From: Microcella indica
GTDB lineage: Bacteria > Actinomycetota > Actinomycetes > Actinomycetales > Microbacteriaceae
Reading direction: 5' to 3'
Length of the DNA stretch: 64,000 nucleotides
Assembly (NCBI RefSeq): GCF_013414345.1
Contig: NZ_CP058670.1
Location: 186,001-250,000 of the forward strand
Shown: positions 1 to 64,000 of the stretch, in pieces
Layout of the letters: each line of letters opens with the position of its first letter
Numbering within the stretch: position 1 is the first letter of the stretch
Position numbers and translations under genes: made by a program
The notes under the pieces: generated by a model
The model's input: only the letters and a program-made list of their open reading frames with translations
The model's database searches: none
What the model was told of the DNA's origin: nothing

Positions 1-600
1 GAGCTTGTCCACGCCGTTGTCGAGAGTCGCGCTGAAGAGCAGGCGCTGGCCGTCGGTCGGGGTCGACTTCATGATGCGCGTGACGCCGGGCAGGAACCCG
101 AGGTCGGCCATGTGATCGGCCTCGTCGAGCACGGTGATCTCGACGGCGTCGAGGGTCACGAGGCGCTGCTTCATGAGGTCCTCGAGGCGGCCGGGGCACG
201 CGACGATGATGTCGACGCCTGCGTTCAGCGCCTGCACCTGGCGGTGCTGCGAGACGCCGCCGAAGATCGTCGTCGTCGTGAGGCCGTAGGCCTTCGCGAG
301 CGGCTCGAGCACGGCGTTGATCTGCGTGGCGAGCTCGCGCGTCGGCGCGAGCACCATGCCGAGCGGTGCGCCCTTGCGGCGCGGGCCGCCCGCGAGCCGC
401 GTGCCGAGGCGCGCGACCATGGGGATCGAGAAGGCGAGCGTCTTGCCCGAGCCGGTCTTGCCGCGGCCGAGCACGTCGCGCCCGGCGAGGGTGTCGGGCA
501 GGGTGTCGACCTGAATGGGGAATGCCTCGGTCTTGCCCTGTGCTTCGAGCACCTCGACGAGGGGGTATGGCACGCCGAGCGTGCGGAAGGTGGTGGTCAT
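1..600 (-). CDS. DEAD-box ATP-dependent RNA helicase, 3' end beyond the window
   Basis: This is the first 200 residues of a DEAD-box RNA helicase, an ATP-driven enzyme that remodels RNA duplexes in the cytoplasm. The ATG lies at 598-600 on the minus strand and the frame is open to base 1, so the C-terminal RecA domain lies outside. Visible motifs in order are a Q motif (FPIQ near residue 27), motif I GKTGSGKT (47-54), motif Ia PTRELA (86-91), motif Ib PGR (136-138), DEAD (159-162) and SAT (190-192). The family is certain. Which paralogue it is (for example RhlE-like or CsdA-like) cannot be decided without the C-terminus. Confidence 0.93.
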   Translation of the reverse strand, partial: MTTTFRTLGVPYPLVEVLEAQGKTEAFPIQVDTLPDTLAGRDVLGRGKTGSGKTLAFSIPMVARLGTRLAGGPRRKGAPLGMVLAPTRELATQINAVLEPLAKAYGLTTTTIFGGVSQHRQVQALNAGVDIIVACPGRLEDLMKQRLVTLDAVEITVLDEADHMADLGFLPGVTRIMKSTPTDGQRLLFSATLDNGVDKL

Positions 601-928
601 GGGATGGTGCCTTTCAGTGTTCCACCCCCACCAGATCTGGCGCACAAGGGCGCTTGCCTGGGGTGACAGTCACACTTCGCGGCGAATCTGACGGGGTTTC
701 CGTCACACTGCGCGCAGCGTTGATGTCCGTGCAGAGCACGAGGGTGATGGTTGGCGACGGCGGCGATGGCCGCAATCAGTTCGCCGTGAGAAAGTATCGA
801 TTCGCTGCGCGCGAGTCAGTGCGCGATGTACGAGAAGAGGAAGCGTTCTACGACGCTGGGAGCCCATCGATGGGCTGTCCAATACGTCAACCGTAGCAGG
901 TCGCCTTCAGGATGAGTCCAGGAGTGTG
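601..928. other. intergenic gap, no gene seen
   Basis: The 328 bp between the helicase start and the end of the DUF1684 gene hold no convincing coding frame. They must contain the helicase promoter, read leftward, but no clear -35/-10 pair stands out. The only notable structure is a perfect 16-bp palindrome at 861-876 (AGCCCAT-CG-ATGGGCT). It could be an operator or the terminator hairpin of the DUF1684 gene, although no T-run follows it. Confidence 0.4.
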
Positions 929-1585
929 TCAGAGCGTGAGGCTGCCGTTGCCGTAGCGCTCGCCGACGGGGATCTCGATGTCGACGACATTGCCGGCTGG
1001 AGCGAGCGGGCAGGCCCATGCCTCGTCGTAGGCGCACGACGGGTTGTAGGCGAAGTTGAGGTCGAGCACGAGCGACCACGGCGCCCGGCCTCCCCCGAGA
1101 TCGGCGCCCTTGACGGTGTCGAGCACGTAACGGCCGCCCCCGTAGGTGCCGCCGGGCTCGCGCGAGAGGTCGTCGCGCACCGGTACGAAGAGGCCGCCGC
1201 CGTACGACGCGAGTCGCCAGACGTCGAGAGCGCCGACCCCGGGCACCTCGACGAGCCCGAGCCGCTCGAACGGCACGACCCCGTCGGTGCCGGTCTCGAC
1301 GTCGAGGCGCCGTGGCTCAGCATCCTGAATCACGCACTCGAACCGCCACGCCGGGTCGTACGGTGTGACGCGCAGGCCGGTGAACGCCTCGCGGTCGGCA
1401 GGCAGCAGCGGCGAAGCGGGGTGATGGGCGAAGAGCTCGTCCCGCGCGCGCCGCCAGTGGTCGTGCGCCGCGGGCAGGTCGGTCGCCTCCCGCACCTCGG
1501 CGTAGAGCGCCGTGATGCGTCGGCGCCAGTCGGCTACGGCCAGCGCGCTCACCGCGCGCTCGGGAGCGCCGGATGCCGCGCTCAC
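929..1585 (-). CDS. DUF1684 domain protein
   Basis: A 218-residue cytoplasmic protein of unknown function. The C-terminal half carries the typical DUF1684 signature, an FAYNPSCAYDEAWACPLAP-type stretch followed by NVVDIEIPVGERYG. Families of this kind are common in Actinobacteria but have no settled biochemical role. The GTG start at 1585 overlaps the stop of the SRPBCC gene upstream on the minus strand (GTGA), so the two are almost certainly co-translated. A longer frame continues upstream in the same phase, but that part is only the shadow of the SRPBCC gene. No signal peptide or membrane segment is visible. Confidence 0.8.
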   Translation of the reverse strand: MSAASGAPERAVSALAVADWRRRITALYAEVREATDLPAAHDHWRRARDELFAHHPASPLLPADREAFTGLRVTPYDPAWRFECVIQDAEPRRLDVETGTDGVVPFERLGLVEVPGVGALDVWRLASYGGGLFVPVRDDLSREPGGTYGGGRYVLDTVKGADLGGGRAPWSLVLDLNFAYNPSCAYDEAWACPLAPAGNVVDIEIPVGERYGNGSLTL

Positions 1586-2085
1586 GCCGACCCCTCCGGC
1601 GAGGTCGTCGCCCCGAACTGCGCCGCCCAGCCCGGCGCGAGCCGCCGCAGCTGGCGCGCCCGCAGCTGCCAGAAGACCCAGAACCCGAGCCACGCGAACG
1701 GCGTCAGCAGCCCCGCGCCCACGTCGAGGGTGTCGCGAAAGCGGGTGCGGCCGTCGCCGGCATCGCTCACGGCCATGCGATGGTGCCACCGACGCACGAT
1801 GCGCATCGCGCCCGTGAGCGGGCGACCCTCGTCGTGCACGACGCGTTCGCCGGGCAGCATCTCGTCCGAGAGCCGGATGAGTTGAGTGCCCATCGGCAGC
1901 ATGCCGAGCATCCTCAACCGCACCCGGTGGTCGCCCCCGGGCCAGCGCTGCGGAAAACCGCCAGGCTCGAGGGACTGCGCCACCGTGATCGGTCCCGAGA
2001 CCGCCTGGAAGACCGCGGGCGAGTGCACGGCCTCCCACGCCGCGTCGGGCGGGCAGTCAAGCAGCAGGTTCAGTCGCACACGCAT
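1582..2085 (-). CDS. SRPBCC (START-like) family protein
   Basis: A 167-residue protein with the layout of the polyketide-cyclase/SRPBCC fold: an N-terminal beta strand and helix with DCPPDAAWEAVHSPAVFQ, a central antiparallel sheet, and a long C-terminal helix rich in Arg and Trp (WVFWQLRARQLRRL). Such proteins bind hydrophobic ligands, but the ligand here is unknown. The ATG at 2085 is preferred because the family starts close to the MRVRLNLLL strand. An in-frame start at 2133 would add 16 residues without family support. The gene is coupled to the DUF1684 gene through a four-base overlap. Confidence 0.72.
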   Translation of the reverse strand: MRVRLNLLLDCPPDAAWEAVHSPAVFQAVSGPITVAQSLEPGGFPQRWPGGDHRVRLRMLGMLPMGTQLIRLSDEMLPGERVVHDEGRPLTGAMRIVRRWHHRMAVSDAGDGRTRFRDTLDVGAGLLTPFAWLGFWVFWQLRARQLRRLAPGWAAQFGATTSPEGSA

Positions 2086-2120
2086 GAGCCCAGTGTGCGG
2101 CACCTCGCTACGATCGACCT

Positions 2121-2681
2121 GTGACCACAGCATTCGACGCCGCCCCTGAGGCTCAGGAGCGCTACCAGGTCCGCCTCGATGTCGGTCTCGACGGCGCTCG
2201 CCGCATCGGCGAGTCGGCGCACCTGCTCGTCTGGTGCGACGCGCTCGTGGGCGAGGTGTGCCCGGTGGATGCTCTGCCTCCCCGCCTCGAGATCATCGAC
2301 GCCACTCTGGGCTCCGTCGGAGACATCGCTCGGCGACTGCTCGCGCTGCAGGCAGAGCGCGGCGAGCGCACGATGGTCGCCGTCGTCGCGGCAGGCTCGC
2401 CCGTCGAGGCGCCGGACGGTCTCGCGGTCGAAGACCTCCTCCTCGCCGGCGCCGTCGTCGAGGCGCTCGGCGCCGTCGGCATCGACGCGACGAGCCCCGA
2501 GGCGGCTGCCGCCTCCGCCGCCTACGCGGGGTTGCGCGGTGCCGTCGGCCACATGCTGAGCGCCTCGGTGGGCGGTCGAGCGCTTGCGAGCGAGGCCGGG
2601 CCTGAGGCGGTCGCGGCCGCTCGGGAGCGCCTCGAGAGCGGCGAGCTGCGTATCCTGCGGGAATTCAGCCTGCCCGCCTAG
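2121..2681 (+). CDS. ComB-like (2-phosphosulfolactate phosphatase-like) protein
   Basis: A 186-residue protein with a GTG start, divergent from the SRPBCC gene. The opening YQVRLDVG followed by a hydrophobic strand, and a C-terminal half with LLLAGAVVEAL, TSPEAAAASAAY and a GGRAL turn, resemble actinobacterial proteins annotated as ComB. I do not see the glycine-rich GERGG...GFDLGNSP-type motif of classical ComB enzymes. It may therefore be a diverged or non-catalytic relative, and no reaction is assigned. No other coenzyme M or sulfolactate genes lie nearby. Confidence 0.5.
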   Translation: MTTAFDAAPEAQERYQVRLDVGLDGARRIGESAHLLVWCDALVGEVCPVDALPPRLEIIDATLGSVGDIARRLLALQAERGERTMVAVVAAGSPVEAPDGLAVEDLLLAGAVVEALGAVGIDATSPEAAAASAAYAGLRGAVGHMLSASVGGRALASEAGPEAVAAARERLESGELRILREFSLPA

Positions 2682-2742
2682 CGTTCCTGCCCATGGAGCG
2701 TGCCGCTTCCCGGCGCGTGATCCGACACTGAGGGAGGACACC

Positions 2743-3045
2743 ATGAAGGCACACATCAACGGCACCGTGATCGCCGAAGCGCCGCAGGACGAGCTTCTCA
2801 AGATCGAGGGCAACTGGTACTTCCCGCCGTCGAGCGTCAAGAGCGAGTTCCTCGAGAAGAGCCCCACGCCGTACCACTGCCCGTGGAAGGGCGACACCCA
2901 GTACTTCACGGTCGTCGTCGACGGTGAGAAGTTCCAGGACCGCGCGTGGAGCTACCCCACGCCCATGCCGACGGCGTTCGAGCGCGTGGGTGCCGACTTC
3001 AGTGGCTACGTCGCCTTCTGGAAGGACGTGCAGGTCAGCGAGTGA
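2743..3045 (+). CDS. DUF427 domain protein
   Basis: A 100-residue single-domain protein. The pattern GNWYFPPSSV, then YHCPWKGDTQYF, then the terminal AWSYPTP and GYVAFWKDV blocks, is the DUF427 fold, a small beta-rich domain widespread in Actinobacteria and of unknown biochemical role. The ATG follows a good ribosome-binding site (GGGAGG at 2732-2737). The 3' end overlaps the tail of the convergent metalloprotease gene by 11 bp, so the two transcripts are antisense at their ends. Confidence 0.85.
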   Translation: MKAHINGTVIAEAPQDELLKIEGNWYFPPSSVKSEFLEKSPTPYHCPWKGDTQYFTVVVDGEKFQDRAWSYPTPMPTAFERVGADFSGYVAFWKDVQVSE

Positions 3046-3487
3046 TCGCGCGCCACTTAATGAGGTGGGCGCGGTCGAACCCGCGCCCGCAGCGCCCGCA
3101 CGCCAGATCGCGAGTGGGTCGGCGGAAGCGCACGAACTCGTGGCCGGCCGGGCAGTGCCCGCGCCAGCGAGCGCGATCCTCGGCGATGGGCTGGTCGTGG
3201 GTGCGGCCGCCGACGTAGCCGAGCTCGGCGGCGATGCGCTTCCACTCCGGTCCGTGCCCTGCCTTCGGCCCGGCGAGGGCGTGCGCCACCTCGTGCAGGA
3301 GGGTCTGATGCACGACGTCGTCCTCGGCCCGCTCGGCGAGGTGGCGTGAGACGGTGATGCGCTTCTTCGCGAAGTCGCAGAGCCCGGCACGCCGTGCCGC
3401 CCGGTCGAAGGCGAAGCTCCAGGAGCCGTCGAGGTGCAGTCGAATCAGGGCCTCCGCCCACACGCGCACTCGCTCCAACTCGCTCAC
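3035..3487 (-). CDS. SprT-like zinc metalloprotease
   Basis: A 150-residue protein with the SprT-like zincin core. HEVAH at residues 65-69 supplies two zinc ligands and the catalytic Glu66, and the following GHGPEWKR supplies the likely third ligand, His78. A C-terminal zinc ribbon follows, with Cys112, Cys130 and Cys133 visible plus a histidine. In other organisms SprT/Spartan proteins cleave DNA-protein crosslinks, but the role of the short bacterial forms is not established. The GTG at 3487 was chosen because residues before it are low-complexity Arg/Pro with no family match. Confidence 0.82.
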   Translation of the reverse strand: MSELERVRVWAEALIRLHLDGSWSFAFDRAARRAGLCDFAKKRITVSRHLAERAEDDVVHQTLLHEVAHALAGPKAGHGPEWKRIAAELGYVGGRTHDQPIAEDRARWRGHCPAGHEFVRFRRPTRDLACGRCGRGFDRAHLIKWRAITR

Positions 3488-3555
3488 GCCCTCGATGGTA
3501 GGCGGCCCGCCCGACGGTCGGCGCCCGCGGCGCCCGCGGCACGGGCGCTGTGGAC

Positions 3556-4710
3556 TCAATCGTCGCGGGGGAGGAGCGGCACCGAGAAGAGGTGGTCGTC
3601 ACCCGTGCGGGGCGAGCCGCGACCGTCGGTGTTGTTGGTGAGGAACCAGAGGGATCCGTCGGGCCCGGCCAGAGCATCCCTCAGTCGTCCGTACTCGCCC
3701 GCGTAGACGGCCGTGCTCTCGCTCGGGCGATCGAGGTCGACAAGCCACAGTCGCTGCCCCCGCAGGGAGGCGAGCACGAGGGTCTCGCCCACGATGCCGA
3801 GGCCGCTCGGGCTCGCCTCGCTCGTCGACCACTGCTGCACGGGGTCGACGAAGCCCGCTCCGCCGCCCTCGCCCTCGACCTCGGGCCAGCCGTAGTTGGC
3901 TCCCGGCTCGATGCGGTTGAGCTCGTCCCAGGTGTTCTGCCCGAACTCGGCGGCCCACAGCTGACCGCTCGCGTCGAAGGCGAGGCCCTGCGGGTTGCGG
4001 TGCCCGAGCGAGTAGACGTACGAGCCCGGCGTCGGGTTGTCGTCGGGCACGGCCCCGTCGGGGGTGAGGCGCAGAATCTTGCCGGCGAGGGAGTCGGCGT
4101 CTTGCGCGAGACCGGGCTGGCTCGCATCCCCGGTCGTCGCGTAGAGCATCCCGTCTGGACCGACGGCGAGGCGGCCGCCATTGTGGGTGCGTGATCTCGG
4201 GATGCCCGTGAGCACGTCCTCGCTCGCTCCGAGTTCGTACCCGCCGGGCTCGCCGAGCAGCTCGAACCGGACGATGCGATTGTCGGAGCCGCTCGTGAAA
4301 TAGGTGTAGAGGTACGGCGTGCCCGCGTCGTGGGCGGCGAGGCCGAGCAGCCCGCCCTCTCCGCCGGGGACGACTCCCGGCACCGTGCCGACGACGCGTA
4401 CGTCGCCGCTCGGGGTGTGCTCGAGCACCCGCGCCGTGTCGCGCTCGCTCACGAGCGTCGACCCCACGGGCAGCGGTACGACCGACCACGGCGCGGAGAG
4501 GCCGGAGATCACCGTGTCGGGCTCTGCCGCGGGGCGCAGGGGACCGCGCTCGTCGGTGCCGCTGCTCCCGGTGCCGCCGAACTCACCGGTCGGGGTCGGC
4601 ACCGGCTCGCCGCTCGGCAGGGGAAGGAACTCGGGCCCGGCAGGGGAGCAGCCCGCGAGAAGGAGAAGTGTCGCCGCCGCGAGGGCAGTCGGTGTCGAGC
4701 GCCGTCCCAT
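3556..4710 (-). CDS. PQQ-dependent sugar dehydrogenase-like lipoprotein
   Basis: A 384-residue exported lipoprotein. A signal peptide ends in the lipobox LAGC with Cys21, followed by a Pro/Gly/Ser-rich linker to about residue 65. The rest is a six-bladed propeller of the soluble glucose/sorbosone dehydrogenase family: GLSAPWSVV, GGEGGLLGLAAH, SRTHNGGRLAVGPDG, YSLGHRNPQGLAFD and ELNRIEPGANYGWPEVEG are the characteristic blade motifs, including the Arg-Asn pair near the PQQ site. It should act on aldose sugars outside the membrane, but the substrate is unknown and PQQ synthesis genes are not in view. It is transcribed divergently from the haemoglobin gene. Confidence 0.88.
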   Translation of the reverse strand: MGRRSTPTALAAATLLLLAGCSPAGPEFLPLPSGEPVPTPTGEFGGTGSSGTDERGPLRPAAEPDTVISGLSAPWSVVPLPVGSTLVSERDTARVLEHTPSGDVRVVGTVPGVVPGGEGGLLGLAAHDAGTPYLYTYFTSGSDNRIVRFELLGEPGGYELGASEDVLTGIPRSRTHNGGRLAVGPDGMLYATTGDASQPGLAQDADSLAGKILRLTPDGAVPDDNPTPGSYVYSLGHRNPQGLAFDASGQLWAAEFGQNTWDELNRIEPGANYGWPEVEGEGGGAGFVDPVQQWSTSEASPSGLGIVGETLVLASLRGQRLWLVDLDRPSESTAVYAGEYGRLRDALAGPDGSLWFLTNNTDGRGSPRTGDDHLFSVPLLPRDD

Positions 4711-4823
4711 GCGCGTCCTCCCCAGGCTCCGGTATTCCCACACTGGACGGTGCGGCTGGGCGCTCGGTGTGTGACGTCTGCGCGGCCATGTACGCTCACC
4801 ACGACACCTGAGGGGAGGTCACG

Positions 4824-5192
4824 ATGACCCTGTACGAACGGTTGGGCGGTGCTGCCACCGTCGAGCAGCTCGTCGACGAGCTCTCCCGGCGCCTGCTCGA
4901 CGACCCTCGGCTCGGGCCGGCCTTCGCCGAGCTCAACCTCGACATCCTCCAGCAGCACCGCGCGGCCTACCTCACGGTCATCCTCGACGGCCCCGAGGAG
5001 TACGAGGGCCGCAGCATGCGCGAGGCGCACCAGCCCCTCGGCCTGACCGCTGGCGACATGGATGCCTTCCTCGTCGTCCTGCGCGGCGTGCTCGACGATG
5101 CGGCCGTCGACAGTCCAGATGCGAGCGCGGTCGTGCGCGCGATCGAGCGACTGCGGCCCGCGATCGTCGCGGCCGACCCACCGCGTCCCTGA
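4824..5192 (+). CDS. glbN: truncated haemoglobin, group I
   Basis: A 122-residue globin of the short 2-on-2 type, which binds oxygen and nitric oxide in the cytoplasm. It begins TLYERLGGAATVEQLVDEL, the group I start. The proximal haem ligand is most likely His69 in the GRSMREAHQPLGLT block, and QQHRAAYLTVILDGP (around residue 45) lies in the distal pocket. The ribosome-binding site is GGGGAGG at 4812-4818. A TACGCT sequence at 4791-4796 could be its -10 box, but no good -35 is seen. The group assignment rests on motif layout only. Confidence 0.9.
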   Translation: MTLYERLGGAATVEQLVDELSRRLLDDPRLGPAFAELNLDILQQHRAAYLTVILDGPEEYEGRSMREAHQPLGLTAGDMDAFLVVLRGVLDDAAVDSPDASAVVRAIERLRPAIVAADPPRP

Positions 5193-5202
5193 CCGCTCAG
5201 TT

Positions 5203-5230
5203 CCTCGCCACGGTTCCGCGCGCGGCGAGG
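5203..5230. terminator. inverted repeat between convergent genes
   Basis: CCTCGCC at 5203-5209 pairs with GGCGAGG at 5224-5230 around a 14-nt loop. It sits between the tail ends of the haemoglobin gene and the spermidine-synthase-like gene, where a two-way terminator would be useful. There is no T-run, so the role is inferred from position only. Confidence 0.35.
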
Positions 5231-5235
5231 CGCAT

Positions 5236-6105
5236 TCATCGCCGTGTGCTGAAGAGACCGCTCGAGGGCGCGGGGGAGGCGACGGCGGTGGCGTCGGTCG
5301 TGATCGGTGCTCCCGCGACCCAGGCGGTCAGGTCCTTCCCGCTCGTGACCGTGGCCGGATGCGGGCCGCGAGCCATGAGGCGGGGCATCCAGTCGAGCGG
5401 CAGCGAGTCGGCTCCCGCCGCCATGACGACGTTGCCGAACCGGCGACTCTTGAGCACGCCCGTCTCCGCGAGGATTGCGACCTCGGCGAAGACGTACTGC
5501 AACGTGGCGGCCTGGCTGCGGGCGAAGGCGAGGCCCGGGCCGTCGGCGATGTTGACCGCGATGATGCCGCCGGGGGCCAGGAAGGCGCGCAGTTCTTCGT
5601 AGAACTCCACGCTCGTGACGTGGGCCGGAATGCGCGCCCCGCTGAACACGTCGACCGCGACGATGTCGACCGAACCGCGCAGGGCCGCCGGCAGGCGCGC
5701 GAGCGTGGCTCGGGCATCCCCGTAGCGCAGCCGGATGCCGGACTGCCGGGGAAGAGGAAGGTGCTCGCGCACGAAGCCCACGAGCTCCTCGTCGAGCTCG
5801 ATGACCTGCTGGCGGGAGCCAGGGCGCGTGGCGTGGATGTAGCGGGGCAGGGTGAGAGCGCCCGCCCCGAGGTGCACGGCGGTGAGCGGCTCGCCGGGGT
5901 CGCCCCACTCGTCGATGACGTGGCCGATGCGCTGCACGTACTCGAAGAACAGGCGGCTCGGGTCGTCGAGGTCGACGTGCGACTGCGGTGTGCCGTCCAC
6001 GACGAGCTGGTAACTTCCGGCGTCCCACCGGTCCGGCTCGATGCGCGCGAGAAGGCCGCTCGGCAGGCGCGTCTCGACTGCTCCCGTGTCGCGTGCGCTC
6101 GTCAT
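5236..6105 (-). CDS. spermidine synthase-like SAM-dependent methyltransferase
   Basis: A 289-residue cytoplasmic protein of the spermidine-synthase superfamily. The nucleotide-binding motif AVHLGAGALTLPRY lies at residues 76-89, followed by the acidic loop IELDEELV (102-109) and GDAR (128-131). DIVAVDVFSG corresponds to the catalytic strand, but the exact aspartates of true polyamine synthases are not all apparent. No speD or other polyamine gene is nearby. In Actinobacteria such orphans are usually annotated only as fused or spermidine-synthase-like proteins. The substrate is unknown. Confidence 0.8.
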   Translation of the reverse strand: MTSARDTGAVETRLPSGLLARIEPDRWDAGSYQLVVDGTPQSHVDLDDPSRLFFEYVQRIGHVIDEWGDPGEPLTAVHLGAGALTLPRYIHATRPGSRQQVIELDEELVGFVREHLPLPRQSGIRLRYGDARATLARLPAALRGSVDIVAVDVFSGARIPAHVTSVEFYEELRAFLAPGGIIAVNIADGPGLAFARSQAATLQYVFAEVAILAETGVLKSRRFGNVVMAAGADSLPLDWMPRLMARGPHPATVTSGKDLTAWVAGAPITTDATAVASPAPSSGLFSTRR

Positions 6106-6209
6106 GCTCGCAAGCGTGGCACATCCCCGTTCCGCGCGCCCTGCGCGGCAAGCCGAGGAATTTTCTGGCGCTTATAGCGCAGGGTTCGCATCTGGTCAAG
6201 GAAGGGGAC

Positions 6210-6239
6210 TGGACACAGCGGGCAGGGGGCACCTAGTAT
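6210..6239 (+). promoter_or_regulatory. putative rpoB promoter
   Basis: TGGACA at 6210-6215 and TAGTAT at 6234-6239 are separated by 18 bp, a good fit to the housekeeping sigma factor consensus of high-GC Gram-positives. Transcription would start near 6246. No start site has been mapped, so this rests on sequence alone. Confidence 0.55.
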
Positions 6240-6263
6240 TGAGGTTTGCGCTCACCGTGTCTT

Positions 6264-6289
6264 TCAGCCGTCATATGGCGGATGGCTGA
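6264..6289 (+). promoter_or_regulatory. rpoB leader hairpin with ATATGGCG loop
   Basis: TCAGCCGTC (6264-6272) pairs with GATGGCTGA (6281-6289) to form a nine-pair stem with one G-U, closed by the 8-nt loop ATATGGCG. It would begin about 18 nt after the predicted transcription start. The same loop, on a stem of different sequence, occurs directly before rpoA at 45434-45455. This suggests a shared regulatory RNA structure or a DNA/RNA-binding site for RNA polymerase genes. The function is unknown. Confidence 0.55.
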
Positions 6290-6430
6290 GGTGCCCCGAG
6301 TATAGCGGCGGGGCGGATCTCATTCTTCGCAGATCCCCACGAATCGTGGCGCGTTCACTCGACCGAAAATCATCTGTCATCGCCCGACAGGACTTGGGGC
6401 CTCTTCTAGGGGCCCACGGAGGTTAGATCC

Positions 6431-9931
<3,501 letters not shown>

Positions 9932-9981
9932 GCCGCTCTCGCCCCACGAGTATCTGACGACGTTTAGAGAAGAGAAGAAAC

Positions 9982-13827
<3,846 letters not shown>

Positions 13828-13870
13828 CCGGCACGTCCAGCTAGGCGGGGCCAGGCCCCAGCCAAGCGCT

Positions 13871-13906
13871 CGCGGGGCCCGCACCGAATACGGTGCGGGC
13901 CCCGCG
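13871..13906 (+). terminator. rpoBC terminator
   Basis: A perfect 16-bp GC-rich stem (13871-13886 with 13891-13906) is closed by an AATA loop, starting 44 bp after the rpoC stop. The downstream GTGTTCGT stretch is only weakly T-rich, which is common for terminators in high-GC Actinobacteria. It isolates the very highly expressed rpo genes from the pilus operon. Confidence 0.88.
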
Positions 13907-14057
13907 GTGTTCGTGGGGCGAATGTTATTCCTGTGGCGAGTGTGGACTACCCCCGAACGCGGGACTATTGTCGAGCGCACGGCGTGTCGTACCGTGACCG
14001 AGAAGCAGTCCATGCATTCGGCCGGTGGCCGGGCGCGTCCAGGGGGGAGGTTCTGCT

Positions 14058-15725
14058 GTGGTTTCCGTCACCGAAGTGCTGATCATTCGCGGACTCGTCC
14101 CGATCGAGTCGCTCGACCAGGTGCACGACCCAGGCGACGACGAGGTGCTCGTCGGCGAGTTCGTCGAGCGCGGTTTCGTGAGCGCGGCCCAGGTCGCGTC
14201 CGCGCGAGCCGAGGTCGCCGGGCTGTCCTTCGTCGAGCTCTCCGAGTACCCGGTCGACCGCACGGCGGTCGCGATGGTCCCGGCGCAGCTGTGCCGCCGC
14301 CACCACGTACTGCCTGTCCACGCGACCGCGACGACGATCACGCTCGCGATGGTCGACCCGCGCGACGTGCTCGCCATGGACGACGTGCGAGCCCTGACGC
14401 GCATGCAGGTCGCGCCCGTCGTCGCCGAGAAGGGCGACCTCGAGGCGGCGATCAATCGCTTCCACCGCGCCGACGGCGAGCTCAGCGATCTCACGACGGC
14501 GATCGAGGAGGAGATCGCGCCGACGCCCTCTGACCAGGTGGCGGTGCGCGAGGCCGACCCCGACGACGCTCCCATCGTGCGCTTCGTCAACCTCATCATC
14601 GGACAGGCGATCCAAGATCTCGCCTCCGACATCCACATCGAGCCCGGCGAGTTCGAGATGCGCGTTCGCTACCGCATCGACGGCGTGCTGCACGATGTGC
14701 AGCAGGCGCCGAAGAACATCCAGAACGGTGTCATCTCCCGGCTCAAGATCATGAGCGACATCAACATCGCCGAGCGCCGCCGGCCGCAGGACGGTCGCAT
14801 GTCGGTGCAGCACGGCGGCCAGGTCATGGACCTCCGCGTCGCGACTCTGCCGACCGTGTACGGCGAGAAGGTCGTCATGCGCATCCTGGACAACAATGCG
14901 ACGACGCGCGATATCGGCGATCTCGGGATGCTCGAGGGCAACTTGAGCGCCTTCCGCAACTCGTACACCAAGCCGTACGGCATGATCCTCGTCACCGGGC
15001 CGACCGGCTCGGGAAAGTCGACGACGCTCTACACGACCCTGCACGCCGTCTCCCGTCCGGAGATCAACGTGATCACGGTCGAGGACCCGGTCGAGTACCG
15101 CATGGCGGGCATCAACCAGGTGCAGGTGAACCCCAAGGCGGGTCTCACGTTCGCGAGCGCGCTGCGCAGCATCCTGCGCTCCGACCCCGACGTCGTGCTC
15201 CTGGGTGAGATCCGCGACCAGGAGACGGCGCAGATCGCCATCGAGGCCTCGCTCACGGGTCACCTCGTGCTGTCGACCCTGCACACCAACGACGCCCCCA
15301 GCGCGATCACGCGCCTCATCGAGATGGACATCGAGCCCTTCCTCGTCGGCTCGGCGCTCGACTGCGTCGTCGCCCAGCGCCTCGCGCGCCGGTTGTGCGA
15401 CCGCTGCAAGCAGCTGCAGGAGTACGACCTCGCGCACCTCGACCACCTCGGCTTCGGCCGCCGCGAGGAGGAGACGAGCCCGCGGTTCTACCACGCCGTC
15501 GGCTGCTCGGCCTGCTCAGGCACCGGGTATCGGGGTCGCATGGCGATCCACGAGGTGATGACCGTGACGGAGGATATCGAACGGCTCGCCGTTTCTCGCG
15601 CCTCAAGCGCCGAGATCATGAGGCTCGCGGTCTCGCAGGGCATGCTCACCCTCCGTCAGGACGGCTGGGCGAAGGTGCGCGCGGGGCTCACCTCGATCGA
15701 GGAGATTCTGCGCGTCGTCGCCTGA
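14058..15725 (+). CDS. pilB: type IV pilus extension ATPase PilB/GspE
   Basis: A 555-residue hexameric ATPase that powers pilus polymerisation at the inner face of the membrane. An N-terminal GspE/PilB domain spans roughly residues 1-150. The catalytic part has Walker A GPTGSGKST at 314-322, the Asp box (VEDPVEYR), Walker B (VVLLGEIRDQET) and the His box (STLHTND). A zinc-binding insert of Cys447/Cys450 plus GCSACSGTGYRGR is typical of PilB rather than PilT. The GTG at 14058 follows a strong GGGGGGAGG site. A longer in-frame start at 14025 lacks one. It is the first gene of the operon. Confidence 0.93.
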   Translation: MVSVTEVLIIRGLVPIESLDQVHDPGDDEVLVGEFVERGFVSAAQVASARAEVAGLSFVELSEYPVDRTAVAMVPAQLCRRHHVLPVHATATTITLAMVDPRDVLAMDDVRALTRMQVAPVVAEKGDLEAAINRFHRADGELSDLTTAIEEEIAPTPSDQVAVREADPDDAPIVRFVNLIIGQAIQDLASDIHIEPGEFEMRVRYRIDGVLHDVQQAPKNIQNGVISRLKIMSDINIAERRRPQDGRMSVQHGGQVMDLRVATLPTVYGEKVVMRILDNNATTRDIGDLGMLEGNLSAFRNSYTKPYGMILVTGPTGSGKSTTLYTTLHAVSRPEINVITVEDPVEYRMAGINQVQVNPKAGLTFASALRSILRSDPDVVLLGEIRDQETAQIAIEASLTGHLVLSTLHTNDAPSAITRLIEMDIEPFLVGSALDCVVAQRLARRLCDRCKQLQEYDLAHLDHLGFGRREEETSPRFYHAVGCSACSGTGYRGRMAIHEVMTVTEDIERLAVSRASSAEIMRLAVSQGMLTLRQDGWAKVRAGLTSIEEILRVVA

Positions 15726-15784
15726 GCGGGCGCGGCGACACCACACACAGCCGGTATGCACCGGATCACGACGGGGGAGACAGC

Positions 15785-17326
15785 ATGACGGAGGCCAACG
15801 GCTTCGGGGGTACGGGGGAGGGCGCCGCGGCGCCGCGCAGGGTGTGGTCGGTGACCGACGAGTCCGCAGGGCCGATCGCCGACCACACCACTGCGCCGAG
15901 CGGTACGCCGGTCTCGGGCCTCAGCGCACCATTCGCGCCACCCACCGCGGCCTCCGTGCACGCTATCCCTGACGTCGCGACGGGTACCCCGCACCTTCCT
16001 CCGCCCCCGCCGGTCGGGCAGCAGCCGGTCGCCGCGCCGCCTCCCGTCGGCACGCCGATGGCTCCGTCCGCTGCGCCTCCGACGACCTCGGCGGCCGCGC
16101 CACCGCTGCGCGGCCCAGGAATCGACGCCGCGCCCCCCGCGCAGCCCGCCTACGATGCGCCGCCGCCCGTCGCGGGGCTCGGCACGGCGATGCCGGGCAT
16201 CCACCCTCTTCTTCTCCACGCGCTCGACGATCTCATCGCGCGCGGCGGCTCCGACCTGCACATCGCCACCAATGCGCGCCCCATGGCGCGCATCGACGGC
16301 GAGCTCACTCCCGTCACGGGCGCGGAGATCTGGGACAAGGCGACGGTCGACGCCGTTCTCGGCAGCGTCATGAGCGATCGCCAGCGCGAGGCCTTCGACG
16401 AGCAGTGGGAGCTCGACTTCGCGATCAGCCCGCGCGGCGAGGACCGCTTCCGCACGAACTTCTACCGCGAGCGCGACTCCCTGGCCGGCGCCTTCCGCCT
16501 CATCCCCACCGAGATCAAGTCGCTCAAGCAGCTCGGCGTCCCGTCGGTCGTGGGGCGCTTCGCGACCCTGCCGCGCGGCCTCGTGCTCGTCACGGGCCCG
16601 ACCGGGTCGGGAAAGTCGACGACGCTCGCCGCCCTCATCGATCTCGTCAACAAGACGCGCGCCGAGCACATCGTGACGATCGAGGACCCGATCGAGTTCG
16701 TGCATGCCAACCAGCGCGCCCTCGTCAACCAGCGCGAGGTCGGCGCCGACACGCACTCCTTCGCCGACGCCCTCAAGCGCGTGCTGCGGCAGGACCCCGA
16801 CGTCATCCTCATCGGCGAGCTGCGCGACCTGGAGACCGTGTCGACGGCGCTCACGGCGGCGGAGACCGGCCACCTCGTCTTCGCGACGCTGCACACGCAG
16901 TCCGCGGCGCAGACCATCGACCGCATCATCGACGTCTTCCCTCCGCACCAGCAGGGCCAGGTGCGCTCGCAGCTGGCGCTCACACTGCAGGGAGTGGTCT
17001 GCCAAACGCTGCTGCCCCGCGCGACCGGCAAGGGCCGCATCATCGCGACCGAGATCATGATGACGACGGGCGCGATCGCCAACCTCATCCGCGAGGGCAA
17101 GACCTACCAGATCACCTCGGCGCTGCAGGCGGGCCGTGAGGCTGGCATGCACACGATGGATCAGCACCTCGCCGACCTCGTCAACAGCCACATGGTCACC
17201 CATGAGGCCGCGCACGCCAAGATGCAGGATCCGGAGAACTTCAACCGCCTCGTCCACCGTCAGGCCACACCCATGGGTGGTGGCGGGTCGAACGCCATGG
17301 CCGCCTCGACCCCCAGGAGCTACTGA
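15785..17326 (+). CDS. pilT: type IV pilus retraction ATPase PilT, with Pro/Ala-rich N-terminal extension
   Basis: A 513-residue ATPase that should disassemble and retract the pilus. The PilT core starts near residue 135 (GIHPLLLHALDDLIARGGSDLHI), with Walker A GPTGSGKST at 271-279, TIEDPIEF, and the family signature AIANLIREGKTYQ close to the C-terminus. No cysteine insert of the PilB type is present. Residues 1-135 are a disordered Pro/Ala/Thr-rich segment not found in ordinary PilT proteins of about 350 residues. ATG follows GGGGGAG at 15773-15779. The stop overlaps the start of pilC (TGATG). Confidence 0.92.
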   Translation: MTEANGFGGTGEGAAAPRRVWSVTDESAGPIADHTTAPSGTPVSGLSAPFAPPTAASVHAIPDVATGTPHLPPPPPVGQQPVAAPPPVGTPMAPSAAPPTTSAAAPPLRGPGIDAAPPAQPAYDAPPPVAGLGTAMPGIHPLLLHALDDLIARGGSDLHIATNARPMARIDGELTPVTGAEIWDKATVDAVLGSVMSDRQREAFDEQWELDFAISPRGEDRFRTNFYRERDSLAGAFRLIPTEIKSLKQLGVPSVVGRFATLPRGLVLVTGPTGSGKSTTLAALIDLVNKTRAEHIVTIEDPIEFVHANQRALVNQREVGADTHSFADALKRVLRQDPDVILIGELRDLETVSTALTAAETGHLVFATLHTQSAAQTIDRIIDVFPPHQQGQVRSQLALTLQGVVCQTLLPRATGKGRIIATEIMMTTGAIANLIREGKTYQITSALQAGREAGMHTMDQHLADLVNSHMVTHEAAHAKMQDPENFNRLVHRQATPMGGGGSNAMAASTPRSY

Positions 17327-18558
17327 TGGCGAGCGCGCTCACCTACGCGTACACCGGCCGCGATGCGAGCGGCAAGACCGTCAAGGGCCGTGTGGATGCT
17401 CCGAGCGAGACCTCGGTCGTGGCACGTCTGCGCACCATGGGTATCGCCCCCGTCTCCATCCAGCAGGTCGCGGCCGGCGCCGGCCTCAACCGCGACATCT
17501 CGCTGGGGGGACTCTTCGACAAGAAGGTCACGCTCAAGGATCTCGCCGTCATGAGCCGCCAGATGGCGACGATGATCAGCGCGGGTCTGCCGTTGCTCAA
17601 GGCGCTGAACATTCTCGCCGGGCAGTCGGAGAACCCGAAGCTCGCGGAGACCCTCGACGAGGTGCGCTCGGCGGTCGAGGAGGGCAGCACCTTCTCCGAC
17701 AGCCTCGCCAAGCACCCGAAGGCCTTCCCGCCGATCTTCGTCAACCTCGTGCGCGCGGGCGAGGTGGGCGGCTTCCTCGAGACATCCCTCGAATCCGTCG
17801 CGAAGAACTTTGAGAAAGAGGTCGAGCTCAAGGCCACGATCAAATCGGCTCTGACCTACCCCGTGGTCGTTCTCATCATGGCGGTGCTCGCGGTCGTCGG
17901 CATGATCGTCTTCATCGTGCCCGTCTTCGACGACCTCTTCAGCGACCTCGGGGGCACGCTGCCGCTGCCGACCCAGATCCTCGTCGTGATCTCCGAGAAC
18001 ATGATCTGGATCGGTCCGGTCGCCCTCGTGCTCGGCATCGCCGGGTCGATCTGGTGGCGGGCGAATAGGCGCACCCCCAAGTTCCGGTCGATCTACGAGC
18101 CGCTTCTGCTCAAGATGCCCGTCTTCGGCGATCTCTTCAAGAAGATCGCGATCGCGCGCTTCACCCGCAATTTCGGAATGATGATCGGCGCGGGCGTGCC
18201 CATCTTGCAGGCGCTCTCCATCATCGGTTCGACATCGGGCAACTGGCAGGTCGAGCAGGCGGTGAATTCCGTGCAGGACTCGGTGCGCCAGGGGCGCTCA
18301 ATCGCGGGTCCCCTCGCGAGCGAGCCCATCTTCCCGCCCATGGTGACGCAGATGATCGCAGTCGGGGAGGACTCGGGGGCGCTCGAGACGATGCTCGAGA
18401 AGATCGCCGACTTCTACGATGCCGAGGTGCAGACGACGACCGAGTCGCTCACCTCTCTCATCGAGCCGCTCATGATCGCCTTCCTCGGGGTGGTGCTCGG
18501 CGGCATGATCGTCGCGCTCTACCTGCCCATCTTCGACATCTTCAACCAGGTCCAGTAG
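17326..18558 (+). CDS. pilC: type IV pilus inner-membrane platform protein PilC
   Basis: A 410-residue integral membrane protein that couples the ATPases to pilin assembly. It has two GspF repeats, each starting with a cytoplasmic helical bundle (MSRQMATMISAGLPLLKAL near residue 76 and FTRNFGMMIGAGVPILQAL near 280), and membrane segments near residues 180-205, 225-245 and 380-405. The N-terminus (LTYAYTGRDASGKTVKGRVDA) is typical. It overlaps pilT by one base. Confidence 0.94.
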   Translation: MASALTYAYTGRDASGKTVKGRVDAPSETSVVARLRTMGIAPVSIQQVAAGAGLNRDISLGGLFDKKVTLKDLAVMSRQMATMISAGLPLLKALNILAGQSENPKLAETLDEVRSAVEEGSTFSDSLAKHPKAFPPIFVNLVRAGEVGGFLETSLESVAKNFEKEVELKATIKSALTYPVVVLIMAVLAVVGMIVFIVPVFDDLFSDLGGTLPLPTQILVVISENMIWIGPVALVLGIAGSIWWRANRRTPKFRSIYEPLLLKMPVFGDLFKKIAIARFTRNFGMMIGAGVPILQALSIIGSTSGNWQVEQAVNSVQDSVRQGRSIAGPLASEPIFPPMVTQMIAVGEDSGALETMLEKIADFYDAEVQTTTESLTSLIEPLMIAFLGVVLGGMIVALYLPIFDIFNQVQ

Positions 18559-18565
18559 CAGGGTG

Positions 18566-18582
18566 GCCCCCGCACTGGGGGC
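18566..18582 (+). terminator. small hairpin between pilC and the pilin gene
   Basis: GCCCCC at 18566-18571 pairs with GGGGGC at 18577-18582 around GCACT, directly after the pilC stop. The 163-bp gap also contains CCCC-gtaga-GGGG at 18601-18613 and two GGGGGGCC runs. Structures here could partly terminate readthrough or protect the 5' end of pilin mRNA, letting the pilin be made at a different level from the assembly proteins. No T-run follows and no clear promoter is seen. Confidence 0.3.
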
Positions 18583-18721
18583 GCCGGGATGCTTGATCAC
18601 CCCCGTAGAGGGGATATGCACGGTGAGCACCATGAACCACCATTGCTTGCGGGGGGCCAGTTTCATGTTCCGTGGGGGGCCCACCTGTCAATCATCGTTT
18701 GATAGGAAAGGAAACGGACAC

Positions 18722-19105
18722 ATGTCCATCAACACCGCACTTGCTGCACAGCGCAAGCGCCTCGCCGAGGGCAAGGACGAGGGCTTCACCCTCATCGAGC
18801 TCCTCGTCGTGGTCATCATCATCGGCATCCTCGCCGCCATCGCTATCCCGGTGTTCCTGGGTCAGCAGACGGCAGCGCAGAATGCCGCATACGAGTCCGA
18901 CCTCGCGACCGCCAAGGTTGCGTACGTCAGCTCGCTCGTCGACACGACCACTCCGATCGAGGACTTCGGGTTCCCGGACAACGTCACCGTGACGTCCGAG
19001 GACACCGCGGCGGGCACGTTCTGCCTCGACCACGACGACGCCGACTGGAGCGTCACCGAGGCGTCTGCCGGCCCCTCGAACGTCACCTGCGCCGCTCGCC
19101 CCTAG
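18722..19105 (+). CDS. pilA: type IV major pilin (PilA-like)
   Basis: A 127-residue prepilin. The leader is 21 residues and positively charged. The cleavage site is G21/F22, followed by FTLIELLVVVIIIGILAAIAIPVF with the conserved Glu at mature position 5 (Glu26). Cys101 and Cys123 can form the D-loop disulfide. Small size, first position in the pilin cluster and a separate upstream gap suggest that this is the main fibre subunit, exported and cleaved by the prepilin peptidase encoded downstream. ATG follows GGAAAGGAAA. Confidence 0.92.
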   Translation: MSINTALAAQRKRLAEGKDEGFTLIELLVVVIIIGILAAIAIPVFLGQQTAAQNAAYESDLATAKVAYVSSLVDTTTPIEDFGFPDNVTVTSEDTAAGTFCLDHDDADWSVTEASAGPSNVTCAARP

Positions 19106-19230
19106 AGGCGAGCAGCACCATCCGTCGGGTGGGTCCCCCAGTTCGGGGGTCCCACCCATACGGGTATCCGGGCCGCTCCGAAGAGTCGGAGTCAGCACCG
19201 GTCCTGCAGCACCGCAGAGAGGGGGGTCTC

Positions 19231-19656
19231 TTGAGCACAGAGAGTGCACTGTCGCGCGTCGATAACGAGCGCGGCCTCGGCCTGCTCGAGATCGTCATCT
19301 CGATGTTCCTCATCGCGCTCATCGCGATCTCGTTCATCCCTGTCCTCGTTTCGGGTCTGCGGGCCTCCGCGGCGAACTCGACGATCGCCACGGCCACACG
19401 GCTCGTCGCGCAGGTCACCGACCGCGCTCTCGCCCAGGCTCCGGATACCTGCGCCGCCCTGCAGATCCTCGGCGGCACGACCTCCGAGGTCGACGCCCAG
19501 GGCGTCACGATCGAGGTCGTCACGACGGTGCCCGACCTCGCGACCTGCGTGGAGCGCTCCACGAGCCTCGTGCGCGTGATCGCCCGCGACGCCGCGGACG
19601 ACAGCGTGCTCGCCGAGTCGCGCACCCTGCTCTTCTTGCCGGGGACCTCGCCGTGA
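19231..19656 (+). CDS. minor pilin, PilV/PilI-like
   Basis: A 141-residue prepilin-like protein with a TTG start after GAGAGGGGGG (19217-19226). The cleavage site is predicted at G15/L16 in ERGLGLLEIVISMFLIALIAISFI, with Glu20 at mature position 5 and a single hydrophobic helix. The rest is a short globular domain with two cysteines. Minor pilins of this kind prime pilus assembly. It is coupled to the next gene by a GTGA overlap. The exact type cannot be named from sequence alone. Confidence 0.83.
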   Translation: MSTESALSRVDNERGLGLLEIVISMFLIALIAISFIPVLVSGLRASAANSTIATATRLVAQVTDRALAQAPDTCAALQILGGTTSEVDAQGVTIEVVTTVPDLATCVERSTSLVRVIARDAADDSVLAESRTLLFLPGTSP

Positions 19657-20234
19657 GCGCGCCCCGTCGGTCTGACTCCGGCTTCACTCTCGTCGAGCTG
19701 CTCATCAGCTCCGCCCTCGCCTCCGTCGTCATCGTCGTCGTGGGCGGAGTGCTCGTGAGCTCGATGCGGGCGGACGAGACCGTGCGCACCGTCACGACGT
19801 CGACGACCGATGGCCAGCTCGTCGCGAACGTCATCGACGGCGGCATGCGCAACTCGACGGCCGTCGCCGTCTCCACAGCGGCCGACGGCATCTCGACCTT
19901 CGCCGTCGCCCGCGTCGCCGGCGCGAGTGGAGCCGAGTGCGTCGCCTGGTTCTACGACGCCGAGGTCGACACGATCTTCCGCCGCACGTCCCTCTCGGCG
20001 ATTGCGGCACCGGAGCCCGGCTCCGTCGGTGCAGACTGGGTTCCCCTGAGCGACGGTATCGTGCCCGATGTCGACGGCGCTGGCACGGAGTACCCTGTGT
20101 TCGCGGCCGAGGGTGCCCGCGGTCTTGCGCTGCGGTACGCCGTCGAGGCCGCCAGCGGGCCCAACTCACTCTTCATCACCACGATCACGGGCCGAGCGCC
20201 CTCGACGAATGCGAGCCCGCAATGCTTCCCATGA
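19653..20234 (+). CDS. minor pilin, PilW/PilJ-like
   Basis: A 193-residue prepilin-like protein starting at a GTG that overlaps the preceding stop. SDSGFTLVELLISSALASVVIVVV gives cleavage at G10/F11 with Glu15 at mature position 5. A beta-rich globular domain follows, containing one Cys in ECVAWFYD and one near the C-terminus. Position and size match the PilW/GspJ class of minor pilin. The stop is embedded in the start of the next gene (ATGA). Confidence 0.85.
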   Translation: MSAPRRSDSGFTLVELLISSALASVVIVVVGGVLVSSMRADETVRTVTTSTTDGQLVANVIDGGMRNSTAVAVSTAADGISTFAVARVAGASGAECVAWFYDAEVDTIFRRTSLSAIAAPEPGSVGADWVPLSDGIVPDVDGAGTEYPVFAAEGARGLALRYAVEAASGPNSLFITTITGRAPSTNASPQCFP

Positions 20235-21847
20235 TGCGCAGCCAGCGCCAGAGCCGTCTCCGCGATGACGAGACCGGCAACGTCATGATCGCGGTCATCG
20301 GGCTCATCGCCGTCACCTCGATCATCACGCTCACGATCTCGTCGGCGACCGTACAGGCGGTCGGCTACACCTCCCTCACGCGCGCGGGCGTGCAGTCGCA
20401 GGCCGCCGCGGAGGCCGGTGCCGAGGCCATGCGCGCGGCTCTCGAGACCGACGCCTGCCCCTCCGACGGCAATCTCGGCGCGACGTACGGAGACGTCGAC
20501 GAGACCATCACGGGGGCTGCCGCCGCGCAGCCCTTCTACGCCGTGGAAGTCGAGCAGCGCGCGGGAGCGACCGGCTCCTGGACTTCGGGCTGCCCGACGG
20601 GCTCCTCGACCCACGTGCGCATCCAGTCCACTGGGTTCGCTCTCACCGAGGGTGTCGCCGAGAGCTCCTCCGCGCTCGATTCGGCCGCCGTTGAGGTCGT
20701 CTACGACTGGCTGCCGGGAGCGCCTTCCGCTGCGGCGAGCGGTGCAGCCGTGTTCAGCTACGGCAGCCCGGGGCTCAGCAACAACCTCGAGCTCGTCCAG
20801 CTCAACGGCAACTCCGCGAACGTCATGGTGCGCGAGGGCAGCATCCAATGCAGCAACTCGGTCACGATCGAGGGTGACATCATCGCCGCGAATGGTGACA
20901 TCACGCTGAGCAACACGTGCAGCGCCGAGGGCGATGTGTGGGCTTCAGGCGCGGTCGCGCTCAACAACAACCAGGTCATCGGCGGCGACGTCATCGCGGT
21001 CGGCTCCGGCACATCGAGGTTCAGCCCGAGCGTGTCGATCGGCGGAGGCGTCTACGTCGGAGGCCTGATCGACACGTGGGGCCAGCGCTGCTCTTCGGGC
21101 GACACCGGCTGGAACCCGGCCGGCAACGCGTGCGCCCTCGCCCGCAGCTCGGGTGCTGACCCCGTGCTCTACAACCAGCCCGGCCTGCCGCTGCCCGTCG
21201 TGCCCGACTGGGTGGACGTCGACTTCCGGGCCTCCGACTGGACCGACGAGGGGTGGAACGTCGTCACCTACTCGGGGCCGTGCAACATCGACAAGAACGG
21301 CTCGCAGACAGCCGCGGTGCAGGCCTTCAGCCAGTACACGACGCCGACGGTGATCGACGTGCGCGGCTGTACGGGCGGGTTCACGATCTGGTACAGCACC
21401 TATGAGCTCGAGCTCAAGACCGATCTGACCTTCATCACGCCCAAGACCGTCAACATCGGTCAATTCGAAGTGAGCTCCGATGACCCCAACGAGGAGCGTC
21501 GGCTTCGCTTCATTACTCCCGACACGGTTCCGGATGCTCGGCCGACGACCTCGGGCTGCGGCCAGTTCGACGTCAACAACACCAACACCATCGCGGAGCC
21601 CGTCGCCGTGCTCATCTACTCTCCCTGCACGATCCGCAACAGCAACCGCCTCACCTGGCGCGGCCACTACTACGGCGGCATCGTGAATTTCAGCAACAAC
21701 AGCGAGCTGACCTTCGTGCCGATCGGCATCCCTGGCTACAACTTCGACGGCGGCGAACCCTCGGGCGGGGGCGCAGGGGGCGGCGGCGGGGCGGGCGGCC
21801 TCGGCGAACTGCTCGAGTACCGCGACGTCGCCGCGGCGGGCTCCTAG
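20231..21847 (+). CDS. large minor-pilin-like protein with predicted beta-solenoid (PilX-like N-terminus)
   Basis: About 538 residues. One N-terminal hydrophobic helix (about 17-40, GNVMIAVIGLIAVTSIITLTI) resembles a pilin or PilX anchor but lacks Glu at position 5. A globular part follows. Around residues 190-280 come short repeating strands with Asn/Gly turns (SIQCSNSVTIEGDIIAANG, DITLSNTCSAEGDVWASG, ALNNNQVIGGDVIAVG), the pattern of bactofilin-like or right-handed beta-helix folds. A Cys-containing domain and a Gly-rich run near the end complete it. Size and position suggest a pilus-tip or adhesin role, which is inference. ATG at 20231 (ATGA overlap) is chosen, but 20222 and 20234 are also possible. 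Confidence 0.75.
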   Translation: MMRSQRQSRLRDDETGNVMIAVIGLIAVTSIITLTISSATVQAVGYTSLTRAGVQSQAAAEAGAEAMRAALETDACPSDGNLGATYGDVDETITGAAAAQPFYAVEVEQRAGATGSWTSGCPTGSSTHVRIQSTGFALTEGVAESSSALDSAAVEVVYDWLPGAPSAAASGAAVFSYGSPGLSNNLELVQLNGNSANVMVREGSIQCSNSVTIEGDIIAANGDITLSNTCSAEGDVWASGAVALNNNQVIGGDVIAVGSGTSRFSPSVSIGGGVYVGGLIDTWGQRCSSGDTGWNPAGNACALARSSGADPVLYNQPGLPLPVVPDWVDVDFRASDWTDEGWNVVTYSGPCNIDKNGSQTAAVQAFSQYTTPTVIDVRGCTGGFTIWYSTYELELKTDLTFITPKTVNIGQFEVSSDDPNEERRLRFITPDTVPDARPTTSGCGQFDVNNTNTIAEPVAVLIYSPCTIRNSNRLTWRGHYYGGIVNFSNNSELTFVPIGIPGYNFDGGEPSGGGAGGGGGAGGLGELLEYRDVAAAGS

Positions 21848-21853
21848 GGCACC

Positions 21854-22681
21854 ATGGCAGTTCTCCTGCCGGTGCTCGCCGGGGTGCTCGGCGCTGTCGT
21901 CGGCTCCTTCCTCAACGTCGTGATCCACCGCGTGCCCGCGGGGCTCTCGGTCGTGCGCCCGCCCAGTGCGTGCCCGGCATGCTCCTCCCCGGTGCGTGCC
22001 TACGACAACGTTCCTGTGCTCTCCTGGCTCGTGCTGCGGGCGAAGTGCCGCGACTGCGGCGCGCCGATCTCTGCGCGGTACCCGCTCGTCGAGCTGGGAA
22101 CGGCCGTCGCCTTCGTCGTCGTCGCCTCGCTGCTCGGCCCGCAGCTTGTCCTCGGCGCTGCGGTGATGCCGCTCGTCGCCGAGCTCGTCGTGCTCGTGGC
22201 GCTCCTGTACCTTGCCGCGATTTCCATCGCCCTCGCCGCGATCGATCTCGACGTTCACCGGTTGCCCAACAGCATCGTGCTGCCGGCGTACCTCGTGGGC
22301 GGGGTGGCGCTCACCGTGGCGGCGATCTCGACCGGAGACCTCGTGAGCCTCGCCCGCGCGGCAGCGGGGGCGGGCATCCTCTTCGCCTTCTACCTCGTGC
22401 TCGCCTTCATCGCTCCGCGCGGCATGGGCATGGGCGATGTGAAGCTCGCGGGAGTGCTCGGGCTCTTCCTCGGCTGGTTCGGGTGGGATGCTCTGGCGGT
22501 GGGTGCGCTTGCCGCTTTCCTGCTCGGCGGACTGTACGGAGTGATCCTCATCCTCGTCCGTCGGGCGCGTCGCACCACCGGAATCCCCTTCGGGCCGTGG
22601 ATGCTGGCAGGAGCGTGGGTGGGCATCCTGTTCGGTGAACCGATCGCACGCGGCTACCTGGCCGCGTTCGGGCTGGAGTGA
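21854..22681 (+). CDS. pilD: prepilin peptidase / N-methyltransferase
   Basis: A 275-residue polytopic membrane aspartyl protease that removes prepilin leaders and usually methylates the new N-terminus. The cytoplasmic zinc site is Cys40, Cys43, Cys65 and Cys68. The two catalytic aspartates are Asp131 in AAIDLDVHRLPN and Asp195 in GMGMGDVKLAG. About seven hydrophobic segments are visible. Retention of the four cysteines suggests the bifunctional form. It lies six bases behind the large minor pilin gene. Confidence 0.94.
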   Translation: MAVLLPVLAGVLGAVVGSFLNVVIHRVPAGLSVVRPPSACPACSSPVRAYDNVPVLSWLVLRAKCRDCGAPISARYPLVELGTAVAFVVVASLLGPQLVLGAAVMPLVAELVVLVALLYLAAISIALAAIDLDVHRLPNSIVLPAYLVGGVALTVAAISTGDLVSLARAAAGAGILFAFYLVLAFIAPRGMGMGDVKLAGVLGLFLGWFGWDALAVGALAAFLLGGLYGVILILVRRARRTTGIPFGPWMLAGAWVGILFGEPIARGYLAAFGLE

Positions 22682-22691
22682 GAGGCGAACT

Positions 22692-23741
22692 ATGACGGGG
22701 CCAGTAGTCGGAGTCGACATCGGCAGCACGACGCTGCGCGCGGTCGAGCTCGATGACGCCGCTAAGGCGAAGCCCACGATCGTGCGCGCGCACGAAGTAC
22801 CCCTCCCCGAGGGCTCCGTGAAGCGCGGCGACGTGATCGAGGTGCATACCCTCGCCTCCGCCTTCAAGCGGCTGTGGGCGGCTGGAGGGTTCCGCACGAA
22901 GGACGTCGCCCTCGGCATCGGAGGGCAGAGCGTGATCGTGCGCGACCTCACCGTGCCCCGCATGCCGCTCGCGCAGATCAAGGAGTCGCTCCCCTTCCAG
23001 GTGCAGGATCTCCTTCCCGTGCCCGTGAGCGACGCCGTGCTCGACTACTACCCGATCAGCGAGACCCAGAGCGAGTCGGGACCCGCGGTCAACGGGCTCC
23101 TCATCGCCGCATTCAAGCAGGCGGTCACGACCAACATCACGGCCGTGACGATGGCGGGTCTCACTGCGGTGAGCATGGACCTCCTGCCCTTCGCCACGAC
23201 GCGCGTCCACGCGCTCTCCTCGCCGACGGAGGGCTACGCCGTGCACATGAACATCGGCGCCAACGCGATGACGATCGTCATCGTGCAGGCTGGCGTTCCC
23301 CAGTTCATCCGCATCGTCCCCGCGGGGGGCGACGACACGACGCGGGCGCTCATGAGCCGCCTGAGCGTCTCGCGCGAGCACGCCGAGGGGCTCAAGCGCG
23401 AGTTGGGCCTCTCACCGCTCGCGCACACCGACGAGCAGCGGCGGGCCGCCGAGATCATCCACGAGTCGACGAGCGAGCTGCTCACCGCCGTGCGCAACAC
23501 GCTCGCGTACTTCGCGAGCGTGCGCCCTGGCGTCCTGTACGACCACCTCTCCGCGGGCGGCGGCGCGATGCAGATGCGCGGGTTCAGCGTCGCGCTCGCC
23601 GAGTCGACCCGCATCGCGGTCGTGCCCGTCAACCCGCTCGGCGCCGTCACGCTGTCGAGGTCGCTGCGCGGCAAGGTCAGCGAGGAGCGGCTGCAGTCGT
23701 GGTCGACGGCGATCGGTCTCGCGATCGGGGGAGGCTCATGA
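22692..23741 (+). CDS. pilM: type IV pilus assembly protein PilM
   Basis: A 349-residue actin-like cytoplasmic protein. VVGVDIGSTTLRAVEL at the N-terminus is the nucleotide-binding phosphate-1 loop, and LPFQVQDLLPVPVSDAVLDY is a PilM hallmark. It should bind the cytoplasmic tail of the PilN-like protein encoded next and link the alignment complex to the ATPases. The stop overlaps the next start (TCATGA). Confidence 0.93.
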   Translation: MTGPVVGVDIGSTTLRAVELDDAAKAKPTIVRAHEVPLPEGSVKRGDVIEVHTLASAFKRLWAAGGFRTKDVALGIGGQSVIVRDLTVPRMPLAQIKESLPFQVQDLLPVPVSDAVLDYYPISETQSESGPAVNGLLIAAFKQAVTTNITAVTMAGLTAVSMDLLPFATTRVHALSSPTEGYAVHMNIGANAMTIVIVQAGVPQFIRIVPAGGDDTTRALMSRLSVSREHAEGLKRELGLSPLAHTDEQRRAAEIIHESTSELLTAVRNTLAYFASVRPGVLYDHLSAGGGAMQMRGFSVALAESTRIAVVPVNPLGAVTLSRSLRGKVSEERLQSWSTAIGLAIGGGS

Positions 23742-24403
23742 GTCGGCAGCAGTCGCGCGACGCGTCGTCGGCCCTCGTCTACGGTGCCATTCCCCGCGCG
23801 CAGCTCATGCCGCCCGAGGTGGCGCTGCGTCGCCGGGAGAGCTCGCGGCGACGAGGGCTCATCGCTCTCGTCGCGGTCGTGCTCGTCCTCGTCGTCGGGG
23901 GCATCGTCGCCACGTACTGGCTCGCGGCGGCAGCGCAGCAGCGGCTCGAGGCTGAGCGCGTCGTCACGCAGAAGCTGCTCGCCGAGCAGCTCGAGTATGT
24001 GGAGGTTCTCGGCATCCAGGAGCGACTCGAGGCGGTGGTCGCGCAACGCGACGCGCTCGCAGGCGTCGAGGTGCTCTGGCGGGACGAGCTGCAGCCGTAC
24101 CTTGCTGTTCTCGACTCGAACGAGGTCGTCGAGGCAGTCAATGCCGAGGGGAACACGCCCTTCGAGCCTCCCCTCGCCCAGCAGGGACCACTGCGTTCGG
24201 CGCGATCCGCGACAGTGCTTCTCACGGTCGCCACGGTGGAGCTGCCCGATCCCTCGCGATGGCTGAGGGCATGGGAGCAACTCGAGGGGTACGCTGACGC
24301 GAGCATCGACTCGATCTCTCTCGACGAGGAGTTGGGCTACCTGACGGTCGTGACGCTCAATCTGTCGAGCGCCGTGCTCACCGAGCAGGAGGTCTCCGAG
24401 TGA
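23738..24403 (+). CDS. pilN: PilN-like pilus assembly protein
   Basis: A 221-residue bitopic membrane protein. An N-terminal cytoplasmic segment of 40 residues with basic RRRESSRRR precedes one membrane helix (41-65), then a helical, coiled-coil-like stretch (AAAAQQRLEAERVVTQKLLAEQLEYVEVL) and a small extracytoplasmic domain. Sequence similarity to PilN is weak. The call rests on topology and position between pilM and a PilO-like gene. An SLVP-type PilM-binding motif is not clear in the N-terminus. Confidence 0.72.
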   Translation: MSRQQSRDASSALVYGAIPRAQLMPPEVALRRRESSRRRGLIALVAVVLVLVVGGIVATYWLAAAAQQRLEAERVVTQKLLAEQLEYVEVLGIQERLEAVVAQRDALAGVEVLWRDELQPYLAVLDSNEVVEAVNAEGNTPFEPPLAQQGPLRSARSATVLLTVATVELPDPSRWLRAWEQLEGYADASIDSISLDEELGYLTVVTLNLSSAVLTEQEVSE

Positions 24404-25083
24404 ACTCCGCGTCTACGCGAATCTGGACATTCGCGACGGTCTTCATAATCATCGCCGTCATCGCCCTGGGGTGGTTCCTCGGCGCCGCCCCCAAGCTCGC
24501 CGAGATGGCGCGCTATGACACCGAGCGCGCCGCCGTGCTCGTGCAGAACCAGCTCAGTCGCACGACGCTCGCGCAACTCGAGGCCGACTTCGAGCGGCTC
24601 GACGAGTTCGAGCAGGAGCTCGCCGAGCTGCAGGCGGAGTTCCCCGAGCTGCCGAAGTATGCCGACTCGGTCGAGACTTTTCTGAGAGGACTCGTGAGCG
24701 AGGGTCTCACGCTCGAGAGCCTCGTGGTCGACGAGCCCGTGCCTGCCGACCCCACCGTCGTGCCTGACCAGTTCGGTCAGGTTCCTCCCGGCACACTCCT
24801 CCGGCTGGATGTCGTGGCGGATGTAAAGGGGGAGCTCTCACGCGCGCTCGCGTACATCGATGCGCTCCAGGGGTCGGACCGGTTCACCATCGTTCCCAGC
24901 TTCGTCTTCAGCGCGGGAACGAATTCCGAGGTGCGCTCCACCACGATCACGATCGCGCTCTACATGATCGCGGGCGACCCTGCTCCGGGAGTCCTGCCTC
25001 TCGATGGCACGACGCCCGAGGAGTCGACGGGCGACGAGGTGGACGGAGAGCCCGCCGAGGGCGAGACCGAGGGCGAGTCCTGA
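24400..25083 (+). CDS. pilO: PilO-like pilus assembly protein
   Basis: A 227-residue bitopic protein with a GTG start overlapping the previous stop. One membrane helix at 9-30 is followed by a long coiled-coil segment (about 35-90) and a ferredoxin-like domain ending near residue 195. The C-terminal 30 residues are an acidic Glu/Gly/Thr tail. The topology matches PilO, the partner of PilN. It is the last gene of the pilus operon. A 12-bp palindrome TGAGAGCTCTCA lies at 25092-25103 just after the stop. No PilP or PilQ homologue follows, as expected without an outer membrane. Confidence 0.72.
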   Translation: MNSASTRIWTFATVFIIIAVIALGWFLGAAPKLAEMARYDTERAAVLVQNQLSRTTLAQLEADFERLDEFEQELAELQAEFPELPKYADSVETFLRGLVSEGLTLESLVVDEPVPADPTVVPDQFGQVPPGTLLRLDVVADVKGELSRALAYIDALQGSDRFTIVPSFVFSAGTNSEVRSTTITIALYMIAGDPAPGVLPLDGTTPEESTGDEVDGEPAEGETEGES

Positions 25084-25181
25084 CGGCGTCCTGAGAGCTC
25101 TCACGTGCGGAACCCTCGCATCGCGTCACCTCGCCTTGCTAGGGTGAGCCGCCAGCACCGTCGACGTCTCAGGAGCGTGTC

Positions 25182-26045
25182 ATGACCAGCACACCGTCAT
25201 CCGACAAGCAGGATCCGACCCCCGATTCGCAGAAGCCGGCCACGGCGGACGTCTCGCAGGAGGAGCAGGGTTCGGCCCCGCAGTCCTCGGCGCCCGCGGG
25301 TGATGACTCGACACTCGCTGCCGCTGCTGAGCCCGCGACTCCGGCCGAGGAGCGGCCGGCGGCGACTCCGGAGGCCCCCGTCGAGGAGGCGCCGACCACG
25401 AGCGCGACCACGGCGCAGTCGGCCACTGCTGAGCAGTCGACGACGGCCGAGCAGCCCACGGCGACGGCGGCAGACTCCAAGGTCGTCTACGTGAGCGCCC
25501 CGCCCGAGCCCAAGAAGAAGGGCGCCCGCGGTGTCGGCACGCTCGTCGTCCTACTCGGCGCCGTCATCTTCGCCGCCGTGTACGCCGCTCTGGTGCTTCT
25601 CGTGAGCATCATCGCGCCGCCCGTCTCCGCTGGGGCGATGCTGCAGTACTTCGCGGCCCCCATCTACTGGGTGCCCGTCATCGTCTTCGCCCTGAGCTAC
25701 CTGCTGCTCGTCATCATCGTCAATCGAGCGGGATGGTGGGCTCACGTGCTGGGCGGCTTCATCGTCGCCGTGCTCGTCTACGTGTCGTTCATCGGCGCCG
25801 CGCTCATCATGGCGGGAGCCGTCGGTGCCGAGGCGAGCGTCGTGGGCTCGATCGTGCTCGCGCAGCTCACGAGCCCCCTCGGGTTCGCCGCGGCCATCGC
25901 CGCGCGCGAGGTCCCGATCTGGGTCGGCGGGCTCGTCGCCAAGCGCGGGCGCACGGTCACCGCGCGCAACGCGGAAGCCCGGGCGGCGTACCAGCGCGAC
26001 CTCGAGGCGCACCGGGCGTCGGTCGGGGGGCAGACTGCCGTTTGA
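25182..26045 (+). CDS. hypothetical multi-pass membrane protein
   Basis: A 287-residue protein. Residues 1-110 are a disordered Ala/Thr/Glu/Pro-rich cytoplasmic tail. About four membrane segments follow (roughly 122-147, 160-182, 188-215 and 222-250), then a short basic tail. I do not recognise a family with a known function, and similar proteins seem common only in related actinobacteria. TAGGGT at 25140-25145 could be its -10 box. The stop codon lies inside the -35 box of the rpsL promoter. Confidence 0.7.
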   Translation: MTSTPSSDKQDPTPDSQKPATADVSQEEQGSAPQSSAPAGDDSTLAAAAEPATPAEERPAATPEAPVEEAPTTSATTAQSATAEQSTTAEQPTATAADSKVVYVSAPPEPKKKGARGVGTLVVLLGAVIFAAVYAALVLLVSIIAPPVSAGAMLQYFAAPIYWVPVIVFALSYLLLVIIVNRAGWWAHVLGGFIVAVLVYVSFIGAALIMAGAVGAEASVVGSIVLAQLTSPLGFAAAIAAREVPIWVGGLVAKRGRTVTARNAEARAAYQRDLEAHRASVGGQTAV

Positions 26046-26070
26046 CCGGCAGGAGCACTGCGGCTATTCT
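26042..26070 (+). promoter_or_regulatory. putative str operon (rpsL) promoter
   Basis: TTGACC at 26042-26047 and TATTCT at 26065-26070 with a 17-bp spacer form a near-consensus housekeeping promoter. The TGA stop of the preceding gene is inside the -35 box. Transcription from here would leave a leader of about 250 nt before rpsL. That leader contains inverted repeats such as CAC-ggaa-GTG near 26110. Confidence 0.65.
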
Positions 26071-26328
26071 TGGGCAGGTGTGTGCTTCGGCGCGCGCTTG
26101 CGCTGTGCCACGGAAGTGGCCGGGGCAACGCGAGTGACGAGCATCCACAATCGGGTCCCTCGCGGGAGTCCGCTTCGGCGGCCGTCCACGACACCCCCAC
26201 GGCATATCCGTCACCGCGAACCGATCGCGGAGTCCGGCGGATTCGCGTGAGCCCGCATCGTGCACAGCACGGTCGGGGCATAACACCACCGCAACCGCTG
26301 TCACCGTGCAGCTTTACGAGGAGCAATC

Positions 26329-26703
26329 TTGCCCACAATTCAGCAACTGGTCCGCAAGGGTCGCAGCCCGAAGGTCGTCAAGACCAAGGCGCCCGCCCTC
26401 AAGGCCAACCCCCAGCAGCGCGGCGTCTGCACGCGCGTCTACACGACGACCCCCAAGAAGCCGAACTCGGCTCTGCGCAAGGTCGCCCGCGTCAAGCTTT
26501 CGAACGGCACCGAGGTCACCGCCTACATTCCCGGTGAGGGCCACAACCTGCAGGAGCACTCGATGGTGCTCGTGCGCGGCGGTCGCGTGAAGGACCTCCC
26601 CGGCGTGCGCTACAAGATCGTGCGCGGCGCCCTCGACACCCAGGCCGTCAAGAACCGTCAGCAGGCCCGCAGCCGCTACGGCGCGAAGAAGGACAAGAAG
26701 TAA
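26329..26703 (+). CDS. rpsL: 30S ribosomal protein S12
   Basis: A 124-residue protein of the decoding centre. It starts at TTG, five bases behind GAGGAG (26318-26323). The two lysines where streptomycin-resistance changes occur, Lys43 in TPKKPNSAL and Lys88 in GRVKDLPG, are both wild-type. The stop overlaps the rpsG start by one base (TAATG). It is the first gene of the str operon. Confidence 0.99.
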
Positions 26704-27173
26704 TGCCTCGTAAAGGACCCGCGCCCAAGCGCCCCGTCGTCGCAGACCCCGTCTACGGCGCCCCGATCGTCAGCCAGCTCGTCAACAAGATCCTCCTCGA
26801 CGGCAAGAAGGGCCTCGCCGAGCGCATCGTCTACGGCGCGCTCGAGGGCGTCGGCACGAAGAGCGGCCAGGACGCCGTCGTCGTGCTCAAGAAGGCTCTC
26901 GACAACGTGCGCCCCACCCTCGAGGTGCGCAGTCGCCGCGTCGGTGGCTCGACCTACCAGGTGCCCGTCGAGGTCAAGCCGCACCGCGCGAACACTCTCG
27001 CGCTGCGCTGGCTGACCAGCTACGCGAAGGCTCGTCGCGAGAAGACGATGACCGAGCGTCTCATGAACGAGATCCTGGATGCCTCCAACGGCCTGGGCGC
27101 CGCGGTCAAGCGCCGCGAAGACACCCACAAGATGGCCGAGTCGAACAAGGCGTTCGCTCACTACCGCTGGTAG
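26703..27173 (+). CDS. rpsG: 30S ribosomal protein S7
   Basis: A 156-residue primary 16S-binding protein of the small-subunit head, and in other bacteria the translational autoregulator of this operon. [19 protein letters not shown] and the C-terminal [14 protein letters not shown] are typical. The length is standard. A 71-bp gap with a GC-rich inverted repeat (GAGCGGGGC/GCCCCGCTC around 27186-27213) separates it from fusA and could be the autoregulatory site, although this is inference. Confidence 0.99.
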
Positions 27174-27244
27174 CACTCTTCGCGTGAGCGGGGCGGCCAG
27201 CCCGCCCCGCTCACGAATCCCCTCAACCTGACCGGAGGAACCCC

Positions 27245-29359
27245 GTGGCACTTGACGTGCTCACCGACCTGAACAAGGTCCGCAACATCGGCATCATGGC
27301 GCACATCGATGCCGGCAAGACGACGACCACCGAGCGCATCCTGTTCTACACGGGAATCACCCACAAGATCGGTGAGGTGCACGACGGCGCCGCGACGATG
27401 GACTGGATGGCGCAGGAGCAGGAGCGCGGCATCACGATCACGTCCGCCGCGACGACGTGCTTCTGGGCCGACCACCAGATCAACATCATCGACACGCCCG
27501 GTCACGTCGACTTCACCGTCGAGGTGGAGCGCTCGCTCCGCGTGCTCGATGGTGCGGTCGCGGTCTTCGACGGCAAGGAGGGCGTGGAGCCCCAGTCGGA
27601 GACCGTGTGGCGTCAGGCCGACAAGTACGACGTGCCGCGCATCTGCTTCGTCAACAAGATGGACAAGCTCGGCGCCGACTTCTACTTCACGGTCGACACG
27701 ATCATCAAGCGCCTCGGCGCGAAGCCGCTCGTCATGCAGATCCCCATCGGGTTCGAGAACACCTTCGAAGGTGTCGTCGACCTCGTCTACATGCGGGCCC
27801 TCACGTGGCGCGGAGACTCCAAGGGCGACGTCAAGCTGGGAGCCGAGTACGCCATCGAGGAGATCCCGGCCGACCTCGTCGACAAGGCCAACGAGTACCG
27901 CCAGGCGCTGCTCGAGACTGTCGCCGAGTCCGACGACGCGCTGCTCGAGAAGTTCTTCGGCGGTGAGGAGCTCACGCCTGAGGAGATCAAGGGCGCGATC
28001 CGCAAGATGACCGTGAACAGCGAGATCTACCCGGTCTTCTGCGGTTCGGCCTTCAAGAACCGCGGCGTGCAGCCCATGCTCGACGCCGTCATCGACTACC
28101 TGCCGTCGCCGCTGGATGTTCCCGCGGTCGAGGGTCACGACGTGCGCGATGCCGAGAAGATCGTCGAGCGGCACCCCGACTCGACCGACCCCTTCGCCGC
28201 TCTCGCGTTCAAGGTCGCCGTGCACCCGTTCTTCGGTCGCCTCACCTACATTCGCGTGTACTCGGGCACCATCGAGTCGGGGTCGCAGGTCATCAACTCG
28301 ACCAAGGGCAAGAAGGAGCGCATCGGGAAGATCTTCCAGATGCACGCCAACAAGGAGAACCCTGTCGAGAGCGTGACCGCCGGTCACATCTACGCGGTCA
28401 TCGGCCTCAAGGACACCACGACGGGCGACACTCTGTGCGACCCGAGCGAGCAGGTCATCCTCGAGTCCATGACGTTCCCCGAGCCGGTCATCGAGGTCGC
28501 CATCGAGCCGAAGACCAAGGCCGACCAGGAGAAGCTCGGCACGGCCATCCAGAAGCTCGCTGAAGAAGACCCGACGTTCCGCACTGAGCAGAACACCGAG
28601 ACCGGTCAGACGGTCATCAAGGGCATGGGCGAGCTGCACCTCGACATCCTCGTCGACCGCATGAAGCGCGAGTTCAACGTCGAGGCGAACGTCGGCAAGC
28701 CGCAGGTGGCCTACCGCGAGACGATCCGCAAGACGATCGAGAAGTTCGACTTCACCCACAAGAAGCAGACGGGTGGGTCGGGCCAGTTCGCCAAGATCCA
28801 GATCATGCTCGAGCCTCTCGAGGTGACGCCGGAGACGAGCTACGAGTTCGTCAACTCGGTCACCGGTGGCCGCGTTCCGCGCGAGTACATCCCTTCGGTG
28901 GACGCGGGCATCCAGGACGCCATGCAGGTCGGCGTCCTCGCCGGATTCCCGACGGTGGGCGTCAAGGCGACGCTGCTCGACGGCGCGTCGCACGACGTCG
29001 ACTCCTCGGAGATGGCGTTCAAGATCGCCGGTTCGATGGCCTACAAGGAGGCCGCTCGCAAGGCGAGCCCCGTGCTGCTGGAGCCGCTCATGGCGGTCGA
29101 GGTGCGCACCCCTGAGGAGTACATGGGCGACGTCATCGGCGACCTCAACTCTCGTCGCGGCCAGATCCAGTCGATGGAGGACGCTACGGGTGTCAAGGTC
29201 GTTCGCGCCCTCGTGCCGCTGTCGGAGATGTTCGGGTACGTCGGTGACCTTCGGTCGAAGACCTCGGGTCGTGCCGTCTACTCGATGACGTTCGACAGCT
29301 ACGCGGAGGTCCCGAAGGCTGTGGCCGAGGAGATCGTCCAGAAGAACAAGGGCGAGTAA
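27245..29359 (+). CDS. fusA: elongation factor G
   Basis: A 704-residue translocation GTPase. P-loop [10 protein letters not shown] begins at residue 19, the G3 motif is DTPGHVDF and the G4 motif is NKMDKLG. Domains II-V follow in the normal order, ending in the [11 protein letters not shown] tail. GTG start after GGAGGAA. It is the single canonical EF-G of the str operon. No sign of a fusidic-acid-type variant was sought in detail. Confidence 0.99.
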
Positions 29360-29471
29360 TCGCCCTGCCCGTGAGGGCTCGCTGAGAGCCTTCAGTACGA
29401 TAGATATCAACCAACTGCGGGAATCCAACTGCAAGAGGAAACCTGCGACCAAGTCCTGAGGAGGACCCACA

Positions 29472-30665
<1,194 letters not shown>

Positions 30666-30683
30666 TCCTTCAGTTCCACACGA

Positions 30684-30717
30684 GAGCGGGGATCGGGCTT
30701 CGGCCCGGTCCCCGCTC
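30684..30717 (+). terminator. str operon terminator
   Basis: A 15-bp stem (30684-30698 with 30703-30717, one G-U pair) is closed by a TTCG tetraloop and followed by CGTCGTT. It starts 18 bp behind the tuf stop and ends the str operon. Confidence 0.88.
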
Positions 30718-30795
30718 CGTCGTTAACCCCTCCCAGTGATCGTGCTCGGCACGCTACGCTCAGCCGCACACCATCCCTGAGCGCGGAGGAGCACC

Positions 30796-31260
30796 ATGGC
30801 AGGACGCGTCACCCTCGAAGTCGGCGTGACGCTGCTGCTCACGATCCTGCTGGCGTGGAGCATCTTCGGTCTCGTCGCGCTGACCGACTCCGGGGACCCC
30901 GTGGGGACCTTTCTCGACCAGGTGCCCAGGGTCCTCTTCGGCCTGCTGGGCATCGCCCTCGTGCTCTGGGCGATCATGCTCATCATCGGCTCGATCGCGC
31001 ACCGGTATCGCGCCGTGGGCTGGCGGATCGGCACGCACATCCTGAGCCTCGTCGTCGCCGTGATCATCAACGTGGGGGTGCTGGCGTTCGTGACGGTTGC
31101 GTCCTCGGGAGGGGGCGGATGGGAGCTGCTGCTCGTCGGTATAGCCGTCGCGGCGGGAGCAGTGCTGCTCGTGAGCGGGGTCGTCGCCGTGCTGGTGGTG
31201 GAGTTGGCCATCCTCCGGCCCCGCACGATCCCGCGCAGTGCCCCGCCGGTCCAGGTGTAG
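30796..31260 (+). CDS. small four-helix membrane protein, function unknown
   Basis: A 154-residue protein with an ATG start behind GGAGGAG. Four hydrophobic segments are visible (about 9-29, 44-66, 80-102 and 108-138), and the C-terminus is short and Pro/Arg-rich. I recognise no domain. It sits alone between the str terminator and the S10 leader. The codon choice matches the neighbouring genes. Confidence 0.68.
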   Translation: MAGRVTLEVGVTLLLTILLAWSIFGLVALTDSGDPVGTFLDQVPRVLFGLLGIALVLWAIMLIIGSIAHRYRAVGWRIGTHILSLVVAVIINVGVLAFVTVASSGGGGWELLLVGIAVAAGAVLLVSGVVAVLVVELAILRPRTIPRSAPPVQV

Positions 31261-31261
31261 A

Positions 31262-31287
31262 GCCGACAACCGCCCGCCGGGACGGCG
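31262..31287 (+). repeat. 26-bp direct repeat, copy 1
   Basis: This starts with GCCGACAAC and ends with CCGCCGGGACGGCG. It is about 92 percent identical to the copy at 31304-31329, 42 bp downstream. Each copy contains a short inverted repeat (CCGCC-ggga-cGGCG). The function is unknown. Tandem protein-binding sites or alternative terminator stems are possible. Confidence 0.75.
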
Positions 31288-31303
31288 AGCCTGTGCTGCT
31301 CAG

Positions 31304-31329
31304 GCCGACAATCGACCGCCGGGACGGCG
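31304..31329 (+). repeat. 26-bp direct repeat, copy 2
   Basis: The second copy of the repeat at 31262-31287, with about two substitutions. It directly precedes the nested hairpin of the S10 leader. Confidence 0.75.
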
Positions 31330-31340
31330 GTCGGGGCGCT

Positions 31341-31380
31341 GTCGCCGGCGAGGCCAGAAATGGCCTCGCCTTCAGGCGAC
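31341..31380 (+). promoter_or_regulatory. nested hairpin in S10 upstream region
   Basis: The inner stem GGCGAGGCCA (31347-31356) pairs perfectly with TGGCCTCGCC (31361-31370) around GAAA. The outer arms GTCGCC (31341-31346) and GGCGAC (31375-31380) pair with a TTCA bulge. It could be the terminator of the upstream membrane-protein gene or an attenuator. Its core, read on the minus strand, is identical over 16 nt to the hairpin at 44272-44287. Confidence 0.6.
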
Positions 31381-31793
31381 ACGCCCGAGTTGCAGGGGGG
31401 CTATCGGTGTGGCAGACTCTTCTAGTTCCACACGCCGTGCTAGTGCGCGGCTCACTGCCAGGCAGTGCATAGGACGAGCGCCGCATCGAGTGATCGACAG
31501 CGGCTCGCGATGAGCCTAGGCCGCGGGCAGAAGAACACAGCTTAAACCGACAACCACTTGGCACAGGGATACCTCTGTGCCTGGCGAAGGCGACACGCCC
31601 GAGCGCGGGGGTCGGTGACCTGAGCGGAGATCGCGGCCGCCGAGAATGTCGCGCGAGAGGGAGACCTCGCGTGCGGCAGCGGCAGTCCGGTTGACGTTTG
31701 ACAGAAGAACAGTGGTGCGACCTCTCACGAGCGCTCCGCAGGAGTGCGCGCCCGACAGGGTGCGCACCGACCTAAGAAGGAAGAGAGTTGAGC

Positions 31794-32102
31794 ATGGCGG
31801 GACAGAAGATCCGCATCCGGCTGAAGTCTTACGATCACGCCGGTCTCGATGCATCGGCGCGCAAGATCGTCGACACCGTGACGCGTGCGGGAGCCACTGT
31901 GGTGGGCCCCGTCCCGCTGCCGACGGAGAAGAACGTGATCGCCGTCATCCGGTCGCCCCACAAGTACAAGGACAGCCGCGAGCACTTCGAGAAGCGCACG
32001 CACAAGCGGCTCATCGACATCATCGACCCGACGCCGAAGGCCGTCGACTCGCTCATGCGACTCGACCTGCCCGCCGACGTCAACATCGAGATCAAGCTCT
32101 AA
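31794..32102 (+). CDS. rpsJ: 30S ribosomal protein S10
   Basis: A 102-residue protein of the small-subunit head, also the NusE antitermination factor in other bacteria. It begins [18 protein letters not shown] at 31794 follows AAGGAAGAG. A TTG six bases upstream would add two residues and is less likely. It is the first gene of the S10 operon. Confidence 0.98.
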
Positions 32103-32113
32103 GGAATCCGACA

Positions 32114-32764
32114 ATGTCTGCTACCAAGACGACCAAGGGACTGCTGGGCACCAAGCTCGGCATGACCCAGGTGTGGGATGAGAACAACACACTCATCCCC
32201 GTCACCGTTGTCGAGATCGCTCCCAACGTGGTGACGCAGGTCCGTACCCCCGAGGTCGACGGCTACGCGGCGGTGCAGATCGCCTACGGTGCCATCGACC
32301 CGCGCAAGGTCACGAAGCCCCTCGGCGGCCACTTCGAGAAGGCCGGCTCCACGCCGCGCCGTCACCTCACCGAGGTGCGTACCGCCGACGCCGGCGAGTA
32401 CACGCCCGGTCAGGAGCTCGCGGTCGACATCTTCGAGGCCGGCCAGCGCGTCGACGTCGTCGGCACGAGCAAGGGCAAGGGTTTCGCGGGCGTCATGAAG
32501 CGCCACAACTTCAAGGGCGTCTCGGCCTCGCACGGTTCGCACCGCAACCACCGCAAGCCCGGCTCGATCGGTGCCAGCTCGACCCCCAGCCGCGTCTTCA
32601 AGGGCATGCGCATGGCGGGTCGCATGGGCGGCGACCGCGTGACCGTTCTCAACCTCACCGTGCACTCGGTCGACCTCGAGAAGGGACTCCTGCTCGTCAA
32701 GGGCGCCGTTCCCGGTGCTCGCGGCCGCCTCGTGTTCGTCCGCAACGCCGTGAAGGAGGCGTGA
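32114..32764 (+). CDS. rplC: 50S ribosomal protein L3
   Basis: A 216-residue early-assembly protein. [16 protein letters not shown] at the N-terminus and the long internal loop near the peptidyl-transferase centre ([34 protein letters not shown]) are intact. It lies 11 bp behind rpsJ. Confidence 0.99.
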
Positions 32765-32769
32765 TCGCC

Positions 32770-33417
32770 ATGGCTGCTTCTCTCAACGTCGTCGACGCCG
32801 CAGGCAAGAAGACCGGATCGGTCGACCTGCCCGCCGAGCTGTTCGACGTCCAGACCAACGTGCCGCTGCTGCACCAGGTCGTCGTGGCCCAGCTCGCTGC
32901 CGCGCGCCAGGGCACGCACTCGACCAAGGGTCGTGGCGAGGTCTCCGGTGCCGGCCGCAAGCCCTTCAAGCAGAAGGGCACGGGCCGCGCTCGTCAGGGC
33001 TCCATCCGCGCTCCTCAGATGACTGGTGGTGGCATCGTCCACGGGCCGACGCCGCGCAACTACGCGCAGCGCACCCCCAAGAAGATGATCGCAGCAGCAC
33101 TCCTCGGTGCGCTCTCGGATCGCGCTCGTGGCGACCGCCTGCACGTGGTCGAGTCGTTCGGCTCGGACACGCCCTCGACGAAGGCAGCAGCATCCACGCT
33201 CGCCGCCGTCGCCTCGGGCCGCAACGTGCTCGTCGTCATCGAGCGCGGGGATGACGTCAACCTCAAGAGCGTGCGCAACCTGCGCAACCTGCACGTCATC
33301 AGCCCCGACCAGCTCAACGCATACGACGTGCTGGTCAGCGACGACATCGTCTTCACGACGACCGCGTTCGAGGCCTTCGTGACGGCCAAGACCAAGAAGG
33401 AAGAGGTCAGCGCATGA
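32770..33417 (+). CDS. rplD: 50S ribosomal protein L4
   Basis: A 215-residue protein lining the exit tunnel, and the autoregulator of the S10 operon in E. coli. The tunnel loop ([27 protein letters not shown]) is normal. ATG at 32770 is preferred, 10 bases behind GGAGG. A GTG at 32761 overlapping the rplC stop would add three residues. Confidence 0.98.
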
Positions 33418-33725
33418 GCGTCCACGAGGTCGCCCAGAACAAGGACCCCCGCGATGTCATCATCGCGCCCGTCGTGAGCGAGAAGAGCTACGCGCTCATC
33501 GATGACGGCAAGTACACCTTCATCGTGGACCCCCGCGCGAACAAGTCGGAGATCAAGCTCGCAATCGAGAAGATCTTCGGCGTCAAGGTCGCGTCGGTCA
33601 ACACGCTCAACCGCACGGGCAAGACCCGTCGCACCCGCTTCGGCACGGGAAAGCGCAAGGACACCAAGCGCGCGATCGTGACCCTGAAGTCCGGCTCGAT
33701 CGACATCTTCACGGCTGTCGGCTAG
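33414..33725 (+). CDS. rplW: 50S ribosomal protein L23
   Basis: A 103-residue protein at the tunnel exit that serves as docking site for trigger factor and signal recognition particle. [17 protein letters not shown] and the basic loop [20 protein letters not shown] are typical. ATGA overlap with rplD. Confidence 0.98.
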
Positions 33726-33744
33726 GCCCGGAAGGACAGACACC

Positions 33745-34581
33745 ATGGCTATTCGCAAGTACAAGCCCACGACCCCCGGTCGTCGCGGTTCGTCGGTCTC
33801 GGACTTCGCCGAGATCACGCGCTCGACCCCCGAGAAGTCGCTGCTCAAGCCGCTGCCCAAGACGGGTGGCCGCAACAACTCGGGTCGCATCACGACGCGC
33901 CACATCGGTGGTGGCCACAAGCGCCAGTACCGCATGATCGACTTCCGTCGCAACGACAAGGACGGCGTCAACGCGAAGGTCGCGCACATCGAGTACGACC
34001 CGAACCGCACGGCGCGCATCGCGCTCCTGCACTTCGTGGACGGCACCAAGCGCTACATCCTCGCGCCGAACAAGCTCTCGCAGGGCGACATCATCGAGTC
34101 GGGCCCCTCGGCTGACATCAAGCCGGGCAACAACCTGCCGCTGCGCAACATCCCCGTGGGTACTGTCGTGCACGCCATCGAGCTCCGCCCCGGTGGCGGC
34201 GCGAAGATGGCCCGCTCGGCCGGCGCCTCGGTGCGTCTTGTCGCCAAGGACGGCCCCTACGCCCAGCTGCGTCTGCCCTCGGGCGAGATCCGCAACGTCG
34301 ACGCGCGCTGCCGCGCCACGATCGGCGAGGTCGGCAACGCCGAGCAGTCGAACATCAACTGGGGCAAGGCCGGTCGCAAGCGCTGGAAGGGCGTGCGCCC
34401 GACCGTCCGCGGTGTCGCCATGAACCCGGTCGACCACCCGCACGGTGGTGGAGAGGGCAAGACGTCCGGTGGACGTCACCCGGTCAGCCCCTGGGGCCAG
34501 GCCGAGGGCCGCACGCGTCGCCCCAACAAGGAGAGCGACAAGCTCATCGTCCGCCGCCGCACCGTTGGCAAGAAGCGCTAG
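33745..34581 (+). CDS. rplB: 50S ribosomal protein L2
   Basis: A 278-residue protein next to the peptidyl-transferase centre. It begins [14 protein letters not shown]. The functionally important histidine lies in [14 protein letters not shown], and the C-terminal tail is normal. Confidence 0.99.
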
Positions 34582-34596
34582 TAGGAGTCGAAAAAG

Positions 34597-34878
34597 ATGC
34601 CACGCAGTCTCAAGAAGGGCCCCTTCGTCGACGACCACCTGCTTCGCAAGGTGTTCACGCAGAACGAGGCCAACAGCAAGAACGTCATCAAGACCTGGTC
34701 GCGCCGATCGATGATCGTGCCCGCGATGCTCGGCCACACCATCGCCGTGCACGACGGTCGCAAGCACATCCCCGTGTTCGTGACCGAGACCATGGTCGGG
34801 CACAAGCTCGGCGAGTTCGCGCCCACCCGCACCTTCCGTGGACACGAGAAGGACGACAAGAAGGGTCGTCGCCGCTAA
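34597..34878 (+). CDS. rpsS: 30S ribosomal protein S19
   Basis: A 93-residue small-subunit head protein. [15 protein letters not shown] and [15 protein letters not shown] are diagnostic. It follows rplB after 15 bp. Confidence 0.98.
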
Positions 34879-34906
34879 CGCGGGGACGGTTGAAGAGGAG
34901 ATACAC

Positions 34907-35308
34907 ATGGTGGAGTCGATCGCCCGCGTGCGACACATCCGCGTGACGCCTCAGAAGGCTCGTCGCGTCGTCGACCTGATCCGCGGCAAGCAGGCCCTCG
35001 AGGCCCTGGCCATCCTGAAGTTCGCACCCCAGGGTGCGAGCGAGCCCGTCTACAAGCTCGTCGCGTCGGCCATGGCCAACGCACGGGTGAAGGCGGATGC
35101 AGCGAACTCCTTCCTCGACGAGCAGGACCTCTATGTGTCCCGCGCATTCGTCGACGAGGGCACGACCCTCAAGCGGTTCCAGCCGCGCGCCCAGGGTCGG
35201 GCGTTCCGCATCCTCAAGCGCACCAGCCACATCACGATCGTCCTCGCGACGCCGGATGAGCTGACCGCCGCGGGCTCGAGCACGAGCAAGAAGAAGGCGA
35301 GCAAGTAG
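34907..35308 (+). CDS. rplV: 50S ribosomal protein L22
   Basis: A 133-residue protein whose beta-hairpin reaches into the exit tunnel ([20 protein letters not shown]). The C-terminal 15 residues are a Ser/Lys tail. ATG at 34907 follows GAAGAGGAG. Confidence 0.98.
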
Positions 35309-35310
35309 AC

Positions 35311-36084
35311 ATGGGCCAGAAAGTCAATCCGTACGGCTTCCGACTCGGAATCACCACCGACCACGTGTCGCGCTGGTTCTCCGACAGCACGAAGGCCGGT
35401 CAGCGCTACTCAGATTATGTCGCGGAGGACGTCAAGATCCGCCGGATGCTCACCACGAGCCTCGACCGCGCCGGCGTCGCCCGCATCGAGATCGAGCGCA
35501 CCCGTGACCGGGTTCGCGTCGACATCCACACCGCCCGCCCGGGCATCGTGATCGGTCGCCGCGGCGCCGAGGCTGAGCGCATCCGCTCCGACCTCGAGAA
35601 GCTCACCGCCAAGCAGATCCAGCTCAACATCCTCGAGGTCAAGAACCCCGAGGCCGAGGCGCAGCTCGTCGCGCAGGGCATCGCGGAGCAGCTCAGCGCT
35701 CGCGTGGCCTTCCGCCGTGCGATGCGCAAGGGCCTCCAGGGCGCCCAGCGTGCCGGCGCCAAGGGTGTGCGCATCCAGGTCTCCGGCCGCCTCGGCGGCG
35801 CCGAGATGAGCCGCTCCGAGTTCTACCGCGAAGGCCGTGTGCCCCTGCACACCCTCCGCGCGAACATCGACTACGGCTTCTACGAGGCCCGCACGACCTT
35901 CGGTCGCATCGGCGTGAAGGTCTGGATCTACAAGGGCGACATCACCAACAAGGAACTCGCTCGCGAGCAGGCGTCTCAGAAGTCGTCGCGCCCCGAGCGT
36001 CGTGACTCTGACCGCGGCCCGCGTCGCGACGGCGGCCGTCCGGCCGCCGCCAAGGCGCCCGCTGCGGCCGGAGCGGAAGGCTAG
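35311..36084 (+). CDS. rpsC: 30S ribosomal protein S3
   Basis: A 257-residue protein at the mRNA entry channel. The KH domain motif [14 protein letters not shown] and the C-terminal [13 protein letters not shown] are present. A basic Arg/Asp-rich tail of about 40 residues follows, as in many Actinobacteria. Two bases separate it from rplV. Confidence 0.99.
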
Positions 36085-36088
36085 AGAC

Positions 36089-36508
36089 ATGCTTATTCCC
36101 CGTAAGGTCAAGTTCCGGAAGCAGCACCACCCCAAGCGCGGTGGCCACGCGACCGGCGGAACCGTCGTGTCGTTCGGCGAGTACGGCATCCAGGCCATCA
36201 CCCCTGCCTACGTGACCAACCGTCAGATCGAGTCCGCTCGTATCGCGATGACGCGTCACATCAAGCGTGGCGGCAAGGTGTGGATCAACATCTACCCCGA
36301 CCGTCCGCTCACCAAGAAGCCCGCCGAGACCCGCATGGGTTCCGGTAAGGGCTCGCCGGAGTGGTGGGTCGCCAACGTCAAGCCGGGTCGCGTCCTCTTC
36401 GAGGTCGCCGGTGTTCCCGAGCAGCTCGCTCGTGAGGCCATGACCCGCGCAATTCACAAGCTGCCCCTCAAGGCACGCATCATCAAGCGCGAGGAGGGCG
36501 ACGCGTAA
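36089..36508 (+). CDS. rplP: 50S ribosomal protein L16
   Basis: A 139-residue protein organising the A-site of the large subunit. [19 protein letters not shown] and [13 protein letters not shown] are diagnostic. The stop overlaps the rpmC start (TAATG). Confidence 0.99.
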
Positions 36509-36858
36509 TGGCGATCGGATCGAAAGAGCTGGCACCTGTCGAGCTCGACACCTTTGAAGACGAGCGACTCGTCGACGAGCTGAAGAAGGCGAAGGAAGAA
36601 CTCTTCAACCTTCGCTTCCAGGCCGCGACCGGGCAGCTCGAGAGCCACGGCCGGCTTCGTGCCGTCAAGCGCGACATCGCGCGCATCTACACCGTGATCC
36701 GCGAGCGCGAGCTGGGCATCCGTGCCACGCCCGCCCCCATCGAGGTTCCCGAGAAGCCGGCGAAGAAGTCCACCAAGGCGAAGGCCGCGGCTGACGCTGG
36801 CGAGAAGCCCGAGGCTTCGGACAAGGGTGCTTCGGACAAGACTGAGGAGAAGAACTGA
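36508..36858 (+). CDS. rpmC: 50S ribosomal protein L29 with long charged C-terminal tail
   Basis: A 116-residue protein. The L29 helical hairpin occupies residues 12-75 ([26 protein letters not shown], then [17 protein letters not shown]). The remaining 40 residues are a disordered Lys/Ala/Glu-rich tail, so it is well above the usual 65-80 residues. L29 sits beside L23 at the tunnel exit, so the tail could extend towards nascent-chain factors, which is inference. Confidence 0.97.
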
Positions 36859-37178
36859 TGGCGACGACCGAGAAGAAGGCCGCTGCCGGCCACGAGTCGG
36901 CCGCGCACGACGTTCGCGACGAGAGCGCCCGCGGGTACCGCAAGGTGCGCCGCGGCTACGTGACGAGCGACAAGATGGAGAAGACCATCGTCGTCGAGGT
37001 CGAGGACCGCGTGAAGCACCCGCTTTACGGCAAGGTCATCCGTCGCACCTCGAAGGTCAAGGCGCACGACGAGCAGAACGCCGCCGGTGTTGGCGACCTC
37101 GTGCTCATTTCCGAGACCCGTCCCCTGTCCGCTACGAAGCGCTGGCGCCTCGTCGAGATCCTCGAGAAGGCCAAGTAG
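36858..37178 (+). CDS. rpsQ: 30S ribosomal protein S17
   Basis: A 106-residue primary 16S-binding protein. The OB-fold core ([27 protein letters not shown]) is preceded by an extra N-terminal segment of about 28 residues. ATG overlaps the rpmC stop. Confidence 0.98.
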
Positions 37179-37208
37179 GCCCTCGCGCCTATTGGGTAGG
37201 AGAGAACA

Positions 37209-37577
37209 ATGCTTCAGCAGGAATCCCGCGTCAAGGTCGCCGACAACACCGGCGCCAAGGAGCTGCTCACGATCCGCGTGCTCGGCGGCTCCGGCCGTCG
37301 GTACGCCGGCCTCGGTGACGTCATCGTGGCGACCGTCAAGGACGCCATCCCCGGTGGCAACGTCAAGAAGGGCGACGTCGTCAAGGCGGTCATCGTGCGC
37401 ACCATCAAGCAGACCCGTCGTTCCGACGGCTCGTACATCAAGTTCGACGAGAACGCCGCCGTGATCCTGAAGGCCGACGGGGACCCTCGTGGTACCCGCA
37501 TCTTCGGGCCGGTCGGTCGTGAGCTTCGCGACAAGAAGTTCATGAAGATCGTCTCGCTCGCCCCGGAGGTGCTGTAA
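37209..37577 (+). CDS. rplN: 50S ribosomal protein L14
   Basis: A 122-residue protein of the subunit interface. [19 protein letters not shown] and the C-terminal [12 protein letters not shown] are diagnostic. It is the first gene of the spc part of the cluster, 30 bp behind rpsQ with GGTAGGAGAG as ribosome-binding site. Confidence 0.99.
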
Positions 37578-37580
37578 CCC

Positions 37581-37940
37581 ATGGCCAAGATCAAGAAGGG
37601 CGACATCGTCCAGGTGATCAGCGGCGCGACCGAGGACCGCGGCGGAGACCGCGGCAAGCAGGGTCGCGTCATCGAGGTGCTCGCGGAGAAGAACCGCGTC
37701 ATCGTCGAAGGCGTCAACTACGTCACGAAGCACGTGCGCGTCGGTCAGACGCAGCGCGGCACCAAGACGGGCGGCATCGAGACCTCCGAGGCCTCGATCC
37801 ACATCTCGAACGTGGCGCTCGTCGACCCCAAGTCCAAGAAGCCGACCCGCGTCGGTTTCCGCGAGGAGACCGTGACGAAGGACGGCGTCAAGAAGACCGT
37901 CCGCGTGCGGTACGCCAAGAAGTCAGGTGAGAAGTTCTGA
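37581..37940 (+). CDS. rplX: 50S ribosomal protein L24
   Basis: A 119-residue assembly-initiating protein with the KOW motif [21 protein letters not shown] at the start. The GGDRG insertion makes it slightly longer than the E. coli protein. TGATG overlap with rplE. Confidence 0.98.
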
Positions 37941-38524
37941 TGTCAACCACTGCCCCTGCGCAGGCTGGCACAATCCAGCCGCGCCTCAAGCAGAAGTACC
38001 GTGCCGAGATCACCAAGGCGCTGACCGAGGAGTTCGGGTACACCAACCCGCACCAGGTTCCCGGTCTCGTCAAGATCGTCGTGAACACGGGTGTCGGCGA
38101 GGCCGCTCGCGACAGCAAGGTCATCGACGGTGCGATCAAGGATCTCACCGCGATCACCGGCCAGAAGCCTCAGGTCACGAAGGCCCGCAAGTCGATCGCT
38201 CAGTTCAAGCTCCGCGAGGGCATGCCGATCGGCGCCCACGTGACGCTGCGCGGCAACCGCGCCTGGGAGTTCATGGACCGCCTCGTGACGCTCGCGCTGC
38301 CGCGCATCCGCGACTTCCGCGGCCTGAGCCCGAAGCAGTTCGACGGCCACGGCAACTACACCTTCGGCCTCACGGAGCAGAGCGTGTTCCACGAGATCGA
38401 TCAGGACAAGATCGACCGCGTGCGCGGCTTCGACATCACGATCGTGACCACCGCGAAGACGGACGACGAGGGTCGCGCACTCCTGCGCGCGCTCGGCTTC
38501 CCCTTCGCGAACCCCGCCCAGTAG
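37940..38524 (+). CDS. rplE: 50S ribosomal protein L5
   Basis: A 194-residue protein binding 5S r[22 protein letters not shown] and [20 protein letters not shown] are diagnostic. No rpsN follows. The next gene after 95 bp is rpsH, whereas many Actinobacteria have a short zinc-type S14 gene here. Confidence 0.99.
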
Positions 38525-38619
38525 GGCACCCACCACCGGTCCGACTCGGACCACGATCGCCCAGGTCGTCACTCGTGTAACGGGTGAGCGAAACCAGGTG
38601 AGAAACGGAAGACACCACT

Positions 38620-39018
38620 ATGACGATGACAGATCCGGTCGCAGACATGCTGACCAGACTGCGCAACGCCAACTCGGCGCACCACGACACGGTCTCGCTG
38701 CCCGGCAGCAAGCTGAAGTCGCACATCGCCGAGATCCTCAAGCGCGAGGGCTACATCTCGGACTGGGCGGTCGAGGACGCGCGCGTCGGCACGACGCTCA
38801 CGCTCTCGCTCAAGTACGGGCCGAACCGCGAGCGGTCGATCGCCGGCATCAAGCGAGTCTCCAAGCCCGGCCTTCGCGTGTACGCGAAGTCCACCGAGAT
38901 CCCGAACGTTCTCGGCGGCCTCGGCGTGGCCATCCTGTCGACCTCCTCGGGTCTCTTGACCGACCGCGAGGCGATGAAGAAGGGCGTGGGTGGGGAAGTC
39001 CTCGCCTACGTGTGGTGA
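38620..39018 (+). CDS. rpsH: 30S ribosomal protein S8
   Basis: A 132-residue 16S-binding protein, the spc operon autoregulator in E. coli. [17 protein letters not shown] and the C-terminal [11 protein letters not shown] are typical. The 95-bp gap upstream is the only sizeable gap inside the spc group. Confidence 0.99.
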
Positions 39019-39024
39019 TCTGAC

Positions 39025-39561
39025 ATGTCACGAATCGGACGCATGCCCATCGACATCCCCAGTGGTGTCGACGTGAAGATCGACGGCCAGGCCGTCACCG
39101 TCAAGGGCCCGAAGGGCGAGCTCGGCCTCACGGTCGCGCAGCCCATCCGGGTCGCCCTCGACGACAACCAGGTCGTCGTGACCCGACCAGATGACGAGCG
39201 CGACTCGCGCTCGCTGCACGGCCTCACGCGCACGCTCATCCAGAACCAGATCATCGGCGTGACCCAGGGATACACCAAGGGTCTCGAGGTGGTCGGCACC
39301 GGATACCGCGTGCAGTCGAAGGGCGCCGCGGTCGAGTTCGCGCTCGGCTACTCGCACTCGATCACGGTCGACCCGCCCGCCGGGATCACCTTCACGGTCG
39401 AGGGCAACAACAAGCTCACCGTCAGCGGCATTGACAAGCAGGCCGTTGGCGAAGTCGCGGCCAACATTCGCAAGCTGCGCAAGCCCGAACCATACAAGGG
39501 CAAGGGTGTGCGCTACGCCGGCGAGGTTGTCCGTCGCAAGGCCGGAAAGGCTGGTAAGTAA
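39025..39561 (+). CDS. rplF: 50S ribosomal protein L6
   Basis: A 178-residue two-domain protein near the factor-binding site. [16 protein letters not shown] and [21 protein letters not shown] are diagnostic. Confidence 0.99.
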
Positions 39562-39563
39562 TC

Positions 39564-39935
39564 ATGGGTCTCGGAACAAGAGGCAAGAGCAAGACGGCCG
39601 CCAAGGGCCGCCGTCACGCGAGGCTGCGCAAGCGCGTCACGGGCACGGGGGAGCGCCCCCGCCTCGTCGTCACGCGCTCCGCTCGCCACGTCTTCGTGCA
39701 GGTCGTCGACGACACGCAGGGTCGTACCCTCGCGAGCGCGTCGACCATGGAGGGAGACCTCCGCACGTTCGACGGAGACAAGACTGCTAAGGCGCGCAAG
39801 GTGGGCGAGCTGCTCGCTGAGCGCGCGAAGAAGGCCGGTGTGGAGGCTGTCGTCTTCGACCGGGGCGGCAACCGCTACGCAGGACGCGTCGCGGCGATCG
39901 CCGATGGAGCTCGAGAGGGTGGGCTGAGCCTGTGA
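39564..39935 (+). CDS. rplR: 50S ribosomal protein L18
   Basis: A 123-residue 5S rRNA-binding protein. [23 protein letters not shown] and [26 protein letters not shown] are typical. GTGA overlap with rpsE. Confidence 0.99.
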
Positions 39936-40624
39936 CCGAGAACGCGAAAGACCAGACCGTGGCTGCCGCTGAGGCTCCCGTGGAGACTGCTGCGTCGTCG
40001 GAGACCGCGAACGAGCCCCGTGAGGCGCGTCGCGGCGGTCGCGAGCGCAACCCCAACCGCGACCGTGGGTCGCGCGATAGCGAGAAGAGCCCCTTCCTCG
40101 AGCGCGTCGTGACGATCAACCGCGTCTCCAAGGTCGTCAAGGGCGGGCGTCGCTTCAGCTTCACCGCGCTCGTCGTCGTCGGCGACGGCAACGGCATGGT
40201 GGGCGTCGGCTACGGCAAGGCCCGCGAGGTGCCGACCGCGATCTCGAAGGGCGTCGAGGAGGCGAAGAAGAACTTCTTCCGCGTGCCTCGCGTAGCCCAG
40301 ACGATCCCGCACCCCGTGCAGGGCGAAGCCGCTGCGGGTGTCGTGCTCCTGCGCCCCGCCGCTGCGGGTACCGGTGTTATCGCCGGTGGTCCCGTGCGCG
40401 CCGTGCTCGAGTGCGCCGGCATCCACGACGTGCTGAGCAAGTCGCTCGGTTCGTCGAACACGATCAACATCATCCACGCGACCGTGGCGGCGCTCAAGCA
40501 GCTCGAAGAGCCGCGTGCTGTCGCCGCCCGCCGTGGGCTCGACTTCGAGGATGTCGCTCCTGCGCGCCTCGTGCGCGCCGAGGCCCTCGCGGCCGAGGCG
40601 GCAGCCGGAAAGGGTGGTGCCTGA
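39932..40624 (+). CDS. rpsE: 30S ribosomal protein S5
   Basis: A 230-residue protein of the mRNA entry channel, with an N-terminal disordered Ala/Glu/Arg extension of about 50 residues before the double-stranded-RNA-binding domain ([33 protein letters not shown]). The C-terminal domain is standard. GTG start. Confidence 0.99.
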
Positions 40625-40809
40625 TGGCCGCGCAGCTCAAGGTCACTCAGATCAAGTCCGTAATCAGCGAGAAGCAGAACCAGCGCGACACCCTGCGCAG
40701 CCTCGGCCTCAAGCGCATCGGCGACAGCGTCGTGCGCGAGGACACCCCGGCGAACCGCGGGTACGTCACCAAGGTTGCTCACCTCGTCAAGGTCGAGGAG
40801 ATTGACTAA
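40624..40809 (+). CDS. rpmD: 50S ribosomal protein L30
   Basis: A 61-residue protein. [20 protein letters not shown] followed by [10 protein letters not shown] is the L30 signature. It overlaps rpsE by one base and rplO by one base. Confidence 0.98.
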
Positions 40810-41645
40810 TGGCAGAAGACAAGAAGGACGAGGCCGCGAAGGCCCCGGCCAAGAAGGCTCCCGCGAAGAAGGCCCCGGCCTCCTCGAGCGCGAGCAAGGC
40901 GTCGGCTGACAAGCCCGCCGCTGCGAAGAAGGCTCCGGCGAAGGCAGGCGCTGACAAGCCAGCCGCTGCGAAGAAGGCTCCGGCGAAGGCCGCGGCTGAC
41001 AAGGCTCCGGCGACGAAGGCCCCGGCCAAGAAGGCGCCGGCGAAGGCCGCCGCTGAGAAGCCGGCCGCCGACAAGCCGGCTGCTGCGAAGAAGGCACCAG
41101 CCAAGAAGTCTGCGGCGACCTCGAGCGCGGCTGCGTCGGACTCGACCGCCGAGAAGGCTCCCGCCAAGAAGCCCGCAGCGAAGAAGGCGTCATCCGACTT
41201 CGCACGCGCGCAGGTTCTCAAGGTGCACCACCTCCGCCCCGCGGCGGGCTCCAAGAAGGAGCGCACTCGCGTGGGTCGCGGTGAGGGATCCAAGGGCAAG
41301 ACGGCCGGTCGCGGTACCAAGGGCACGAAGGCTCGCTACTCGGTGCGCCCGGGCTTCGAGGGTGGAAACCTGAACTTCGTCATGCGCCAGCCCAAGCTGC
41401 GCGGCTTCACGAACCCGTTCCGGGTCGAGTACCAGGTCGTGAACCTGGAGAAGCTTGCCGAGCTGTACCCCCAGGGTGGCGAGGTCACTGTGGGTGACCT
41501 GGTCGCCAAGGGTGCTGTGCGCAAGAACGAGAAGGTCAAGGTTCTGGGCTCCGGCGACATTGCGGTTAAGCTCACTGTGGCAGTCGACAAGGTCTCGCGC
41601 TCCGCGGAGCAGAAGATCGTCGCCGCTGGCGGTTCCATCAAGTAG
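40809..41645 (+). CDS. rplO: 50S ribosomal protein L15 with histone H1-like N-terminal tail
   Basis: A 278-residue form of L15, nearly twice the usual 145-150. The L15 core begins about residue 135 ([38 protein letters not shown]) and is complete. Residues 1-134 are a Lys/Ala/Pro-rich repeat tail (KKAPAKK and [14 protein letters not shown] units) resembling eukaryotic histone H1 tails and bacterial HU-like tails. There is no internal ATG before the core, and the start overlaps the rpmD stop (TAATG), so the tail is likely translated. Extended L15 forms occur in related actinobacteria. The role is unknown. Confidence 0.95.
40905..41012 (+). repeat. 45-bp tandem repeat in rplO
   Basis: Units beginning GCTGACAAG recur at 40905, 40950 and 40995, an exact 45-bp period, encoding [15 protein letters not shown]-type 15-residue blocks. 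The first two are nearly identical and the third has diverged. Unit gain or loss would keep the frame. Confidence 0.8.
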
Positions 41646-41651
41646 CCGCTC

Positions 41652-41693
41652 GGGTGGCCCTTCGGGGCCACCCGCCACCGGCCCGAACGGGCC
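41652..41693 (+). terminator. two successive hairpins between rplO and secY
   Basis: GGGTGGCCC (41652-41660) and GGGCCACCC (41665-41673) form a perfect 9-bp stem on a TTCG tetraloop. Seven bases later GGCCCG-aa-CGGGCC (41680-41693) forms a second stem. They follow the rplO stop directly. This looks like a partial terminator or mRNA-processing barrier that lowers secY-adk expression relative to the ribosomal genes. No long T-run is present. Confidence 0.5.
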
Positions 41694-41750
41694 ACAGCAG
41701 CTTTCGCCGCCGGGCGGGAAGATGCTCATGTCGTTACTACGGGAGGTCTC

Positions 41751-43076
41751 GTGTTCAGAGCAATCGGGCGGATCTTCCGCACGCCAGACCTGCGCCGGAA
41801 GATCGGTTTCACACTCGGAATCGTCGCGCTCTTCCGCCTGGGTTCCTTCATCCCCGCGCCGTTCGTGGACTACCAGAACGTGCAGCTGTGTCTGGCGGGC
41901 AACGAGGGAGCCACGGGCCTGTACCAGCTCGTCAACCTGTTCAGCGGCGGGGCGCTCCTGCAGCTGTCGATCTTCGCGCTCGGCATCATGCCCTACATCA
42001 CCGCGTCGATCATCACGCAGCTGCTGCGCGTCGTCATCCCGCACTTCGACACCCTCCACAAGGAGGGCCAGGCCGGTCAGGCCAAGCTCACGCAGTACAC
42101 GCGCTACATGACGATCGCGCTCGCCGTGCTGCAGTCGACGACGCTCATCACCGTCGCACGAGCCGGAGCGCTCTTCCCGACGACGAGCGGTGTCGCCGAG
42201 TGCAGCCAGCTCATCACGAACGACGCCTGGTACGCGATCCTGCTCATGGTCATCACGATGACCGCCGGCACGGGCCTCATCATGTGGCTCGGCGAGCTCG
42301 TCACCGAGCGCGGCATCGGCAACGGCATGTCGCTGCTCATCTTCGTCTCCATCGCGGCGACGTTCCCGTCAGCGCTCTGGTCCATCGCCGTCACCTCCGG
42401 CTTCGAGATCTTCCTGCTCGTCCTCGCGCTCGGCATCCTCGTGATGGGCGCGGTCGTGTTCGTCGAGCAGTCGCAGCGCCGCATCCCCGTGCAGTACGCC
42501 AAGCGCATGGTGGGTCGGCGCACTTTCGGCGGCAACAACACGTACATCCCCATCAAGGTCAACATGGCCGGTGTCGTGCCCGTCATCTTCGCCTCGTCAC
42601 TGCTGTACCTGCCCGCGCTCGTCGCGCAGTTCAACCAGCCGGCGGCCGGGGAGACCGCGCCGGAGTGGGTCGTCTGGATCCAGAACAACCTCGTCTCCGG
42701 CGACAACTGGATCTACATGGTCGTGTACTTCCTGCTCATCGTCGGCTTCACGTACTTCTACGTCGCGATCACGTTCAACCCTGAAGAGGTCGCCGACAAC
42801 ATGAAGAAGTACGGTGGCTTCATCCCCGGCATCCGCGCGGGGCGCCCGACCGCGGAGTACCTCGACTACGTCCTGACCCGCGTGACCCTGCCCGGCTCCC
42901 TGTACCTGGGGCTCGTGGCACTCATCCCGCTCCTGGCCTTCGCCTCGGTGGGAGCGAACCAGAACTTCCCGTTCGGTGGCGCGAGCATCCTCATCATCGT
43001 CGGCGTCGGCCTCGAGACGGTGAAGCAGATCGATGCGCAGCTGCAGCAGCGGCACTACGAGGGCCTGCTGCGATGA
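41751..43076 (+). CDS. secY: protein translocase channel subunit SecY
   Basis: A 441-residue integral membrane protein with ten hydrophobic segments, forming the Sec channel with SecE and Sec[27 protein letters not shown] in the second helix region and the C-terminal [28 protein letters not shown]-like end are typical. GTG start behind GGGAGG. It is coupled to adk by an ATGA overlap. Confidence 0.99.
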
Positions 43077-43666
43077 GCGAAGCACGACTGCTCCTCATCG
43101 GCCCTCCCGGGGCGGGCAAGGGCACGCAGGCGCACGCCCTCTCCGACGCACTCGGCGTGCCGGCCATCTCGACGGGCGACATCTTCCGTGACAACGTGCG
43201 CAACGAGACCGAGCTGGGACGTCAGGCGAAGGCGTACATGGATGCCGGCGACAACGTGCCGGACTCGCTCACCAACGACCTCGTGCGCGATCGACTCGCA
43301 CAGGATGACTGCGCCGGGGGCTTCCTGCTCGACGGCTATCCCCGCACGACCGATCAGGTGCGCGCCCTCGACGAGTTCCTCGCCGGCCAGGGCACGTCCA
43401 TGGACGCCGTCATCGAGCTCGTTGCAGACCCCGACGTCGTCGTCGAGCGGTTGCGCAAGCGCGCTCTCGACCAGGGTCGCGCTGACGACGACGAGTCGGT
43501 CGTGCGACACCGCCTGACGGTCTACCGCGAGCAGACGGCGCCCCTCATCGACGTGTACGCCCAACGAGGCCTGCTGAGCCAGGTCGACGGCATCGGCGAG
43601 ATCGACCAGGTCACGGGGCGCATCCGCACCGCGCTCGCCGAGCGCGGCATCCACGTTCCCGCGTGA
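43073..43666 (+). CDS. adk: adenylate kinase
   Basis: A 197-residue enzyme catalysing ATP + AMP = 2 ADP. P-loop [10 protein letters not shown] spans residues 10-19, and DGYPRT and the NMP-binding [10 protein letters not shown] are present. The LID is short and lacks the four cysteines of zinc-binding forms, which is normal in Actinobacteria. No methionine aminopeptidase gene (map) follows, unlike the common secY-adk-map-infA order. Confidence 0.98.
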
Positions 43667-43678
43667 GCGGCTCCGCTC
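43665..43678 (+). terminator. weak hairpin after adk
   Basis: GAGCGG-ct-CCGCTC overlaps the adk stop codon and could form a short stem. It is placed between adk and the putative infA promoter. There is no T-run, so confidence is low. Confidence 0.3.
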
Positions 43679-43681
43679 GAC

Positions 43682-43711
43682 TTGCCCCCGGGGTGCATTA
43701 TCACCTAAGCT
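43682..43711 (+). promoter_or_regulatory. putative infA promoter
   Basis: TTGCCC at 43682-43687 and TAAGCT at 43706-43711 with an 18-bp spacer are a fair housekeeping promoter. A leader of about 130 nt would follow, containing the hairpin CACGCC-tct-GGCGTG (43731-43745). An own promoter for infA-rpmJ-rpsM is plausible after the 181-bp gap. Confidence 0.45.
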
Positions 43712-43847
43712 AAATCTTTGGTGCTTTCGGCACGCCTCTGGCGTGTCCGCCGCCTCTCACCTGCCGTGCAGACGGGAGTCAACAGGGCTGAGCACCGTGA
43801 TCCGCACGACCAGTTCGACATTCCCCACTTTTAGCGACGAAGAGGCT

Positions 43848-44069
43848 ATGGCCAAAAAAGACGGTGTCATCGAGATCGAAGGCTCGGTGGTCGAAGCGCT
43901 GCCCAACGCGATGTTCCGCGTTGAGTTGAGCAACGGCCACAAGGTTCTCGCCCACATTTCGGGCAAGATGCGCCAGCACTACATCCGCATCCTCCCCGAG
44001 GACCGCGTGATCGTGGAGCTGAGCCCCTACGACCTGACCCGCGGCCGGATCGTCTACCGCTACAAGTAA
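43848..44069 (+). CDS. infA: translation initiation factor IF-1
   Basis: A 73-residue OB-fold protein that binds the ribosomal A site during initiation. [42 protein letters not shown] is standard. The ATG at 43848 is chosen over upstream in-frame starts because IF-1 universally begins here. Confidence 0.99.
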
Positions 44070-44149
44070 TCGGAATCGTCGACCTGGGTAAGGAACGGCC
44101 CGAGAATCCACTCGGCGCACGAGGCCAGCGAACAAGAGAGATACGCACC

Positions 44150-44263
44150 ATGAAGGTCAACCCCAGCGTCAAGCCCATCTGCGACAAGTGCAAGGTGATC
44201 CGTCGTCACGGCAACGTGATGGTCATCTGCGACAACCCCCGGCACAAGCAGCGTCAGGGTTAA
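44150..44263 (+). CDS. rpmJ: 50S ribosomal protein L36 (zinc-binding form)
   Basis: A 37-residue protein: [14 protein letters not shown], then [12 protein letters not shown], then NPRHKQRQG. Cys11, Cys14, Cys27 and His32 form the zinc ribbon, so this is the zinc-containing variant. ATG at 44150 follows AAGAGAG. Confidence 0.98.
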
Positions 44264-44267
44264 GGCG

Positions 44268-44353
44268 GCACAGGCCATTTCTGGCCTGTGCAACCCCGAC
44301 GCGGGCGGTCTTCTTGACCGCCCGGAGGCGACACAGCCGAGAATCTTGTCGCC
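44268..44353 (+). promoter_or_regulatory. three-hairpin cluster between rpmJ and rpsM
   Basis: Within 86 nt lie GCACAGGCCA/TGGCCTGTGC (44268-44277 with 44282-44291, loop TTTC), CGGGCGGTC/GACCGCCCG (44302-44310 with 44316-44324, loop TTCTT) and GGCGACA/TGTCGCC (44327-44333 with 44347-44353). The third contains GGCGACACAGCCGAG, a near copy of a motif found twice in the S10 leader. The cluster fills the 211-bp gap before rpsM and may be an attenuator or a protein-binding leader of the alpha operon. Confidence 0.55.
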
Positions 44354-44474
44354 GAACAACTGAATACGAACACCAGGCAGTTCCAGAACCCGCGAGAGCG
44401 GCGGACACCCAGGGCGAGAGGCCTTGGCACCGGAGCTGCTCCACACCTCTCACGAATCCCCTGAAGGAGCCGTC

Positions 44475-44849
44475 ATGGCCCGTCTTGCCGGAGTCGACAT
44501 TCCTCGCGATAAGCGCGTCGAAGTCGCCCTCACCTACATCTACGGCGTTGGCCGTACTCGCGCGACGCAGACGCTCGCCGAGACCGGTATCGACCGGAAC
44601 ATCCGCGTCAAGGACCTCACCGACGACCAGCTCGTCGCGCTCCGCGACCACATCGAAGGCACCTACAAGGTCGAGGGTGACCTCCGCCGCGAGGTCGCCG
44701 CCGACATTCGCCGCAAGGTGGAGATCGGGTCGTACGAGGGCATCCGCCACCGCCGCGGCCTGCCCGTGCGCGGTCAGCGCACCAAGACCAACGCGCGCAC
44801 CCGCAAGGGACCCAAGCGCACCGTCGCCGGCAAGAAGAAGGCCCGATAG
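44475..44849 (+). CDS. rpsM: 30S ribosomal protein S13
   Basis: A 124-residue small-subunit head protein. [30 protein letters not shown] and the C-terminal [22 protein letters not shown] are diagnostic. ATG at 44475 follows GAAGGAG. Confidence 0.99.
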
Positions 44850-44899
44850 TCCCCGGGTTCGCCCTGACTATCGATTCGACCTCGTTTTAGGAGAACACC

Positions 44900-45298
44900 A
44901 TGGCAGCACCGAAGTCGGCCGCTCGTAAGCCGCGTCGCAAAGAGAAGAAGAGCATCGCCGTGGGCCAGGCCCACATCAAGTCCACCTTCAACAACACGAT
45001 CGTGTCGATCACGGACCCGAGCGGCGCCGTTGTGAGCTGGGCATCGTCCGGGCAGGTCGGATTCAAGGGCTCGCGCAAGTCGACGCCCTTCGCCGCTCAG
45101 CTCGCCGCCGAGTCTGCCGCGCGTCAGGCGCAGGAGCACGGCATGAAGAAGGTCGACGTCTTCGTCAAGGGCCCGGGCTCCGGTCGCGAGACGGCGATCC
45201 GCTCGCTTCAGGCCGCGGGCCTCGAGGTCGGGTCGATCAGCGACGTGACTCCGCAGGCGCACAACGGGTGCCGCCCGCCGAAGCGTCGTCGGGTCTAG
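44900..45298 (+). CDS. rpsK: 30S ribosomal protein S11
   Basis: A 132-residue platform protein. [24 protein letters not shown] and [17 protein letters not shown] are diagnostic. The next gene is rpoA. rpsD, often found between them, is absent here. Confidence 0.99.
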
Positions 45299-45433
45299 TT
45301 TTTCGCCCTCAGTGACCCGACCCGAGCCCAGCTCGTGTCGGTGCTGGGGTCGCGGCGATGCGATGCATCGCTTCCAGCTCCACCGCACTCAATAACTCAA
45401 CACATCCGGCGGGCCAGCCACCCGCCGCGCCAC

Positions 45434-45455
45434 AAGTGTCATATGGCGGACACTT
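45434..45455 (+). promoter_or_regulatory. rpoA leader hairpin with ATATGGCG loop
   Basis: AAGTGTC (45434-45440) pairs with GACACTT (45449-45455) around the 8-nt loop ATATGGCG. The hairpin ends 18 bases before the rpoA GTG and 5 bases before its AAAGGA site, so it could directly control translation. The loop and closing pairs (TCATATGGCGGA) are identical to the rpoB leader hairpin at 6264-6289, while the outer stem differs. Confidence 0.55.
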
Positions 45456-45473
45456 TGCCGAAAGGAATCCATA

Positions 45474-46469
45474 GTGCTCATCGCACAGCGTCCCACCCTC
45501 ACCGAGGAGAGCGTTTCCGACTTCCGCTCGCGGTTCATGATCGAGCCGCTCGAGCCCGGTTTCGGATACACGCTCGGAAACTCGATGCGTCGAACCCTCC
45601 TCTCGTCGATTCCCGGAGCGGCCGTCACGAGCATTCGCATCGACGGCGTGCTGCACGAGTTCAGCACCATCGCGGGTGTCAAGGAGGATGTCACCGAGAT
45701 CATCCTCAACATCAAGAACCTCGTCGTCTCGAGCGAGCACGACGAGCCCATCACGGCGTACCTGCGCAAGCAGGGCGCTGGCGAGGTGACGGCGGCCGAC
45801 ATCTCCGCACCCGCGGGGGTCGAGATCCACAACCCCGAGCTCGTCATCGCGACGCTCAACGACAGCGCCAAGTTCGAGCTGGAGCTGACGATCGAGCGCG
45901 GTCGCGGCTACGTGAGCGCCACGCAGAACCGCAGCGAGTTCAGCGAAGCGGGGCAGATCCCGATCGACTCGATCTACTCGCCCGTCCTCAAGGTGACCTA
46001 CCGCGTCGAGGCGACCCGTGCCGGGGAGCGCACCGACTTCGACCGTCTCGTCGTCGACGTCGAGACGAAGTCGGCCATCACGCCGCGCGATGCGATCGCG
46101 TCGGCCGGCCGCACGCTCGTCGAGCTGTTCGGCCTGGCCCGCGAGCTCAACACGCAGGCCGAGGGCATCGAGATCGGCCCTGCGCCGGTCGACGCGGTGC
46201 TCTCCACCGAGCTGAGCATGCCCATCGAAGACCTCGATCTGTCGGTGCGCAGCTACAACTGCCTCAAGCGCGAGGGCATCAACACCGTGAGCGAGCTCGT
46301 CGCCCTGTCGGAGACGCAGCTCATGAACATCCGCAACTTCGGGCAGAAGTCGGTCGACGAGGTCAAGGACAAGCTCGTCGAGATGGGCCTCTCGCTCAAG
46401 GACGCCGTTCCCGGCTTCGACGGCGCGCACTTCTACGGCGGCTTCGACGACGACGAGCAGTCGAGCTAG
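45474..46469 (+). CDS. rpoA: DNA-directed RNA polymerase subunit alpha
   Basis: A 331-residue subunit that nucleates polymerase assembly. The N-terminal domain has [23 protein letters not shown]. The C-terminal promoter- and activator-binding domain is at about 250-320 ([38 protein letters not shown]). A short acidic tail ends the protein. GTG start behind GAAAGGA. Confidence 0.99.
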
Positions 46470-46523
46470 GCCTCGCGCCGCCCTCGATCCCCACACCGTC
46501 ACTGATACGAAAGAACAGACATC

Positions 46524-47096
46524 ATGCCTCAGCCCACCAAGGGTCCTCGCCTCGGAGGAGGCCCCGCTCACGAGCGGTTGCTCCTCGCCAACCTGGCGAC
46601 CGCGCTCTTCACCCACAAGCGCATCACGACGACCGAGACGAAGGCGAAGCGCCTGCGTCCGCTCGCGGAGCGGCTCATCACGTTCGCCAAGCGCGGTGAC
46701 CTGCACGCGCGCCGTCGCGTCATGACCGTCATCCGCGACAAGAGTGCCGTGCACGAGCTCTTCACGGAGATCGCGCCCCTCGTCGCCGAGCGCGAGGGCG
46801 GCTACACGCGGATCACGAAGACCGGGTACCGCAAGGGCGACAACGCGCCTATGGCAGTCATCGAGCTCGTGCTGGAGCCCGTCAACCCGAAGCCCAAGAG
46901 CGCCAAGAAGTCGGCTGCCGCCGAGGCAGCATCGGCTCCGGCCGCCGCGCCTGAGGCAACCGAGCCTGAGGCCGAGGCGACGGACGCTCCGGACGCGGTC
47001 GAGAACGACGCGGATGCTCAGGCTGACGCCGTCGAGTCCACCGACGAGGCGTCGAGCGAGGACGCCTCGAGCGCCGAGGCCGACGACACCAAGTAG
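46524..47096 (+). CDS. rplQ: 50S ribosomal protein L17 with acidic C-terminal tail
   Basis: A 190-residue protein. The L17 core ([24 protein letters not shown] to [15 protein letters not shown]) ends near residue 120. About 65 residues of Ala/Glu/Asp-rich disordered sequence follow. Acidic L17 tails are known in Actinobacteria, but this one is long. It is the last gene of the alpha operon. Confidence 0.98.
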
Positions 47097-47115
47097 CACC
47101 GGCTGCCACAGCACT

Positions 47116-47145
47116 CGGCCCCCGCACCCGACGGTGCGGGGGCCG
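47116..47145 (+). terminator. alpha operon terminator
   Basis: A perfect 13-bp stem (47116-47128 with 47133-47145) with loop CGAC, followed by TACTGTTGTG. It starts 19 bp behind the rplQ stop and ends the ribosomal cluster. Confidence 0.88.
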
Positions 47146-47151
47146 TACTGT
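47146..47151 (+). promoter_or_regulatory. possible -10 of a leaderless promoter
   Basis: TACTGT ends seven bases before the GTG at 47159, which has no Shine-Dalgarno sequence. Transcription starting on that GTG would give a leaderless mRNA, common in Actinobacteria. No -35 box is recognisable because that position is inside the rplQ terminator. Confidence 0.33.
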
Positions 47152-47158
47152 TGTGCCT

Positions 47159-48193
47159 GTGACCGAGAACGACCGCATTCCCCTGCGTGAGAGGGTGCAG
47201 GCTCCCTCCTCCCTCACGCTCCCCGCCGACTCCGCCCACTACCGGTGGCGCACACTCAGGCGCGATGACGCCGCCCTCGTGACGAGCCTTGCCGAACGCA
47301 TGAGCGTGCGCGACCACCCGGCGTGGAGCGAGTCGCTCGAGGAGATGCGCGATGCACTCGAGCGCTCGTGGGTCGACCCGTCCGCCGATGGACTGCTGTG
47401 CACGGATGCCGGGGGAGCGGCGGTCGCGTACGGGCTCGTCACGATGCCTCCCGACCCCGAGTCGCTCGTGCGCGTCTTTCTCGCGGGAGGGGTGGACCCC
47501 ACGCACCGCGGGCGGGGCATCGGGCGAACGCTCCTCGCGTGGCAGCACGATCGCGCTCGTCAGATGCTCGCTTCCTCCGACCTCGCCCTGCCGGCGTGGG
47601 TCATGAGCCATGCCGCCGAGATCGCGCCCGAGCACGGTGCGCTCCTCGCACGCGAGGGATTCGAGGCGGCGCGCTACTTCACCACGCTCGAGTGCGAGGT
47701 AGCCAGTGCGCTGCCCGCGGGCCCGGCTCCCGAGGGCGGCGTGCGCATCGAGCCCTTTCGGGCCGAATACAGCGAGGCCGTGCGTGTGGCCAAGAACCAG
47801 GCATTCGCGGACCACTGGGGCAGTCAGCCCATGGGCTCGGAGCAGTGGCAGTCGATGATCGAGCTGCCGACCTTCCGCGCTCCACTGAGCCGCGTCGCCC
47901 TCGTCGACGACGAGGTCGTCGGCTTCGTGACGTCCGAGGTCAACGAAGACGATTGGGCGCGGCAGGGCTTCAGCTCGGGCTACATCGGGCTCGTCGGCAC
48001 GGTGAGGCCCTGGCGTCGCCGGGGCCTCGCGAGCGCACTCCTCGGGGCGGTACTCGAGGCGTACTCCCTCGCGGGCCTCGAGCGCGCCGTTCTGGACGTC
48101 GACACCGAGAGCCCGACAGGCGCGCTGGGCGTCTACACGGCACTGGGCTTCACCCCGACGACGCGTGACGTCGCGTACCGGATCGTCTACTGA
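47159..48193 (+). CDS. tandem GNAT acetyltransferase
   Basis: A 344-residue protein with two GNAT domains. Each has an acetyl-CoA loop: THRGRGIGRTLLAW in the first and VRPWRRRGLASALL in the second, with a C-terminal ALGVYTALGFTPTTRDVAYRI. The arrangement resembles mycothiol synthase MshD, but equally other actinobacterial two-domain GNATs. The active-site details needed to tell them apart are not clear, so no substrate is assigned. The start is GTG at 47159. A GTG two codons earlier (47153) is possible. Confidence 0.8.
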   Translation: MTENDRIPLRERVQAPSSLTLPADSAHYRWRTLRRDDAALVTSLAERMSVRDHPAWSESLEEMRDALERSWVDPSADGLLCTDAGGAAVAYGLVTMPPDPESLVRVFLAGGVDPTHRGRGIGRTLLAWQHDRARQMLASSDLALPAWVMSHAAEIAPEHGALLAREGFEAARYFTTLECEVASALPAGPAPEGGVRIEPFRAEYSEAVRVAKNQAFADHWGSQPMGSEQWQSMIELPTFRAPLSRVALVDDEVVGFVTSEVNEDDWARQGFSSGYIGLVGTVRPWRRRGLASALLGAVLEAYSLAGLERAVLDVDTESPTGALGVYTALGFTPTTRDVAYRIVY

Positions 48194-48199
48194 GAAGCG

Positions 48200-50089
48200 C
48201 TACCGCGGTCGCTGGAGGCCGGGGTTCGCTTCGTAGTCCACGAGGGGAGGCAGGTCCGCGATGCGCTGCAGCGCCGCGGCGAGAGTCTCCGTGTAGACCT
48301 GTCCGCCGGTTGGGCCAGGGTGGATCTGGTCGGGGGCGAGAAGGGAGAGCTGCGGGCTGATGGCCGCGCGCCAGTCGCTCAGCTCGACAAGCCGATATGT
48401 GCGCGCGAAGTCGACGAGGTGGGCATTGACACCCTCCGTCCAGCCGCGCGGCGCCTGCGCGCTCACGAGCACGAGCGTGCGTTCCGGACCGAGCAGCGCC
48501 CGTACCTCGTGGAGCGTCTCCGGGTCGATCGGCCCGTTCGTGCCGAGCCCGAGCACGACCGTGTCGCGCAGGCGGTCAGACTCGACGAGGGCCCTCACGA
48601 TCTGCGGTGCCTGGCGCATCTGCCGGGACACGACGGCGTCGATCGCGATGCCCGGGAAGCGCTCCTGCAGCTGCGGCGCCGCCGCGAGCATGACGGAGTC
48701 CCCGATCGCGGTGATCTCGTCACCCGACGGCAGCGTGCCGGCCACCGCTGCCGCGGGCTCCTCGTCCCGCGGCAGCGGGCGCTCGGCGCGGCGCTGAGAC
48801 TCCGCGACAGCGACCTGGCCGGTGGCGATGAGCTCGGCGGCCTCCGAGCGAGGCGGCGCCTGGGCGACTGCGGTGCTCGAGGCGGCCAGCAGTGCGAGAA
48901 CGCCCGCGGCCGCGACGGCGCGCAGAGGGACAGCACGCGCTGCGCGAGGCGCGCGACGGAACGGCGACTCCACGAGTCGGTAGCTCCCGGCTGCCAGCAG
49001 CACCGAACCCGCGAGCGCGATCACCCCGAGCAACCAGGTCTCGCCGAGGCTCGCGCGGTCGAGCTCGGTCAGTCGCGCTCCGAGCAGCACGATCAAGGGC
49101 CAGTGCCACAGGTACAGCCCGTACGACCTCTCGCCGACCCACCGCGGTAGCGGAGCATCCAGAACGCTGACCAGCCGACTCTGCGGGCGGTCGGCGGCGG
49201 CGATGACGGCGAGAGTGAGCGCCACGGCGACGACCAGGCCGCCGCGATACGTCGCCGCGCCATCGATCGTGAGCACGAGGGAGAGGCCGACAAGGCCGAG
49301 ACCCGCGAGCACACCGAGGGCATCGGTGAGGAGACGGGCGCGTGCGGGGCCGTCGCCGCCCCGCGCGCGCTGCGAGCGCAGGAGGGCCAGCGCGGCACCG
49401 GCGGCGAGGCCGAAACCGTGCGTGAGGGTGGAGAAGTAGGCGGCGGAGGCGGCGGCAGTGTCGAGGGCCGGGTCTCCGGCGACGAGGGCCATCGCCGCGG
49501 CAGACGCGGCCGCGAGCGCGCTCACGACGGCGATGCGGATGCCCGGCCGAGCAATCGCGAGCAGCGCGAGCAGCGCGACCGGCCAGAGCAGGTAGAACTG
49601 CTCCTCCACCGCGAGCGACCAGAGGTGCCGCAGCAGCTCGGGGCTCGTCTGCGTGAGATAGTCGGCCCCGGTCGCGATCGAGAACCAGTTGTAGCTGAAC
49701 GTCAACGCCCCGACGAGCTGCCAGCCGATGCCCACGAGCACGTCGCCGCCCATGAGGGCCGCGAGCCCCGCGGAGACGGCGACGACGAGCACGAGGGCGG
49801 GCAGCAGTCTCCGCGCGCGCCGGGCCCAGAAGCGGCGCAGGGCGATGCGGCCGGAGCGCGCGTGCTCCTCGATGAGCAGGGTCGTGATGAGGTAGCCGCT
49901 CACGACGAGGAACACGTCGACGCCGAGGAAGCCGCCGGGCGCGAGACCCGGGAAGAGGTGGTAGGCGAGCACGAGCACGATCGCGAGCGCCCGGAGGCCG
50001 TCGAGGCCCGGCAGTCGCCGCGCATCGGCGCTCTCGACGGGTCGCGGTGTCTGGAACATGCTCCCCCCGAATCGCCGTCGTCTCGTCAT
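48200..50089 (-). CDS. acyltransferase 3 family membrane protein with SGNH domain
   Basis: A 629-residue O-acyltransferase of the OafA type, which acetylates cell-surface glycans or peptidoglycan. Ten or so membrane helices occupy residues 25-400. The catalytic His is in LAYHLFPG (His44), and the family motifs GYLITTLLIEEH and LWSLAVEEQFYLLWP are present. After a linker, an SGNH esterase-like domain (about 450-629) carries AIGDSVML with the nucleophile Ser and DQIHPGPTGG with the Asp/His pair. ATG at 50089 (behind GAGG) is chosen. ATG 50059 is an alternative because GGGGGGAG lies just before it, although too close for good initiation. Confidence 0.88.
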   Translation of the reverse strand: MTRRRRFGGSMFQTPRPVESADARRLPGLDGLRALAIVLVLAYHLFPGLAPGGFLGVDVFLVVSGYLITTLLIEEHARSGRIALRRFWARRARRLLPALVLVVAVSAGLAALMGGDVLVGIGWQLVGALTFSYNWFSIATGADYLTQTSPELLRHLWSLAVEEQFYLLWPVALLALLAIARPGIRIAVVSALAAASAAAMALVAGDPALDTAAASAAYFSTLTHGFGLAAGAALALLRSQRARGGDGPARARLLTDALGVLAGLGLVGLSLVLTIDGAATYRGGLVVAVALTLAVIAAADRPQSRLVSVLDAPLPRWVGERSYGLYLWHWPLIVLLGARLTELDRASLGETWLLGVIALAGSVLLAAGSYRLVESPFRRAPRAARAVPLRAVAAAGVLALLAASSTAVAQAPPRSEAAELIATGQVAVAESQRRAERPLPRDEEPAAAVAGTLPSGDEITAIGDSVMLAAAPQLQERFPGIAIDAVVSRQMRQAPQIVRALVESDRLRDTVVLGLGTNGPIDPETLHEVRALLGPERTLVLVSAQAPRGWTEGVNAHLVDFARTYRLVELSDWRAAISPQLSLLAPDQIHPGPTGGQVYTETLAAALQRIADLPPLVDYEANPGLQRPR

Positions 50090-50145
50090 CGAGCCTCGGG
50101 GCGGACGACCGCCCACCCGTGCGCTCCATCGTAGGATGGTCGGCC

Positions 50146-51033
50146 GTGAACACTGTGCGCCTGCGGCTCGACCTCGCCTACGATGGCGCGGCGTTCTCCG
50201 GCTGGAGCAGGCAACCCGGCCTGCGCACTGTCGAGGGAGAGCTGGGCGAGGCGCTCGCGACCATTCTGCGCCGGGGCGCCGACCCCGTCGACGCCCCGAG
50301 GGTCACGGTCGCGGGGCGCACCGATGCGGGGGTGCACGCGATCGGGCAGGTCGCCCACCTGGAGCTCTCGCCGGAGGAATGGCACGAGATCGCCCAGCGG
50401 GACCGGCGGCGCGGCCCGCGGGAGGGCGGCCCCGAGGCCTCCCTGCGTCGCAGGCTCAACGGCATCGCCGGTCGCCACGGTGACCTCGTCGTGCGCGACG
50501 CGAGGCGCGCACCCGCCGGGTTCGACGCGCGATTCTCCGCCCTGTGGCGCCGCTACGAGTACCGTCTCGTGGATCGCGGGGGCCCGCGCGACCCCCGACG
50601 TCGCGGCCACACCTTGTGGGTCGAAGAGACGCTCGATCTCGCCGCGATGGACTCCGCGAGTCGGGCGCTCACGGGTCTCCACGACTTCGCGGCGTTCTGC
50701 AAGCCGCGAGAGGGGGCGACGACCATCCGCACCCTGCTCGACTACTCGTGGTCCCGCGATGAAGACGGCGCACTGATCGGACACGTGCGCGCTGATGCCT
50801 TCTGCCACTCCATGGTGCGCGCCCTCGTCGGTGCGGCGATCGCGGTCGGCGCCGGGCGCCTCGACGAGGATGCTCTGCTCGCCGTGCTCGACGGAGCACG
50901 CCGCACCGGCGCCGCTCCCGTCGTGGGCGCGCACGGGCTCACGCTCGTCGAGGTGGGCTACCCGCCCGACGCCGAGCTGGCGGCCCGCGCCGAGCAGACC
51001 CGCGCGCGACGGGACCCCCTGCTCTCAGATTGA
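50146..51033 (+). CDS. truA: tRNA pseudouridine(38-40) synthase
   Basis: A 295-residue enzyme that makes pseudouridine at positions 38-40 of tRNA anticodon arms. The N-terminus is [19 protein letters not shown]. The catalytic Asp60 is in [26 protein letters not shown] and [20 protein letters not shown] are conserved blocks. GTG start with a possible TAGGAT -10 at 50132-50137, which would leave almost no leader. An AGGA within the same bases may instead serve as a ribosome-binding site. The stop lies inside the -35 of the rplM promoter. Confidence 0.96.
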
Positions 51034-51058
51034 CCGGCGGCCCTCGGCCGAGTAGGCT
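51030..51058 (+). promoter_or_regulatory. putative rplM-rpsI promoter
   Basis: TTGACC (51030-51035) and TAGGCT (51053-51058) with a 17-bp spacer. The design matches the rpsL promoter, including the sequence TTGACCGGC and the upstream stop codon lying inside the -35 box. The leader to rplM would be about 120 nt. Confidence 0.65.
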
Positions 51059-51185
51059 CTCCCCTTGGTGTCCGTCGCCGACGGCCATCCAGTTGAGCCC
51101 TCCACCGAGGCGTTCTCGCGCGATCTGCGTCGAGAACTCCCACCGGAGTGGGATTCGCGAACACCTCGACCAGAAAGTACGCACT

Positions 51186-51632
51186 GTGACGCGCACCTTC
51201 AGCCCCACGCCCGCTGACATTCAGCGCGACTGGGTCGTCATCGACGCAACCGATGTCGTCCTCGGCCGCCTCGCCAGCCACGCCGCCGTTCTCCTGCGCG
51301 GCAAGCACAAGCCGACATTCGCCCAGCACATGGACATGGGCGACTTCGTCATCATCATCAACGCCGAGAAGGTCGCCCTCACCGGCTCCAAGCTCGAGCA
51401 GAAGAAGGCATACCGCCACTCGGGCTACCCGGGCGGCCTCACGGCGACGACCTACTCGGAGATGCTCGAGAAGAACCCGGCGCGCACCGTCGAGAAGGCG
51501 ATTCGCGGCATGCTGCCGAAGAACTCGCTCGGCCGTGCTCAGATCAAGAAGCTCAAGGTCTACGCGGGCGCCGAGCACCCGCACGCTGCGCAGCAGCCGA
51601 AGACCTACACCCTCGACCAGGTCGCTCAGTAG
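51186..51632 (+). CDS. rplM: 50S ribosomal protein L13
   Basis: A 148-residue early-assembly protein. [31 protein letters not shown] and [26 protein letters not shown] are diagnostic. GTG start. It is first in the rplM-rpsI pair. Confidence 0.99.
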
Positions 51633-51656
51633 CGGCCGCCGACGACGCTAAGGACA

Positions 51657-52175
51657 ATGAGCAACGTGGCAGACGTGACGAACAGCGACAACACGAGCAC
51701 CGACGCGGCGACCGAGGTCGCCCCCTCGAGCTACTCGACCGAGTCGACCGCCCCCGCAGCGGAGGCCGCGCCACGCGCGATCCTCTCCGTGTCGGGCGCC
51801 GCAGTGGGCCGCCGCAAGCAGGCGATCGCCCGCGTGCGCATCGCTCCCGGCGCCGGCACCTACGTGGTGAACGGCCGCACCCTCGAGGAGTACTTCCCCA
51901 ACAAGCTGCACCAGCAGCTCATCAACGACCCCTTCACCGTGCTGCAGCTCGGGGGCGCATACGACGTCACCGCGCGCATCACCGGTGGCGGCCCCTCGGG
52001 TCAGGCGGGCGCACTGCGCCTCGCCATCGCGCGCGCACTCAACGAGATCGACCGTGAGAACAACCGTGCGACCCTCAAGAAGGCCGGGTTCCTCACGCGC
52101 GACGCGCGCGTGATCGAGCGCAAGAAGGCTGGCCTCAAGAAGGCGCGCAAGGCTCCGCAGTACTCGAAGCGCTAG
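51657..52175 (+). CDS. rpsI: 30S ribosomal protein S9
   Basis: A 172-residue protein whose C-terminal [11 protein letters not shown] tail reaches the P-site tRNA. The S9 core starts near residue 48 ([17 protein letters not shown]). The first 45 residues are a disordered Thr/Ser/Ala extension, a feature seen in other actinobacterial S9 proteins. ATG behind AAGGAC. Confidence 0.99.
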
Positions 52176-52195
52176 TCGCGCCTCGGACCACCCAC

Positions 52196-53557
52196 ATGGG
52201 TCGCCTTTTCGGCACGGACGGGGTTCGGGGGCTCGCCAACGGTGATCTCACCGCTGACCTGGCCCTCGGCCTCTCCCAGGCCGCCGCTCGCGTGCTCACG
52301 CAGGGCCGGCACGCCGATGAGTTGCGCGCCCAGGGCAAGCGCCCGACCGCGATCGTCGCGCGCGACCCTCGCGTGTCGGGGGAGTTCCTGACGGCGGCCG
52401 TGTCGGCTGGCCTTGCGAGCTCGGGCATCGACGTGCTCGACGCCGGGGTCATCCCCACGCCTGCCGCCGCCTTCCTCGTCGGCGACATCGGGGCCGACTT
52501 CGGCGTCATGATCTCGGCATCGCACAACCCGGCGCCCGACAACGGCATCAAGTTCTTCTCCTTCGGCGGCACCAAGCTGCCCGACGAGGTGGAGGACCGC
52601 ATCGAGGGTGCACTCGAGGGCGAGAAGCTCGCGCCGACGGGCGAGGCTGTGGGGCGCATCCGCCGGTTCGCCGATGCGGAGGACCGCTACCTGCTGCACC
52701 TGCTGCGCACCCTGGATGCCCGGCTCGACGGCCTGCACATCGTCATCGATTGCGCGCACGGCGCCGCGGCAGGCATCTCGCCGCAGGTGTTCAGCGACGC
52801 CGGTGCCTCGGTGAGCGTCATCGGGTCTGACCCCGACGGCCTCAACATCAACGACGGCGTCGGCTCGACCCACCTCGAGCCCCTGCAGCGCGCGGTGCTG
52901 GAGCAGCGTGCCGACTTCGGCATCGCCCACGACGGCGACGCCGACCGGTGCCTCGCGGTCGACGCCGACGGGCGGGTCATCGACGGCGACCAGATCATGG
53001 CGATCCTCGCCGTCTCGATGCAGCGGCGTGGTCTACTCGCCCAGAGCACCCTCGTCACGACCGTCATGAGCAATCTCGGCCTCGGGCGCGCCATGGCCGA
53101 GCACGGCATCACCGTGATCCAGACGAAGGTCGGCGACCGGTACGTTCTCGAGGCGCTCGCGGAGCACGGCTTGAGCCTGGGCGGCGAGCAGTCTGGCCAC
53201 ATCATCTTCCAGGAGCACGCGACGACCGGTGACGGCATCCTCACGGGCCTGCAGCTCGCCGCCGAGATGTCGCGCACGGGCCGCACGCTCGCCGAGCTCG
53301 CCGACGTCATGACGGTCTTCCCCCAGGTGCTCATCAACGTGCGCGGCGTGGACCGCACGCGCGTGCACGACAGTGCTGCCCTCGCGGAGGCCGTTGCCGC
53401 GGAGGAGGCGCTGCTCGGGGAGAGCGGACGTGTGCTGCTGCGCGCAAGCGGCACCGAGCCGATGGTGCGCGTCATGGTCGAGGCGGCAGACCAGGAGACC
53501 GCGCAGGCCGTCGCCGAGAGGCTCGCCGCCGTCGTGTCGGCCGAGCTCGCCGTCTAG
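52196..53557 (+). CDS. glmM: phosphoglucosamine mutase
   Basis: A 453-residue enzyme converting glucosamine-6-phosphate to glucosamine-1-phosphate for UDP-GlcNAc and cell-wall synthesis. The phosphoserine is Ser109 in ISASHNP, the metal loop is DGDADR (246-251), sugar recognition is GEQSGHI, and the phosphate-binding [12 protein letters not shown] is near the C-terminus. It lies 20 bp behind rpsI and is probably co-transcribed. GlmS is encoded 1.8 kb further on. Confidence 0.98.
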
Positions 53558-53605
53558 GGTCCTCCGGCAGGAGGCAGCGGTCACCGCGGGTTCGCACCGG
53601 CGCGC

Positions 53606-54396
53606 TCACACCGTGGCGAGGAGCTCCGTGTGGGTCATCGTGAAGCAGCCGCGCTCGTCGGCCGCCCACGCACGCCAGGCGTCGCTGATGGCCTGCAGCT
53701 CGTCGACGGTCGCGTGACCGCCCTCGACGGCGTCGGTCGCGAAGCGGGAGTGGAGTGCGCGCTCCGCCCAGGCGCCGCCCCACCACTCGCGCTCCTGCGC
53801 GGTCGTGAACGCCCAGGCGGACGCCGTGAACTGCGGCATCGTGAGGTCGGCGTCGAGCGCCCAGCTCGTGAGATGACGCCCGGCGTCGGGCTCGCCGCCG
53901 TTCGCGCGGTGCACTCGACGGACGACGTCGAGCCAGAGCTCGAGCTCCGGCAGGAGGGGGAACCATGTCGTCGCCGAGTAGTCCACTTCCCGCGCGGCCA
54001 CCAGGCCGCCACCGCGCGCCACGCGCGCCATCTCCCGCAGCATCGCCACAAGGTCCTGCACATGCTGCACGGTCTGATGCGTGTGCACGATGTCGAAGGT
54101 CTGGTCGTCGAACGGCAGCGCGAGGCGTCGCCGAGGACGAACTCGGCGCTCGTCTCGAGCTCCGCCGCCGCGGCCAGCGCGTTGGGGGCGGCGTCCAGGC
54201 CGACGACCCGAGCCGGCGCGAGGCGCTCGGCGAACTTGGCGGTGATCGTTCCCGGGCCGCAGCCGACGTCGAGGAGGGAGCGGTCGGCCGTCAGGTGGGG
54301 CTCGAGGTAGTGGGCGGAGTTCGCGATCGTGCGCCATCGGTGCGCGGCCAGGACGCTCTCATGGTGGCCGTGAGTGTACTTCTCGGACTCGGCCAT
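53606..54396 (-). pseudogene. class I SAM-dependent methyltransferase, frameshifted
   Basis: Two frames together encode one UbiE-like methyltransferase of about 263 residues. The first (ATG at 54396) gives [20 protein letters not shown], the SAM motif LLDVGCGPGTITAKF and VVGLDAAPNALAAAAELE up to GDASR. The second resumes with LPFDDQTFDIVHTHQTVQHV and runs to the stop at 53606. The switch is at 54116-54121, where one base is missing compared with the expected reading, and no slippery sequence is visible. It could be a recent pseudogene or a sequencing error. The start overlaps the coaA stop (ATGA). Confidence 0.85.
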
Positions 54397-55349
54397 CAGA
54401 TCTTTCTCAGCAGAACGGTCGAGACGGTGTGGTCGTGCTCCTTGCGCAGCACGAGCGACGCTCGCGCCCGCGTCGGCAGGATGTTCTCCACGAGGTTCGG
54501 CTCGTTGATCTCGCGCCAGATCTCGCGCGCCTTGGCGATGGCCTGCTCGTGCGAGAGCGCCGCGTAGCGGTGGAAGTAGCTGCGCGGGTCGACGAACGCG
54601 CCGCTCTGCAGGGCGAGAAAGCGGTCTTCGTACCACTGGGCGATGTCGCTCGTGCGGGCGTCCACGTAGACGGTGAAGTCGAACAGGTCGCTCACCGCGA
54701 GGCTTGCACCCGGCCCCGGGGGCTGCAGCACGTTGAGCCCTTCGACGATGAGGATGTCGGGCCGCCTCACGATGATCTCGGCATCGGGGACGCGGTCGTA
54801 CGTGAGGTGCGAGTAGACGGGTGCGCGCACCTCCTCGACGCCTGACTTGATGCGCGAGACGAATCGGAGGAGGGCGCGGCGATCGTAGGACTCGGGGAAC
54901 CCCTTGCGATGCAGGATGCCCCGACGAGCGAGTTCGGCCGTGGGGAGGAGGAAACCGTCCGTCGTGACGCGCTCGACGCGCGGGGTGTCCTTCCACCGTG
55001 AGAGCAGCTCGCGCAGCAGTCGGGCGATCGTCGACTTGCCGACCGCGACAGAGCCGGCGACCCCGATGACGAAGGGCGTGCTGCGCCCGCTCTCGCCGAG
55101 GAAGCTGCGGGTCGCAGAGTGCAGATCGCGGGCTCCCGCCGCGTACAGATTGAGCAGACGGCTCAACGGCACGTACACCTCGGCCACTTCGCGCAGATCG
55201 AGGGAGTCGCCGAGTCCTCTCAGCTGCACGAGCTCCTGCTCGGTGAGCGGCTGCGGCGTGGCCGGGGCGAGCGCCGCCCACCGTCGGCGATCGATCTCGA
55301 CGAAGGGACTGGTCTCGCGCGCTGCGCTCGCCTCGGGCATCGGCTCCAC
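54396..55349 (-). CDS. coaA: pantothenate kinase, type I
   Basis: A 317-residue enzyme phosphorylating pantothenate, the first step of coenzyme A synthesis. The P-loop [12 protein letters not shown] lies at 96-107. [22 protein letters not shown] and [17 protein letters not shown] are typical of the bacterial CoaA family. It is divergent from glmS. The stop overlaps the start of the broken methyltransferase gene behind it. Confidence 0.97.
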
Positions 55350-55371
55350 GTTACTCCCGTCCGCGGAGCCC

Positions 55372-55377
55372 TAGAAT
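55372..55377 (+). promoter_or_regulatory. possible -10 of a leaderless glmS promoter
   Basis: TAGAAT ends eight bases before the glmS ATG, and no Shine-Dalgarno sequence precedes that ATG. Transcription would then start at or next to the start codon. The -35 position has no good match (TTACTC at 55351 gives a 15-bp spacer). Confidence 0.4.
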
Positions 55378-55385
55378 CGTCAGTC

Positions 55386-57236
55386 ATGTGCGGAATCGTG
55401 GGATACGTCGGCCCTCGGGGCAGCGTCGAGGTGCTGCTCGGCGGCCTGAAGCGCCTGGAGTACCGGGGGTACGACTCGGCGGGAGTCGCGGTCATCGACG
55501 ACCATGGTGCGCTGGGCACCCGCAAGCACGCCGGCAAGCTGCGCGTGCTCACCGACGACCTCGCGTCGACGGCTCTGGCCGATGGCGGCACCGGCATCGG
55601 CCACACCCGCTGGGCGACCCACGGCGGGCCGACTGACGAGAACGCCCACCCGCACCTCGGCGACGGCGGCCAGCTCGCGCTCATCCACAACGGCATCATC
55701 GAGAACTTCGCACCCCTCAAAGAGGAGCTCGTCGCTCGAGGCCACGAGTTCCACAGCGAGACCGACTCCGAGGTGGCCGCCATCCTCGTGGGCGAGGCCT
55801 ACCGCGAGACGGGCGATCTGACCGCGGCCATGCTGCACGTCGTCCAGAGGCTCGAGGGCGCGTTCACCCTTCTCGCCGTGCACGCGGGCCAGCCGGGCGT
55901 CGTCGTGGGCGCCCGCCGCAACTCTCCGCTCGTGATCGGCCTCGGCGATGGTGAGAACTTCCTCGGCTCCGACGTCGCGGCGTTCGTCGAGCACACGCAC
56001 CGCGCCATGGAGATCGGGCAGGACCAGCTCGTCACGATCCGCCCCGACAGCGTCGAGGTCGTCGGCTTCGACGGCGTCGCGGTGACGCCCAAGACCTTCG
56101 AGGTCGACTGGGACGCTACGGCGGCCGAGAAGGGCGGCTGGTCGAGCTTCATGGCGAAGGAGATCAGCGAGGAGCCGGAGGCGATCGCGAAGACGATTCT
56201 CGGCCGGGTGAGCGACGGTCTCGTCCACGTTCCCGAGCTGGATGCTCTGGGCGACGATGTTCTGCGCGGCATCGATCGCGTGCTCATCATGGCGTGCGGC
56301 ACGGCCGCCTACGCGGGCCTCGTCGGCAAGTACGCGATCGAGCAGTGGGCGAGGGTGCCGGTCGACGTCGAGCTCGCGCACGAGTTCCGCTACCGCGACC
56401 CCGTGCTGTCGACCTCGACCCTCGTCATCTCGGTGAGCCAGTCTGGCGAGACGATGGACACGCTCATGGCCGTGAAGTTCGCCCGCGAGGCGGGAGCGCG
56501 CACGCTCTCCATCTGCAACACGCAGGGCGCGACGATTCCGCGCGAGTCGGATGCGGTCATCTACACGCACGCAGGGCCGGAGGTCGCGGTCGCCTCGACG
56601 AAGGCCTTCGTGGCGCAGATCACCGCGATGTACCTGTTCGGGCTGCAGCTCGCGCAGGCGCGCGCGACGCTCGACGATGAGACCGTGCGCGGTCTCGTGG
56701 CGGAGCTGCAGGAGGTGCCGGAGAAGCTCACGAAGGTTCTCGAGGTGGGAGATCGCATCCGGGAGCTCGCGCACTGGATGGCGGACACCCGCTCGGTGCT
56801 GTTCCTCGGTCGCCACGTCGGCTACCCGGTCGCGCTCGAGGGTGCGCTCAAGCTCAAGGAGCTCGCGTACATCCATGCGGAAGGCTTCGCGGCTGGTGAG
56901 CTCAAGCACGGGCCGATCGCCCTCATCGAACCAGGTCAGGTGGTGTTCGTGATCGTGCCGAGCCCTCGCGACGAGCGCTCGCTGCACGCGAAGATCGTCT
57001 CGAACATCCAGGAGATCAGGGCGCGGGGCGCGCGCGTCATCGCGATCGCGGAGGAGGGCGACGTCGCCGTCCTGCCGCACGCCGACGAGGTCATCCGCAT
57101 CCCCCTCGCCTCGCCGTTCTTCGAACCGCTTCTCGCCGTCGTGCCGCTGCACATCTTCGGCATGGAGCTCGCAGCGGCCAAGGGGCTCGATGTGGACCAG
57201 CCGCGCAATCTCGCCAAGTCGGTGACGGTCGAGTAG
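55386..57236 (+). CDS. glmS: glutamine-fructose-6-phosphate aminotransferase (isomerising)
   Basis: A 616-residue enzyme making glucosamine-6-phosphate. Cys2 (MCGIVGYVG) is the glutaminase nucleophile after Met removal, and HTRWATHGGPTDENAHPH completes that domain. Two SIS domains follow (CGTAAYAG and SQSGETMDT in the first, FLGRHVGYPVALEGALKLKE in the second), and the C-terminus is DQPRNLAKSVTVE. No glmS ribozyme-like leader is possible because the gap to coaA is only 36 bp. Confidence 0.98.
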   Translation: MCGIVGYVGPRGSVEVLLGGLKRLEYRGYDSAGVAVIDDHGALGTRKHAGKLRVLTDDLASTALADGGTGIGHTRWATHGGPTDENAHPHLGDGGQLALIHNGIIENFAPLKEELVARGHEFHSETDSEVAAILVGEAYRETGDLTAAMLHVVQRLEGAFTLLAVHAGQPGVVVGARRNSPLVIGLGDGENFLGSDVAAFVEHTHRAMEIGQDQLVTIRPDSVEVVGFDGVAVTPKTFEVDWDATAAEKGGWSSFMAKEISEEPEAIAKTILGRVSDGLVHVPELDALGDDVLRGIDRVLIMACGTAAYAGLVGKYAIEQWARVPVDVELAHEFRYRDPVLSTSTLVISVSQSGETMDTLMAVKFAREAGARTLSICNTQGATIPRESDAVIYTHAGPEVAVASTKAFVAQITAMYLFGLQLAQARATLDDETVRGLVAELQEVPEKLTKVLEVGDRIRELAHWMADTRSVLFLGRHVGYPVALEGALKLKELAYIHAEGFAAGELKHGPIALIEPGQVVFVIVPSPRDERSLHAKIVSNIQEIRARGARVIAIAEEGDVAVLPHADEVIRIPLASPFFEPLLAVVPLHIFGMELAAAKGLDVDQPRNLAKSVTVE

Positions 57237-57256
57237 CCGATGCCGCGGATGCGCTC

Positions 57257-57700
57257 GTGATCGTCGGGATCGGCGTCGACGTCGTCGACCTGGCTCGCTT
57301 CGAGCGCGCCGTCGGACGAACGCCCGGCCTGGTCGATCGTCTCTTCGCCCCCGCTGAGCGCGGCCTGCCGCTGCGCTCGCTCGCGGGGCGGTTCGCGGCG
57401 AAGGAGGCGCTCCTCAAGGCACTCGGGGCGACGGACGGCGTGCGATGGCACGACATGCAGGTGGTCTCCGATGCGGAGGGGAACCCCGACCTGCGGGTGA
57501 GCGGGCGCGCCGCTCAGATCGCGGCGAGCCGCGGCATCGCGCACCTGCACGTGTCGATGTCGCACGATGCGGGCGTGGCCACGGCGTTCGTCATCGCCGA
57601 GTCGGACAATTCCGACCCTGCCGATTCCGACCCTGCCGATTCCGACCCTGCCGATTCCGACCCTGCCGATTCCGACCCCGCCGCGGGGGAGGCCGCATGA
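57257..57700 (+). CDS. acpS: holo-[acyl-carrier-protein] synthase with repeat tail
   Basis: A 147-residue enzyme that transfers phosphopantetheine from CoA to acyl carrier protein. IVGIGVDVVDLARFERAV with the metal-binding Asp8 and RFAAKEALLKALG are the family motifs, and HLHVSMSHDAGVATAFVIAE ends the fold near residue 117. The last 30 residues are a repeat of Ser-Asp-Pro-Ala-Asp encoded by 15-bp units. GTG start. ATGA overlap with alr. Confidence 0.95.
   Translation: MIVGIGVDVVDLARFERAVGRTPGLVDRLFAPAERGLPLRSLAGRFAAKEALLKALGATDGVRWHDMQVVSDAEGNPDLRVSGRAAQIAASRGIAHLHVSMSHDAGVATAFVIAESDNSDPADSDPADSDPADSDPADSDPAAGEAA
57611..57683 (+). repeat. 15-bp tandem repeat in the 3' end of acpS
   Basis: Four perfect copies of TCCGACCCTGCCGAT (57611-57670) are followed by a partial fifth with one change (57671-57683). 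The unit length keeps the frame, so copy-number change would only alter the number of SDPAD blocks. The array ends 14 bp before the alr start codon. Confidence 0.97.
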
Positions 57701-58797
57701 CCCGCCCCTTCCGCGAGGCCCGCATCGACGTGGGTGCGATCGCGCACAACACCGAGCGGATGCGGCGCGCGGCGCCGACACCCCACTTCATGGCCGTCGT
57801 CAAGGCCGACGGCTACGGCCACGGTGCTGCGAGGGCCGCACGCGCGGCGCTCGAGGCTGGCGCCGACCATCTGGGAGTGGCCGACATCGACGAGGCGCTC
57901 GAGTTGCGCGCAGCGGGCATCGACGCGCCCGTGCTCGCGTGGCTGCACGACCCGTTCGCCGACCTGGACGCGGCAGCCGAGGCGGGCATCGAGTTCGGGG
58001 TGAGCTCGCTCGCGGAGGTAGAGCGTGCTGCCGCGGTCGGCCACCGCGCGGTCGTGCACGTGAAGGTCGACACCGGGCTCAGCCGCAACGGGGCCCCTGC
58101 TGCGCAGTGGGGCGCGATCGTCGACGGGGTCGCGCGCGCGCAGGCGGCGGGCTCGCTGCGTCTGGGCGGCGTGTTCACGCACCTGTCGAACACGACGGCC
58201 GAGGAGGACCGCGCGCAGCTCGTCGCCTTCGAGGAGTTCCTGGACGCCGTGCGTGCCGCGGGGCTCGAACCCGGGCTGCGCCACGTCGCGGCGTCGGCCG
58301 CCGCACTCGACCATCCTGCGGCGCGCTACGACATGGTGCGCGTCGGTATCGCTCTCTACGGCATCGCCCCTGAGGTCCACTTGCGCGGCGCCGTGCCGCT
58401 GCGGCCGGCGATGGAGCTCAGCGCGCGCGTCGTGAACGTCAAGCGGGTTCCCGCGGGCTCGGGGGTCTCCTACGGCTACCGCCATCGCACCGACCGGGCG
58501 ACGACCCTCGCGCTCGTCCCGCTCGGCTACGCGGACGGCGTGCCGCGCCATGCAGTGGACGGCCCCGTCGTGATCGCGGGGCGGCGCCATCGCGTCGTCG
58601 GTCGTGTGGCGATGGACCAGTGCGTCGTCGAGGTCGGCGACGCGGACGTGGCGGTGGGTGACCGCGCGGTGCTGTTCGGTGACCCCGCGACGGGCGCCCC
58701 ATCCCCCGAGGAGTGGGCCGATGCCGCTGGCACGATCGGCTACGAGCTCGTCACCCGGCTCGGGCGCCGGGTGACCCGCACCCAGGTGCGCTCGTGA
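57697..58797 (+). CDS. alr: alanine racemase
   Basis: A 366-residue PLP enzyme supplying D-alanine for peptidoglycan. The PLP lysine is Lys36 in AVVKADGYGHG. VKVDTGLSRNG, HLSNTTAEE, DMVRVGIALYG and GSGVSYGYRHR, carrying the catalytic Tyr, are all present. It is translationally coupled to acpS and tsaE. Confidence 0.98.
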   Translation: MTRPFREARIDVGAIAHNTERMRRAAPTPHFMAVVKADGYGHGAARAARAALEAGADHLGVADIDEALELRAAGIDAPVLAWLHDPFADLDAAAEAGIEFGVSSLAEVERAAAVGHRAVVHVKVDTGLSRNGAPAAQWGAIVDGVARAQAAGSLRLGGVFTHLSNTTAEEDRAQLVAFEEFLDAVRAAGLEPGLRHVAASAAALDHPAARYDMVRVGIALYGIAPEVHLRGAVPLRPAMELSARVVNVKRVPAGSGVSYGYRHRTDRATTLALVPLGYADGVPRHAVDGPVVIAGRRHRVVGRVAMDQCVVEVGDADVAVGDRAVLFGDPATGAPSPEEWADAAGTIGYELVTRLGRRVTRTQVRS

Positions 58798-59318
58798 GCG
58801 GCGCCGCGCACCTCACGATCGCCGACCCGGAGGCGATGGAGCAGCTCGGCGCGCGCATCGCCGCGCAGCTGCGGGCGGGGGATGCCGTGCTGCTCACGGG
58901 CGAGCTCGGGGCGGGCAAGACGACTCTCACGCGCGGCCTCGGGGCCGCGCTCGGCGTGCGGGGCACGGTCACGAGCCCCACGTTCGTGCTCGCCCGCACG
59001 CATCCGCGCGTGGACGGCCCGCCGCTCGTCCACGTCGATGCGTACCGGCTGGCGGACGCGCGCGAGCTCGACGACCTCGACCTCGACTTCGCGGAGAGCA
59101 TCACCGTCGTCGAGTGGGGGGCGGGCCTGCTCGAGCACGTCATCGACGAGTGGCTCGCGGTGACGATCGCGCGACCGCACGGCGCCGGCGATGCTCACGG
59201 CGACTCCTCGGCGACTGACGACCCCTCCCTCGAGCCTGTCGAACCGCGCAGCGTGACGGTCGAGGGCGTCGGGGCTCGCTGGGCCGACCTAGGCTGGCTG
59301 CATGCTCCTGGCGATTGA
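58794..59318 (+). CDS. tsaE: tRNA t6A biosynthesis ATPase TsaE
   Basis: A 174-residue P-loop ATPase of the t6A37 tRNA modification complex. Walker A GELGAGKTTLTRGLG is near residue 36. TSPTFVLARTH and VHVDAYRLADARELDDLDLD are diagnostic, and VVEWGAGLLEHV follows. A 35-residue linker (DAHGDSSATDDP) is inserted near the C-terminus. GTG start inside the alr stop. It overlaps tsaB by 17 bp. Confidence 0.96.
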   Translation: MSGAAHLTIADPEAMEQLGARIAAQLRAGDAVLLTGELGAGKTTLTRGLGAALGVRGTVTSPTFVLARTHPRVDGPPLVHVDAYRLADARELDDLDLDFAESITVVEWGAGLLEHVIDEWLAVTIARPHGAGDAHGDSSATDDPSLEPVEPRSVTVEGVGARWADLGWLHAPGD

Positions 59319-59919
59319 TACCTCGGCGGGAACCTCGGTCGCCCTGCTCGCCGAGGACGGTGCGGTCGTCGCCGAACGCTCGACTGCCGACACCCGCCGC
59401 CACGCGGAGGTCATCGGGCCGTTCCTCGCCGAGGTGCTCGCTGCGGCTCCCGACGTGCGCGGCTCCCTCACCGCGGTGGCGGCGGGCATCGGCCCTGGTC
59501 CGTTCACCGGCCTGCGGGTGGGTCTCGCGGCGGCGCGCGTCCTCGCGCTCGCCCTCGACATCCCGGTGCTCGGGGTGCCGAGTCACGAGGCCGTGGCGCT
59601 GCGTCTGCTCGTCGCGGGCGAGGTCGCCGGTCGCTTCGCGATCGTCACGGATGCTCGTCGCCGCGAAGTGGCGGTGACCGTCTACACCGCCGCGCTCCCG
59701 GTCCCGGCGGAGGTCGAACCGGCTCACCTCGTGGAGCGCGTCGCCTACGTGCCCGAGCCAGGGCTCACGGTGCACGAGGTGGCGGAGATCCCCGCGGTCT
59801 GGCTCGCACGAGCGGCCCAGGCGCGCAGAGCGGTCGGAGCGTCGTTCCCCGAGCCGGCACCCTTGTACCTGCGAGCACCGGATGTGACGCTCGCCGCTCC
59901 CAAGCGGGTGTCGGCATGA
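59302..59919 (+). CDS. tsaB: tRNA t6A biosynthesis protein TsaB
   Basis: A 205-residue ASKHA-fold scaffold protein that pairs with Tsa[16 protein letters not shown] and [24 protein letters not shown] are the family motifs. It is co-translated with tsaE upstream and rimI downstream. Confidence 0.95.
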
Positions 59920-60398
59920 CCGCGTCTCGTGCCGAGGGTGGGCCGGGCATCCGGCTGCGGGAGGCGGCGCTCGCCGACCTCGACGCGATCATGCACCTCG
60001 AGCGCGCGACCTTTCCCGCCGATGCGTGGAGCAGGGATGTCATGGCCGCCGAGCTCGCCTCACCGCACACCGTGTACCTCGTGGCCGAGTCGGGGGACGA
60101 GGTCGTCGCCTACGCGGGACTGAGTGCGGTGCCCCGCGCCGAGCAGGCCGACCTGCAGACGATCGCGGTCGACCCCACGCACCGGCGGCTCGGGGTCGGT
60201 ACCGTGCTCGTGCAGCACCTGCTCACGCTCGCCCGGGATCGCGGTGCGCGGGAGATGCTGCTCGAGGTGCGCGCCGACAACCCCGGGGCGGAGGCCCTCT
60301 ACGAGCGCCACGGCTTCACCCGCATCGCCGTGCGGCCGCGCTACTACCAGCCGGACGCCGTGGACGCGATCGTCATGCGCGCGGAGCTGGCATCGTGA
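59916..60398 (+). CDS. rimI: ribosomal-protein-alanine N-acetyltransferase RimI
   Basis: A 160-residue GNAT enzyme that acetylates protein N-termini (S18 in E. coli). [24 protein letters not shown] holds the acetyl-CoA loop, and [28 protein letters not shown] is the C-terminal RimI signature. In Actinobacteria it usually sits between tsaB and tsaD, as here. Confidence 0.95.
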
Positions 60399-61438
60399 GC
60401 CTCGTGCTCGGCATCGAGACGAGCTGCGACGAGACCGGCATCGGCATCGTGCGCGGCTCGACTCTGCTCGCCAACGTCATCTCCTCCTCGATGGAGGAGC
60501 ACGCCCGCTACGGCGGCGTCGTGCCCGAGGTCGCCGCGCGTGCGCACCTCGAGGCCATCGAGCCCGCCATTCGGGCGGCCCTCGCCGAAGCCGATGTGAG
60601 ACTCGCCGACCTCGACGCGATCGCCGTCACAAGCGGACCGGGGCTCGCTGGCGCTCTCATGGTCGGCGTGGGCGCCGCGAAAGCACTCGCTCTCGCGCTC
60701 GACCGCCCGCTCTACGCCGTCAACCACCTCGTCGGGCACGTCGGTGCCGATGTGCTGCGTGACGACGGCACAGAGCTCGAACTGCCGACCGTGGCGCTGC
60801 TCGTCTCGGGCGGCCACACGAGTCTTCTGCTCGTGCGCGATCTCACGAGCGACGTCGAGCTGCTGGGGGAGACGATCGACGATGCGGCGGGGGAGGCCTT
60901 CGACAAGGTGGCCCGCCTCCTCGGCCTGCCATACCCGGGCGGCCCGCACATCGATCGCGTCGCCGCGGACGGCGACCCGGCGGCGATCCGCTTTCCGCGC
61001 GGGCTCACCCTGCCGAAGGACCTCGAGAGGCACCGATACGACTTCTCGTTCTCGGGGCTCAAGACCGCGGTCGCGCGGCACGTCGAGCGCGTGCGCGATG
61101 CGGGAGAGGAGGTGCCCGTGGCGGATGTCGCGGCGAGCTTCCGCGAAGCAGTGGCCGACGTGCTCACGGCGAAGGCGGTCGCGGCCTGTCATGATCTCGG
61201 TGTGCCGCGCCTCCTGCTCGGCGGGGGAGTCGTGGCCAACGCGCGCGTGCGGGCGCTCGCCGAGGAGCGCGCCGCGGCGGCGGGCGTGAGCCTGCGCATC
61301 CCGCCCCTCGCCCTGTGCACCGACAACGGGGCCATGATCGCCGCGCTGGGCGCCCAGCTCATCGCCGCGGGGCACCCGCCCTCGACGCTCGACGTGAGCG
61401 CCGACTCGACGCTGCCGGTCACGCGCATTCAGGCCTAG
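60395..61438 (+). CDS. tsaD: tRNA N6-adenosine threonylcarbamoyltransferase TsaD
   Basis: A 347-residue catalytic subunit that transfers threonylcarbamoyl to A37 of ANN-decoding tRNAs. [47 protein letters not shown] with metal-binding histidines, and [14 protein letters not shown] are all intact. GTG start overlapping the rimI stop. It is the last gene of the tsa cluster. Confidence 0.98.
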
Positions 61439-61476
61439 GGATGCTCGCCGGCGGCTTCGCCGCGCCCGCGCGAGCG

Positions 61477-61505
61477 TTGACACCCCCTCGGGACACTGGA
61501 AACAT
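61477..61505 (+). promoter_or_regulatory. possible promoter of the first DUF4190 gene
   Basis: TTGACA at 61477-61482 is a perfect -35. With a 17-bp spacer the -10 would be AAACAT (61500-61505), a partial match. It lies in the 111-bp gap behind tsaD. Confidence 0.42.
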
Positions 61506-61549
61506 GGGATCGCCCACCCCGGTACCGCCACGACACCATTAGGAGCACC

Positions 61550-61858
61550 ATGACTGACGCACCTCCTCCCGCCCCCGAGCCCTCGTCGACGCCGTACTCG
61601 TCGGCTCCCGAGCAGAAGACCAACACGCTCGCGATCGTCGCGCTCATCCTGGGAATCCTCATTCCCATCGCCGGCATCGTCGTCGGCCACATCTCGCTCA
61701 GCCAGATCAAGAAGACCGGGGAGAACGGCCGCGGCCTCGCCCTCACCGGCACCATCCTCGGTTACGTCTTCAGCGTGCTGTGGATCATCTTCTGGGTCGT
61801 CACGCTCATCCTGCCGTTCCTCATCTTCGGCAGCGCGGTCAGCTACAGCTCCTTCTAG
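61550..61858 (+). CDS. DUF4190 small membrane protein
   Basis: A 102-residue protein. A Pro/Ser-rich N-terminus (about 25 residues) is followed by the DUF4190 double-helix unit: LAIVALILGILIPIAGIVVGHISLSQIKKTGENGRGLALTG and a second hydrophobic pair. The GHxSLxQIKKTGENGRGLA turn is diagnostic. The function is unknown. These proteins are abundant in Actinobacteria. ATG behind AGGAG. Confidence 0.85.
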   Translation: MTDAPPPAPEPSSTPYSSAPEQKTNTLAIVALILGILIPIAGIVVGHISLSQIKKTGENGRGLALTGTILGYVFSVLWIIFWVVTLILPFLIFGSAVSYSSF

Positions 61859-61872
61859 AGCTGTCGACCTCA

Positions 61873-61899
61873 GGCCCGTCCGCGATGCGCGGGCGGGCC
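61873..61899 (+). terminator. terminator behind the first DUF4190 gene
   Basis: GGCCCGTCCGCG (61873-61884) pairs with CGCGGGCGGGCC (61888-61899) with one G-U, closed by ATG and followed by TTCG. Confidence 0.75.
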
Positions 61900-62017
61900 T
61901 TCGCCGTCTGCGTCGTCGTCGTCGGTGCCGTCAGTCCCGCGCCCGCAGGCCTCGCCCGTCGTGGACGACGATCGCTAGGCTGAGGGCATCCGTCATCCGC
62001 TCGAGCGAGGACACCGC

Positions 62018-62671
62018 ATGGCCAGCACCGACATCCCCAGCCCCGCCGCCAACGAGGGGGCTGCCGACGAGCCCCTCGCCGCGGCGAAGAAGCCAGCAGC
62101 GGCCAATAAGTCCGCAGCCAAGAAGCCGGCAGCGGCGAAGAAGCCCGCTGCTGCGAAGAAGCCGACTGCCGCGCCGCCGCCCCCGCCTCCCGCTCCGGTC
62201 GAGGCGGAACCCGCTGCTCCGCCAGCACCCGCGCCCGCCGCTCCGCCGGCGCCCGCCCCCGCAACTCCTGCGGCACGTCCAGACCCCTACGCCGCGCCTC
62301 CCGCGGCGCCGGGAGCCTCCCCCTATGCCGCCCAGCAGCCGTACGCCGCACAGCAGCCGTACGCGAGCCAGCAGCCCTACGCGGCCGCGCCGGCCGGCCC
62401 CGCGTCGACGCTCAGCATTCTTGCGCTCATCGGCGGCATCGTGGGCCTGCTGCTCTCGTTCGTCGGCTTCGGTCTCCTGCCGGCGCTCGCGGGCGTCATC
62501 CTCGGCCACCTGGGCCTCAAGCGCGAGCCGCACGCTCGCGGCATGGCCATCGCGGGCCTCGTGACCGGCTACATCGGGCTCGGCATCTCGATCCTGTGGG
62601 GCATCTTCTGGGTCGGCATCTTCCTGCTGCCCCTGCTCTTCATCCCGGCGGCGACGCTCGGCGGGTTCTAG
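62018..62671 (+). CDS. DUF4190 membrane protein with H1-like and Pro-rich N-terminus
   Basis: A 217-residue protein. Residues 20-52 are AAKKPAAAKKP-type basic repeats, 53-95 are Pro/Ala-rich, and 96-125 are PYAAQQ repeats. The C-terminal 85 residues are a DUF4190 domain with two hydrophobic hairpins and GVILGHLGLKREPHARGMAIAGL. The long cytoplasmic tail is unusual, and its basic repeats resemble the L15 tail in this window. A TAGGCT at 61976-61981 may be its -10. Function unknown. Confidence 0.8.
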   Translation: MASTDIPSPAANEGAADEPLAAAKKPAAANKSAAKKPAAAKKPAAAKKPTAAPPPPPPAPVEAEPAAPPAPAPAAPPAPAPATPAARPDPYAAPPAAPGASPYAAQQPYAAQQPYASQQPYAAAPAGPASTLSILALIGGIVGLLLSFVGFGLLPALAGVILGHLGLKREPHARGMAIAGLVTGYIGLGISILWGIFWVGIFLLPLLFIPAATLGGF

Positions 62672-62677
62672 GCACTG

Positions 62678-63886
62678 CTAGGCCCCGCTCGTCGCGCGCG
62701 GCGGTTCGTCCGCCCGCTTGGCGAGCAGGGCCGCCTTCTCGCCCGCGACGCGGGTGAGGATGAGCACCGCTGAGCGATCACCGCGCAGCTGCAGCTTCGG
62801 CCGCAGGGCTGCGGGATCGATGTCGACGCCGCGCTTCTTAATCTCGAGCACTCCGATCTTGCGCGCGGCGAGCTCGCGCCGCAGATGACGCACATCGAGG
62901 GGCCAGCGTTCCCGAACGTGGAACGCGCGTGCGAAGGGGGTAGGCGCGAGCCGGTCGGCCGCGATGTACGCGATCGTCGGGTCGAGCATCCGGCCCCCCA
63001 GCTGGTCGGCCAGCAGGCCGATGAGGCGGGCTCTGATGACCGCGCCGTCTGGCTCGTAGACCCAGTCGCCGAGCTCGCCGACCGGAGCGTCCTCGCTGTC
63101 GCGCTCCGCGGTGAGCTCGTGCGCGCTGTCGTCGGCGCCCAGAACCAGAGCGGCGCGCCCGACGTTCGGGCGGGCGAGGCTGCCGCTCCACAGCACGAGC
63201 TCGACGACGTCGCCGCCCACGGAGACCCACTGCGCCTCGCCGGAATCGGGCAGCAGCGCTCGATCCATGCCCGGCCCGAGCTTGATGCCGGCCGGCCGCC
63301 GACGGGCGAGCTCGAGGGCCGTGTCGAGGCGGGGCGACCAGTCGCCGGGGTCGGCGAGTCGGCGTGCGCCTTCGCGCCGAGCGGGGTCGAGCCAGATGCC
63401 GTCGACGCCGTCGAGGTCGATCGCCGTCAGATCGCCATGCACGACGTGGGCGCTCGCCCACGGCGCCAGGTTGTAGGCGGCGAGGGCGGCCGTGACCTCG
63501 TCGCGCTCGACCGCGGTCACGCGCAGGTCGAGTGCGGCCATCGCCATCGCGTCCCCCCCGATGCCGCACCCGAGATCGGCGACGTGCTCGAGGCCCGCGG
63601 CCGCGAAGCGGCCGGCGTGGAGCGCGGCGACGCGCAGTCGGGTGGCCTGTTCGAGGCCGGTTTCGGTGAACAGCATGCGATCGGCGAACTGGCCGAATTT
63701 TGCGGAGGCGCGGCGGCGCAGACGGTACTGCGAGAGTACGGCGGCTACGCGAGTAGCGGGATGCCCGTCTCGACGCAACCGACCCACGAGTCGCACGACA
63801 TCGTCGGTGGAGGTGCTCGGTTCGAGCGAATCGAGCAGTACGAGCGCCTCCTGCGTCAACAGTTCTCGTAGCTCGGCGCTCTCCAT
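62678..63886 (-). CDS. THUMP-like domain SAM-dependent methyltransferase
   Basis: A 402-residue protein. An N-terminal helical part is followed by a Rossmann methyltransferase domain with motif I VADLGCGIGGDAM (102-114), AVERDEVTAALA and GIWLDPARR. The C-terminal THUMP-like part (AARKIGVLEIKKRGVDIDPAALRPKLQLRG) suggests an RNA substrate. The target is unknown. The ATG at 63886 has GGGAGG nine bases upstream. A longer in-frame start lies inside the groES control region and is rejected. It is divergent from the CIRCE promoter. Confidence 0.85.
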   Translation of the reverse strand: MESAELRELLTQEALVLLDSLEPSTSTDDVVRLVGRLRRDGHPATRVAAVLSQYRLRRRASAKFGQFADRMLFTETGLEQATRLRVAALHAGRFAAAGLEHVADLGCGIGGDAMAMAALDLRVTAVERDEVTAALAAYNLAPWASAHVVHGDLTAIDLDGVDGIWLDPARREGARRLADPGDWSPRLDTALELARRRPAGIKLGPGMDRALLPDSGEAQWVSVGGDVVELVLWSGSLARPNVGRAALVLGADDSAHELTAERDSEDAPVGELGDWVYEPDGAVIRARLIGLLADQLGGRMLDPTIAYIAADRLAPTPFARAFHVRERWPLDVRHLRRELAARKIGVLEIKKRGVDIDPAALRPKLQLRGDRSAVLILTRVAGEKAALLAKRADEPPRATSGA

Positions 63887-63921
63887 GCCAGCGATCCTCC
63901 CACCCTTGCGCACTCGGCGCA

Positions 63922-63948
63922 TTGGCACTCGGATTGCATGAGTGCTAA
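63922..63948 (+). promoter_or_regulatory. CIRCE operator 1 (HrcA site)
   Basis: TTGGCACTC, nine bases, GAGTGCTAA. It matches the CIRCE consensus at 17 of 18 arm positions with the exact 9-bp spacer. It is the binding site of the heat-shock repressor HrcA. Confidence 0.95.
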
Positions 63949-63963
63949 CTCCTTGGGTACAGT
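63934..63963 (+). promoter_or_regulatory. groESL-type promoter pointing off the right edge
   Basis: TTGCAT (63934-63939) and TACAGT (63958-63963) with an 18-bp spacer. The -35 lies in CIRCE operator 1 and the start point falls in operator 2. The expected target, groES-groEL, lies beyond base 64000 and is inferred. Confidence 0.65.
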
Positions 63964-63967
63964 GGTG

Positions 63968-63994
63968 CTGGCACTCGCAGGGCGAGTGTGCCAA
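63968..63994 (+). promoter_or_regulatory. CIRCE operator 2
   Basis: CTGGCACTC, nine bases, GTGTGCCAA. Each arm matches the CIRCE consensus at seven of nine positions and the 9-bp spacer is kept. It lies over the predicted transcription start, 46 bp from operator 1. Confidence 0.75.
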
Positions 63995-64000
63995 CTCCCT

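Follow-up and report, generated by a model that had tools for sequence, protein, structure and literature searches.

A hairpin with a nearly fixed loop in the rpoA leaders of Actinomycetes and in the rpoB leaders of some lineages

How the amount of core RNA polymerase is set, and how alpha is kept in step with beta and beta', is to our knowledge poorly understood outside E. coli. In the window, by which is meant the whole stretch of 64,000 nucleotides of Microcella indica DNA analysed here (contig NZ_CP058670.1, positions 186,001 to 250,000), hairpins with the same loop stand before rpoB and before rpoA, which raises the question of whether the two genes share a regulatory RNA and, if so, what reads it. 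A first-pass annotation had suggested a common RNA element, or an operator, through which synthesis of the polymerase subunits is coordinated. The analysis supports well that the shared hairpin is an RNA element in which a fixed loop is carried on a covarying stem.

Two leader hairpins in Microcella indica

The hairpin sequences were found where they had been placed, at 6264-6289 and 45434-45455, and folding supports both stems; NCBIfam agrees that the genes behind them are rpoB and rpoA. The features concerned are the following, with the basis of each in brackets:

6210-6239, forward strand: predicted rpoB promoter with -35 TGGACA at 6210-6215, an 18-bp spacer and -10 TAGTAT at 6234-6239 (by eye)
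6262-6291, forward strand: rpoB hairpin 1, stem 6262-6272/6281-6291, loop ATATGGCG at 6273-6280 (folding)
6292-6315, forward strand: rpoB hairpin 2, stem 6292-6298/6309-6315, loop AGTATAGCGG (folding and genus conservation)
6418-6422 and 6431, forward strand: rpoB Shine-Dalgarno sequence GGAGG and TTG start codon (sequence)
6431-9931, forward strand: rpoB (NCBIfam)
9982-13827: rpoC, after rpoB (NCBIfam)
45407-45427, forward strand: extra hairpin 5' of the rpoA element, CGGCGGG-CCAGCCA-CCCGCCG (folding)
45434-45455, forward strand: rpoA hairpin, stem 45434-45440/45449-45455, loop ATATGGCG at 45441-45448 (folding)
45461-45466 and 45474, forward strand: rpoA Shine-Dalgarno sequence AAAGGA and GTG start codon (sequence)
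45474-46469, forward strand: rpoA, between rpsK and rplQ (NCBIfam)

Regarding structure, rpoB hairpin 1 folds as an 11-bp stem (-15.8 kcal/mol, z -4.1 in RNA folding against shuffles) and the rpoA hairpin as a 7-bp stem (-7.9 kcal/mol, z -1.7, equalled by 14 of 200 shuffles), with the loop AUAUGGCG in both folded stems. Directly 3' of hairpin 1 lies rpoB hairpin 2, CCCCG-AGTATAGCGG-CGGGG, which has the same loop core NATAGCGG, folds with z -1.5 and was not recovered by the covariance model R2 described below at E<=10. The two whole leaders gave fold z values of -0.9 and -1.1, and a fold much better than shuffles was seen for rpoB hairpin 1 only. The first-pass annotation makes no mention of the second, tandem rpoB hairpin.

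The 12-mer said to be common to both sites occurs in exactly two copies in the 2,585,348-bp genome; allowing one mismatch adds a single place, and its reversed control gave no match genome-wide. Within the window, four places were found at up to two mismatches against a chance mean of 2.73, which is not above chance, and it is the two exact copies that stand out, not the mismatched ones. A covariance model, R1, built from 19 sequences (relatives and both window sites), scored 39.7 bits at rpoA and 33.6 bits at rpoB in the own genome and 19.1 bits at the next place, so that rpoA and rpoB are the only strong targets among the 150 of 806 first-look candidates that were scored; the own-genome matches below 20 bits (L061-L063) lie inside long open reading frames and were rejected as chance. 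Chance as the origin of the shared hairpins was rejected on the 12-mer count, the R1 scores and the covariation reported below.

Other sequences near the two sites were recorded. The predicted promoter block is kept in 24 rpoB upstream regions of the genus, and transcription is expected, from the position of this block, to start near 6245. A TTTGCGC(TC)-like string lies just 3' of the rpoB -10 box in several families (window 6240-6253, L203, L207, L123, L126), and the blocks TTATAGCGCAG and GGTCAAG, 5' of the rpoB promoter (window about 6170-6210), are kept in the genus and could be part of a further promoter or of a site for a regulator. The extra hairpin at 45407-45427 is perhaps related to a hairpin with the loop GGACCGA, GACCAG or similar that some leaders of the class have just 5' of the rpoA element (for example L326, L328, L343, L368 and L370); among the 90 class leaders, 21 have a string GACCGA, GACAGA or GACCAG 5' of the element, the hairpin context not always being clear, and this GGACCGA-type hairpin may be another leader element.

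Distribution of the element and covariation of its stem

Within the genus, TCATATGGCGGA or TCATATAGCGGA was read before rpoA in 23 of 26 genomes; G010 and G022 have a place of this type that is counted apart from the 23, and the places listed for G016 (81% complete), with one mismatch allowed, included none in front of rpoA. Searched with R1 at E<=0.1, 134 of 150 genomes of the family and 133 of 198 of the order had a match (weak matches being checked in part). All 58 loci taken from these searches (L064-L121) have rpoA at the match, as do 39 of 40 further order matches, the exception being L244.

A second model, R2, was built from 51 sequences and gives 32.3 bits at rpoB hairpin 1 and 32.6 bits at the rpoA hairpin of the window, scores that are high by construction. 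Across the phylum it matched 109 of 396 genomes at E<=0.05. The 28 newly read loci comprised 24 rpoA leaders, one rpoB leader and three that were neither, all three from outside the class, and 20 extra class matches comprised nine rpoA leaders and 11 other places. Outside the class, none of the 23 places checked was near rpoA or rpoB (these were the best or selected 23 of 55 listed in 53 genomes, the remainder having a lower score or being skipped). Three genomes of the class (G466, G514, G559) were missed by R2, yet the element was present on reading. Searching the species contigs of GTDB for a pattern of core, Shine-Dalgarno sequence and rpoA start gave at least 120 matches, and of the 80 listed, 79 lie at an rpoA start; those listed include Streptomyces, Nocardia, Corynebacterium, Gordonia, Frankia, Actinomyces, Propionibacterium, Microbacterium and Brevibacterium, and all names among them are actinobacterial save one 'uncultured bacterium'. 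A place in Micromonospora (L445), away from rpoA, was rejected as a chance match. On the 80 named loci R2 gave 93 matches: 79 are rpoA leaders, which had been pre-chosen by the pattern, and the remaining 14 all have E>=0.69.

The class sample was assembled independently of the hairpin, rpoA being located by protein search in 114 of 118 genomes (122 places). Ninety of these leaders were examined (30 returned and 60 fetched), from 89 genomes and 30 families, two of them belonging to second rpoA copies; the other 32 places include genomes of family f22, which were seen as model matches only. The core UCANAURGYGG was found in all 90 leaders, exact in 83 and with one change in seven. Position by position, U, C and A are present in 90 each, the third loop base is U in 52, A in 36 and C in two, and the rest follow as A 90, U 89, R 88, G 88, Y 88, G 90 and G 90; the base facing the first U of the core is A in 19, G in 48, U in 23 and never C. 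The core starts at -31 to -42 from the rpoA start codon (median -35) in 88 of 90 leaders, and all 88 of these have a Shine-Dalgarno-like string (AGGA, GGAG, GAGG or AAGG) between the core and the start codon. In L397 and L400 the same hairpin, which had seemed absent in an initial pass, stands about 45 nt further upstream of rpoA. That pass found core and ungapped stem jointly in 80 of 90 leaders; in eight the core sits on a bulged stem (seven of family f109, in which pairing is retained around the bulged base, and L326). The second rpoA copies L358 and L359, from two f21 genomes, have leaders with a degenerate element (CACATAACGG, CACACAGCGG). An element of 20 nt whose loop hardly varies is present in each of the 90 examined rpoA leaders of a class to which the main antibiotic producers belong.

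Covariation of the stem was assessed in comparison A5 on 78 distinct class rpoA sequences with no cut on pairing, site choice having nevertheless weighed pairing. Paired cells made up 89.0% against a shuffled mean of 68.5, double-change cells numbered 105 against 29.2 in shuffles, and the covariation score was 0.547 against 0.167; none of 500 shuffles reached any of these values, kinship being ignored, and sliding by one to three columns brought the score to 0.151 or less. The number of pairs with a change on both sides was not above shuffles (257 of 500). For the order-level rpoA set and for the rpoB set alike, none of 500 shuffles reached the score or the double-change cells, again ignoring kinship. 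The pair counts of comparisons A2-A4 lean to structure, since their site lists had been pre-filtered at three or more of four stem pairs; L144, L192 and the second L207 site were excluded from A3 and A4. Compensatory base changes across orthologous leaders, a mark of a structured cis-regulatory RNA leader, were found in A2, A3 and A5. The alternative of an operator, if this acts as DNA, is disfavoured: sequence in the outer arms varies with complementarity retained, and no conserved DNA half-site is left.

The rpoB site has a narrower distribution. In the genus an rpoB match was obtained in 24 of 26 genomes, and the tandem hairpins are present in all 24 of those leaders. Hairpin 1 has CANAURGYGG exactly in 22 and with one change in two, its stem and the N position of the loop varying and the remaining loop being nearly fixed; hairpin 2 reads CCCCGAG[TA]ATAGCGGCGGGG in all 24. 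At order level, a core-like string was found within 420 nt in 26 of 90 rpoB leaders and 21 were accepted as hairpins, 14 of GCGG type and seven of GTGG type. The GTGG-type sites lack the two pairs beside the closing C-G, and four GCGG-type sites of one genus (f9: L169, L171, L179, L184) are uncertain, being 5' of a likely promoter. L144 and L192 were rejected as weak or far. L173, L181 and L188, of family f12, were rejected as hairpins, the core being present and an ungapped stem absent; in these the core CATATGGCGG is flanked as in GCGCCAGG-core-TCGACGCG, exactly or nearly so, and lies 186-295 nt ahead of the RpoB reference point, an arrangement that could represent the rpoB site in an internal-loop form. 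At class level the site was found in four of 28 rpoB leaders, three of them from one genus; it was thus not accepted in 69 of 90 order-level and 24 of 28 class-level leaders. Wherever a promoter is readable by eye, the rpoB hairpin tends to sit early in the transcript. A tandem second hairpin was also seen in other genera, at L142 (1843-1868, reverse strand) and in L037 behind the first hairpin there, with the loops CAGATAGCGG and AAGATAGCGG.

The earlier expectation that orthologous leaders keep the loop and that their stems covary therefore holds for rpoA across the class, and for rpoB in the genus and some lineages only. Of the proposal itself the common RNA element stands, and coordinated subunit synthesis remains a conjecture: because the rpoB site is patchy, joint control of rpoA and rpoB would exist only in some lineages, unless rpoB is otherwise controlled elsewhere.

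Proposed action at rpoA and alternative readings

An invariant loop on a freely varying stem is the usual sign of recognition by another molecule, mostly a protein. We tentatively propose, with somewhat less than even confidence, that the hairpin is a cis-acting RNA operator at which a trans-acting factor, likeliest the polymerase, an assembly intermediate or a bound factor, blocks initiation of rpoA translation; the ligand, the repressive sign and the translational step at rpoA are what we infer. The stem, variable in sequence, would display the fixed loop UC-ANAURGYG-GN for recognition by an RNA-binding factor that acts in trans. The free rpoA hairpin would leave open the Shine-Dalgarno sequence behind its 3' arm, and the bound factor would overlap the landing site of the 30S subunit, a clash that is to be expected of a factor bound to this hairpin. 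Translation of rpoA could in this way be repressed independently of the upstream ribosomal-protein genes on the same mRNA. Action on the mRNA is favoured because in eight leaders (L344, L360, L364, L388, L391, L392, L395, L399) the rpsD stop codon is 11-21 nt from the hairpin, leaving scant room for a promoter; the upstream gene in many rpoA leaders ends in a LIVELYSK-type C-terminus and is uS4 (rpsD), as checked for L331. Occlusion of this kind cannot account for the rpoB hairpins of the window, since they are far from the Shine-Dalgarno sequence and near the 5' end, the rpoBC transcript of the genus presumably showing the loop core twice within about its first 70 nt.

A ligand related to the polymerase is suggested because the target set consists of alpha and, in some lineages, beta/beta'. 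Candidates would be RNA polymerase, an assembly intermediate (alpha2-beta, for example) or a factor bound to the polymerase, with the feedback loop closing on polymerase concentration. The narrower claim that RNA polymerase or an assembly intermediate is itself the repressor, reading UCANAURGYGG on its own mRNAs, is less likely than not, and a polymerase sensor on both operons would not be general because beyond the genus most leaders gave no accepted rpoB site.

Several other readers of the loop were weighed. It is unlikely that rpoA-rplQ is repressed through binding of an alpha-operon ribosomal protein (uS4, uS11 or bL17) to the hairpin, although rpsD stands before rpoA in much of the class and rplQ after it. 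One source has uS4 controlling the alpha operon of E. coli and cites a 1984 paper on the rpoA-rplQ DNA of that species whose title raises the question of a second regulatory site for S4, which is a further point for such a reading (PMC10931766). Against it, the hairpin is kept where rpsK precedes rpoA (in the window and in other leaders with a uS11-type end), rpoB, which is not a ribosomal-protein gene, carries the same loop, and in Streptomyces the hairpin in front of rplQ is another one. The own rpsD, located elsewhere, also appears to be without the element because there was no third strong own-genome match among the 150 of 806 candidates scored. Mimicry of rRNA was rejected, the model having no match at the own 16S place, which likewise speaks against a ribosomal protein, and mimicry of the 16S 690 region for uS11 was dropped because the string UAGCGGU there lies, as we take it, in a helix strand.

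The places of the element, intercistronic in the alpha operon and early in rpoBC, would both suit mRNA processing or protection, with a nuclease or protector controlling how fast the rpoA-rplQ segment and the 5' end of rpoBC decay; this is quite unlikely, since stability hairpins have no need of an invariant loop and strong own-genome scores fall at polymerase genes only (again 150 of 806 scored). Very unlikely is a reading of the loop by NusA or another Nus factor as a boxC-like site that alters pausing, antitermination or translation. The loop tail NAURGYG partly resembles the actinobacterial boxC, which we take to be AAUAGUG, the NusA boxC site being GAACUCAAUAG-like; the own rrn leader holds GAGAACTCAACAGCGTG about 209 nt before 16S, and CTCAATAACTCAAC lies upstream in the own rpoA leader. 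The match is however limited to a few bases and calls for a gap of one base, and at the loop position that is U in 89 of 90 leaders the own boxC has C. NusA binds extended single strands and is not known to bind hairpin loops, and with no third strong match among the same scored candidates there is none at nusA. Loop-loop pairing with a small RNA, whose fixed partner would be of the type CCGCUAU, is highly improbable: the variable loop places are mostly R and Y, which a fixed U and G partner could tolerate, but R/Y changes are ordinary transitions and another base stands there in four of 90 leaders. That the loop is -10-like and read by sigma is a weak proposition.

If RNA polymerase or an assembly intermediate does repress rpoA through the hairpin, the class that includes Streptomyces, Nocardia and Corynebacterium would sense free polymerase directly, and alpha synthesis would be uncoupled from the synthesis of ribosomal proteins in the same operon. 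The hairpin offers a defined RNA bait for the regulator, and the loop a defined mutation with which to shift the polymerase level.

Relation to described elements

The first-pass annotation knew of no described element with such a loop, in agreement with the searches made here: Rfam gave no match at the element (in the window at gathering thresholds and in ten leader loci at E<=10), and among the literature matches listed, which cover older work thinly, no published description of it was found. The element may have been overlooked, as it is one short hairpin amid ribosomal-operon genes without an Rfam family match. Among described elements, Lacto-rpoB, the L17 leader and the uS4 alpha-operon leader come closest to it.

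The Alpha_RBS is a pseudoknot at the start of the alpha operon. This uS4 leader (RF00140) also exerts translational control on an operon that contains rpoA; its only match in the ten loci lies in L002 (524-569), some 1 kb ahead of the element, and reaches 16.9 bits where the cut-off is 38. A site at the rpsD leader, which would be characteristic of a uS4 leader, is not among the strong own-genome matches (150 of 806 candidates scored), rpsD is not adjacent to rpoA in the window, and wherever rpsD precedes rpoA the element stands after rpsD and before rpoA. The Lacto-rpoB motif of Lactobacillales (RF01709) is likewise, in the available part of its description, a candidate structured RNA named for rpoB (PMC2864571). 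It belongs to another phylum. The element described here is foremost associated with rpoA, and the Lacto-rpoB model gave no match at gathering in the window and none at the element in ten loci (E<=10).

Regarding control of the polymerase itself, rpoBC of E. coli is regulated independently by autogenous control, which like the proposal made here is a feedback on polymerase subunit synthesis; the passage available describes no hairpin common to rpoA and rpoB (PMC10931766). The actinobacterial Ms1 RNA binds core polymerase and affects the polymerase level, and as described in the part of the source at hand it differs from the element in being an independent small RNA, about 300 nt long, and not an mRNA leader (PMC9130861).

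The L17 ribosomal leader of Actino- and Proteobacteria comes from the same rpoA-rplQ region and the same phylum as the element, and Table 1 of its description, a source available in part, gives rplQ alone as the regulated gene (PMC7247131). On that description and by position the element, which stands before rpoA and one gene upstream of rplQ, may be distinct from it. Between rpoA and rplQ a hairpin of the type CCCCGGTACCTGATACGGCCGGGG was seen in Streptomyces and Streptosporangium (L455, L456, L457, L460, L479), and this hairpin before rplQ is perhaps the published L17 leader. The bL17 protein encoded in the window (46524-47096) has 190 amino acids, its best NCBIfam match being the L17 'sunset domain variant' with 266.3 bits against a cut-off of 280.
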